From IMG/VR virus record IMGVR_UViG_3300020034_000040, positions 1 through 41,385 of that record: a DNA stretch of 41,385 bases. One strand, written 5' to 3'. Below the pieces are notes generated by a model. The model did no database searches and had not been told where the DNA came from. It saw nothing but the letters and a program-made list of their open reading frames with translations. This stretch comes from a virus. The translations under genes were made by a program, and so were the position numbers. This document shows, piece after piece, positions 1-41,385 of this stretch (position 1 is its first letter; each line of letters starts with the position of its first letter).

Positions 1-168
1 AGCCAACGTCGTTCGGCAGAGCCTTCGGCTCGTCGAAAGAGTCGGCGCCGGTGTCGTCGGGGCCTGCGCCTGTAACGGTGAAAATCTGAGTGTCGGTGAA
101 AGCCAGCGACACATCATCGAGCATGGCCACGCCGCGCACGCTCCCTGGAACGGCCTTGCGGAATGCCG
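1..168. repeat. Terminal overlap of a circular genome (left copy)
   Basis: Bases 1-168 match 41218-41385 in the same orientation, except position 12 (t) versus 41229 (c) and position 42 (t) versus 41259 (c). The reading frame of the tail gene continues exactly through the join. The window is therefore a circular or circularly permuted genome opened inside a gene, with about 41,217 unique bases. The two transitions change Asn to Ser and Asp to Gly in the protein, which suggests strain variation or read error. Confidence 0.9.
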
Positions 169-2251
169 TATCCTCGGAGAATTCCAGCGCCTCGCCGGTG
201 AAGTAGAACTTGGACCAGCGCATCTCGCCGGGCGTCTCAAGCCCGCCAATGATGACGCGCTCCTTCCCAGCCCAGATGTAGCGGCACGGGGGCGGCGGGT
301 CGTGCTGCAGGGGACCGCTGAGAGCGCCGCGCGCGCCCTGCGTGTACACGACCGCCTTGTCTTTGATTGCCGCGTCGTCAAGCGTATCGGTGGCCGTCCC
401 GATCGTTCCGTACGCGCCTCCGACCTTTACCGAGTAGCCCAGCTCGTCTGTGAGCTGGTGGAAGATCTGACCGTCACCCTCGGTGCGCCATAGGTGCTGG
501 CGTACGCGATAGTCGGGCGCCCAGATCATGTCGCGCCAGCTCGTTGCCAGGCGGGAGCTTTGCTTTGGCACCTGCCACTTGAGCGCGACGCTGCTGTCCC
601 CGCCGCCCAAGACAGCGGTCACCGGGTCACTCACGCCAGACAGGTGCAGGAGCCCGTTCGCGTCAATCCAGTGATGCGTCAGGAGGTACTGGTAGCTCTT
701 GCTAGGGGCCATCGAGCCGCCGCCGCCTGGCGTTGCGCTGATGATGCGCGGCGCGTCCAGAAACCCGACCTCGTGCGCCAGTGCGCCGTCGAACATGCTG
801 GTGACGCCGCCGGACAGGTAAAGATTCCCGCCAACCACTGCGCCCTGAAAGCGCTCGGTGCCGCCGTATTCAATTCGCACAAGGTCGACTGACGTAAGAG
901 GCGTGCCAGCAGTCGGGTCCTGCCCGACAATGACCGGCGCCGCGAACAAGGCAAAGGTGCGCCCGTCGATGGTGTAGCTCACGTTTTCAGACACGTGAGC
1001 GTCAGAATCGATTGCATCAAGCGCAGCGCCGCGAGCAACAGCGCTGAACGGCTGGCGGTCCGTGGCGTACCGCAGATAGTAGGTGCGATCGAACGTCGAC
1101 TTGTTCACCGCCCAAAACCACTTGTCACCGTTCAGGTCCAAAGTTTTAGAGGCAATGCGCATTCCAGCGTGCTCGTCGAAGTCGACCGTGCCCACGAGTG
1201 ACGTAACGTCCACGCTCCACGTGCGTACGCGCTGGTCTAGCGCCGTCGCCGCGTCCTCTTGCGAGATGCTAACGCGAAAGGTGTTTGTGCCAATCAGGCA
1301 GATGGTGGGCTGGCCCATGTGCGTTGCTTGCACGTCGAGCGAATTCGAGCCAAGGAGCGCGAGAGTGCTCGTGACGAACGAACGGACACCAAGCTGGCCG
1401 CCCGCAGTCTTCCACGCGACCATGACCCTGTCCTGAGCGGCGTCGCCAAAAACGGTCGGTACGCCGGAGCCACCGTCCGTTGATGAGCCCGTGACAGTAC
1501 CGGTAAAACTAATCTTTGCCAGCACGAGCCCAGCGGCGGCGACATGGACTAGCAGCGCCGTGGTGCCATCGTACGCGCACAAGTCGTAATAGTCGCTAGT
1601 CAATGCGGTGCCAGTGATGATGCTAATTGGCGCTGTCCAGGTCGTACCCGCCGCGCCGGCGGTATTGAAGTAAGTCGTCTTGATGAGCGATGGCGCGCCC
1701 GAAGCGTCCACGTAAGTCAGAACAAAGCGATTCGCGATGGCGACAACGCGAGGGCGCCGAGCGCCCACGTTACCGAGCTGCGCGAAGTGCAAAAGAGTCA
1801 TGTTGGAGGCGTCGTAGACAGCAGCACAGACGGTGCTCGTGCTGCTGAGCACCTCAAACACCACACAGATGCGACCGTTCGCGTAGGCCACGCTAGGGCG
1901 CAGCGCGCGACCGTTCAGGTTCTTCCCGACCGCGAAGCGCTCGGGTGCGGACCACGGAGAGAGCGAATTCCAGTCACGCCAACGATCGAAGGTGGGCGAG
2001 TAGGAATAGACGCGGGTGTCTCCAATCGCCACCTTCTCGGCGCCGCGCGCAAACACCGCCTTGATGCTACTCATCGCCAGCGAGCTGTCTTGCGTCAGGA
2101 CGGTGTGAGCGTCGAAGCCGGGGCGCTTGATGATTCGCCCTTCGCGATCGAAACGAATGTTTTTCGCCGACTTCAACACGCCAAGCGGTGCGATCTTCGG
2201 ATCAACGCTATGATCAGCGCCCTTGAGAAAAGGCAGATGAATTAGGGCCAT
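1..2251 (-). CDS. Large tail protein, gp10/nozzle-like, N-terminal part (continues at 41385)
   Basis: The frame opens with ATG at 2251 (MALIHLPFLKGADHSVDP), overlaps the tailspike stop as TAATG, and has no stop down to base 1. It continues from 41385 to 40442, giving about 1008 residues. The N terminus has the pattern of packaged-DNA stabilisation and tail-nozzle proteins of short-tailed phages: a P.G.L....N..FD..G...KRPG motif followed by beta-rich repeats that may form a propeller. It lies after the adaptor and tailspike genes, where such proteins usually lie. The family call is inferred from this pattern and the gene order. A plain structural tail-fibre role is the alternative. Confidence 0.75.
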   Translation of the reverse strand, partial: MALIHLPFLKGADHSVDPKIAPLGVLKSAKNIRFDREGRIIKRPGFDAHTVLTQDSSLAMSSIKAVFARGAEKVAIGDTRVYSYSPTFDRWRDWNSLSPWSAPERFAVGKNLNGRALRPSVAYANGRICVVFEVLSSTSTVCAAVYDASNMTLLHFAQLGNVGARRPRVVAIANRFVLTYVDASGAPSLIKTTYFNTAGAAGTTWTAPISIITGTALTSDYYDLCAYDGTTALLVHVAAAGLVLAKISFTGTVTGSSTDGGSGVPTVFGDAAQDRVMVAWKTAGGQLGVRSFVTSTLALLGSNSLDVQATHMGQPTICLIGTNTFRVSISQEDAATALDQRVRTWSVDVTSLVGTVDFDEHAGMRIASKTLDLNGDKWFWAVNKSTFDRTYYLRYATDRQPFSAVARGAALDAIDSDAHVSENVSYTIDGRTFALFAAPVIVGQDPTAGTPLTSVDLVRIEYGGTERFQGAVVGGNLYLSGGVTSMFDGALAHEVGFLDAPRIISATPGGGGSMAPSKSYQYLLTHHWIDANGLLHLSGVSDPVTAVLGGGDSSVALKWQVPKQSSRLATSWRDMIWAPDYRVRQHLWRTEGDGQIFHQLTDELGYSVKVGGAYGTIGTATDTLDDAAIKDKAVVYTQGARGALSGPLQHDPPPPCRYIWAGKERVIIGGLETPGEMRWSKFYFTGEALEFSEDTAFRKAVPGSVRGVAMLDDVSLAFTDTQIFTVTGAGPDDTGADSFDEPKALPNDVG

Positions 2252-4260
2252 TAGCTTGCGACCTCCTCAATCGTGAAGAACGAAAGTCCGGAGTCTGCGG
2301 TAATGTCGCGACTAGCAACGGAGTTGTTTAAGAGCCCGACAGTGACCGTATCGCCAGGGACAACCTCGAAGGTGTCCGCTATGGAGACGCAAATCTCGTC
2401 AGCGCGCGCGACGACGTAGTTCGTGTACGCTTGTGAGACCCCGTTTTTGCGAATCCTCAGCACGAATAGCTCACCTAGGGTGGTCGTCGGGACGCGCACC
2501 TGGGCGCGAACATGGAGGCGTCGGTGGCTGTTCGTGGTGTAGATGGGCGTCGCCGCGGTGTACTCGTTCTGCGTGTCCAGCTGCTCCGTCTTGTAGTTGA
2601 CGACCACTTCACCGGCGCCAGAAGCGATGGTCTGAAGCGTGCCAACTGAGGCGCGGACAAGCGCCTTTTTGGCGTTGAGAATGGTGTACGTGCCAGCCGC
2701 AACGCTGGAATAGGAAGTCAGCCAAGAGTCGCCCTCGTTGTCGATGAAGCGGTTGTCGGTGCCGTCGTCTTGGCGAACGATGTGCCGCATGAACGAGCCG
2801 CCGCCCGTGACCTTGTTACGCGCAATCGTGTTGCCGCTTGGCTGGAACGCGGCCCCGCCAGCATTGTCGAGCCGAATCGCGGCTATCGCGCGAGCGCCAA
2901 CGTTCCATGCGTCCGTCGGGTTCACGTCGTGAATGTTGTTGTCGTGGACGTAGTTGTCGGCCGCCGAGGCCGAGGCCGAGCCGCCGAAGTAGATGCCGGC
3001 GAGCCCGGGGCGCATGATGGTGTTGCCGTAGGCGTTGTTTCTCGACGCGCCGTGGATGAACTTCAGCCCGACATTGAAGCAGTCGACCAAATTGTTACTG
3101 TGGAGAACACTCTCCGAGGCGAAACAGTCGATACCCTCGCCAACGTTCTTGATGTAGTTGTCGTAGACCAAAACACCATGCGCGGTCCCAGCGCCAAGGT
3201 TGATGCCATCCGTCTGCATGTTCACGCCGCCCGGAAGCGCAGCGCCGGTCATCGTGAGGTTTTCGATAGTGTTGTCGTAAATCTTTAGATTCCGACAATT
3301 CACCGAATTGACGCGACTGCCGTCGGTCTCGATGCCCGTTATCTGCAGAGAAGTAACGACGGCCGACGTGCACTCGTGCAAGTAGCAATGAGAGACTTCG
3401 CTCCGGACAACGGTGTCGAGCGTAATCAGGTTTCCAGCCGGAATGCCGCTCACCTCGACGCGCCTGATATTCAGGCCAGCGACGTTGCGCGCCATGACCG
3501 GATACAGGTAGCGCCCGTCGCTGACCTCGCTTTCGATCGAGAAGTCTTCAAGCGTGACGTTGGTTAGAGGAGTGAAGCTTCCGCTGAGCTCGCCCTGCGC
3601 AGCAATCGCAACGCTTGTCGCGCTGCGCGTCCCGTTCACCGTGTTGGTGAACCTCGCCGCCGGCATGTAAAGAGTGGTCGCGCCCATGCCAGCGCCGCGC
3701 AGCGTAACGTTGCTTAGCATCGTGAGCCATCCCGCAATCCAGAACTTGCCCGCAGGCAACAGCACCGCGACCGGGCCCGCGCGCGCGGCACCGGCCGTAC
3801 TTGCGCGCACAATCGCGGCATTGATGACAGCAGTGTTGTAGGGACCGGCGCTCAAGCTGTTTGGTGCCAGCGGAAGGGCGTCAAAGAGGCTGACAGAGAA
3901 CCAATTGTCACCGTCGTGGATGAACGTCCCCGACCCGACAAGAACACCCGTCGCGAGCCCATCCAGCGTGCTCTCAACGGGGCGAATCGTCACCAAGCCG
4001 CCTGACCCGTTCCAGACAATGAGCGGGCGCCCCCGCTCGCTCTGCTTCGGCTTGGTCAGCAATAGCTCCACGGGCTTAAGCACGCGCACAAACTGCCCAG
4101 GGCGGGCGATGTAGCCGGCGCGCAAAACCAACGCCACCACGCTCAAGTCGATGCGCTCGCTCAGCGCATTGACTTCACCAAAGAAGCTATCCTCGAGCTG
4201 AACCAGCCGACGATTTAGCTCGGGGTCCTTCTTCGTGAACTCGCGAATGCGCGCGCTCAT
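2251..4260 (-). CDS. Tailspike, right-handed beta-helix (pectate-lyase-like fold)
   Basis: The 669-residue protein has an N-terminal region of about 110 residues, probably for particle attachment. It then shows the typical start of a phage beta-helix (YNTAVINAAI, then LLPAGKFWIAG and NVTLRGAGMGATTLYMP). Repeated N-rich coils follow (NNYIKN, SNNLVD, DNNIHD patterns) to about residue 520, and then a beta-rich C-terminal domain. Such spikes bind and often cleave capsule or O-antigen. No catalytic residues can be assigned from sequence alone. The ATG overlaps the adaptor stop (ATGA). Confidence 0.85.
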   Translation of the reverse strand: MSARIREFTKKDPELNRRLVQLEDSFFGEVNALSERIDLSVVALVLRAGYIARPGQFVRVLKPVELLLTKPKQSERGRPLIVWNGSGGLVTIRPVESTLDGLATGVLVGSGTFIHDGDNWFSVSLFDALPLAPNSLSAGPYNTAVINAAIVRASTAGAARAGPVAVLLPAGKFWIAGWLTMLSNVTLRGAGMGATTLYMPAARFTNTVNGTRSATSVAIAAQGELSGSFTPLTNVTLEDFSIESEVSDGRYLYPVMARNVAGLNIRRVEVSGIPAGNLITLDTVVRSEVSHCYLHECTSAVVTSLQITGIETDGSRVNSVNCRNLKIYDNTIENLTMTGAALPGGVNMQTDGINLGAGTAHGVLVYDNYIKNVGEGIDCFASESVLHSNNLVDCFNVGLKFIHGASRNNAYGNTIMRPGLAGIYFGGSASASAADNYVHDNNIHDVNPTDAWNVGARAIAAIRLDNAGGAAFQPSGNTIARNKVTGGGSFMRHIVRQDDGTDNRFIDNEGDSWLTSYSSVAAGTYTILNAKKALVRASVGTLQTIASGAGEVVVNYKTEQLDTQNEYTAATPIYTTNSHRRLHVRAQVRVPTTTLGELFVLRIRKNGVSQAYTNYVVARADEICVSIADTFEVVPGDTVTVGLLNNSVASRDITADSGLSFFTIEEVAS

Positions 4261-4985
4261 GCGTCACGGCGCCTCACGAACGGCCAGAACGTTCGCCCTT
4301 CCGGTTGAACGTCCTGGACTTGCTTTGGCGTGGCCGCCTGACGCTCAGAAGCCATCTCCATGATGCGCTCTTTCTCGCGGTCGAACATGCGCTCCAAGTC
4401 GCCGTACGGCATCTCTTCGATAGCTCGCAGCTCCATGGCAACGCGCAGCGCGGGCAGCTTCTCCCAGCCGTTCACGCAATCAACCGTGTCCACGTCACCC
4501 ACGAGAATCGGCGCGATCGGCACGTAGCGCAGGCGCCCCGTAACCGCGAGCGTCGGCGTGGGCAAGAACTCAATCTGGAACGCAAGCAACCGGTAGCCCT
4601 TCGGCGCCCAGGCTGCCCAGTTTTGATAGTTGTTGTACGCGGGACGGTCCTCGACGCGGTCAATGTCGCCGACGAGTTCGTGGTCGTTCGGTCCCCACTC
4701 GAGCACGACTGACTTGGCCTCGTAGAAGTCAGCCGGCAGGCTGTACGCGCTCGTGCCCGCAACGATAGCGAGCGCCGACGACGCGATGCCGTAGTCCTGA
4801 CCGCGCGCCGCTACGAGCAAGTCCCAGAACTCCGCGACCGCGAGGTTCACCAGGTCGTTCACGGACGCGACAGAGGGAACACCACCGTCCGTGTCCGGCA
4901 CGAATGCGTCAGCGCCGCCGGGGCGCTGGTCAGCGTAAAGGCGCGCCAGGCCCCGGATCTTCGCCAGGGAAACCAAGCGCGCCAT
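4257..4985 (-). CDS. Head-to-tail adaptor protein
   Basis: The 242-residue protein has the look of the podovirus adaptor family: an N-terminal helical region (DLVNLAVAEFWDLLVAA), then SAYSLPADFYEAKSVVLEWG, a beta segment and a C-terminal helix rich in Arg and Glu (LERMFDREKERIMEM). It should form the ring below the portal on which the tail is built. Its position after the head genes and before the tailspike supports this. The start is ATG with GAGGAG six bases upstream. Confidence 0.75.
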   Translation of the reverse strand: MARLVSLAKIRGLARLYADQRPGGADAFVPDTDGGVPSVASVNDLVNLAVAEFWDLLVAARGQDYGIASSALAIVAGTSAYSLPADFYEAKSVVLEWGPNDHELVGDIDRVEDRPAYNNYQNWAAWAPKGYRLLAFQIEFLPTPTLAVTGRLRYVPIAPILVGDVDTVDCVNGWEKLPALRVAMELRAIEEMPYGDLERMFDREKERIMEMASERQAATPKQVQDVQPEGRTFWPFVRRRDA

Positions 4986-4988
4986 GGG

Positions 4989-5204
4989 TCACTCCTCTTC
5001 CGGCTTGTACCCGTGCCCGCAGGCTTCGCTCAGCTCTCGGAAGGCAGCAGCAATGGCCGCACCGTCGCCGCCCTTGACGGCATCGGCAAACGCGGTGCCG
5101 GCTGCTTCTTCGCGGTCGGCGCCAACGTCCACTTCTTCCGCAGGCTCGGCATCGTCCTCGGGCATGCCCAAGAACAGCGCCGTGTCTTTGGCCTTGTCTG
5201 CCAT
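4989..5204 (-). CDS. Small acidic protein of the head operon
   Basis: 71 residues, strongly acidic, rich in Ala and Glu (EDDAEPAEEVDVGADREEAAG), with a short C-terminal helix. I do not recognise it. It is coupled to the gene before it by TGATG at 5204 and ends just before the adaptor start. The position suggests a head-completion or assembly role. Confidence 0.6.
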   Translation of the reverse strand: MADKAKDTALFLGMPEDDAEPAEEVDVGADREEAAGTAFADAVKGGDGAAIAAAFRELSEACGHGYKPEEE

Positions 5205-5599
5205 CAGGCCGCCACGTCCTCGAATTCGAGGTCTACGTAGATGCAGCGGTCCTTGGCGCCTGACCCGGTCGCCACGTCGGTGTTTGCCGTGCCCGTCTTG
5301 AGCTTCACCACCGCCGTGATGGCAGTGCCGAGGCCTTCGCCGACCACGGGACCAAGCTGCGCGTAAAGGTCGACGTTGTCACGCTCGTCCTTGTAGCAAG
5401 CCTGGAAGTCGCGCAGCTTGTAGTAGCTGCTGAGCAGCGTGATGATGAACTTGCCAGTGGCAGTCCACACCACGCTCGAGACGCCGCCCTCGCTCTCCCA
5501 AACCGGCACACCTGCCGCGTTGGGGTAGATGCGCACGTTGATGCGCTTGAGGTCGATGCCATAAGTCTTGGCGCCGCGCTTAATCAGCTCGGAAGCCAT
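5204..5599 (-). CDS. Unknown head-region structural protein
   Basis: 131 residues. The frame is open from 5632, but the ATG at 5599 directly follows the upstream TGA (TGAGATG) and gives MASELIKRGAKTYGIDLKR. The protein is compact and beta-rich (VPVWESEGGVSSVVWTATG, IYVDLEFEDVAA). I do not recognise the family. It sits between a putative decoration protein and the adaptor, so a minor head or head-tail joining role is likely. Confidence 0.6.
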   Translation of the reverse strand: MASELIKRGAKTYGIDLKRINVRIYPNAAGVPVWESEGGVSSVVWTATGKFIITLLSSYYKLRDFQACYKDERDNVDLYAQLGPVVGEGLGTAITAVVKLKTGTANTDVATGSGAKDRCIYVDLEFEDVAA

Positions 5600-5600
5600 C

Positions 5601-6107
5601 TCACAGACTCCGCTGGCGAAGAACCACCACAATCTTGCCGGCCGGCGTTGCTACGCCAGACGCTTGCTTGGTGGCCTCGACGGCGAACGTCCCGCCGCGA
5701 ACGACGTTCTGAGCGCCAGCCGCCAGCGTGAGCTGGTAACCTGCCTTGGCCGTGACGGCCTGCCCGGTGATGGTTTGCTTGCTCGCCACCGTGGTCTTGT
5801 TCGCCCCCGCCGCGTCGAACTTTGAAAGAACGAACGTAGCGGTGTTGGCGGCGTCAGCTGCCACGCCAGCACCAGCCGCAAAGTAAGCGTCGAGCACCTC
5901 GCCATCGAACGGGATGGCCGTCCACTCGCTTTCGGCAAGTGGCGTCGCTGGCGTAGCTGCGGCCGCCACCGGAATCTCGATGGTGACGGTCAGCACCGCG
6001 TTTGCGGCGCGCTCGGCACCCGAAGGGGCACCGGTGAAGGCCGCGAGCGCTGGGCAGTCCAGCAGCGCGCCTTGAAAGAACTCTTTGGTGTATTCAGCAA
6101 GGGACAT
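5601..6107 (-). CDS. Putative head decoration protein
   Basis: 168 residues, directly downstream of the major capsid gene. It is rich in Ala, Thr and Val, with a predicted beta fold and alternating hydrophobic residues (AVLTVTIEIPVAAAATP, GTFAVEATKQ). It starts MSLAEYTKEFFQGALLD behind an AGAGG site. Decoration proteins often occupy this gene position. Identity beyond that is inference. Confidence 0.5.
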   Translation of the reverse strand: MSLAEYTKEFFQGALLDCPALAAFTGAPSGAERAANAVLTVTIEIPVAAAATPATPLAESEWTAIPFDGEVLDAYFAAGAGVAADAANTATFVLSKFDAAGANKTTVASKQTITGQAVTAKAGYQLTLAAGAQNVVRGGTFAVEATKQASGVATPAGKIVVVLRQRSL

Positions 6108-6119
6108 GATGCCGACCTC

Positions 6120-7349
6120 TCAGAACGATCCGCAGATCGCGTTGGACGGGTCCTTGCACCCGATGTTGCCGTAGGCGCCGATATCGATCTGGTATGCGTC
6201 TTCGCCCTGAACGCGCACCATCTTGCCGAGCCCGTCGAAGTCGAGCAGGCGAGGGCAGTCGCCCGCAGTCGCCAGCTCGAATTGGTCAGGGTCGACGATC
6301 CAGAAGAAGCCCTTGGGCACGTCCACTTCGGACATGACCGTGACGGTCCCGATGGCGGTCTCGAGCTCGATACCGCGGAAGCCGAGGTTGGCCACCTTGG
6401 TCTCGACGTCAATGAACCGGTCGGAGCCGACTTCCTTCACGATGCTCGTGAAGTCAATCGGGTTGACGGCGCACTTGGTGCCGTACGCGCCGTGGACTTG
6501 GCCCTCAGCGCAGGCGTCGAGCAGCGTGGCCTCTTTCGAGCCGCCGTTGCCCGTCTTGCGGTAGCCGGCCAGACGGAACTCGTGATTCGAGCGGTTCACG
6601 CCGAAGAACGAGTCACCGACAGTCGGCGCCGTGATTGGAATATGGCCGGGGATACCGGTCATGCACTGGCCGTAATCGCCAGAGCGGAAGATGAACGCGG
6701 TGTCGATGATGCCGGAAACCGTGTTCAGGTTGCCGCTCATCGTGAGCTTGCCGGTGCTCGGTTCGATCTTCAGAACCTGCAGCTGGCGGCCGGAGTCGTA
6801 GAGCCCGCCGGGCGAGGTGCCGGAGCCGTCGTCTACGGAGAACTGCAGCCACATGCCCTGCTCGAAGCGGACAACGTCCGAAAGCAGGCCAAGCGTGATG
6901 ACAGCGCCCGTGAGCGTGGTGCCAGAGCGAATGCGGCCCAGCGAGCCTCCGCCGTTACCCCAGACGCGCGCCGCAATGGCACGACCGAAGGCGTAATTGG
7001 CCTTGTCGAACTCCTCGGTGACGGCGCTCTTCAGGGCGTTCGCGTCGCCCATGCTCTTGGCGATCGTCGAGCCCTTGATGCGCGCTACCTGGTACTCAGT
7101 CCGGTGCTGCAGAAAGAAGCGTTCGCTCTTGCTGCCACCCTGATTCGAGTAGGCCTTTTGGTAGTCGGAGCTGCCACCATTGGTCGGTGCAGTCGAAACC
7201 GTATAGTGCTTGCCCTCGCCACCGAACTTCTTGTCGGTGCCCATGAGAGCGAGCATCTTGGACTTTTTGTAGCCCGTGAAAGCGAACCCCTTGGGGTATT
7301 GACGCTTGAAAAACGGGAGGAAACTAGTGTCATTCGCGGAAGCGACCAT
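6120..7349 (-). CDS. Major capsid protein
   Basis: 409 residues. It directly follows a scaffold-type gene and precedes small head genes, the position of the coat protein. Its sequence (FLPFFKRQYPKGFAFTGYKK near the start, KSAVTEEFDKANYAFGRAIA around residue 120, then a long beta-rich domain) fits coat proteins of short-tailed phages. GGAG lies about six bases before the ATG. There is no sign of an encoded protease, so scaffold-assisted assembly is expected. Confidence 0.8.
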   Translation of the reverse strand: MVASANDTSFLPFFKRQYPKGFAFTGYKKSKMLALMGTDKKFGGEGKHYTVSTAPTNGGSSDYQKAYSNQGGSKSERFFLQHRTEYQVARIKGSTIAKSMGDANALKSAVTEEFDKANYAFGRAIAARVWGNGGGSLGRIRSGTTLTGAVITLGLLSDVVRFEQGMWLQFSVDDGSGTSPGGLYDSGRQLQVLKIEPSTGKLTMSGNLNTVSGIIDTAFIFRSGDYGQCMTGIPGHIPITAPTVGDSFFGVNRSNHEFRLAGYRKTGNGGSKEATLLDACAEGQVHGAYGTKCAVNPIDFTSIVKEVGSDRFIDVETKVANLGFRGIELETAIGTVTVMSEVDVPKGFFWIVDPDQFELATAGDCPRLLDFDGLGKMVRVQGEDAYQIDIGAYGNIGCKDPSNAICGSF

Positions 7350-7388
7350 GAGGGCTCCAGGTTTCCCGGTGCCCTCGAGCTGGCTTGC

Positions 7389-8504
7389 TTACGCGTTACC
7401 GCGAGCCCAATTCAGCAGAGCAGGGGGAAGAAAATCCGCCGAGTCGTCGGCTAGCTCCTCTTCGGTTAGCTCTCGCGTAACCGTGGGTGCTGTCTGCGCC
7501 GACACACTGAGCGACTTGCCTTTGACTGATGGCGCTTGCGCCTGCCCTGGTTTGCTCGGGTTTCCAGTCCCGCGTTCCGACACGTTGTCGGCAGTCCGTT
7601 TTTCGCGCTTCGCGCGCGCCCGCTCGGACAACTCGGATTGTTGTTCCAGTTGCTTGTCCAGCATACGGACGGCGTCCAGGTCGGCCACCTTTTTTCCCAG
7701 CTTGGCGTGATGCACGATGATCTCGACGAGCGCTTTGCCAATCATGCCGGGGTTCTCCGCGGCGAACTCGGCCACGTATGGGTGCTCCTCTTCAGCGCCC
7801 GCGGCAATCTCGGTCAGCTGCTCGCGACGCTGCGCGATGAACGCAACAGCCTGCTGCTCTTCAGCCTGAACGGCCTTCGCTTGCTCGGCGCGCTCGAAGC
7901 GCTCGAGACGCGCCTCCATCTCCACAATCTCGGGAGACTTCGGCTTCTTCTTGCCGTTGGAAGCGATGTGGATATTCAGCTCTTCGAGCCATTCCACCGG
8001 ATCGCGCCCCGTGAGCTGGCGGATGCCCTCCAGGCCCTCTTTTGCGCCACCCGTGCGGATGGCGTTGAAGCCAGCATTGAGCTGCTGAACCTGCGCAACG
8101 AAGGCCTGCCGCTCGCGATGCGTCTCCGTCTTGATGCGCTCGCTCTTCTGCAGGTGCTTTTCGGCGGTGCCCCACACGTTGTGGGCCTTCTTGGTCATCT
8201 CCTGGGCCGCCTTGACGGTCGCCACGACGCGCGCGGCGCCCTTCTTGAGCGTCTCCGGCGTGAACGTAACACCTTCGCCGGTTAGATCTGAAAGGTCGTC
8301 CAGTGCCGTCGCGGCGGGCTTAGCGGCGGGAGCCGCCTTGGCCTCCTCCTTCGCCGGCTCGGCCTTGCTCTTGACGGGCTTCGCCGCCGGTGGCTCTTCG
8401 ACCGTCTCGGTCTCTTCCTCTGGCGCATCCGCCGAGTCCAAGAGCGCGTGCATGTCGAGAATCTCAGGGCCTTCGGCCTCGGTGGTTGCTGCTACTTCGG
8501 TCAT
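7389..8504 (-). CDS. Capsid scaffolding protein
   Basis: 371 residues. The N-terminal 90 residues are acidic and low-complexity, rich in Ala, Pro, Glu and Lys. Long coiled-coil segments follow (ARLERFERAEQAKAVQAEEQ, MLDKQLEQQSELSERARAKR). The C terminus is short, ending in PPALLNWARGNA. This composition and the place between portal and coat genes are those of scaffold proteins, which guide shell assembly and then leave. Confidence 0.8.
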   Translation of the reverse strand: MTEVAATTEAEGPEILDMHALLDSADAPEEETETVEEPPAAKPVKSKAEPAKEEAKAAPAAKPAATALDDLSDLTGEGVTFTPETLKKGAARVVATVKAAQEMTKKAHNVWGTAEKHLQKSERIKTETHRERQAFVAQVQQLNAGFNAIRTGGAKEGLEGIRQLTGRDPVEWLEELNIHIASNGKKKPKSPEIVEMEARLERFERAEQAKAVQAEEQQAVAFIAQRREQLTEIAAGAEEEHPYVAEFAAENPGMIGKALVEIIVHHAKLGKKVADLDAVRMLDKQLEQQSELSERARAKREKRTADNVSERGTGNPSKPGQAQAPSVKGKSLSVSAQTAPTVTRELTEEELADDSADFLPPALLNWARGNA

Positions 8505-8514
8505 GATGGTGTCC

Positions 8515-10452
8515 TCACGCCGCCATCTGTTGGGCGGGTATCTGTGCAGGCGGGAGCGGGGCTCCGCCTCCGGGCGGCGGCTGCTGCGCAGCCTGCTCCG
8601 CCAAAAGCTTGTCGCGGAACGTCTTCACGTCCTCTGCCCACTGAATGACGAGCTCGACTTGCTCATGCGGGGCGCCCTCGCTCTCGAGCCGGTTAATCCG
8701 GTCGATTGCCTGCTTCCAAGCGAGGTCCAGCTGCAGGTACGGGTGCGGCATCGTGCTCGGCGAATCGCCGTCGCGCACGAGCGTGTTGAGCTTTTGCTCG
8801 ATGTTCTTCAGCGCTGCGTTAGAGTCGCCCAGGATGGCGTCAATGTCGGGGAAGTCGAGCAACATCAGGCCTTGTTGAGGCGTGACGAGCTTCTGATTCA
8901 TCATGTCGACGACGCGCTGCAGCTTCGCGCCAGGCGTCTGCGGCAAAAGGTTCGTCGGCCAGCACATCAGGTGCCACTTGGAGTCGTCTAGGTCGACGTC
9001 CTTCCACTTGATGCGCTTGAGGTCCTTCGCGCTGCCCCACATGACCTCGAAGTCGGGCACGTGCTCGGCCAGCATTCGGATCGCTTCGATGCAGATGTGC
9101 GCCAAGTCGATATGAAAGTCCTCCCAGGCGCGGAACACGTCGGTGTGCCGAATCGACTCGGTGTCTTGCAGCGCCTGGATTGCCACAGCCGCGTCAATGC
9201 CGGCGGGCTTCTTCGCGCTCGCGCTCAGCTCGCTCACGCCCTCTTGCTCGAAACACCACGTGATAATTCGCTGAATCTGCGCGATGTATTCAGCCGGCAC
9301 GCTCTGTGGGGTGATGTACTGAATCGACGAGCCGGGCGGGCCGCTGCCTTCGATGATGCTGGCCCAGCTGTTGTTAATCTTGTCGGTGTTGATGCGCGCT
9401 TGCTTGTTGACGTAAACGAGCGGGCGCGCGTGAAGATTCATGATGCCGTCCACGCGCTTGAGCATGCGGTTGATGCTCAGCTGTGCGCCGATGAGGCGCT
9501 CAGGAACGGACTGCGACCAGAAGCCACGACGGCGCTTCTTCGGGCGGTAGAAAGCGATCGGCGGGTGGTTGAAGGGCCAGGCCTCGTCAGCGAGCGCCAT
9601 GCGCTCAGAGTCACCATTCACGAGCACGATGGTGTGGCGGCCGTCGTGCTGCTTGCCAATCTCCCAAGCCTCGGGCTTGGAGCGGTCGACGCGACCAGAG
9701 GGCAAGTGCCACAGCTCAGCGACCACCACGCGGTCGCTGGTCTCCTCCTCGCTCGGCTGCTCGTCCTCGTCATACATCTCGGTGGGCGCAGGCGCCGCAT
9801 TCCGGATGGCTTCCAGCGTCTCTTCGGGCTCTTCTTTGCAGAAGTCGAGCAGCTCAGCGCGGTCGACAGTCGTCACCACGGCCCAATTCTTGGGCTTGCC
9901 CAGCTGGGCGTCGCGCTTGTCGACGTACACATCTTGCGCGCGGATGCGCTCGAGCAGCACGCGCTTATTGGCGTAGTCCGGCGTCACCTTGCAGGCGCCA
10001 GCCTCAGAGGTCTCACCGTCCCAGCAGATGTGCTGGCCAAGCTCGCCGTAGATGCCGGCCTCTTGGAACAGGCCCTCGGTAGCCTGCTGCATGCCCTGCG
10101 CGTCCTCGCGCTCTTTCCACTGCCCGCGCTGGGTCAGAAAGAAAGGCCGGACCTTGTTCTGGTACACGTGCGACGCGCGCGTGTCGACGACAGAACCAAT
10201 CGCGTTGAACGTCGCCGGGTCCATGCCCCACGTCGTCGCCGCAAGCAGACCAAGCTGGCGCGAAGCGTTGCCCTCGTACAGCGCCAAGCAATCGTCCGCG
10301 CGCTCGCGGCGCTCGGTCGCTTGTTTGCCGTAAAGACCGCTCGCCCACTTCCAAGCGAGCTGCGCCACCTCGTCCCCCTTGGCCCGGTGCCAAGGCTCTC
10401 TCGAGAGTGGAGGCGACTTCTTTACGCCGCGGTCACGCTGTTTCGACGCCAT
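8515..10452 (-). CDS. Portal protein
   Basis: 645 residues, with the place and features of the dodecameric portal through which DNA is packaged. A stem/clip-like middle region (INRMLKRVDGIMNLHARPLVY) is followed by SIQYITPQSVPAEYIAQIQ and a long helical segment with VSELSASAKKPAGIDAAVAI. The C terminus ends in a Pro/Gln-rich tail. It follows the large terminase and precedes the scaffold gene. The start is ATG at 10452. Confidence 0.85.
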   Translation of the reverse strand: MASKQRDRGVKKSPPLSREPWHRAKGDEVAQLAWKWASGLYGKQATERRERADDCLALYEGNASRQLGLLAATTWGMDPATFNAIGSVVDTRASHVYQNKVRPFFLTQRGQWKEREDAQGMQQATEGLFQEAGIYGELGQHICWDGETSEAGACKVTPDYANKRVLLERIRAQDVYVDKRDAQLGKPKNWAVVTTVDRAELLDFCKEEPEETLEAIRNAAPAPTEMYDEDEQPSEEETSDRVVVAELWHLPSGRVDRSKPEAWEIGKQHDGRHTIVLVNGDSERMALADEAWPFNHPPIAFYRPKKRRRGFWSQSVPERLIGAQLSINRMLKRVDGIMNLHARPLVYVNKQARINTDKINNSWASIIEGSGPPGSSIQYITPQSVPAEYIAQIQRIITWCFEQEGVSELSASAKKPAGIDAAVAIQALQDTESIRHTDVFRAWEDFHIDLAHICIEAIRMLAEHVPDFEVMWGSAKDLKRIKWKDVDLDDSKWHLMCWPTNLLPQTPGAKLQRVVDMMNQKLVTPQQGLMLLDFPDIDAILGDSNAALKNIEQKLNTLVRDGDSPSTMPHPYLQLDLAWKQAIDRINRLESEGAPHEQVELVIQWAEDVKTFRDKLLAEQAAQQPPPGGGAPLPPAQIPAQQMAA

Positions 10453-10831
10453 TCATCTCCGCGAGAAAGTGCTGCCTGCAGTGGGGACTGCCCAAGTGAC
10501 CAGCAGGCGCGCTGCAACCGCGAGATACGCAAAGGCCCTTCGCGCGCTTCTCTTCGCGCTCTTTCTCAGCCTCAGCATCGGTCTTTCCCTCATCGCTCCC
10601 GCCTCCAACGAATTGGTGTGCCGGGTCCAGCTCCACTTCGAGCTGGAGCTCACCGCGCGCAATCCAAACGCGCTTCACGCCATGCTCGCGCATGTGCGCC
10701 GTCACCTCTTTCAAGAGGCCTAGAGTGGCCGCACCGCGCGGCTCGGGCTCGGACACGCCGTCGAATGTGCCTGACCGCGCAACGCTAGACCCACATTCTA
10801 GCCGGCTAGCCTGCTCGCGATGGTCTCCCAT
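10433..10831 (-). CDS. Small Cys-rich protein between terminase and portal
   Basis: Up to 132 residues. The C-terminal half has Cys and His spaced like a small zinc site (CVSRGC, then SPHCRQH) after a charged helix (DEGKTDAEAEKEREEKR). The middle (HMREHGVKRVWIARGELQLEVEL) looks folded. It overlaps the 3' end of the terminase gene by 34 bases from the ATG at 10831. Later starts (GTG at 10753, ATG at 10693) would avoid this. It overlaps the portal start by 20 bases. I do not recognise the family. Confidence 0.6.
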   Translation of the reverse strand: MGDHREQASRLECGSSVARSGTFDGVSEPEPRGAATLGLLKEVTAHMREHGVKRVWIARGELQLEVELDPAHQFVGGGSDEGKTDAEAEKEREEKRAKGLCVSRGCSAPAGHLGSPHCRQHFLAEMNGVETA

Positions 10832-12336
10832 TGGTCCTTGTTCTTCGCATCGTCGACCTCAGCAAGCGCTCGCTTCAACCGACGGTCTCCGCCCAGCTCG
10901 TCGCTCAGCGGTGGCATTGGTGGGTGCGCAGCAAACAGCGCGAGCGGCGGCACGTAATCCCCGTGGCGCCCGTCCGCCGTGCGCGCGAGCTTCACGCGGT
11001 GCCCCGCCATGGTCGCGCGCTTTTGCGTCGAAACCAGGTCGCTGCGCAGCATCGGCTCGGGCGGAAGCTCGAGACAACCATTGGAGATGATGAGCTTAAG
11101 CGTCTCGCACATCTCCAGGAACTGCTCGGTGTTGTAATTCACGCTCTGCAGCGTCAAACCGTGCCGCTCGGCGATCACCGCCAGTAAATCTACGGCGTAC
11201 TGGTCGGTAATGAGGTGCGAGACGCCGTATTCGGTGCAAACCGAGGCAATCTCTCCAAAGACATGGTCCGCATTGAGCGGGCTTGCCTTGGAACCAATCC
11301 ACTGGCGCGCTAGCGCAATCTTGTAGACCGGCATGGCCCCGCCTGGCCCGCCGAAGCCCGTACAGGTCCCAATCGTGAGCGTCCAGCCGTTGCCGCGCGT
11401 CGCCGGGTCCATCATCGCCACGTATTGCAGCCGATCGTCTGGCGGCAGCACGAGCGGCAGCTCCCGAATCGCCCGCTCAATCTCGACGGAGCTGAAAAAA
11501 GCCTCCTCGGAGTCCAGGAACTCGCAAAGGACGTTGATTCGCCAGCTCGGCTCGTCGCTAGTCCTGAGGTATTCGCAGAACTCCGGCGTGTAGTGCACCG
11601 GATTCATCACCGGCCCCGGCGCCTTCACCACCAGGCATTGCGGCGTCGGCTTGCCGAAGCACTTTTTCACCAAGTCGTGAATCGGGCCCATTGGCGCGTA
11701 GGGCGAGCCGATGTCCAGAATCTGCCCGCCCCTCAGCACGCGCGCGCGGACAGCGCGGCGCGCCTCGTCGAGGTTCTTGACGCCGCCCGAAGCATTGGCC
11801 ATGCGCGTGGCTTCGTCGAAAACGACCGTGGCGAACCAGCGGGAAACAAGCGTGCTGGCGTGCTTGGCGAGCGGCACCACCTTTACCTCGACCGGGACGC
11901 CAGTCGGGTGCCGTAACCACACCGAGTCATCCGTTGGCTCTTTGATGAGTAGCTGGCGCAGCAGTGGCCGCTGCTTCACGTTCAGCGAGATGTGATTAAA
12001 CGTGGCCTTGGCCGCGTCCATGTCGGTGGACACCACCGGTACGCGCGGCACGTCGCCGGAGCTGAGCTTGCTCACGTCGCAATTCTGGCTAGCCCGCACG
12101 GAAGCGGCCGCGACAATCATGCTCTTGCCACCGCGCTCCGCGCCGAGAATGACCATCTCCTTCGGCATCCCGAGCAACGGTCGCACGCCGCCAAAAGCGG
12201 TCCGTACATCGGCGTCGTTCCACAGGTCGCCTAGGTCAATGCCGTCACTTGCGCGGCAGATTGCCCGCTGGACGTTCGTGGCATTCTCGATGCCGAAGCC
12301 GTCGCGGCTCGTAAAGAGCCGCTCGAGCGTAATCAC
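10798..12336 (-). CDS. terL: Terminase large subunit
   Basis: 512 residues. ATPase motor: Walker A-like GAERGGKS at residues 65-72 and Walker B VVFDEA at 171-176. Nuclease domain: acidic residues at D310 (AMMDPATRG), D378 (LITDQY) and D460 (RHGDYVPPLA), the usual RNase H-like triad. It cuts concatemers and drives DNA into the prohead through the portal. The start is GTG at 12336, coupled to the gene before it as GTGA. Placement before the portal is standard. Confidence 0.92.
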   Translation of the reverse strand: MITLERLFTSRDGFGIENATNVQRAICRASDGIDLGDLWNDADVRTAFGGVRPLLGMPKEMVILGAERGGKSMIVAAASVRASQNCDVSKLSSGDVPRVPVVSTDMDAAKATFNHISLNVKQRPLLRQLLIKEPTDDSVWLRHPTGVPVEVKVVPLAKHASTLVSRWFATVVFDEATRMANASGGVKNLDEARRAVRARVLRGGQILDIGSPYAPMGPIHDLVKKCFGKPTPQCLVVKAPGPVMNPVHYTPEFCEYLRTSDEPSWRINVLCEFLDSEEAFFSSVEIERAIRELPLVLPPDDRLQYVAMMDPATRGNGWTLTIGTCTGFGGPGGAMPVYKIALARQWIGSKASPLNADHVFGEIASVCTEYGVSHLITDQYAVDLLAVIAERHGLTLQSVNYNTEQFLEMCETLKLIISNGCLELPPEPMLRSDLVSTQKRATMAGHRVKLARTADGRHGDYVPPLALFAAHPPMPPLSDELGGDRRLKRALAEVDDAKNKDQWETIASRLAG

Positions 12337-12497
12337 CCGGTCAGGGCCTTTTTAGCCGCCAACACGATGATGCGCCGAGCCGCGTCGCGCTTGGTCGCGG
12401 AGCCCTTTACGGCCTCCACCACCTCACCGACGAGCTCAATCACTGGCGGAGCTAGCCGCTCGATAACATGAAGAATCGCGAGCGGGCTACTTGCCAC
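12333..12497 (-). CDS. Small hydrophobic/amphipathic protein
   Basis: 54 residues from GTG at 12497, with GGAGG nine bases upstream and an 11-base overlap with the preceding gene. It consists of amphipathic helices (ILHVIERLAPPVIELVGEVVEAV) and a basic C-terminal helix. I do not recognise it. It is coupled to the terminase start (GTGA). The frame extends upstream to 12599, but that part overlaps the preceding gene and has shadow-like composition. Confidence 0.5.
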   Translation of the reverse strand: MASSPLAILHVIERLAPPVIELVGEVVEAVKGSATKRDAARRIIVLAAKKALTG

Positions 12498-12699
12498 GGC
12501 ATGAAACCTCCAGCGCGTCCAGCCTATCGAGGCAGCTCTGTAGCGCAGCGCACGCGCGCACCGGAGTCGGCGCGCAGAGCGCCTCGCACTCAGCGACAAT
12601 GGCAGCCGAGCGAGCTACCACCGCGTCAGGGTCGCAAGGCGCAACGTCTCTCGCGGCGCACTCGAACAAGAGCAGCGCGGACAGAGCCAGGTAGCGCAT
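12487..12699 (-). CDS. Small exported Cys-rich protein
   Basis: 70 residues with an N-terminal signal-like segment (MRYLALSALLLFECAA), then a Cys-rich domain with seven further Cys (PCDPD, ECEALCAP, RACAALQSCLDRL, VSCRGK). Paired Cys and export suggest disulfides outside the cytoplasm. A lipoprotein is possible (FEC as lipobox) but the motif is poor. The start overlaps the previous stop (TAATG). Function unknown; late expression and export would suit lysis or surface exclusion. Confidence 0.55.
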   Translation of the reverse strand: MRYLALSALLLFECAARDVAPCDPDAVVARSAAIVAECEALCAPTPVRACAALQSCLDRLDALEVSCRGK

Positions 12700-13127
12700 T
12701 ACTTGCTCTTCTTCGGCCGTCCGCCCTTGTTCTTCTTCAGAACGCCCGGGGGCGCGATCGTGGTCTGAATGGGGGAGGGCTTCGGCGCCTCCGGGACGGC
12801 GGGAGCGATATCACTCTGGGCACCCTCGGGCGCCGAAGGTTCTGGCTCGACCGCAGGCGCCTCGGGCGCGCTCTCGACCGGGCTGCCCGGATAGTGCAAG
12901 CGGCCCTTGGCGACGCAGTCACTGAGCTGGATGCTGGTCAGGTGCAGCACGAGGCGCTTGTCGTCGAAGTCGTTCACGCCGTCCGTCAGGACTTGGACGT
13001 TGTAACAGCTGCCCCAAGAGCGCACGACCACAGCGGGACGTGACTGGCCGACTGCCTGCTTCTTGCAGTGGTCGGAAGCCTGGTACGTGTACAGCAGCTG
13101 ACTGCCGACTTGAGCGGGTTGGGTCAT
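12699..13127 (-). CDS. Unknown protein with Pro/Ala-rich linker and basic tail
   Basis: 142 residues. The N-terminal 80 residues look like a small beta fold (SRPAVVVRSWGSCYNVQVLTDG). A Pro/Ala/Glu linker and the basic tail KKNKGGRPKKSK follow. GGRPKK resembles an AT-hook, so DNA contact is possible. It is coupled to the preceding gene by ATGA. I do not recognise a family. Confidence 0.55.
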   Translation of the reverse strand: MTQPAQVGSQLLYTYQASDHCKKQAVGQSRPAVVVRSWGSCYNVQVLTDGVNDFDDKRLVLHLTSIQLSDCVAKGRLHYPGSPVESAPEAPAVEPEPSAPEGAQSDIAPAVPEAPKPSPIQTTIAPPGVLKKNKGGRPKKSK

Positions 13128-13558
13128 GACGGTACGTGCTCCTGAACAATCTCGCCCAGAGTCAGCGTCGCGTCGGCGCGCTGCTTCTGGAATTCAACCT
13201 CGCGGACGACAAGCGCCCGCTCACAGATGAGCGTTAGTAACTCTTGAAACGGGGACCCGGCCGACTTCTCAGCCGTGAAGATTGCCTCGTCGAACGTGAA
13301 ACCCGTGTAATAACGGCGCCTCTCGGCATCCATCAGCCCGATGCGATAGCCCTGGTTCGTGACGTTCGGCCCCATGAAGAAGCAGCCGAGCCCTGCACCC
13401 TTCAGCTGCTCGTTGATGCCGCGCACGAATGCGTGAATGAACTCGCCCTCTTCTTGGCTCCGCGGGTCTTGAGCGACCACCAGGTCCAGATACTCGGGCA
13501 GCTTGCTCTCGAACATCTGTCGCTGAAGGTCGCGCTTGCTGGGGGGCTTCCTACTCAC
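13124..13558 (-). CDS. Unknown protein, late operon
   Basis: 144 residues from GTG at 13558, chosen because GAGGGG lies six to seven bases upstream and the start slightly overlaps the Tad1-like gene. An ATG at 13579 in frame overlaps more. The N terminus is basic (SRKPPSKRDLQRQMFESKL). A mixed alpha/beta body follows (LGCFFMGPNVTNQGYRIGL). I do not recognise it. Confidence 0.5.
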   Translation of the reverse strand: MSRKPPSKRDLQRQMFESKLPEYLDLVVAQDPRSQEEGEFIHAFVRGINEQLKGAGLGCFFMGPNVTNQGYRIGLMDAERRRYYTGFTFDEAIFTAEKSAGSPFQELLTLICERALVVREVEFQKQRADATLTLGEIVQEHVPS

Positions 13559-13871
13559 GGTGCGTCCCCTCAACCGCACGCTCCTCGCGCTTGGCGGTCC
13601 GGTGCTGGCACCAATGGAGCGCCTCTTCGAGCTTGGTGATCGCGAGCGCGTTCTCCCGGCACTTGAACTTCGAGGCCTGGTAGTACTCGAGCCGGTCGAG
13701 CGCCGCCTGAATCACGCCCTCGACGAAAGCCCCGTTCGGCTCTTTGCGCTCGCCGTCACGGCCAAGCGGGCCGTTCTGCCAGCTAATCATGATGCCGGTC
13801 CCGGTCGTGGCACCGCCCGCGGGATTGCCGTTTTCGTCGTTGAAGTGTTGGCCGTTAATTGATTGTTTCAT
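13551..13871 (-). CDS. Acb2/Tad1 hairpin-domain protein, candidate Thoeris anti-defence sponge
   Basis: 106 residues. The C-terminal half carries the pattern NGAFVEGVIQAALDRLEYYQ, then CRENALAITKLEEALHW, RTAKRE and VEGTH, which I associate with the Acb2/Tad1 hairpin-domain family. Tad1 proteins bind cyclic ADP-ribose signals made by Thoeris TIR enzymes and keep them from the effector. N74, R91 and R95 are spaced i, i+17, i+21, with aromatic Y64 ten residues before N74. I recall that spacing for Tad1 ligand residues, but this must be checked. The gene starts ATGA-coupled in the late operon. A non-defence role for the fold is possible. Confidence 0.6.
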   Translation of the reverse strand: MKQSINGQHFNDENGNPAGGATTGTGIMISWQNGPLGRDGERKEPNGAFVEGVIQAALDRLEYYQASKFKCRENALAITKLEEALHWCQHRTAKREERAVEGTHRE

Positions 13872-14653
13872 GTGGATAGTTCTCCGAAGGCGTCTTCGAG
13901 CGCCGTGCTCTTGCCCGGCTTCTTGTTGCGGCGGCTCTGCGCCTCTTTCGCGCAGAGCTCATGAGCGGCGAGCAGGTTCTGGCGGCTGGCGTTCTGCAGC
14001 TTGGAGCTGGACTCGAACAGGCCAGTGACAGTGTTGAGGGCGGAATCTTCGCCCGGGGTCTCGAGCAGCTTCACCGCCTCGCGGTACAGGTACTCAGCGG
14101 ACGCGGCTTGAAAGCTGGCGAACTTCACCATCAGCGCCGGGGCGGGCCCGCACTCACCACCGCCAACGTCACGCGCGAGGCGCTGAACGTGGAAGCGATG
14201 AAAGGTCTGCGCGATGGCCTTGAAGTGCTTGAACTTGACGGTCTCCGGGATGCCGCACTGATTCAGCAGCTTGTTCGTGTCTTTTTTCGCCGCCCCGCCG
14301 AGCTTGGCGAAAGCATTCCCCGGCGCGAATCGATGCTTCCCCTTCGCGCCTTGGAGCATAACCGGCTCGCGGGTCGGAAAGATTTGTTCGGCGGGAATCG
14401 GCGCGTGTGGGGCCCCTGGCCCAAGAGCCCCCCCCGGGGGCAAATCGGGGATCGGGTCGGCGTTCCGTTCAGGGCGGAATGGTTCCAGCTGAGACGGAAT
14501 CGCTTCCGCTGAGGCTGGATTCCGGCGCATCGGCGGCTCGTTTTCCCCGTATTCGTCAGGGTCAAACGGTATCCCAACAGGAAGGTGAGCGGCCGCTAGG
14601 ACCTCTACACGAGGCTTTCCTGCTCCGTTGCCATGTCCTTTGACGAGCGCCAC
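13868..14653 (-). CDS. Candidate small terminase subunit, first late gene
   Basis: 261 residues from GTG at 14653. Residues 1-90 are Pro-rich and probably disordered. The rest is helical (LLNQCGIPETVKFKHFKAIA, KFASFQAASAEYLYREAVKLL, SSKLQNASRQNLLAAHELCA). First place in an operon that leads to the large terminase, and a helical body, make a small terminase the best guess. No clear helix-turn-helix is visible, so this is positional inference. Confidence 0.45.
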   Translation of the reverse strand: MALVKGHGNGAGKPRVEVLAAAHLPVGIPFDPDEYGENEPPMRRNPASAEAIPSQLEPFRPERNADPIPDLPPGGALGPGAPHAPIPAEQIFPTREPVMLQGAKGKHRFAPGNAFAKLGGAAKKDTNKLLNQCGIPETVKFKHFKAIAQTFHRFHVQRLARDVGGGECGPAPALMVKFASFQAASAEYLYREAVKLLETPGEDSALNTVTGLFESSSKLQNASRQNLLAAHELCAKEAQSRRNKKPGKSTALEDAFGELST

Positions 14654-14758
14654 AAGGCCCAGAATCAGGCCATTGAGGCGTCACGACCCACAATCGCGCG
14701 CCAATTGAGACGATTCAAACACCAAACAGCATGAATCAGGCTGTTTTTGGCTCTGAAA

Positions 14759-14777
14759 GCCGGCTGGACGAGCCGGC
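14759..14777. promoter_or_regulatory. GC-rich hairpin upstream of late operon
   Basis: Perfect 7-bp stem GCCGGCT/AGCCGGC with a 5-base loop. Read on the minus strand it is followed only by TTTC, so it is at best a weak terminator. It lies about 105 bases before the first late gene and could be a leader structure or a regulator site. Confidence 0.4.
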
Positions 14778-14788
14778 GGCGGCGTGGT

Positions 14789-14840
14789 GGGTCAATTTTG
14801 ACCCTGCCAAGGTGTCGTTTGAGTGGGTCATTCCAGACCC
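14789..14840. promoter_or_regulatory. Paired palindromes, candidate late-operon operators
   Basis: GGGTCAA-TT-TTGACCC at 14789-14804 is a perfect palindrome. A weaker GGGTC-6-GACCC lies at 14825-14840, starting 36 bases further on. The spacing and the position upstream of the late operon suggest a dimeric regulator. The same GGGTCA/TGACCC core occurs in the hairpin beside attP (29236-29271). Confidence 0.4.
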
Positions 14841-14914
14841 AGGTAGTTCGGCAGAGCGCGCCCCACAATCCACACCGTCGCACCACTACACCCTCACTTC
14901 AATCAAACCCCTCA

Positions 14915-15086
14915 TGTGCTGCCAGCACGTGTGCTGGTTTGGTGTGCTGCTCCCCTAAAGGGGGGAGCAGGCAGCACACGCAATAACCTCGGGGCAGCAC
15001 ACGCAGCACACGCAAAAACCCCGAGCAGCACATAAGCAGCACACGCAGCACATTGGATTTTTGGCTGCAGCACACAAAGCAGCACA
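14915..15086. repeat. GCAGCACA iteron array, candidate replication origin
   Basis: GCAGCACA occurs in direct orientation at 14971, 14994, 15003, 15025, 15036, 15045, 15067 and 15079, and inverted (TGTGCTGC) at 14915 and 14943. Steps between direct copies are 23, 9, 22, 11, 9, 22 and 12 bases, near one or two helical turns, so bound proteins would lie on one face. A hairpin CTGCTCCCC-6-GGGGAGCAG (14947-14970) and a short T-rich run (15056-15063) lie inside. The primase-helicase gene is close by. Iteron function is inferred. Confidence 0.55.
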
Positions 15087-15106
15087 GTCTACAGCCCAGA
15101 TACGCT

Positions 15107-15526
15107 ATGTTTTCAGGAATGAGGGGTGTGCTGTTCATTGTGCTGTCTATGCTGCTGGGCGCTTGTCACACCGGTTATGACCCCAGCTGGGAGCGCACCG
15201 TGAGCCCGTCTGGCCGTCCGGCATTCATTCTTGAATGCAGCCGCACTGCATGGTGCATCGAGCTAGCTGGAGACCTTTGCCCCCGTGGCTACAGCGTTCT
15301 CAGCACCGGCACGCAAGGCGACTACGACCCAGCCAATCAAGTTGTAGAGAACACTGCTGCAGCCGCCACAGGGCGATGGCCTGCAAACATGAGCCGCAGC
15401 GTTAGCTACGCTGCCATTGAATGCGCGCGCCAAGAATCACCCAGCCTGCCACCGAAAGTCACGGTTACGAAGAACGCGCCGCCGCCCATGCTGCGAAAGC
15501 CGGTCGCGGTCGACTCTGGGCTCTAG
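15107..15526 (+). CDS. Phage-encoded lipoprotein
   Basis: 139 residues from ATG at 15107; ATG at 15119 is an alternative, as neither has a strong ribosome site. The hydrophobic signal GVLFIVLSMLLGAC ends in a lipobox (LLGAC), predicting a lipid-anchored protein with a mature part of about 120 residues containing several Cys (ECSRTAWCIEL, LCPRG). It is the only plus-strand gene in the left half of the genome besides the IS genes. It ends in a CTAG shared with the oppositely directed primase stop. A lone lipoprotein is typical of lysogenic surface-exclusion or moron genes; that role is inferred. Confidence 0.7.
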   Translation: MFSGMRGVLFIVLSMLLGACHTGYDPSWERTVSPSGRPAFILECSRTAWCIELAGDLCPRGYSVLSTGTQGDYDPANQVVENTAAAATGRWPANMSRSVSYAAIECARQESPSLPPKVTVTKNAPPPMLRKPVAVDSGL

Positions 15527-17391
15527 TCGTCTTCATCGCGCTCAGTTGCCGTCGCGAAGTAGCAATGTGACTTGCCTGGCCCAGGAGAACGCCGAAGGTG
15601 CCCCTCTTCGACCAGCAGAGCAATCGCCCGATCGCTGAGCTTGTTGTCGCCCTTCACGTGTTCACGGATGCGGTTCTTGCCGATGCCAGGAAAGCGCGCC
15701 ACTAGCTCTAGGATGCGCTTCTCAAGCAGTTGAGTCCCTTGTTCAACGCTTGGTCCATCCGCGCTCACGCAGGCTACACGCAGCCCGTAGCGCAGGCTCC
15801 CGCTGTCGTTGCTTAGCCCGTCGCCCACGGTCACTGCCAGCGCTGCCTCCGGAATGCATTCTGCCGGCAAGCTCACGTCCGTCACCTCGAGAGCGAAGTC
15901 CGGCGCTGTGCGGCCGGTGATGCGCGCCTTGTCATGAACCACGGTGGTCGGCCGGCCCTTCTCGCCGCCGAAGATGAACACGCCGCCGCAAGCGTCGAAG
16001 ATGGCGCCCGAACCGCGAATAGCCATGGCCGCCATGCCGGTGTGCTCTTTGGAGGGCTTGCGAGCGTGGTGAATCACCATGAACACACAGCCGGTCGCCT
16101 CTGAGATGCGTGTGAGACCGTCCAGGTGCTTGCGCACATCGGAGCTATTCTCATCGCACGTGGGGAATGCAGCTTTAAGGGAATCAATGATGCAGAGGCG
16201 CTTGCCCTCGCACAGCTGACTCAGCCGCTCGAGCTCGCCGTCCGCGTCCAGGTAGGTGGGCGGGAGCGTGAGTAAGTCCAACTTGCCCGCGAGCTCGTCT
16301 TGCCAAACGCCCATCTCAATGGCCAGGCGCTGGTAGCGCAGCTGGGTCAGGTGGCGCCCCTGCTCGTAATCCACGTGGAGTACGCCGCCTTGGCCCACGT
16401 CGAACTTGCCCCACGCTTGGCGGCCTGCCGCGACCGCTAGTGCAAGGGACTGAAGGCTGACCGTCTTGCCACTGAATCCGTAGCCGGCGATCAGCGTGGG
16501 GGCGCCAGGCGCGATGCTGAGCTCTTTGCAGAGCCAGGGGATGTTGGGCAGCGCTGTGGCTAGTTCTGTCCATCCCAGGACGGCCCAGCCTTTTACGGGT
16601 GCCGCTGGCGTGTACCGGCGCGCCACGCCCTCGGCTACGCGCCGCACCTCGGGCTCATCGAGCGGAGGCCGGCAACGCGCTGCGTTTTCCTGGATGAGGG
16701 CAGCGGTAATCGCCGGAGCACCGAATCCACGGCGGCGCATGGCGCCTGCCATGACCGTCAGGGCGTCATTGCGGCCGCCGGACACGAATGCGTCAGCGGC
16801 CGCAGGCCCTTCAGCAAGGGCCTTTGCGCGCTTCTGGCGGGCACTGGCCAGGAACCACTTGGGGGCAGGCTCGGTGGTTTCGCCGCCGCCCACGTCCCAC
16901 GAGTAGCGCCGGCCTGACTCGTGAAGGCTGGGCGGGGCGATCACGTATCCGCCCTCACCGCGCACGTCGAGGCCAGGCCCGACGAGCTCGACGCTGTTCG
17001 GCACGCGCTCGCCGTCGCTCAGCAGGTACCAATGCTCACCACCGGAGCCCGTCACCGAGCGGCGCGTGTCGGGCAAGTCCAGGCCATTGCTGGTACCGCC
17101 TTTGTCCGGGTCCACGTCGAGCACGACCAGGCCACCACCAGTCGCGACACCAATGTTTGCGTCGCTCCACTTGCCCCACCAGTCGCGTACCTGTTTCTCG
17201 TCGCCGCTCGCATCGGTGCAACCCTTCAGCGTGCGAGGGTGCTTTCCAATCGAGGTGCAGTCCAGCTTGTTGCAGCTGCAATGCGTGCCCGTCTTGCTCA
17301 CTTTCGGTGTGTGGCACGGGAAAACCCGATAGCCCTGCGCCAACAGCTCGAGCGCGGCGTCTAGCATCACGGGGGACTTGGCTACGGGCAT
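15523..17391 (-). CDS. Bifunctional primase-polymerase/helicase replication protein
   Basis: 622 residues from ATG at 17391 (TGATG with the upstream stop). The N-terminal Prim-Pol domain shows AQGYRVFPCHTP, a small Cys cluster, GVATGGGLVVLDVDPDKGG with the acidic pair, GGEHWYLL and a later LDVRGEGGYVIAPPS. The C-terminal RecA-like ATPase has Walker A AGYGFSGKTVS, Walker B LCIIDSLKAAF and the sensor VIHHARKP. The last about 60 residues look like a winged helix (GIGKNRIREHVKGDNKLSDRA). It should prime and unwind at the phage origin. It lies beside the iteron array. Confidence 0.85.
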   Translation of the reverse strand: MPVAKSPVMLDAALELLAQGYRVFPCHTPKVSKTGTHCSCNKLDCTSIGKHPRTLKGCTDASGDEKQVRDWWGKWSDANIGVATGGGLVVLDVDPDKGGTSNGLDLPDTRRSVTGSGGEHWYLLSDGERVPNSVELVGPGLDVRGEGGYVIAPPSLHESGRRYSWDVGGGETTEPAPKWFLASARQKRAKALAEGPAAADAFVSGGRNDALTVMAGAMRRRGFGAPAITAALIQENAARCRPPLDEPEVRRVAEGVARRYTPAAPVKGWAVLGWTELATALPNIPWLCKELSIAPGAPTLIAGYGFSGKTVSLQSLALAVAAGRQAWGKFDVGQGGVLHVDYEQGRHLTQLRYQRLAIEMGVWQDELAGKLDLLTLPPTYLDADGELERLSQLCEGKRLCIIDSLKAAFPTCDENSSDVRKHLDGLTRISEATGCVFMVIHHARKPSKEHTGMAAMAIRGSGAIFDACGGVFIFGGEKGRPTTVVHDKARITGRTAPDFALEVTDVSLPAECIPEAALAVTVGDGLSNDSGSLRYGLRVACVSADGPSVEQGTQLLEKRILELVARFPGIGKNRIREHVKGDNKLSDRAIALLVEEGHLRRSPGPGKSHCYFATATERDEDD

Positions 17392-18002
17392 CACTTACGC
17401 ACCTCGGCTTGCCTGGCCAAGCCGATGAGCATTTCGGCGAAGAGGGGGGGGGAGTGGATTGCTTGCTTGTGCGTCAAGCGAGGGCGGTCGTTTGCACGTC
17501 CGCGCAGGTGGTTCCCGCACCACGACACCAGCGCCTTGCATTCACGGTCCGGCGTGACACCCCAGAGAAGCTCAGGCGGCGCTTCGGCTCCCACGTAGTA
17601 GAGCCAAGTCGCTTTCTTGGCCATGTGCCCGTAGCGGCACTGCTCGACATAGCAAGTCCACTCGCCCGGCAAAGCGCCCGGTACCCAACCGCCACCGGTC
17701 GGCGGCTTTGGTAGACCGAAAGCTGGCCATGCTTTCGAGTAGGCCGGATGCTCGAGCACGCCGCCAACGCGCCGAAGCGTGGCGAGCGCAGAGGCAAAGC
17801 ATCCGCCGTCGTCGCCAATCTTGTGGCCCCAACGAGCTTGCACAAGGCCAGCCAAGCGGCACCAGCGTGAGCAAGGCGGATGCGCCACCACCGGCGCCGG
17901 CCCCACGTACAGCCGCGCGTCACGGCTCTCGTCGAACCACTGTGAAACGAGCTTCGGGTACGGACCGCGCGGGTCGACATACAGGGCAACAGGCTCTCTC
18001 AC
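17391..18002 (-). CDS. PPC-motif phage protein of unknown function
   Basis: 203 residues from GTG at 18002 (GTGA overlap). VVAHPPCSRWCRLAGL, then GGCFASALATLRRVGGVLEHPAYSKAW and GHMAKKATWLYYVG, form a pattern I know from many phage and prophage proteins. The PPC element recalls the active site loop of cytosine-C5 DNA methyltransferases, but no AdoMet-binding motif is visible. A catalytic role is not claimed. It stands directly before the primase. Confidence 0.6.
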   Translation of the reverse strand: MREPVALYVDPRGPYPKLVSQWFDESRDARLYVGPAPVVAHPPCSRWCRLAGLVQARWGHKIGDDGGCFASALATLRRVGGVLEHPAYSKAWPAFGLPKPPTGGGWVPGALPGEWTCYVEQCRYGHMAKKATWLYYVGAEAPPELLWGVTPDRECKALVSWCGNHLRGRANDRPRLTHKQAIHSPPLFAEMLIGLARQAEVRK

Positions 18003-18184
18003 TCATTCCCCACCATCGCCAGTCCAGCCTTTTCACGCAGCATCCGAAGCGCTTTGCGCACGTTGCCATCGCCGCGCTTGAAAGGCGGGCGACGGTCAGG
18101 GCGCGTCACACGCACGCGCGGCTTCCTCTCGACGGGCACGCCAGGCAAACAGTCGAAGCAGTCGCAGCGAGGGGCGTGGTTCAT
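17999..18184 (-). CDS. Small basic Cys protein
   Basis: 61 residues from ATG at 18184 (AATGA with the upstream stop). CDCFDC near the N terminus may bind a metal. The rest is basic (ERKPRVRVTRPDRRPPFKRG, KALRMLREKAG). Function unknown; nucleic acid contact is plausible from charge. Confidence 0.55.
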   Translation of the reverse strand: MNHAPRCDCFDCLPGVPVERKPRVRVTRPDRRPPFKRGDGNVRKALRMLREKAGLAMVGNE

Positions 18185-18276
18185 TGGCGTCTCCCGTAGC
18201 GGCGCAGACCCATTCGCTGCCGAAGCTTCCACATGTACAGCGCCGACATGGCGCGACTGAGCGGGGTGCTGGTCAT
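18181..18276 (-). CDS. Tiny coupled protein, 31 residues
   Basis: ATG at 18276 overlaps the stop of the interrupted gene (ATGA), and its own TGA overlaps the next ATG at 18184. The chain of overlaps is the main evidence. The peptide is basic and helical (MTSTPLSRAMSALYMWKLRQ). Function unknown. Confidence 0.45.
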   Translation of the reverse strand: MTSTPLSRAMSALYMWKLRQRMGLRRYGRRQ

Positions 18277-18332
18277 GGCAACACCTTGAAAGAGAATTCC
18301 AAGCCGGGCGCGTCGTCGGCCATGATTCGAAC
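18273..18332 (-). pseudogene. 3' part of an 89-codon gene split by the IS element
   Basis: This holds the last 19 codons (VRIMADDAPGLEFSFKVLP) of a gene whose first 72 codons lie at 20022-20239. Removing the IS and one copy of ATTCGAAC restores one open frame of 89 codons. The IS end supplies GGGAG and two in-frame ATGs (18341, 18335), so a 22-residue restart product is possible, which would keep the ATGA coupling to the next gene. Confidence 0.85.
18325..18332. repeat. Target site duplication ATTCGAAC (left)
   Basis: Direct 8-bp copy immediately outside the left IS end, identical to 20022-20029. Confidence 0.92.
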
Positions 18333-18412
18333 CATGCTCATCCGGTTGTCTCCCAACGGGTAAGGGTTTCGCGCACTTACGAACAATCGACCGTGCACGC
18401 GCAGATATCCGG

Positions 18413-18440
18413 TTGACACCCACGATACAAGGCGCATAAT
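18413..18440 (+). promoter_or_regulatory. Promoter of the IS operon
   Basis: TTGACA (18413-18418), a 16-base spacer and CATAAT (18435-18440) form a near-consensus sigma-70 promoter about 70 bases before the first passenger gene. It points rightward, against the phage operon it sits in. Confidence 0.7.
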
Positions 18441-18510
18441 GGTTGGACACTGAGCGGCCCGGTGCAGCGGAAACTGCCCGGGCCCAGCCAAAGTCGAAAG
18501 GGACTCTGAC

Positions 18511-18705
18511 ATGAACACTGTAATCCGAATCAAGACTCGCAACAACTCGGACGCCCGCAACTTCCGCCTGCTCGGCGACCTCGCCGACGTGAACCACAAC
18601 GGTGGAAAGCTTGTGATCGCGCGTGTCGAGGCTGACGACGTCGAAGCCGTCAAGGCGCTGCTGGACGACAGCTACATGGTCGCGAGCTACGAGGTGCAGT
18701 CGTGA
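18511..18705 (+). CDS. IS passenger gene 1, unknown 64-residue protein
   Basis: ATG at 18511 with AAAGGGA upstream. The protein is small and alpha/beta (MNTVIRIKTRNNSDARNFRL, KLVIARVEADDVEAVKALLD). I do not recognise it. It lies inside the IS between its promoter and the transposase and ends in TGA overlapping the next start (GTGA), so it belongs to the element and not to the phage. Confidence 0.65.
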   Translation: MNTVIRIKTRNNSDARNFRLLGDLADVNHNGGKLVIARVEADDVEAVKALLDDSYMVASYEVQS

Positions 18706-18950
18706 GCGCGGTCGCTGCGACGATCTACGAGGCCGGCAACGGCTTCCCGGACGTGGGCGACTACGTCCCGGGCGACGACGGCAACCTGTACCAGGTGACC
18801 GCGCTGGGCCCGCGCATCCAGACGGGCTCACGGTCGGGTGAGTCCAATCATATCCCATACTGCCGCGTGACTCTGGTCGATTGGTCGGCGTGCGAAGAGG
18901 GTGACGAGCACACTGCTCGCGCCGTGCTGGGCTCGGACGAGGAGGGCTGA
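18702..18950 (+). CDS. IS passenger gene 2, unknown 82-residue acidic protein
   Basis: GTG at 18702 is coupled to passenger gene 1 by GTGA. The protein is acidic, with a probable small beta domain (GDYVPGDDGNLYQVTALGPR) and ends EGDEHTARAVLGSDEEG. Function unknown. It ends five bases before the transposase ATG. Confidence 0.6.
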   Translation: MSAVAATIYEAGNGFPDVGDYVPGDDGNLYQVTALGPRIQTGSRSGESNHIPYCRVTLVDWSACEEGDEHTARAVLGSDEEG

Positions 18951-18954
18951 CCCG

Positions 18955-20016
18955 ATGAGCCCCGCCAGCACCCACGACGTGCACCGCGGGGCTCTGCCCT
19001 TCCCGCGATCGCTGCCAGAATTCCAGCGCCTGTTCCCCGATGATGCGGCGTGCGGCGCGTACCTGGAGCGCTGCCGCTGGCCTGAGCTGTTCCGCTGCCC
19101 CGCGTGCGGCGTGGGCGGCGACCCATTCCGCTTTGCGGCGCGCCCCGGCGTGCTGCGTTGCCGGGCCTGCCGCAAGGACACGTCGCTCACGGCGGGGACC
19201 ATCATGCACCGCACGCACAGCCCGCTCAGCACGTGGTTCTGGGCCGCCTATCTCGTGAGCACGCAGACCCCGGGCATGTCGGCCACGCAGTTTGCGCGGC
19301 AGCTGGGCCTGACCCGCTACGAGACGGCGTTCCAAATTCTCCACAAGCTCAGGGCCGCCATGATTCGCCCCAACGTGGACCGCATCGGCGGCGAAAACGT
19401 GGTTGTCGAGCTGGACGAGTCGCTGGTCGGCGGCGCAACGCGGGGCGAGGGCCGAGGCGTCCACCACAAGGTGTACCTTGCGGGCGCCGTGGAGAGCCTC
19501 CAGCGCGCTCCGGCTGTGGACGGCGGCAAGGTCAGCAAGAGCAAGCTCCGACGCAATGGCACGTACGCCGGGCGCCTGCGATTGCGTGTCCTGCCCGACC
19601 GTACGGCGCCGGGCCTGCTCGGCTTCGCGCGCGAGTCGATCGCCCAGGGCAGCTTTGTGCGGACCGACGACTTCCCGGGGTACGCGCAGCTCGATCTGGA
19701 ATGCGGCGTGCGCCACTCGCCTGTGGCTGAGCGCGGCGACCCCGCCGTAGCCGAAGCGCATCTGCCGCTGATTCACTTGGTTTTCTCGAATTTCAAGGCT
19801 TGGTTGCAAGGCACTCACCATTCCGTCTCGCCAAAACACCTACAGGCCTACGCCTCAGAGTACGTTTTCCGCTTCAATCGCCGCTTCTATCCGTTCAACG
19901 GATTCCGATCTTTGCTGGGACTCGCTGCGACGCAGGAGTCGATGACGTACGACGGTCTGTATTCGGACGAGTGCGTACATCCGATAGCAGTCGGACCGTG
20001 GGAGTTAACCGGATGA
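18955..20016 (+). CDS. IS1595-family (ISXO2-like) transposase
   Basis: 353 residues. An N-terminal zinc ribbon (RCPACG, then RCRACRK) is followed by a helix-turn-helix region (MSATQFARQLGLTRYETAFQ). The DDE-type core has VVVELDESLVGG (first Asp) and FVRTDDFPGY (second). The typical ISXO2 end follows, with GTHHSVSPKHLQAYASEYVF and RFNRR. The stop codon lies inside the right inverted repeat. The reading frame appears intact. Confidence 0.93.
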   Translation: MSPASTHDVHRGALPFPRSLPEFQRLFPDDAACGAYLERCRWPELFRCPACGVGGDPFRFAARPGVLRCRACRKDTSLTAGTIMHRTHSPLSTWFWAAYLVSTQTPGMSATQFARQLGLTRYETAFQILHKLRAAMIRPNVDRIGGENVVVELDESLVGGATRGEGRGVHHKVYLAGAVESLQRAPAVDGGKVSKSKLRRNGTYAGRLRLRVLPDRTAPGLLGFARESIAQGSFVRTDDFPGYAQLDLECGVRHSPVAERGDPAVAEAHLPLIHLVFSNFKAWLQGTHHSVSPKHLQAYASEYVFRFNRRFYPFNGFRSLLGLAATQESMTYDGLYSDECVHPIAVGPWELTG

Positions 20017-20021
20017 GCATG

Positions 20022-20029
20022 ATTCGAAC
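20022..20029. repeat. Target site duplication ATTCGAAC (right)
   Basis: Direct 8-bp copy immediately outside the right IS end, identical to 18325-18332. Confidence 0.92.
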
Positions 20030-20239
20030 CTCGTAGCCGGCAACGTGCGTGACGATGACTCCGCGCCGTTCAACGCTTTCAATCGTCATCGGCCGCTGCA
20101 GCTCTCGGCAGATTCTTTCCCAGAATCCGGGGCGGGTCAGCACGAGCGCAGCTCCGCGTGGGTTCTCAGCTCGACAGAGCGATGCGATATCCACAAGTGT
20201 GTCGAGAAACGGGGCTCCCTGACCGTTGAATGGCGTCAT
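20022..20239 (-). pseudogene. 5' part of an 89-codon gene split by the IS element
   Basis: ATG at 20239 is coupled to the VRR-NUC stop (ATGA). It encodes MTPFNGQGAPFLDTL and so on, with RPGFWERICRELQRP and VIVTHVAGYEVRI. The frame runs on into the IS and stops at 19895, giving a 114-residue chimera with a foreign tail. The ancestral 89-residue product is unknown to me. It is a small phage protein between nuclease and primase genes. Confidence 0.85.
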
Positions 20240-20628
20240 CCAATCCTCCTCGCGCGCGCCAAAGCGGGCAGCGCCTGTTGCGGGTCGTTAATCACTTCCG
20301 CGTAGCCGCCCATGCGGTTCACCAAGTCGCGGAACAGGCGCTGCAGCTCTGCGCGCTTCTTCTCAGTGCTCGCACCAACCTTCTTCAGCTCGATGGCGGT
20401 GAAGCGGGCAATCGTCTTGCCCACCATCTCTGGGGTGATGACGATCGAGACGAGCCCGACCAAGTCCGAGCTGCCTTCACAGAGCCCGTACTTGACGTTG
20501 CTGATCGCCCCCTGGGGCGAGACGAATTCGGCTTGCCCCACGTTGTTGCGGTAGAAGACGCAACCGGGCTGCGTTCCGAGCGCAAGGCGCACCTCATGCT
20601 GAATCTCTTTCTCTAGGCGGGACTTCAT
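20236..20628 (-). CDS. VRR-NUC domain nuclease
   Basis: 130 residues. E-K-E-I-Q-H-E-V near the start, then YRNNVG, YGLCEGSSDLVGLV (catalytic Asp region) and FTAIELKKVGA (E-x-K) are the VRR-NUC nuclease motifs, followed by FRDLVNRMGGYAEVI. Phage members act on branched DNA or as stand-alone endonucleases. ATGA coupling to the HNH gene. Confidence 0.85.
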   Translation of the reverse strand: MKSRLEKEIQHEVRLALGTQPGCVFYRNNVGQAEFVSPQGAISNVKYGLCEGSSDLVGLVSIVITPEMVGKTIARFTAIELKKVGASTEKKRAELQRLFRDLVNRMGGYAEVINDPQQALPALARARRIG

Positions 20629-20936
20629 CGCTGCAGCTCCGGAAGTGGCGCCGTGATGGCGGCCAGGATGCGGAATGCAGCGGCGGGGGCGAACTCAGTG
20701 ACCGGGCGATTGCCCCGGTCGCGGTTGCAGCCCATGCAGGCCGTCAGCAGGTTCTCTGTGGTGTTCGTCCCGCCCGCGCTGCGCGGCACCATGTGGTCGA
20801 GCGTGAGGCGCTCAGCGAGCGTGCCGCAGTAGATGCAGCGATGTCCGTCACGCGCGTAGATGCGCCGCCGCCGCACCTTGCCAATCCACTTCGAACCCTT
20901 GCCGGCGTTGCCAGCAGTGCGACCTCTAACCGGCAT
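20625..20936 (-). CDS. HNH endonuclease
   Basis: 103 residues from ATG at 20936 (GAGGGAG six bases upstream; 11-base overlap with the helicase). It shows RDGHRCIYCG, LTLDHMVPRSAGG and ENLLTACMGCNRDRG, the Cys-coordinated HNH finger with the catalytic His in DHMVP. It probably nicks or cuts DNA during replication or packaging. A homing role is less likely because the gene is coupled in the operon. Confidence 0.88.
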   Translation of the reverse strand: MPVRGRTAGNAGKGSKWIGKVRRRRIYARDGHRCIYCGTLAERLTLDHMVPRSAGGTNTTENLLTACMGCNRDRGNRPVTEFAPAAAFRILAAITAPLPELQR

Positions 20937-22236
20937 GTGACGCTCCCTCTTCTTTGATCCATTGCTGTGGCGGCCAGTACCCAAACCGAGCGCGGTACCG
21001 ATGCATTGCCCACCCGGGCTTGTGACCAGACGCGGCGCCCTTCAGCAACTGCGAGCGAAAGAACGCGCGCTTGCTTGACTCGGGCGTGACGTTGTCGATT
21101 CGCGCTAGCTCAGCTTTCTTTTCGCGCGGCTGCTCAGCGACCGGAAACACGTACGAGCAGCGCTCGCACACCGCGCGCATGCGGAACACGGCTCCACACG
21201 ACGGGCACTGGCGGACCGCTGGCAGCGCTTTGTCGACAGTGATCGGCTTCCCACTGAGCGAATAAATCCGCGAATCGTCGGGCATGCCGTGCTGGTGCAC
21301 CGCCCCCTTGCAGTCGATGAGTAGGCAATCCTTCTTCCCTTCAGAAGGGCGACGGATGCGCCCAATCACCTGCAGGAACGTGGCCGCTGACGAGCAGCTG
21401 CGCGCCATCACGCACACTTCGACGGACGGACAATCCCAGCCCTCGGTCAGCACGAAAACGTTCACGAGCACCCGGATGCGCCCAGCGTCGAACGCCTCCA
21501 GCGTGGCCGCGCGCTCGTCAGCGTCCGTCTTGCCGTCGATGTAGCCGGCCTCATCGCCCCAAGTCCGCGCAAGCTCGCGGCCGTGCGCGACGCTGGAGGC
21601 GAAAACCACGGCCTTGCGGTTCGGCGCGTACTTCTCGAGCGACGCTACCGGGTCAATGATGTCCGAGCCTTCGAGCCGACACGGCGGACCGATTACGGTG
21701 ATCGGAACCAGGTGCCCAGCTGCCACTAGCTCGGGGATGGTTGCGACCTCCAGCAGCTCATCGAACATGCCGTTCAGCCCCGTGCCGTCCGGACGCTGTG
21801 GGGTCGCGGTGAAGCCCGTCACCGGCACGCCGCGGTACGGCTCCATCAGCTTGTTCCATTCGACGCTGAGGTAGTGGTGGGCCTCGTCGGGGATGAGTAG
21901 CGACGCCTTGGGGCGCAGCTGGGGGCGAGCCAGCAGCGTCTGAATGCTGCACACCACGACCTTGGCGTTTTGATTGAAGCCGCCTTCGGCCGCGATGGCG
22001 CCCAGGTCGCGGATGCCCGCTTTCCAGAGCTTGTCGACGGCTTGCTTCACCAGCTCGATGCGGTGCGCAAGGCAGACCACCTGGCCCTCGCGGGCGTAGT
22101 GCAGCTGGGCAATCTTCGAGAGAATCACCGTCTTGCCGCTCCCCGTGGGCGAGACGAACAGGACGGAGCGCTTGCCGCGCTGAAAGGCTTCCCGTCCGCG
22201 CTCGATGGCGCGGAGCTGATAGTCGCGCAGCTCCAT
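20926..22236 (-). CDS. SF2 DEAD/DEAH-box helicase, RadD-like
   Basis: 436 residues. Motif I SPTGSGKT (29-36), II DEAH (117-120), III TATP (143-146), VI QVIGRIRR (289-296). A C-terminal zinc ribbon has C344, C347, C357 and C360. The fold and the zinc site match RadD/ComFA-type helicases often found in phage replication regions. It should remodel DNA during replication or repair. It starts at the stop of the sigma-4-like gene. Confidence 0.88.
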   Translation of the reverse strand: MELRDYQLRAIERGREAFQRGKRSVLFVSPTGSGKTVILSKIAQLHYAREGQVVCLAHRIELVKQAVDKLWKAGIRDLGAIAAEGGFNQNAKVVVCSIQTLLARPQLRPKASLLIPDEAHHYLSVEWNKLMEPYRGVPVTGFTATPQRPDGTGLNGMFDELLEVATIPELVAAGHLVPITVIGPPCRLEGSDIIDPVASLEKYAPNRKAVVFASSVAHGRELARTWGDEAGYIDGKTDADERAATLEAFDAGRIRVLVNVFVLTEGWDCPSVEVCVMARSCSSAATFLQVIGRIRRPSEGKKDCLLIDCKGAVHQHGMPDDSRIYSLSGKPITVDKALPAVRQCPSCGAVFRMRAVCERCSYVFPVAEQPREKKAELARIDNVTPESSKRAFFRSQLLKGAASGHKPGWAMHRYRARFGYWPPQQWIKEEGASHAG

Positions 22237-22763
22237 CAGAGGTCGTCCCTGGTCAGCACTAGCGCGCGCCGAAAGCTGTCTAGAGCGGCGGCTTCAATCT
22301 GTCGCCCACGCTCTTTCATAACGTTCATCAGATGAGCGACGCCCTCTAGGCTTAAAGGCCCATCGTCTGCCACGTCTAGCGAGCACGTCTCTGGCAGTTG
22401 TTCGAGCTCGAGCCCCGGGAACTTCTCCTTTAGCCCGCCAGCTTGAGACACCTCGAAGGCGAGGTGGTGTCGACAGCTCACCCACGGACACGGGCGCGGT
22501 CCGTTGACACAATCGCCGCGCGTTTTTGGGCGCCCCTCGTTGGGCGCCGTGACGACCCGTAGGTTATGGTGTTTCTTGCTCAGCCCACGCAGATCACGCA
22601 AGCTGATGGTCTGCGCGCGCTCGGACATGCTTGAGCGTGATTCGCGGTTTTCTGTGCCGCAGACAGAGCAGACAAACCGTGTCGTCTTGTCGAGCGCGAC
22701 GGCGCTGCACTTGCGGCACACTTGCTTTGCGACGATGTAGCCTTTGGCTGTAGATGCCGTCAT
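22236..22763 (-). CDS. Zinc-ribbon protein with divergent sigma-70 region-4-like helix-turn-helix
   Basis: 175 residues. An N-terminal zinc ribbon has CRKC and CSVCG. GPRPCPWVSCRHHL then leads to ETCSLDVADDGPLSLEGVAHLM and NVMKERGRQIEAAALDSFRR. The last part has the layout of sigma-70 region 4, in which LTLEEVG..LN.TRERIRQIE.KAL would be typical, but with several key residues changed. I know this arrangement from phage and myxobacterial proteins labelled as sigma-like DNA-binding proteins. A transcription role, perhaps early-to-late control, is inferred. Confidence 0.65.
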   Translation of the reverse strand: MTASTAKGYIVAKQVCRKCSAVALDKTTRFVCSVCGTENRESRSSMSERAQTISLRDLRGLSKKHHNLRVVTAPNEGRPKTRGDCVNGPRPCPWVSCRHHLAFEVSQAGGLKEKFPGLELEQLPETCSLDVADDGPLSLEGVAHLMNVMKERGRQIEAAALDSFRRALVLTRDDL

Positions 22764-23098
22764 TTAACCCACGCCCCCCCCCACTCGAAGCCGAGCTGTT
22801 TCGGCGACACTTTGGCGCCCTTCGTGGGCGCGACAGGTCGCCCCGTGCTGCGCGGCACAATCGAAACCCAGTGCTCGGTTTTGTTCGCCCAAGCGCGGAG
22901 CCGTTCGAGGTCAGCGTCTACGATGCGCCAGTCGGCGCACGGCGCCTCGAGCCAGCCATGATTCAGGTTCGCTCTGTAGCTGCCCGCCATCGGGAAACGC
23001 AGCGCGACGATCGGACGCTTCGGGTCGTCGAAGCCGACGACGGTCGCGATCTTGGTCGCGCCGCCGCGGTGGACGATGCTGACTTCAGCGCTTTCCAC
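22760..23098 (-). CDS. Unknown protein, early leftward operon
   Basis: 112 residues; overlaps the previous gene by 14 bases and the next by ATGA. It looks beta-rich at first (VSIVHRGGATKIATVVGFDD), then helical (DLERLRAWANKTEHW), and ends GFEWGGAWVK. I do not recognise it. Confidence 0.6.
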   Translation of the reverse strand: MESAEVSIVHRGGATKIATVVGFDDPKRPIVALRFPMAGSYRANLNHGWLEAPCADWRIVDADLERLRAWANKTEHWVSIVPRSTGRPVAPTKGAKVSPKQLGFEWGGAWVK

Positions 23099-23339
23099 GG
23101 CGCTTCTCTTTCAACCAGCGCTGAATGTCTTCTACGTCGAAGCGCGGGTATTCGCCGGGCTGTACGTAGGGGCAGCCCTCGGCCATCATTTTGCGCAGCG
23201 TGCCGCGCGAGATGCTGAGGGCCTTCATGATCTCAACCGAGCTCACGTGTGTCTTCACGCCGCGCGGTTGCGACAGGCGCTCGACCACCAGCGCGAGCTC
23301 TTCGCGCACGATGGTGCGCAGCGTGTCTTCAAGAGACAC
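23085..23339 (-). CDS. AlpA/MerR-like helix-turn-helix protein, excisionase candidate
   Basis: 84 residues from GTG at 23339, with GGAG nine bases upstream and an 11-base overlap with the preceding gene; an ATG at 23390 in frame is possible. VSSVEIMKALSISRGTLRKM then PGEYPRFDVEDIQRWLKEK is the winged helix-turn-helix of excisionase and AlpA proteins. Second gene after the leftward promoter, so it could be the excisionase or a control protein. Confidence 0.7.
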   Translation of the reverse strand: MSLEDTLRTIVREELALVVERLSQPRGVKTHVSSVEIMKALSISRGTLRKMMAEGCPYVQPGEYPRFDVEDIQRWLKEKRRGKR

Positions 23340-23505
23340 GGCGGTCCGCTCCGGCCAGGTCGACCAGTGGGAGCAACCAACGGAAACCATCCCGCGAGAC
23401 GACTTGCGCAGCCGTCGGGCTCGCCAGCCGATGAAACTTCCCGCTGTAGCGGCGCCCGCTCGCGCTGATCCAAGAGACCGAATCCCCAGACTTCAAGGCC
23501 TTCAT
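23329..23505 (-). CDS. Small first gene of the leftward early operon
   Basis: 58 residues. ATG at 23505 with AGGAG ten bases upstream, TGA at 23329-23331. It has KALKSGDSVSWISASGRRYS and ends LVDLAGADRRVS, with a small beta-rich look. It is the first gene behind the leftward TTGACA promoter. Function unknown. Confidence 0.6.
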   Translation of the reverse strand: MKALKSGDSVSWISASGRRYSGKFHRLASPTAAQVVSRDGFRWLLPLVDLAGADRRVS

Positions 23506-23544
23506 ACGTTCAGTTCTCCTGGAAAAGTGCCTATTGCGCAGTGC

Positions 23545-23567
23545 GTCTCATTTTGAGAATCTGAGAC
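23545..23567. promoter_or_regulatory. Palindrome in the leftward leader
   Basis: GTCTCA and TGAGAC are separated by 11 bases, with an inner CTCA-TTT-TGAG. It lies between the leftward promoter and its first gene, so it may be a second regulator site or an RNA leader structure. Confidence 0.35.
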
Positions 23568-23626
23568 TTCAGGCCCCAGAGGCGCCGCGCCGCATGGCGT
23601 AGCTGCACTGAACAGGCTGACGATGG

Positions 23627-23661
23627 TGTTGCATCTAGATACTGATGTCAAGATGCACCGT
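23627..23661 (-). promoter_or_regulatory. Left operator/promoter, inverted copy
   Basis: This 35-bp site is the reverse complement of 24139-24173 with one mismatch. Inside it, TGCATCT and AGATGCA form inverted half-sites 14 bases apart, and ATCTAGAT is palindromic. On the minus strand it holds TTGACA, with CACCAT 17 bases further on (A, A and T of the -10 hexamer match), pointing to the leftward early operon. It lies 26 bases before the repressor start. Confidence 0.75.
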
Positions 23662-23687
23662 GGCTAACGTGTGAGGATCGCTCCGAG

Positions 23688-24020
23688 ATGCCGAAGCAGA
23701 AGTTCAAAGCTCCGCTGGAGATGCAGGCGCTGCCAGAGCGCCTCGCGCTTGCGCTCAAAGAGGCGCACGTCTCTCAGAACGAGCTGGCGCGTCGAATCGG
23801 CGTGAGTTCACCAAGTATCGGCGCTCGGATGAGCGTCGACGGCTCGTCTGCGGCCATGTTTGTGCTGATCGCGAAGAAGCTAAACGTTCGCGTTGGCTGG
23901 CTCTTGGTGGGCGAAGGTGAGATGCGCGAGGAGCCGCCGCCTCAGCGCCATGTCCTCGCTCTCGAGCCAGACGCGACAGGTCTGAAGGAAGCAAAGCGAC
24001 CCCGACGCTCGCGCGATTAG
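23688..24020 (+). CDS. Cro/CI-type (XRE) repressor
   Basis: 110 residues. Residues 14-60 are a helix-turn-helix of the XRE type (LPERLALALKEAHVSQNELA, RRIGVSSPSIGARMS). FVLIAKKLNVRVGWLLVGEG follows, the usual end of this domain. There is no LexA-like peptidase domain, so induction would not be by self-cleavage. It lies between two inverted copies of a 35-bp site, the expected operators. Confidence 0.85.
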   Translation: MPKQKFKAPLEMQALPERLALALKEAHVSQNELARRIGVSSPSIGARMSVDGSSAAMFVLIAKKLNVRVGWLLVGEGEMREEPPPQRHVLALEPDATGLKEAKRPRRSRD

Positions 24021-24138
24021 CCGGCCTCCCTGGTAGAAGCTGCCCCGCCACCCAGCCCCGTGCCGCTCAAACATAGCTAGCTGCCCCATTACAGTCACCT
24101 GAACGAGTGAGGCGCCCAGGCACATCCACATTTTTTAT

Positions 24139-24173
24139 ACGGTGCATCTTGACACCAGTATCTAGATGCAACA
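24139..24173 (+). promoter_or_regulatory. Right operator/promoter
   Basis: This 35-bp site is the inverted partner of 23627-23661 (34 of 35 identical). TTGACA at 24149-24154 and CAGTCT at 24172-24177 (17-base spacer; A2 and T6 conserved) point rightward. A T-run and TATA just upstream (24131-24139) could act as an UP element. The first gene starts at 24186, about nine bases past the -10, so its transcript would be nearly leaderless. Confidence 0.75.
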
Positions 24174-24185
24174 GTCTCTCCGACC

Positions 24186-24377
24186 ATGAGCAGGAGAGAG
24201 CGGGATTCGAGTGCTTGCCGTTGTTGTGGGGGGCAGTCCGCTCCCACACCGCAGAACGTAGTCGGCGCGCAAGTCGCGCCTTTCGTCTACTTGCTGCTTT
24301 ACAACTGCGCGTGCGGTTCAACCCGCGCAGTGACGCTCTGGGAAGCCTCGGACTTCGCCGCTGAGCGAGCGGCGTAG
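24186..24377 (+). CDS. Small zinc-ribbon protein, first rightward early gene
   Basis: 63 residues with two Cys pairs (CRCCGG and NCACGSTRAV) and the sequence PFVYLLLYNCACGSTRAVTL, a pattern seen in small phage zinc-ribbon proteins. It starts just past the rightward promoter. Function unknown. The 141 bases that follow up to 24518 hold no convincing gene; a minus-strand frame there crosses two plus-strand genes. Confidence 0.65.
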   Translation: MSRRERDSSACRCCGGQSAPTPQNVVGAQVAPFVYLLLYNCACGSTRAVTLWEASDFAAERAA

Positions 24378-24518
24378 TGGCCGCGCTCGTTCACCAGGCG
24401 CTTCGCGCGCGCTGCGCGGAGCTTGCTGTCTATCTTCACGCGGGGGTTCTCCCGCTTGAACTGCTCGAAGAAGTAACAGAGCTCTCGCGCAAGGCGTGGG
24501 CGCTCAGGGAGAGCGACG

Positions 24519-25250
24519 ATGCCTGACCAAGAAAAAGTATTAGTTTTGCGCACGTGCGCGTCCGACATGAGCGCGTACAACGGTTTCAAGTGGAAGGAAT
24601 CTGGCGAGGTTTCGGCGCCAGATTGGCAACCCGAGCCGCGTTGCGGCCATGGTCTCCATGGCTTGCTCTGGGGTTGCGGCGACGGTGGTCTGCTCGGTAA
24701 CGCGCTCGACGCAAAGTGGCTTGTCGTCGAGGTCGAAGCCGCTTCGATTGTCGAACTCGACGGCAAGGTGAAGTTCCCGAAGGGTGAAGTCATCTTCTGC
24801 GGCGACCGCAAGGGAGCGACGGAGCTCATCTCGGGCCGCGCGCCGAAGGCGAACCTGCCCATTGTTTGGCTTTCGATCACTGCGGGGGACAGAGGCACCG
24901 CGACTGCGGGGGACAGAGGCACCGCCACTGCGGGGTACAGAGGCACCGCGACTGCGGGGGACGACGGCACCGCCACTGCGGGGGACAGAGGCACCGCGAC
25001 TGCGGGGAGCTACGGCACCGCCACTGCGGGGTACAGAGGCACCGCGACTGCGGGGGACAGAGGCACCGCGACTGCGAGGGACGGAGGCACCGCGACTGCG
25101 GGGGACGGAGGCACCCTGCAGATCAAACGCTACGACCCGGTCGCTGAACGGCATCGCATCGTCACGGGTTACGTCGGTGAAGACGGCATCGAAGCCAACG
25201 TGCCTTACACGCTCGACCAAAACGGCAAGCTCGTTCGGAAGGTGCCGTGA
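24519..25250 (+). CDS. DUF7666-type protein with ten TATAG-repeats (copy 1)
   Basis: 243 residues. The N-terminal domain (VLVLRTCASDM, GHGLHGLLWG, AKWLVVEVEA, KVKFPKGEVIFCGDRKGAT) belongs to a family I know as DUF7666. Ten exact 8-residue units follow, TAGDRGTA and variants (TAGYRGTA, TAGSYGTA), which should fold as a beta-solenoid. A short C-terminal domain (YVGEDGIEANVPYTL) closes it. GGGAG lies seven bases before the ATG. A paralogue lies at 29452-30165. Function unknown; surface or ligand binding is plausible. Confidence 0.75.
   Translation: MPDQEKVLVLRTCASDMSAYNGFKWKESGEVSAPDWQPEPRCGHGLHGLLWGCGDGGLLGNALDAKWLVVEVEAASIVELDGKVKFPKGEVIFCGDRKGATELISGRAPKANLPIVWLSITAGDRGTATAGDRGTATAGYRGTATAGDDGTATAGDRGTATAGSYGTATAGYRGTATAGDRGTATARDGGTATAGDGGTLQIKRYDPVAERHRIVTGYVGEDGIEANVPYTLDQNGKLVRKVP
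24879..25118 (+). repeat. 24-bp tandem repeat array, 10 units
   Basis: Ten head-to-tail 24-bp units (ACTGCGGGGGACAGAGGCAC plus CGCG or CGCC) encode TAG-x-x-G-T-A. Units are nearly identical also at silent positions and match those at 29869-30036. Confidence 0.9.
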
Positions 25251-25528
25251 TGCAGAAGTACCCCGATGGTGACTCTCGGCGCCTTGGTCCTAACTACAAG
25301 TCATACCAGGGAGCCACGAAGGCTTGCGTTGAGATGCGCGACCATCAAAACGAGCTCGCGCAGAAGAGAGGCTTTCGCTCGTACCTGGCGCTGCTCTTCG
25401 GTGCCAACCAGGCCGGCGACAAGGCGCCAAAGAAGCCATGGCGCAGCGCCGCTTACGCCGGCAAGACGCGCGCTCGCGAGGCCAAGCGCCTTGCCGAGCG
25501 CGCAGAAAGGCAGGCCTCCAATGGCTGA
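25250..25528 (+). CDS. Small basic protein
   Basis: 92 residues from ATG at 25250 (TGATG with the gene before). Rich in Arg, Lys and Ala (SAAYAGKTRAREAKRLAERA), with AQKRGFRSYLALLFG in the middle. Function unknown. It overlaps the nuclease start by eight bases, so it probably belongs with the recombination genes. Confidence 0.6.
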   Translation: MQKYPDGDSRRLGPNYKSYQGATKACVEMRDHQNELAQKRGFRSYLALLFGANQAGDKAPKKPWRSAAYAGKTRAREAKRLAERAERQASNG

Positions 25529-26522
25529 GCCTGTCCGTCTGCCCCTCATGACCAACAGTCGCGCGAAGTCGTTCCGACGCTGCGCGCGGCACCACCTCAT
25601 CAGCTACCAGCAAGGTATCCGGCCTATCGAGAAAGCCGGCCCGCTTGGCTTCGGCGGCATCTTCCACAAGATGCTCGAGTCGTGGTGGCTGGCCGCGGAG
25701 CTCAAGCTAGAGGCGGCGCTCGCCACTCTCGAGCAGCAGGACATTCCGGATGAATTCGACCGCATTCGGCACCAAGAGCTGATGCTCGGCTACGACGCTC
25801 GTTGGGGCGCTGAGCCGGTACGAACGCTGCGCGTAGAGGCGCAATTCGAGTGCGAGCTGCGCAACCCGGAGACCGGACAGGCGTCGCGCACCTGGCGCCT
25901 AGGCGGCAAGCTTGACGCGATTGCGGAGCGCGACGGGCGCCCTTGGATTGTCGAGCACAAGACGACCACGGAAGACATCTCGCCGGGCTCGCCCTACTGG
26001 CGGATGCTCCGCCTCGACACCCAGGTGTCAACCTACTTCGTGGGTGCCGAATCTCTCGGTTTTGACGTAGAGGGGTGCATCTACGACGTGATTCGCAAGC
26101 CAAGCCTCAAGCGCCTGGAGGCTACGCCCGTCGAGTCGCGCAAGTTCAAGAAAGACGGGTCGCTGTACGCGAGCCAGCGCGATTGCGACGAGACGCCGGA
26201 GGAATTCCGCGAGCGCTTCCGGGCGCACGTCGGCGATCACCTTCAGGACTTGTTCCAGCGCGGCGACGTGTCGCGTGTCCCCGAGGAGCTTGCCGATTCA
26301 GCCTTCGACCTCTGGCAAACCGCGCGCCTCATTCGCGAAGCGGAGCTGGCCGAGCGGCATCCGCGTAACCCGGACTCGTGCCGTCAGTGGTCGCGATTCT
26401 GCGAATACTTCGACGTGTGCACGGGGGCGGCGTCGCTCGACGACGCCTCGCGATTCCGGAAGGTCGAGTCAGCAAACGAGGAGTTGGACAATGCAGCAGA
26501 CCCAGCAACAGCAACCCAGTAA
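25521..26522 (+). CDS. Cas4/RecB-like PD-(D/E)XK nuclease with probable Fe-S cluster
   Basis: 333 residues. The nuclease core shows FHKMLE (H49), GGKLDAI (D132) and IVEHKT (E145, K147). C21 near the N terminus and C-terminal CRQWSRFCEYFDVC give the four-Cys layout of Cas4/AddB-type iron-sulfur nucleases. It should act as a DNA end-processing exonuclease. It precedes a Sak4-like ATPase and an SSB-like gene, the usual phage recombination set. Confidence 0.85.
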   Translation: MAEPVRLPLMTNSRAKSFRRCARHHLISYQQGIRPIEKAGPLGFGGIFHKMLESWWLAAELKLEAALATLEQQDIPDEFDRIRHQELMLGYDARWGAEPVRTLRVEAQFECELRNPETGQASRTWRLGGKLDAIAERDGRPWIVEHKTTTEDISPGSPYWRMLRLDTQVSTYFVGAESLGFDVEGCIYDVIRKPSLKRLEATPVESRKFKKDGSLYASQRDCDETPEEFRERFRAHVGDHLQDLFQRGDVSRVPEELADSAFDLWQTARLIREAELAERHPRNPDSCRQWSRFCEYFDVCTGAASLDDASRFRKVESANEELDNAADPATATQ

Positions 26523-27303
26523 ACCAGCGCGACGCATGACGCTTGCGAGCGTCACAAGCGATCGGCGCTTGCCGCCCGTGCGCGTGCTCATCTTTGGACC
26601 CGGCGGCGTAGGCAAGACGACCTTTGCCAGCGATGCCAAAGACGCCATCTTCATCAGCGCAGAGGACGGAGCGGATTACAAACAGGTTGCTCGCTTCCCC
26701 CCGGCGGAGTCGTGGCAGGACGTGCTCGACGCCATGAGCGAGCTTCGGGAGAGCGACCACAAGTACAAGACTCTCGTGCTCGATTCGGTCGATTGGATGG
26801 AGCAGCTCATCAGCACGCACGTCTGCGTGAAGAACAAGAAAGAGTCGCTCGAGTCGTTCGGTTACGGCGCCGGCTTCGCGCTCGTGTTCGACGAGATGCG
26901 CGCTTTCATCTCCCAGCTTGAGCGCCTCCGGCGCGACAAGAGCATGGCCGTCGTTGGCATCGCTCACTCGGCGGTGAGGGCGTTCAACAACCCGGAGGGC
27001 GACAATTACGATCGCTACGAGCTCAAACTCCAAGCCTCGAAGAACGCCAGCATTGCTGGACTGTGGAAGGAATGGCCCGACTTTCTGCTGTTCGCGAATT
27101 ACGAAACCGCCACCACCAAAGAGAAAAACAAGCCGACCAAGGGCGAGAGCACGGGCCGGCGATTCGTCTTCACGCAGCGCTCAGCGGCTTACGACGCAAA
27201 GAGCCGCCTCGCGCTGCCTGACCAACTGCCGCTCGAGTGGAGCGCGTTCGCGCGCGCCGTGAAAGAGGCTTTCGAAAAGGAAGGACAGAAACCCAATGAG
27301 TGA
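26491..27303 (+). CDS. RecA-fold ATPase, Sak4-like (AAA_24)
   Basis: 270 residues from ATG at 26491, chosen for GAGGAG eight bases upstream although it overlaps the nuclease by 32 bases. Walker A GPGGVGKT at 36-43, Walker B TLVLDSVD with D98, and VVGIAHSAVRAF as a later motif. Sak4 proteins promote single-strand annealing with phage SSB. The two neighbours make that role likely. Confidence 0.8.
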   Translation: MQQTQQQQPSKPARRMTLASVTSDRRLPPVRVLIFGPGGVGKTTFASDAKDAIFISAEDGADYKQVARFPPAESWQDVLDAMSELRESDHKYKTLVLDSVDWMEQLISTHVCVKNKKESLESFGYGAGFALVFDEMRAFISQLERLRRDKSMAVVGIAHSAVRAFNNPEGDNYDRYELKLQASKNASIAGLWKEWPDFLLFANYETATTKEKNKPTKGESTGRRFVFTQRSAAYDAKSRLALPDQLPLEWSAFARAVKEAFEKEGQKPNE

Positions 27304-27763
27304 GTTGCATGAAACGGGGCGCTTTCGCGCCAAAGCAGTGGAAGGCGCGTGGGGGCACACCAGCAACGGCACCGTTCAGGTCGCCATTCAGTTCCAGCTG
27401 GAAACCGACGCGAAGCTGACCTGGTACGGCTTCATGACCGAAAAGGCCGAGGAGCGAACCATGAATTCGCTGCTCGCTTGCGGCGTCACCGACCTGGAGA
27501 CGCTCGCAGGGCTCGGCAGTGACGACGTGGAAGTCACCGTCGAGCACGACACCTACAACGAGAAAACGCGCGCCAAGATCGCCTGGGTCAATCGCCTCGG
27601 CGAGGGTGGCGTGGCGCTCAAGAGTAAAGCTTCGCCGCAAGAGGCAAAGTCCATGCTCTCGAAGCACAAGGGCAACTTTCTGAAGTTGCAGAAGGCCAAC
27701 GGCGCCGCGCCTGCGAAGCCGAAGGCGCCGGCTGCGCAACAGAAGGACGATATCCCGTTCTGA
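27296..27763 (+). CDS. SSB-like DNA-binding protein (DUF669-like) with DDIPF tail
   Basis: 155 residues. A beta-rich domain (TVQVAIQFQLETDAKLTWYG, EVTVEHDTYNEKTRAKIAWV) is followed by a Lys/Ala/Pro linker and the tail QQKDDIPF. The acidic DDIPF tip is the partner-binding end of bacterial SSB proteins. Together with the nuclease and the Sak4-like ATPase it completes a recombination module. The start overlaps the ATPase stop by eight bases. Confidence 0.8.
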   Translation: MSELHETGRFRAKAVEGAWGHTSNGTVQVAIQFQLETDAKLTWYGFMTEKAEERTMNSLLACGVTDLETLAGLGSDDVEVTVEHDTYNEKTRAKIAWVNRLGEGGVALKSKASPQEAKSMLSKHKGNFLKLQKANGAAPAKPKAPAAQQKDDIPF

Positions 27764-27769
27764 CGGGAC

Positions 27770-27850
27770 GAGAGCCGCCTTCGGGCTCTCCGCCTGCTCA
27801 CCAGGGACACCAGCCCTTCAATGGGATGTTTTTGGTGAGCAGGCGGAGAG
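27770..27850 (+). promoter_or_regulatory. Two mutually exclusive hairpins before the integrase unit
   Basis: Hairpin A, 27770-27790: GAGAGCC-7-GGCTCTC. Hairpin B: 27786-27803 pairs with 27833-27850, an 18-bp perfect stem (CTCTCCGCCTGCTCACCA with its complement) around a 29-base loop. They share 27786-27790, so only one can form. The ribosome site of the next gene follows directly after the stem. Neither has a clean T-run. It may act as an attenuator or translational switch for the 74-residue gene and integrase. Confidence 0.6.
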
Positions 27851-27859
27851 GAAGAAGAG

Positions 27860-28084
27860 ATGACCCCTACCGAACAGAAACATCTACTCGATTCGATCGC
27901 GCGCGCGCTCCATGGCTGGCCGGATGACGACTCGCGCCGTAGCTATGCCCCGAGTGAGCTGCCGGCTCTTGCCCGACGTTTGCGCCGCAAGGCAGAGGTG
28001 CTTGATGCGGCGCGCAGCGGAGCAGATGCTCCCGAAGTGGTTGCCGCCAAGGCGGACGGGTGCGAATACCCGAACCAGGATTAG
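27860..28084 (+). CDS. Small protein before integrase
   Basis: 74 residues with a strong ribosome site (GGAAGAAGAG). Helical start (TEQKHLLDSIARALHGW), then LPALARRLRRKAEVLDAARS. No helix-turn-helix is evident, so it is not called an excisionase, though the place before integrase would suit a partner of it. Unknown. Confidence 0.6.
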   Translation: MTPTEQKHLLDSIARALHGWPDDDSRRSYAPSELPALARRLRRKAEVLDAARSGADAPEVVAAKADGCEYPNQD

Positions 28085-28088
28085 GACC

Positions 28089-29451
<1,363 letters not shown>

Positions 29452-29465
<14 letters not shown>

Positions 29466-30165
29466 GAAGAAGGCCGTCCGCAAGGTGGTCAAGAGCAAGA
29501 GTGTGCGCGCGCGTCGGCTGGCCGTGGCGACCGTTTTGGTCCTCCGCACCTGCAGTGCCAACATGGTCTCTCACAAAGGTTTCAGGTGGCCTCAGAAGGG
29601 CGCCGTGAAGGCGCCGGACTGGCGCCCCGTTGCGGAGTGCGGGAACGGCTTGCACGGGCTCCTTTGGGGTGAGGGTGAGGGTGCGCACCTGGATTACAGC
29701 CTCACGGCCAAGTGGCTGGTTGTCGAGGTTCCGGCCAAGAGCATCGTTGACCTGAAGGGCAAGGTGAAGTTTCCGGCAGGCAAGGTGGTTTACTGCGGCA
29801 CCCGGCTTGGCGCTACGAGCTTTATTGCTGCCAAGCGGCCAGGGGCCGCGATCTGCGGCGGCACCGCGACTGCGGGGGACAGAGGCACCGCCACTGCGGG
29901 GAGCTACGGCACCGCCACTGCGGGGAGCTACGGCACCGCCACTGCGGGGTACAGAGGCACCGCGACTGCGGGGGACGCCGGCACCGCCACTGCGGGGGAC
30001 AGAGGCACCGCGACTGCGGGGAGCTACGGCAGGCTTGAGCTTCTCTACTGGGATGACAAGGCAAGCCGCTGCCGCAAAGCGCTCGCGTACGTGGGAGAGG
30101 GCGGCATCAAGCCCAACACCAAGTACAAGCTGAACGGCTCGGCGTTCGTCGAGGTGAAGCCGTGA
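29452..30165 (+). CDS. DUF7666-type protein with seven TATAG-repeats (copy 2)
   Basis: 237 residues from ATG at 29452, with GGGAG seven bases upstream; it overlaps the integrase end. A basic N-terminal extension (MQKSKKKAVRKVVKSKSVRA) is absent from copy 1. The domain LVLRTCSANM, GNGLHGLLWG, AKWLVVEVPA, KVKFPAGKVVYCGTRLGAT follows. Then come seven 8-residue repeats and the end domain YVGEGGIKPNTKYKL. It lies beyond attP, so after integration it would be at the opposite end of the prophage from int. Confidence 0.75.
29869..30036 (+). repeat. 24-bp tandem repeat array, 7 units
   Basis: Seven 24-bp units of the same kind as at 24879-25118, encoding TAGDRGTA, TAGSYGTA, TAGYRGTA and TAGDAGTA. Several units are identical in both arrays, including silent positions. 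Confidence 0.9.
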
Positions 30166-30707
30166 CGACCGCGGCAGAGCGGGCGAAAGCCGGGCGCTTC
30201 CCGCCGATCGCTTTCATCCGTGGTGACGCCACCAGGCCCGAGGGTGACGGCCTGAAGCTCATCCTCCATATTTGCAATGACGTGGGCGCTTGGGGCGCTG
30301 GCTTCGTGATGGCCATCTCGAAGCGCTGGAAAGCGCCACGCCAGTTCTACCTGGAGAGCCCGTTCTCCAGCCGCTTGAGCGTGATTCAGCCCGTGAAGGT
30401 GGAATCCGATATCGACGTAATCAACATGATTGCGCAGCACGGGTTTCCCAATAATGAGCAGCGGTGCGCGCTCGACTACCGCGCGCTGCACACGTGCTTG
30501 CGGCACGTCGCCTTCGCCTACGAGAGCCTGGAAAACGTCAGCATTCACATGCCGCGCATCGGCTGCGGCATCGCCGGGGGCGACTGGGCTCGCGTCGAGC
30601 TCATCATCCAAGAGACGCTCAGCAAGGCTGGCTTCCCGGTGACGGTGTACGACTTTCCGCCGAAAACCGCTAGCGGCCCGCTGGCATCTGCTCGCGAATC
30701 ACTTTGA
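30162..30707 (+). CDS. Macro-domain protein (ADP-ribose binding or hydrolysing)
   Basis: 181 residues from GTG at 30162 (GTGA overlap). GDAT at 21-24, HICNDVGAWGAGF around 36-48 and MPRIGCGIAGGDWARVELII at 130-149 are macro-domain motifs of the Poa1-like group, which bind ADP-ribose and may remove phosphate or ADP-ribose groups. N39 and the glycine loops are intact. It ends in a 38-base convergent overlap with the last late gene. A role against NAD-based defence or in tRNA end repair is possible. Confidence 0.85.
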   Translation: MTTAAERAKAGRFPPIAFIRGDATRPEGDGLKLILHICNDVGAWGAGFVMAISKRWKAPRQFYLESPFSSRLSVIQPVKVESDIDVINMIAQHGFPNNEQRCALDYRALHTCLRHVAFAYESLENVSIHMPRIGCGIAGGDWARVELIIQETLSKAGFPVTVYDFPPKTASGPLASARESL

Positions 30708-31101
30708 CGATGCACTCGCCCTGAGCGTCCCCGCCGGGGAGTTGCTTGCAAGCATCCAGCGCACGGTCAAAGCCGCTGCGCTGGATTACTGTCGCGGCGG
30801 GGGCGGCGGTCGGCTCGGTGACTTTGGTCACGCCGTACGTGCCGCCAATGGCGCCTGCGAGCAGCAAGAGAGCCTTGCTCCCGAAGCCGTTCAGGACGGC
30901 CTTGAACGTCGCGACGAGCAGCTTAAGCTCGGCCACGTCGTCTTTCGTGGCGCAGTTCTCCAGTTGGCCTTCCACGTTCTCCAGGCGCCCCTCGATAGCG
31001 CGCATGCTCCGCGCGGCGCGCTGGAGAGGACCCTCGTCGCCATGGTCGCTCTTCTGAGGCAGGCGAGCGCCGGGAATGCCAGGGGCGTTTGGAGGGCTCA
31101 C
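30670..31101 (-). CDS. Membrane protein of the lysis cassette (holin/spanin candidate)
   Basis: 143 residues from GTG at 31101 (GTGA). A coiled coil (MRAIEGRLENVEGQLENCAT, DDVAELKLLVATFKAV) precedes one membrane segment (SKALLLLAGAIGGTYGV). A soluble tail with two Cys (DACKQL, GECIVK) follows. It is the last late gene. One membrane span with a coiled coil suits a pinholin partner or spanin; the exact role is open. Confidence 0.6.
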   Translation of the reverse strand: MSPPNAPGIPGARLPQKSDHGDEGPLQRAARSMRAIEGRLENVEGQLENCATKDDVAELKLLVATFKAVLNGFGSKALLLLAGAIGGTYGVTKVTEPTAAPAATVIQRSGFDRALDACKQLPGGDAQGECIVKVIREQMPAGR

Positions 31102-31325
31102 GATAGCCTTGCCATCACGGCCAGCGCCGCCGCTACGATGCTCACGAGCGCAGGCAGCCAAAGGTGTTGCTCAATCTTCGAGACGCGCGTGGTCAGGCTT
31201 TTCACGTCGGCGTGAAAGGCGAGTTGCCGCTGGCTGATGCTGTGGACGATGTCCCGAATCTCGTTCAGATCGGAGCGAAGCAACGGGGGGCGCTCAATCG
31301 GCGTAATGTCAGCGTCGGTGCTCAT
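31098..31325 (-). CDS. XhlA-like holin-associated protein
   Basis: 75 residues: soluble N terminus, coiled coil (NEIRDIVHSISQRQLAFHAD, SLTTRVSKIEQHL) and a C-terminal membrane segment (WLPALVSIVAAALAVMA). This is the layout of haemolysin XhlA-type proteins found beside endolysins. ATGA coupling to the endolysin. Confidence 0.7.
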   Translation of the reverse strand: MSTDADITPIERPPLLRSDLNEIRDIVHSISQRQLAFHADVKSLTTRVSKIEQHLWLPALVSIVAAALAVMARLS

Positions 31326-31804
31326 GCTGCCTCGTCTGGGGGCGGTGCGGGCTCGGTGTCGTTTTGCGCGACCAGCGAGTCTATGCCGTAAAAAGTGATG
31401 CCCTTGGAGTCCTGATGCCGATGGCGCGCTGCGTTCGGCGTGTTACCGGCCAGGTCGCCCCAGTCGCATTCATGGTTCCAGTATTCGACCACCATGTGGT
31501 GAGCGAACGGGTGCTCTTTGATGGCGATGTCACCCGGCTTCGGCCAAGGCACTCGATGCAGCCCCAGCGGGCCAATGAAGCCGACGCCGTCTCGCCAGTG
31601 AGCCTGCGTGGCGCCACCGAGGCGCAAAGCGTGAAGCGCGAAGCCGCCGCACCATTCGCGAGTTTTCGCGTACAAACGAACCTGTGCGTCCGACCAATCC
31701 GGCGGGAGCACATCACGCCAGATATCGAAAACCTCGGGCGAGCCTTTGCCGTAGGGGCCGAGAAGCGTCGTGGCGCAGTAGATGATTCGGTCGCGTTGGC
31801 TCAT
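31322..31804 (-). CDS. Endolysin, CHAP/NlpC-P60-like amidase
   Basis: 160 residues. REWCGGFALHALRLGG has the nucleophile Cys at about 52, PKPGDIAI a beta turn typical of the fold, and FAHHMVVEYW the His. DLAGNTP closes the active site region. It should cut peptidoglycan peptides or amide bonds. No signal peptide is visible, so a holin is needed, and candidates follow directly. Confidence 0.75.
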   Translation of the reverse strand: MSQRDRIIYCATTLLGPYGKGSPEVFDIWRDVLPPDWSDAQVRLYAKTREWCGGFALHALRLGGATQAHWRDGVGFIGPLGLHRVPWPKPGDIAIKEHPFAHHMVVEYWNHECDWGDLAGNTPNAARHRHQDSKGITFYGIDSLVAQNDTEPAPPPDEAA

Positions 31805-31946
31805 ACCTAAGACTCTCGGGTTGTGGATGACGTGGCGCGCGCGGCAATGGTCGTGCTATGCAGGTTAGGCCCTGGATGAAAGCGACCCACGTGCGCGCCG
31901 GGGAACGCTGCCGGTAGTCCCGACGTGGAGTGGACGACGGCGGCCA
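31805..31946. other. Intergenic gap before the lysis cassette
   Basis: 142 bases without a gene, the widest gap in the late operon. I see no clear promoter or hairpin. A lysis-specific promoter could lie here because all other late junctions are tight. Confidence 0.4.
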
Positions 31947-33656
31947 CTACGCGACCAATTCCATTTCGGTCTCAAGTAGGGTGGCAAAGAGCGAGGCCCC
32001 TTGGCGAGAAGGGTGCAAGCCGTCGGCCTGGTACCAGACGCCATCACCTGGCACGCCAGCCCATACGGCATTAATATCGATCACGCGATTAGCACCGCTG
32101 CCGCCAGACACGCGCCAAGCGTTTTGCGCATTGCGTTTGCTGAGAGCCAATGCAGGCTCTGCCCCGCCCGACCCATCGCCGCGAGGAATGATCGTAAAGA
32201 GAATCACGTGCCAGCCGACAGCCTTGCGGGCAGTGATGTAGTTTGCGAGGCTGGTACGGAGAGCGGACTCATCACCCGAGCCGTCGAGGCCTAGGTCGTT
32301 ACCGCCGACATTGATTACCAAAATGTTGGCGTAGGCACCCGCCGAATAGTTGGCATCCACAGTAGAGGCGCGTGTCACGCACCCAGCAACGCCTGATCCG
32401 ATGGCCGCCGCGTTGACGACAGTGGGCACGTTGTTGCTGTAAAACAGCACGTTGGGGTAGGCGTTCTCCCCTTGCGCGTTTGCCGGGTAGCTGTCCCCCT
32501 CGTGAGCAGCGCGGATCGCGCGCGACAGACGAATGTGGTGGATGGCTGCAAGTTGTGCGCGCGCAGTTGCCGCATCGGGCGCCGACAGCTTTCCGCCGTA
32601 AGTGAGGATTCGCGAGAACGACGCAACGGCCTTCGAAAACGTAGTGTTGGAGATTAGCAAGCCTAACACTGTGAAGCGCGTCAGACCGGTCGCCGTTCCA
32701 AATGCTCCGGTGCGTGACCCAATTAATACGCCGTCTCGACGCGTCTCGAGCAGCCCACCGCTCGTTGGATCGAAGCTGAACTCGTAGACATGATCGCGGA
32801 CGTCACTCGCGTCGCCCAAATCAGTGGTCGTTGTCGCAGCGTTGGCGTCGTTGTTGCTGGCTACTTGCGTGTGATGTCCCGTGCCAGAATCAATCAGCTC
32901 GCGGTATGGGAATCCTGCCGTGTGTTTACTCGCTCCCACTAACGTCTGCGCGCCGCCGCCCGCAATATTGTTGAGGCGCCCCACGAAAAAAACGTGGAAG
33001 GCCTTGTCCGTGCCACCGAATAGCGCGGCGGCTAGGCTGGCATTCTCCATAACCTCCGTCGCGTTGCTGACAAGCGCTTTCCTGCCGCCCACGCCCCTGC
33101 ACTGACCCGTCAGCGTGAATCCGCAGGCGCTGCGGCCGTGCTCGATCATGATCGGGCCGCTGAGTCCGGCCGACGTGTTGCGCGTGAGCGTGTAGCCGTT
33201 GCCGCTCGCGTCCACCAACGACTCGTTGAACGACCCATAGAGGCGCCCAACCGTGAAGCTGCTGGCCGCGAACGTTAGCGTGTCGCCGGAGCCGGGGATC
33301 GCGTAGATGCCATCGGCTGGGATCGTGACGCCGTCCTCTGGAGTCACGTAGGTGCGCCCCGATGTGCTCGACACACGAATTTTTCCGACGCCCCGGCCGC
33401 CCGTGGCGGCAATCTCGACGCGCCATGGCGTGGTCAGTGTGCCCGCAATCGTGATGACCGGGCCAGTACCCGAGAAGTCGCGCAGCGTCGTCCCATAGGT
33501 GGCCGCGTTCCGCGTGTCGTAGTCAGCGAATAGGACTGCGCTGCCTATGGACGCGGGGGCCCACTCGCCGATCGGCGACGCAACGCCCGCAGTCGTCGCA
33601 ATCCTGCCGCGGTTGCTCGGATGCCCAGGCCTACGGCTGAACGCCGCGCCCTGCAT
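31947..33656 (-). CDS. Tail protein with SGNH/GDSL hydrolase domain
   Basis: 569 residues from ATG at 33656 (TAATG). The first about 350 residues are beta-rich with a concanavalin-like segment (AFHVFFVGRLNN, HVYEFSFDPTSG). The C-terminal SGNH domain has AAHEGDSYPAN (nucleophile Ser), VINVGGNDLG (Gly/Asn block) and DGLHPS (Asp-His). Such phage proteins remove acetyl or other ester groups from surface polysaccharides. With the tailspike this gives two glycan-active proteins. Confidence 0.82.
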   Translation of the reverse strand: MQGAAFSRRPGHPSNRGRIATTAGVASPIGEWAPASIGSAVLFADYDTRNAATYGTTLRDFSGTGPVITIAGTLTTPWRVEIAATGGRGVGKIRVSSTSGRTYVTPEDGVTIPADGIYAIPGSGDTLTFAASSFTVGRLYGSFNESLVDASGNGYTLTRNTSAGLSGPIMIEHGRSACGFTLTGQCRGVGGRKALVSNATEVMENASLAAALFGGTDKAFHVFFVGRLNNIAGGGAQTLVGASKHTAGFPYRELIDSGTGHHTQVASNNDANAATTTTDLGDASDVRDHVYEFSFDPTSGGLLETRRDGVLIGSRTGAFGTATGLTRFTVLGLLISNTTFSKAVASFSRILTYGGKLSAPDAATARAQLAAIHHIRLSRAIRAAHEGDSYPANAQGENAYPNVLFYSNNVPTVVNAAAIGSGVAGCVTRASTVDANYSAGAYANILVINVGGNDLGLDGSGDESALRTSLANYITARKAVGWHVILFTIIPRGDGSGGAEPALALSKRNAQNAWRVSGGSGANRVIDINAVWAGVPGDGVWYQADGLHPSRQGASLFATLLETEMELVA

Positions 33657-34057
33657 TAGTCGCTCGACAGCGCAATGCGAGCCGAGCCAGTCGCGGAGCC
33701 GCCGCGCGAAAAGTAGAGCAGGCCGCCCTGCGGGGGTGTGGGGATGCGGCACTGATGGCTGGTGCTTGCCACCACAATGTCACCCAGCAGCTCACTCTGC
33801 GCGCCTGCGTTCGACGCTGCGATCGTGGCGTCTACGCCCGCGTGCGTCGACTTGTCGGTGAAAAGGAAGTGCAAGTCCCCGCCCACGGCGGTGATGCGTA
33901 CGTACTTGCCCCAAAACGCTTCGGGAATCGGGTCGCAACTTCCACCAACGGCGAACGTGTAGAGGATGACACTGGAGACCGTGTTCGGCTGACCGTCCCC
34001 ACCTTTGACGCGAAACTCGGGCGCTTTGACGTTTACGGCTTGGTATCCGAGTCCCAT
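33656..34057 (-). CDS. Unknown small virion-type protein
   Basis: 133 residues behind a good site (AGAGGTGAGCA). Beta-rich (VSSVILYTFAVGGSCDPIP, VRITAVGGDLHFLFTDKS, GLLYFSRGGSATG), resembling small phage carbohydrate- or head-decoration folds. Function unknown; it precedes the SGNH tail gene. Confidence 0.55.
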   Translation of the reverse strand: MGLGYQAVNVKAPEFRVKGGDGQPNTVSSVILYTFAVGGSCDPIPEAFWGKYVRITAVGGDLHFLFTDKSTHAGVDATIAASNAGAQSELLGDIVVASTSHQCRIPTPPQGGLLYFSRGGSATGSARIALSSD

Positions 34058-34060
34058 TGC

Positions 34061-36556
34061 TCACCTCTGCGAGACGCGCTGCGTCTCCGTCTGCATGTCG
34101 TCGGCGATCTTGGGCGAAAGCTGCATGGTGGACCCACTTTCGGGTTCGACCGTCTCGGGCAACGGGTCGTAAGCCGCCTGAACGTCCTGCGCATAAGCCG
34201 GCTGCATGCTCTTGTCGCCCGGAAAGTCGAAGACGAGCGAGAGCAGGATGCGCTGCTGAAACGGCATCTGGTCGCCGCGCTCCGCCGCGTAAGTCATGAC
34301 ACGCCCGCGCAGCTCGTTGAACGTTTCGGGGAACACGTTCTTGATGGCCTCGAGGCCTTGGCGGTCCATCTTGCCGTTTGACAAGTCGTCAATCACCTGG
34401 CCCGGAGCTGTGATGCCGCGCCAATACCTAAGAAACTTGTTCATCTCCGGCACCGGAACGCGCGTCTCTGTCAGGTCCGGCGTGAACGACGTTGCGGCGC
34501 GTGAGCTGATGGTGGGCAGCTTGGAGACCATGAATTGGTAGCCCTTGCCCACTTGAGCCTGGACGGCCGCCGCCAGGGCAGGGGACTCGGCCGAGAAGCG
34601 CTCAACCGGCGCTTGCAGGCGCGCCATGCCGCCCTCAGGAGTCTGGAAGTCTTGGACTGCGGCGACGGCCGTCGCGTAGCGCTTGGCCACTTCACCAGCT
34701 CCCAGCGCAAGCGGCGCGATAGAGCGCTTGGGCGCGTCCACAATCGCCCCCGCGAAACGCTTAGCGGCAGAGTCAATGCCGCTATTCATGCCCGCCACGC
34801 TGTCTGCCAGCACGGCCAGCGTCGAGCGTCCGCGCTCGCGGACGAGCTTGTGCGCGATGGCGCCAGCGATGCCGTAGCCGATGGCGCCAACGTTGCCCGA
34901 AAGCAGCGCGCCAATTCCCAGCCCGGTGCCGGTCGCGTAGTCCGAGGGCGAGACGGCACGGTTGCCCGCTTGCTGCAACTCGGACTTTTGAACCAAGTCC
35001 TCGATATCGCGAAGGTTTGAGTACTGCTTTTTCAGCCCCGTGTACGCCGTCACGTCGCCGCCGGTCGCGGCAATGGCCTGCTCGGCCGAGTTGTCGAGGT
35101 GCGTCGAAAGGAGGCGCTCGGCCTGCTCGAGCGCGGCCGCGTGCTCCGGCGCCTGTGCGGGGATGCCGCCGGCAGACGACTTGGGCGGCTGAAACACCTC
35201 ACGCAAGTCGCGGCGCACCTGCTCGAGCTCGCGGAACGTCATGGGCTCCGGCGCGACGCGCGGGCGCATCTCGATCGAACCGTCGGGCATGCGCACACGC
35301 TGTGGCTCGGCCGTGGCGATCGCTTCGGTGGCCTCCACGCGCTCGCGCAGCCCCGAAAGCTGCTCTTCCACCTTGTCGGCGCGCGCGCGGATGGCGGGCA
35401 CGTTCGACTCTTTGAGCGGCTTGAGAACCTGGCTATCGACCTCGGAGAGGTAAGTCTTCACGTCCGGAGCCAGGTCCGGGCGTTTCGCGAAAACCTCGTC
35501 GAGCTTTTGACGGATGGCGCCCAGCGCTTCGCCCGTTTCTTGGCGGGCATAAACCACGTCGTCAACCAAGTCTTCAGCCTTCACGGCCGCGCGAAACAGC
35601 TGCTGGCCTTGTCGCGGGCCCGTCTTGTATTCGTAGTGCAGCAGCTCTTGGCCCAGCTCGTCGATTCGCTTCTCGGCGGACTCGCCCGTGCGCCGGCCGA
35701 CAATGCGCCGGAAGTCGCTCCCGCGGGCGCCCGCTGCCTTCAGCGCGCTCTCGTTCGCCAGCTCGCGCGCACCTTGGCGAAAACCCTTGGACTCGCTTAG
35801 CGCGCCCGCGGCGCCCTTTAGGCTGCCCGCGACGCCGCCAAGCACGGCGCCACCGGCACCACCCATCATGGCGCCTTCGCCCATGCTGGCCATGACCTTC
35901 TCGGCCGAAAGCTCTGTCCCATCGAGCGCGGCGCGCGAGACAGCTTGCCCGGCCCCGTAAAGGGAGCCTTCGACGGCGCCAGCGCCGCCTAGCGCCAGCG
36001 CTCGAGCGCCAGCACGGCCCAGTACACCAGCGCCTTCGCCGACGAGCCCAGCGACACCTGCCTCGGTTGCGCGCCCAAGCGCCGCAACGCCGCGCGCGGG
36101 GGCGCCAACGGCACCGAATAGGCCACCCGTAGCGAGCGAGCCGCCGATCGCACCAACCACCTCGCCAGCGCCAGACACCAATCGGTTCTCTTGCTGGCGA
36201 GCCTGAGCGCCCTTGCGGTAGTCGTCGCCGAGCGTGCCGACCAGAGCGGCGTCCGAGAGACCAAGCGTCGCGCCGCGCGCTACGCCTTCGGCTCCCGCGA
36301 GCGCCATCTGGCCGCCCGTGGTGTGCTCGCGGCGTGACTGCCGAGCGTCAGCCGTGCCGGCGCCTTCCACGCTGTAGCCGGCCGCCAGCGCGTGCTGGAC
36401 GTTCTCCGCCGCAATCTTCACCGGCGCGCCCGTCTCGTCGAGCATGTTCAGGCTCGCGCCCTGCTCAACGAACGCCTTCCCGCTCGCTACGGCCGCATGT
36501 ACCTGGTCGTCTGGGACGGCAGAGCCATCCTCGAAGAATACCTTGGGGCCAGCCAT
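34061..36556 (-). CDS. Large ejection/internal virion protein, Gly/Ala-rich
   Basis: 831 residues. A small N-terminal domain (PKVFFEDGSAVPDDQVHAAV) is followed at 85-270 by long Gly/Ala-rich hydrophobic stretches (GEVVGAIGGSLATGGLFGAV, GGAGGAVLGGVAGSLKGAAG) able to enter membranes. Coiled coils follow (RADKVEEQLSGLRERVEATE). In short-tailed phages such proteins leave the head first and form the DNA channel. TAATG start overlap. Confidence 0.7.
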   Translation of the reverse strand: MAGPKVFFEDGSAVPDDQVHAAVASGKAFVEQGASLNMLDETGAPVKIAAENVQHALAAGYSVEGAGTADARQSRREHTTGGQMALAGAEGVARGATLGLSDAALVGTLGDDYRKGAQARQQENRLVSGAGEVVGAIGGSLATGGLFGAVGAPARGVAALGRATEAGVAGLVGEGAGVLGRAGARALALGGAGAVEGSLYGAGQAVSRAALDGTELSAEKVMASMGEGAMMGGAGGAVLGGVAGSLKGAAGALSESKGFRQGARELANESALKAAGARGSDFRRIVGRRTGESAEKRIDELGQELLHYEYKTGPRQGQQLFRAAVKAEDLVDDVVYARQETGEALGAIRQKLDEVFAKRPDLAPDVKTYLSEVDSQVLKPLKESNVPAIRARADKVEEQLSGLRERVEATEAIATAEPQRVRMPDGSIEMRPRVAPEPMTFRELEQVRRDLREVFQPPKSSAGGIPAQAPEHAAALEQAERLLSTHLDNSAEQAIAATGGDVTAYTGLKKQYSNLRDIEDLVQKSELQQAGNRAVSPSDYATGTGLGIGALLSGNVGAIGYGIAGAIAHKLVRERGRSTLAVLADSVAGMNSGIDSAAKRFAGAIVDAPKRSIAPLALGAGEVAKRYATAVAAVQDFQTPEGGMARLQAPVERFSAESPALAAAVQAQVGKGYQFMVSKLPTISSRAATSFTPDLTETRVPVPEMNKFLRYWRGITAPGQVIDDLSNGKMDRQGLEAIKNVFPETFNELRGRVMTYAAERGDQMPFQQRILLSLVFDFPGDKSMQPAYAQDVQAAYDPLPETVEPESGSTMQLSPKIADDMQTETQRVSQR

Positions 36557-38253
36557 TACTCGTCGCTTTCGCCTGGCGGACGCATGACAGAGCCGGGCGC
36601 GTAGTCCGGAGTCGGGTGCAGGTCGTAACGGTCGACCTCGCGAATCTTGCCACTAGCGATGCGGCCCACCTCGTCGAGCTTGCGGCCCACGTCCTCAATC
36701 CGGAACATGTCCGTCGCCTTGCCGAAGTAGCCGTCCATGGCGTCTTGGAGGCCCTTATCGAGCGCGCCGGCTTGGGAAGCGTCTTTGTAGGTGAACATCA
36801 TCTCCGACTTGATGGTGTCACCGGCCGCGCGCTCAGCCGCTGTCGGCTCGCGCTTGCCGACCGTGTCGGTGAGCGACTTGAGGCGCCCCGCCAGCGTTGA
36901 GAGTCGGTCGTTCGCCTTCACAACGTCTTGGAGCTTGCGCGCCTGAGTCGCGTCGCGCGCGAACTTGTACTGGCCGTCCGGCATGCGCACGAGGCGCTCA
37001 CCGTCCTCTTTCTTGACCTTCGGTGGGCCGCCGGTGCCGACGTAGCGATCGGGAACGTACTGCCAGTTTTCCTGCAGCACCTTGCCTTTCTCCAGCTCAA
37101 TCAGCTTCATCTTGGTGTCGGCGCGCTGCGCGCGGAGCTGGCTCGCCACTTGGTTGGCCTGCTGCAGGTACTCTTGGTCCTGAATCTTGCCCGCGCGGTT
37201 CTCCAGCACCTTTTCGGCCACGCCAATGCGGCGCATCTCCATGTCGAGCGACGCCGCTTCCGGCGTGCCGTACATGGCGATAGCCTTCGCGTAATCGTTG
37301 CGAGCAATCTCGCCGCGCTCTTTCGCGTCTTCATACGCGGCGCGCTGACTACTTATCTCGTCCATGATGGACTCACGGACCATCTGGTAGCCTTGGTTTT
37401 GCCCCCCAGTGAGCGCGGCGCTGTAGGCGCCAACAGCCATGGTGAGCGCGGCGCCGACGCGACCGAGAAAGCCGCGGTCGTCAATCACGTCCTGAACGCT
37501 CTGCGGACGCATCTTTTCGACTTCGCGATCGCGCTGGTCAATGAGGGATTGCTTGCTCGCAATCTGCTGGTCGGTGTGCTGGCGCTGAACCTGCTGACGG
37601 TCGAGCATCTTCTGTTGCTCGAGAATCTGCATTTCGCGCTTTTGCCGTAGCTCTTCGCGCTGAGTCGCAATCACGTCCGCGCTCAGCTCCAAGTCTTCTG
37701 CGTCGGTGTTGAGCGCATCGCCCTTCACGTCGTCGGGCACTTCTTGGCCAGGGACGCGCGTAAACGAGGCGCGCACGTCGCCGCCCTTAATCTTCTGAAC
37801 GCGCTGCGGTGCGTAGCCAGGAATGCCCTGCTGCTGGACTTGCGCGCCGCCCAGCGGCACCAGGTTGCGCTTGGGGGCTGACTTAACGGTCTGCGGCGCT
37901 TCGGCCTGAATCTGCTGAATGCCCGCTTGCAGCGACGGGCGCGGCTTCCCGTCGGGCGTCGGCATCTCGCCCACCACCTTGAAGCCGCCCGGCGCATCGA
38001 GCGCGCTCGGGGGCGGCGGCGGACCGTAGCCGGGTTGCTGCGTTGGCTGCTGTGGCGCATTCAGCATGCCTTGGATGTGAGCAGCGTCGAATTCGGCCGT
38101 GGCATTCGGATCGAGCCCTGGGCCTTGCGGCATCGGCGGGATAGGCCGGTGTCCCATCTCTTCGAGCTGCGCGATCGGAAGCGGCGACGCGATGCGCGTG
38201 CCGTCGTCAAGAATCAAGTCGGTTAGCCCGTCGGGGCGCGGCTGGTACGCCAT
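36556..38253 (-). CDS. Coiled-coil internal virion protein
   Basis: 565 residues from ATG at 38253 (TGATG); the frame is open further upstream but that part is antisense-shadow composition. Pro/Gln-rich N terminus, then a long coiled coil (REELRQKREMQILEQQKMLD), a hydrophobic segment (FLGRVGAALTMAVGAYSAAL) and further helices (RAAYEDAKERGEIARNDYAK). It probably belongs to the ejected protein set. Confidence 0.65.
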   Translation of the reverse strand: MAYQPRPDGLTDLILDDGTRIASPLPIAQLEEMGHRPIPPMPQGPGLDPNATAEFDAAHIQGMLNAPQQPTQQPGYGPPPPPSALDAPGGFKVVGEMPTPDGKPRPSLQAGIQQIQAEAPQTVKSAPKRNLVPLGGAQVQQQGIPGYAPQRVQKIKGGDVRASFTRVPGQEVPDDVKGDALNTDAEDLELSADVIATQREELRQKREMQILEQQKMLDRQQVQRQHTDQQIASKQSLIDQRDREVEKMRPQSVQDVIDDRGFLGRVGAALTMAVGAYSAALTGGQNQGYQMVRESIMDEISSQRAAYEDAKERGEIARNDYAKAIAMYGTPEAASLDMEMRRIGVAEKVLENRAGKIQDQEYLQQANQVASQLRAQRADTKMKLIELEKGKVLQENWQYVPDRYVGTGGPPKVKKEDGERLVRMPDGQYKFARDATQARKLQDVVKANDRLSTLAGRLKSLTDTVGKREPTAAERAAGDTIKSEMMFTYKDASQAGALDKGLQDAMDGYFGKATDMFRIEDVGRKLDEVGRIASGKIREVDRYDLHPTPDYAPGSVMRPPGESDE

Positions 38254-40442
38254 CAGAAGCCCGAAGCCTGTCGGCGATACGCCTCGTCTAGCGCGCCCAC
38301 GTCCACGTCGCCTTGCGGGTGCCAGGCGTCGCCGTTGTTGTTCGACGCCAGCGCCCGCTTGATGGCCTGAATGTCGCGCTGCTGGTCGGACAGAGCCGCC
38401 GTGTTGAGCATCGTGAGGCGGCCCGGGTCTACGCGCTTCATGCCGTCTGGGCCAGTCGTGACGGTCGAAGCCGTGGCAGGCGACTTTTCCAAGTCCTGCG
38501 CCATCGGACCGTAGTGCGTGCCCGGAGCCGCGCCAGGCGCGCTCGGGTCTTTGTAGTTGTATGAAAAGCCCTGCGCGGGGCGCATATCGGTGCGCGGCGC
38601 AAAGCGTGTGCTCTGCGGCATGCTCGGATATTGGGTGTCGGGCATGTTGCCGCCCTGGTAGGCGTCGGCGAAGTCGCCGTGCGACGGCTTCCCGCCCAGC
38701 GCCGAATACGCCTGCGCAAGCTCGCCCCTCAGTGAAGAGATCTGCTTTTTGCTGTGCTCGTCGGACATCATCAGCCCGCCCGCCAAGCTCGTAAGCATGC
38801 CGGTATTGGCCGCGTCGCGCTGGGTGTCCGCTTGCTGATTCGCCGTCTGTGCTGCCAGGTACTGCTGCGCGCGCAGCTGCTCGAAGCCCATGTCTCCCTG
38901 CAGCTGCGAGTTGTAGGTCTGTCCCGCTTGACCCTGGTAGCCCAAGCCAACGTTCTGTGTCCCGAGCGCGTACTGATTCGCCTGACCCTGCATGGCCGCG
39001 TTGTAGTTTTGGCCCTGTGCGGTCGCCTGATTCGCTAGCTGTCCGGTGCCGAGCTGGAATTGCTGACCCTGGCCGATGGCCTGGTTCTGCAGCTGACCCT
39101 TGCCGAGGTCGTACTGCTGGCCCGCTTGCGTCGCCTGCTGGCCGAGGCCCTGCATGCTCGCGTTGTAGTTCTGGCCCTGCGCAATCGACTGATTGCCCAG
39201 CTGCTGCCCCGCCTGCCAAGCCTGTTGCTGTTGCTGCGCAGCGTTCTGCTGCTGCCCGGCCCAGCCAAGCGCGGCCGCGTCATTCTGCCCGCGGCTCTGC
39301 AGGTCAAGATTCGCGTCGAATTGGCCCTGGCCAATGCCCAGCTGCTGCTGCGACTGGTCTTGCCCGCGCGCCTGGCCGAGCACGCCCGCCGCGCCCTGCA
39401 GCGCGTTCAGGTCCTGCCCGCGGTAGCCCTGCAGCGCTGAAGACTCGGAATTCAGAGCGCCAAGCTGGCGGTTCTGCGCCGTGTCGTACTCTTGCGCGCG
39501 CAGCGTGCCGAGTTGCTGATTCGTTGCCTGCTGCGTCGCCGCGTTCTGGAACATGGCACCGCGAACGGCTTGCGTGTTGTTGCCGCGTCCCGAGCGCGCG
39601 AGCGCGAGCGAGCTGGCCATGCTCTGGTCGGCGCCAGCCTGCATCTGCGACTGCGCCGCGCTCGGACCGCTACCGGTCTGCGCAGCGAAGTCGCGTAGTC
39701 CCTGCGTCGCCTGGGCGCCGTAGTTGTCGTTTGCGCGGTAGCCAAGCGCTTGCGCGGCCTGCAGCTGCTGGGCGCGGCCCTGCGCCTCCAGGTTGCGATT
39801 CGCTCCGTTGTCGTAGCCGTACCCAGCGCCGCTCACGCCAACGTCGCCGCGCGCCATGGCCAGCGCTGACCGATCGCCGTACGTGTTGCCTTGATTGAAG
39901 GCCTGGCTCTGCAGGTTCGCAGCCTGGCCCTGCTGCGCGCCCGCGCGCGCAAGCCCAGCATCTGCGCCGGCAACGCCTTGCTGACCGTAGCCGAGCGCGC
40001 GCGCCTGCTGCACAGCATTGCCGGCCTGGCCCTGTGCCGCGAATTGGTCGCCAAGGCGCCCCTGAGCAGCCGCCGTGTTAGCGCCAAGCGCGCCGTATTG
40101 CGTTGCCGCCTGCTGAGCGTTGCCCAGGCCTTGCTGGCCCTGCGTGCGCAGGCTGTTGGCTGTCTGGAAACCCTGCGACTCGAGTCCGCCAGCATGCCCG
40201 GCCAGCTCGGCGCCACGCTGATTCGCGAAGCCGGCCTGGCCGCCCAGGTTGAAGTTCTGAGCGTCGGGGTTGTAGGCATTGACCGTCTCGGCGGAGAACA
40301 TGTCGTCCATGCCTTTGCCGATGCCAATTACGCCCCCCTTGAAGCCGCCAATCCGCGCGTCCGCGGCGTCTTTATCGGCCTTGTCTTGGACCGGGTCGAA
40401 TTCAGACGTGGGCCTATAGCCACCAGTTCCTGCGCCAGCCAT
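38253..40442 (-). CDS. Gln-rich internal virion protein with S74-like chaperone end
   Basis: 729 residues. Residues 90-560 are rich in Gln, Ala, Gly and Asn, with imperfect repeats (QGQNYNASMQGLGQ, QGQQFQLGTGQL) and a QQQQQ run. The C terminus has MSDEHSKKQ, then FSYNYKDPSAPG, YGPMAQDLE and a final helical region, the layout of S74 intramolecular chaperones that cut themselves off after folding. The Ser of MSDEHS would be the nucleophile. An ejection protein with a fibre-type chaperone is unusual. Confidence 0.65.
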   Translation of the reverse strand: MAGAGTGGYRPTSEFDPVQDKADKDAADARIGGFKGGVIGIGKGMDDMFSAETVNAYNPDAQNFNLGGQAGFANQRGAELAGHAGGLESQGFQTANSLRTQGQQGLGNAQQAATQYGALGANTAAAQGRLGDQFAAQGQAGNAVQQARALGYGQQGVAGADAGLARAGAQQGQAANLQSQAFNQGNTYGDRSALAMARGDVGVSGAGYGYDNGANRNLEAQGRAQQLQAAQALGYRANDNYGAQATQGLRDFAAQTGSGPSAAQSQMQAGADQSMASSLALARSGRGNNTQAVRGAMFQNAATQQATNQQLGTLRAQEYDTAQNRQLGALNSESSALQGYRGQDLNALQGAAGVLGQARGQDQSQQQLGIGQGQFDANLDLQSRGQNDAAALGWAGQQQNAAQQQQQAWQAGQQLGNQSIAQGQNYNASMQGLGQQATQAGQQYDLGKGQLQNQAIGQGQQFQLGTGQLANQATAQGQNYNAAMQGQANQYALGTQNVGLGYQGQAGQTYNSQLQGDMGFEQLRAQQYLAAQTANQQADTQRDAANTGMLTSLAGGLMMSDEHSKKQISSLRGELAQAYSALGGKPSHGDFADAYQGGNMPDTQYPSMPQSTRFAPRTDMRPAQGFSYNYKDPSAPGAAPGTHYGPMAQDLEKSPATASTVTTGPDGMKRVDPGRLTMLNTAALSDQQRDIQAIKRALASNNNGDAWHPQGDVDVGALDEAYRRQASGF

Positions 40443-41385
40443 CAGCGGAAGCCTTGCTTGAGACGCGGCATACCCGGGCGGGCGCGCGTATCCAGAGTCA
40501 CACCATGCAGTACGAAGCCTTCATTCGCATTGCTACCGTTCTGGACTTCCGAGATGCGGAGCCCGCAGGCCCCGAACTTCTGAACAGGCAGGTCCCACTC
40601 GCGCCGAAGCGGATCGCCCGCGACGGCAACAGCGCCAAGATTCCAGAGCTTGGAATAGGCGAAGGCTTGAGAGTCATCCACCGAAAGCTCCATCTTCAGC
40701 GAGCAATCTGCGCGGTATTCGCCCAGCAGACCCACTTTCCTGACCCGGCCGTCCGCTTGCATGCCGTGCGGGCGCAGTGCTGCGGTTTCGACGCTAACCG
40801 GCACAAACAGTGAAGCGCGGTCGATGAAAACGGACGGGTTTTCCGCATCCAGCTTGGTCCCGTCATTGCTCGCGAGCAGTAGGCGCCCGTCGACCACCGC
40901 GCTCGAGACGTACTCTTCGCCGGGGGCGCCAGCTCCGGCGCGAATCGCCACCACGTCGGTGGTCCATTGCCCGTTCTGGGTATCGTAGCAAAGCAAGATG
41001 CCTGTCCCGCCGACGCCGCCCATGAGCGTGAAAACAACCAAGTTCTGCTCGCTCAGCAGGCGCGCGCTGGTCACGGTCGGATAGGCGCGCAGGAATTCTT
41101 GCGTGGCGAGTTGCGGCTGCGGCGAACCGATGCCGCGAGGCAGCAGGTACAGCAAGTCCGCTTTGCCTTGAAAAAAGAGACCGCCGGCCCATTCCACAAG
41201 GCTCCGCCACGTGGTCAAGCCAACGTCGCTCGGCAGAGCCTTCGGCTCGTCGAAAGAGCCGGCGCCGGTGTCGTCGGGGCCTGCGCCTGTAACGGTGAAA
41301 ATCTGAGTGTCGGTGAAAGCCAGCGACACATCATCGAGCATGGCCACGCCGCGCACGCTCCCTGGAACGGCCTTGCGGAATGCCG
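40442..41385 (-). CDS. Large tail protein, gp10/nozzle-like, C-terminal part
   Basis: This is the C-terminal 314 codons of the gene that starts at 2251. A GTG at 41356 looks like a start but is internal: the frame is open upstream, and the same codons recur in frame in the 1-168 copy. The protein is beta-rich and ends KQGFR. Its stop overlaps the ATG of the next gene (TGATG at 40442). Residues encoded near 41229 and 41259 differ from the left copy (Ser for Asn, Gly for Asp). Confidence 0.75.
   Translation of the reverse strand, partial: AFRKAVPGSVRGVAMLDDVSLAFTDTQIFTVTGAGPDDTGAGSFDEPKALPSDVGLTTWRSLVEWAGGLFFQGKADLLYLLPRGIGSPQPQLATQEFLRAYPTVTSARLLSEQNLVVFTLMGGVGGTGILLCYDTQNGQWTTDVVAIRAGAGAPGEEYVSSAVVDGRLLLASNDGTKLDAENPSVFIDRASLFVPVSVETAALRPHGMQADGRVRKVGLLGEYRADCSLKMELSVDDSQAFAYSKLWNLGAVAVAGDPLRREWDLPVQKFGACGLRISEVQNGSNANEGFVLHGVTLDTRARPGMPRLKQGFR
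41218..41385. repeat. Terminal overlap of a circular genome (right copy)
   Basis: Right copy of the 168-base direct overlap with 1-168 (166 of 168 identical). It is an assembly overlap or terminal redundancy and not a second gene copy. Whether the packaged ends lie here cannot be told from sequence. Confidence 0.9.

Follow-up and report, generated by a model that had tools for sequence, protein, structure and literature searches.

The locus studied here lies in a virus contig of 41,385 bases, which was analyzed over its whole length (the window). It centers on a small repressor gene that separates a leftward operon, encoding a helix-turn-helix (HTH) protein, a helicase, and a primase-polymerase, from a rightward operon encoding an exonuclease and an integrase. 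The genes and the two flanking sites are listed below, with the evidence for each in parentheses.

15523-17394, minus strand: primase-polymerase, leftward operon (PF09250, phrog_5852)
20926-22236, minus strand: DNA helicase, leftward (replication) operon (PF04851, phrog_16)
23085-23339, minus strand: second leftward open reading frame (ORF), HTH_17/excisionase-like regulator (PF12728 at 8e-4, phrog_668, phrog_66)
23332-23505, minus strand: first leftward ORF, ~57 aa, with GGAG (Shine-Dalgarno) 5' of its ATG (sequence, translation)
23627-23661, minus strand: left mirrored operator-promoter site, predicted, OR-like, directed outward to the left (34/35 inverted match; TTGACA-17 bp-CACCAT)
23688-24020, plus strand: 110-aa CI-like/XRE repressor gene, DNA-binding domain only (PF07022, PF01381, phrog_2328, phrog_4)
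24139-24173, plus strand: right mirrored operator-promoter site, predicted, OL-like, directed outward to the right (inverted match; TTGACA-17 bp-CAGTCT)
24186-24377, plus strand: first rightward ORF, 63 aa, CxCC...CxC, zinc-ribbon-like (sequence)
25266-26522, plus strand: PD-(D/E)XK exonuclease, rightward operon (PF12705, phrog_1218)
27912-29465, plus strand: tyrosine integrase, rightward operon (PF00589, phrog_1)

The repressor scores 32.6 bits (E = 1e-7) against the Phage_CI_repr family PF07022, for which the Pfam cutoff is 22, and it also matches HTH_3 (PF01381) at 6e-5 and the transcriptional repressor groups phrog_2328 and phrog_4. It is 38.6 to 40% identical, over 70 to 83 aa, to the N-terminal domains of the CI proteins of AsXd-1 and HK639, and stops at residue 110, without the C-terminal domain that both of those proteins possess. 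In lambda, HK639, and AsXd-1, this domain is involved in oligomerization and SOS cleavage, and it lies outside the Pfam definition of PF07022. Short repressors of about this size exist, such as the 111-aa protein of contig L104, considered below, and gp33-103 of phage BPs (PMC4557955). A structure model of the repressor was too poor for use (pLDDT 49), and a sequence search of the PDB returned no match. An earlier sequence-only reading had held that nothing but an XRE repressor lies between the two sites, and this was borne out, as 23688-24020, with its PF07022 and HTH_3 matches, is the one plausible gene there.

Among the flanking genes, the HTH_17/excisionase-like ORF begins with a GTG that overlaps the 3' end of the ~57-aa ORF. 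On the other side, the 63-aa ORF had no family match. Its ATG, at 24186, lies 8 nt past the inferred -10 hexamer and is not preceded by a Shine-Dalgarno sequence or by another in-frame start, which makes a leaderless mRNA likely; such mRNAs are documented in the cro region of PY54 (PMC4488713). A rightward DUF7666 gene separates the 63-aa ORF from the exonuclease. Two paralogs of this family (phrog_18079) occur in the rightward region, at 24519-25250 and 29323-30165, and approximately ten 24-bp tandem repeats (24880-25120) within the DUF7666/phrog_18079 gene encode repeats of the type TATAGDRG. A phosphatase-like gene (30162-30707; phrog_335, with a weak Macro-domain match) is also present in the rightward region. 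The segment at 27786-27850, immediately upstream of the integrase gene, contains a perfect inverted repeat of 18 bp, CTCTCCGCCTGCTCACCA / TGGTGAGCAGGCGGAGAG, with a loop of ~29 bp, and a second hairpin, GAGAGCC-GGGCTCTC, overlaps this repeat. These are possibly alternative hairpins that control int, or they may belong to attP. Neither the Rfam search nor the tRNA search of the window gave a hit.

The mirrored sites had been described as matching at 34 of 35 positions when one of them is reverse-complemented, and an inverted repeat finder recovered the same pair (23627-23661 and 24139-24173; 35 nt, 97% complementary, 477 nt apart). They differ at one position, A23644 versus the complement of 24156, and similarity ends abruptly at either edge of the 35 bp. 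With up to 3 mismatches allowed, the contig contains exactly 2 copies of the site, where shuffled sequences lead one to expect 0. The inverted half-sites reported for each arm were confirmed as well: the pattern TGCATCT-N14-AGATGCA occurs in the window only at 23630-23657 and 24143-24170 (0 expected). Five Markov-shuffled windows were free of perfect 16-bp inverted pairs spaced by up to 1 kb. The inverted match of the two arms is far beyond chance, and the window holds no extra operator copies above chance. The window has 9 AGATGCA half-sites, of which the two mirrored sites account for 4; another exact copy falls in the repressor gene, at 23719-23725 (~60 bp downstream from the left site), and may be there by chance. 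The 97% identity of the arms may reflect either recent duplication or constraint over their full length.

Both sites contain an outward-facing TTGACA, at 23647-23642 on the minus strand and 24149-24154 on the plus strand. At a spacing of 17 bp, these are followed by the hexamers CACCAT on the left, which matches TATAAT at 3 of 6 positions, and CAGTCT on the right (24172-24177), which matches at 2 of 6. An outward TTGACA with a weak -10 at 17 bases had been proposed for each site; the arrangement holds, and "weak" is the right label given these matches. A consensus promoter scan that required at least 4 of 6 matches in each hexamer reported no promoter. The outward promoters are thus plausible yet weak by consensus. 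A search for a good sigma-70 promoter that could serve the repressor gene itself found none.

Each 35-bp site contains a 28-bp dyad that can be divided into two adjoining 14-mers, which we refer to as units A and B.

23630-23643, plus strand: unit A of the left site, TGCATCTAGATACT, near-palindromic with core GCATCTAGATAC, in the spacer between the leftward -35 and -10 (sequence, 14-bp unit scan, geometry compared with relatives)
23644-23657, minus strand: unit B of the left site, TGCATCTTGACATC, a degenerate second unit that contains the -35 TTGACA (sequence, 14-bp unit scan)
24143-24156, plus strand: unit B of the right site, TGCATCTTGACACC, which contains the -35 (14-bp unit scan)
24157-24170, minus strand: unit A of the right site, TGCATCTAGATACT, within the -35/-10 spacer (14-bp unit scan)

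The 17-bp spacer of each predicted outward promoter contains unit A. Unit B differs from unit A at 3 positions in the right site and 4 in the left, and 2 of these differences convert TAGATA to TTGACA, a perfect -35 consensus, which suggests that unit B serves both as a promoter element and as a binding site. The earlier view that each side is one site needs revision, as each probably consists of two abutting, unequal 14-bp predicted units, one in the spacer and one over the -35, rather than one simple site. The centers of A and B are only ~14 to 15 bp apart, compared with 21 to 25 bp between the operators of relatives, a spacing that may be too short for two dimers to sit next to each other as in those phages. 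It is possible, if somewhat doubtful, that the whole 35-bp site is instead a single operator across two helical turns, in which one dimer or tetramer contacts the outer TGCATCT/AGATGCA half-sites, which share one face of the DNA at a distance of 21 bp, and the middle is promoter spacer only. The full 28-bp dyad has the strongest symmetry (7/7 outer pairs, and 10 or 11 of 14 overall), and the lone mismatch between the sites falls at its center, as this reading would have it. However, the operators of related repressors are 14-bp palindromes whose half-sites are separated by roughly one turn, unit A is near-palindromic by itself, and the inner bases match between the two sites as well as the outer ones do, all of which favors two units. 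This alternative concerns the mode of binding and leaves the OL/OR role of the sites as it is.

The sequence-only reading had also proposed a search of related phages for the same mirrored pair. Searches of viral and/or genome collections found no close relatives of the repressor, exonuclease, terminase, or integrase, and neither the exact nor a relaxed operator sequence was found in viral contigs. We gathered related repressors from viral contigs and screened them for inverted repeats flanking the gene. Such repeats accompany the repressors of the HK639 group, which are 36 to 42% identical to this one: in HK639-type phages, a set of three 14-bp operators (ATAAC-N4-GTTAT) precedes cI or lies at its start, and a mirrored set follows the gene. 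In three contigs (L005, L034, and L042), the downstream set lies 88 to 157 bp past the repressor stop, and only cI lies between the two sets, the gap past cI being too small for another ordinary-sized gene. In a second survey, which covered 42 contigs that have the motif WLLxGEGxM, L104 and L091 were found to have a 111-aa repressor flanked by mirrored 47-bp sites (38/47). In L104, a diverging 77-aa ORF lies on one side of the repressor and a RecT-bearing operon on the other. The outward promoters are TTGCCA/TTGCCT-17-TATGGT/TATGTG in L104 and TTGCCA/TGGACA-17-TATCTT in L005 and HK639, so that all three share the layout seen here, with a -35, a 17-bp spacer, and an operator unit inside the spacer. 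The orientation of the repressor relative to the replication genes and to the recombination/integration genes is also the same in HK639 and L104 as here; as in HK639, the gene points away from the replication side. The layout sought thus exists in distant relatives and in the unrelated L104, whereas the exact sites were found nowhere else.

These comparisons bear on what else the two sites could be. Long, near-identical inverted repeats with internal dyads, in a phage that encodes a tyrosine integrase, could be recombination sites between which the repressor segment inverts. We consider this highly improbable, as the integrase lies 4 kb away, the repressor keeps the same orientation in HK639 and L104, the mirrored layout recurs with unrelated operator sequences, and flipping between matched operators would alter little. 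Less probable still is that the sites are the terminal inverted repeats of a small transposon-like repressor cassette: the outer arm ends do read TG ... CA, but no target-site duplication adjoins the arms, no transposase lies between them, no further copy occurs in the contig, and none was found in viral contigs. Both readings were rejected on the grounds that target duplications and a transposase are absent and the same layout is found elsewhere with unrelated sequences. A third alternative is that the sites mainly serve the leftward HTH_17/excisionase-like protein, as a Cro- or Cox-like lytic regulator, while the CI-like protein binds elsewhere. An HTH regulator is indeed encoded at the cro/cII position; however, no other repeat or palindrome that could be a candidate for the CI-like protein was found nearby, and the mirrored sites of the relatives flank the CI gene, which makes this quite unlikely. 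By analogy with lambda CI and Cro, it is possible that both proteins share the sites.

Taken together, we consider it very probable, from sequence and comparison, that the segment is the OR-cI-OL immunity region of a temperate phage and that the 35-bp sites are the operator-promoters of both early operons, bound by the small repressor. From the sites, the gene order, and the anatomy shared with other phages, all read directly, we infer binding, promoter activity, repression, and autoregulation as follows. The small repressor would bind units A and B, and the 28 bp would probably be occupied by two dimers or a single tetramer. Bound repressor would block RNA polymerase at both early promoters, and repression would cover the leftward replication genes and the rightward exonuclease and integrase genes. 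The repressor would probably also regulate itself, because the left site is just upstream of its own start. The idea that one repressor controls two early operons through mirrored, merged operator-promoters gains support from the distant relatives and from the unrelated small-repressor phage. Looping between sites ~510 bp apart, which had also been suggested, is possible but found no support, and the missing C-terminal oligomerization domain makes it less likely.

The immunity region is clean and compact, and it comes from a phage lineage without close sequenced relatives. Its small repressor and two matched sites would make it a convenient test of a lysogeny switch that operates without a cooperativity domain. 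It also shows that a lone repressor between mirrored operators is a recurring arrangement, in which neither the repressors nor the operator sequences need be related. More speculatively, and in our estimation rather unlikely as a whole, the region may represent a minimal lambda-type switch, in which a repressor consisting of a DNA-binding domain only acts on one composite operator per side, kept near-identical, with a tetramer or ~512-bp looping replacing multi-operator cooperativity, and with leaderless transcription on the right.

Compared with known systems, the HK639/AsXd-1 type (L002-L005, L034, L042, and L060) shares a homologous DNA-binding domain (~40%), mirrored operators on both sides, only cI between the sites in some contigs, and predicted promoters with 17-bp spacers that overlap the operators; it differs in having three 14-bp operators per side, 21 to 25 bp apart, another operator sequence, and a C-terminal domain. 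L104 and L091 share a small repressor alone between mirrored sites, with one operator in the spacer and one at the -35, but their operator sequence is different, their two operators are 25 bp apart, and their 111-aa XRE repressor is not closely related. Among described systems, units A and B are most closely paralleled in mycobacteriophage BPs, where the 103-aa repressor gp33-103 behaves as a tetramer and the operators consist of a 12-bp palindrome with a degenerate partner, the OR palindrome lying between -35 and -10 (PMC4557955). A repressor of ~100 aa and a composite operator are thus common to both, whereas BPs has five regulatory regions genome-wide instead of a mirrored pair that flanks the repressor gene, integration-dependent immunity, and 5 or 8 bp between units.

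Lambdoid immunity regions have several separate operators per side; two or three per side is typical, though not strictly defining, of the lambda type, whereas here each side has one 35-bp composite site. As in the lambda type, the repressor gene lies between the predicted operators of two diverging early operons, with the exonuclease and integrase on one side and the HTH, helicase, and primase-polymerase genes on the other. The contrast with lambda drawn in the sequence-only reading is valid as regards one composite site per side, but it was overstated, as lambda, HK022, and phiKO2 themselves have mirrored OL and OR flanking the repressor gene (PMC8053113). The OL-OR distance is ~700 bp in HK022 and ~630 bp, on either side of cB, in phiKO2, and OL-OR looping was shown by a loopometer assay (PMC8053113); N15 and phiKO2 have several separate operators per side (PMC4488713). 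HK022 and phiKO2 therefore resemble this locus in that operators of the early operons flank the repressor gene at similar spacing, and differ in their multiple operators per side and oligomerizing C-terminal domain, where the present locus has a single composite site on each side and a repressor of 110 aa. The region is a compact version of the lambda-type OL-cI-OR switch and not a new kind of system, made distinctive by its single composite site on each side, a site identity of 97%, which exceeds that of every comparator examined, and a repressor without a cooperativity domain.
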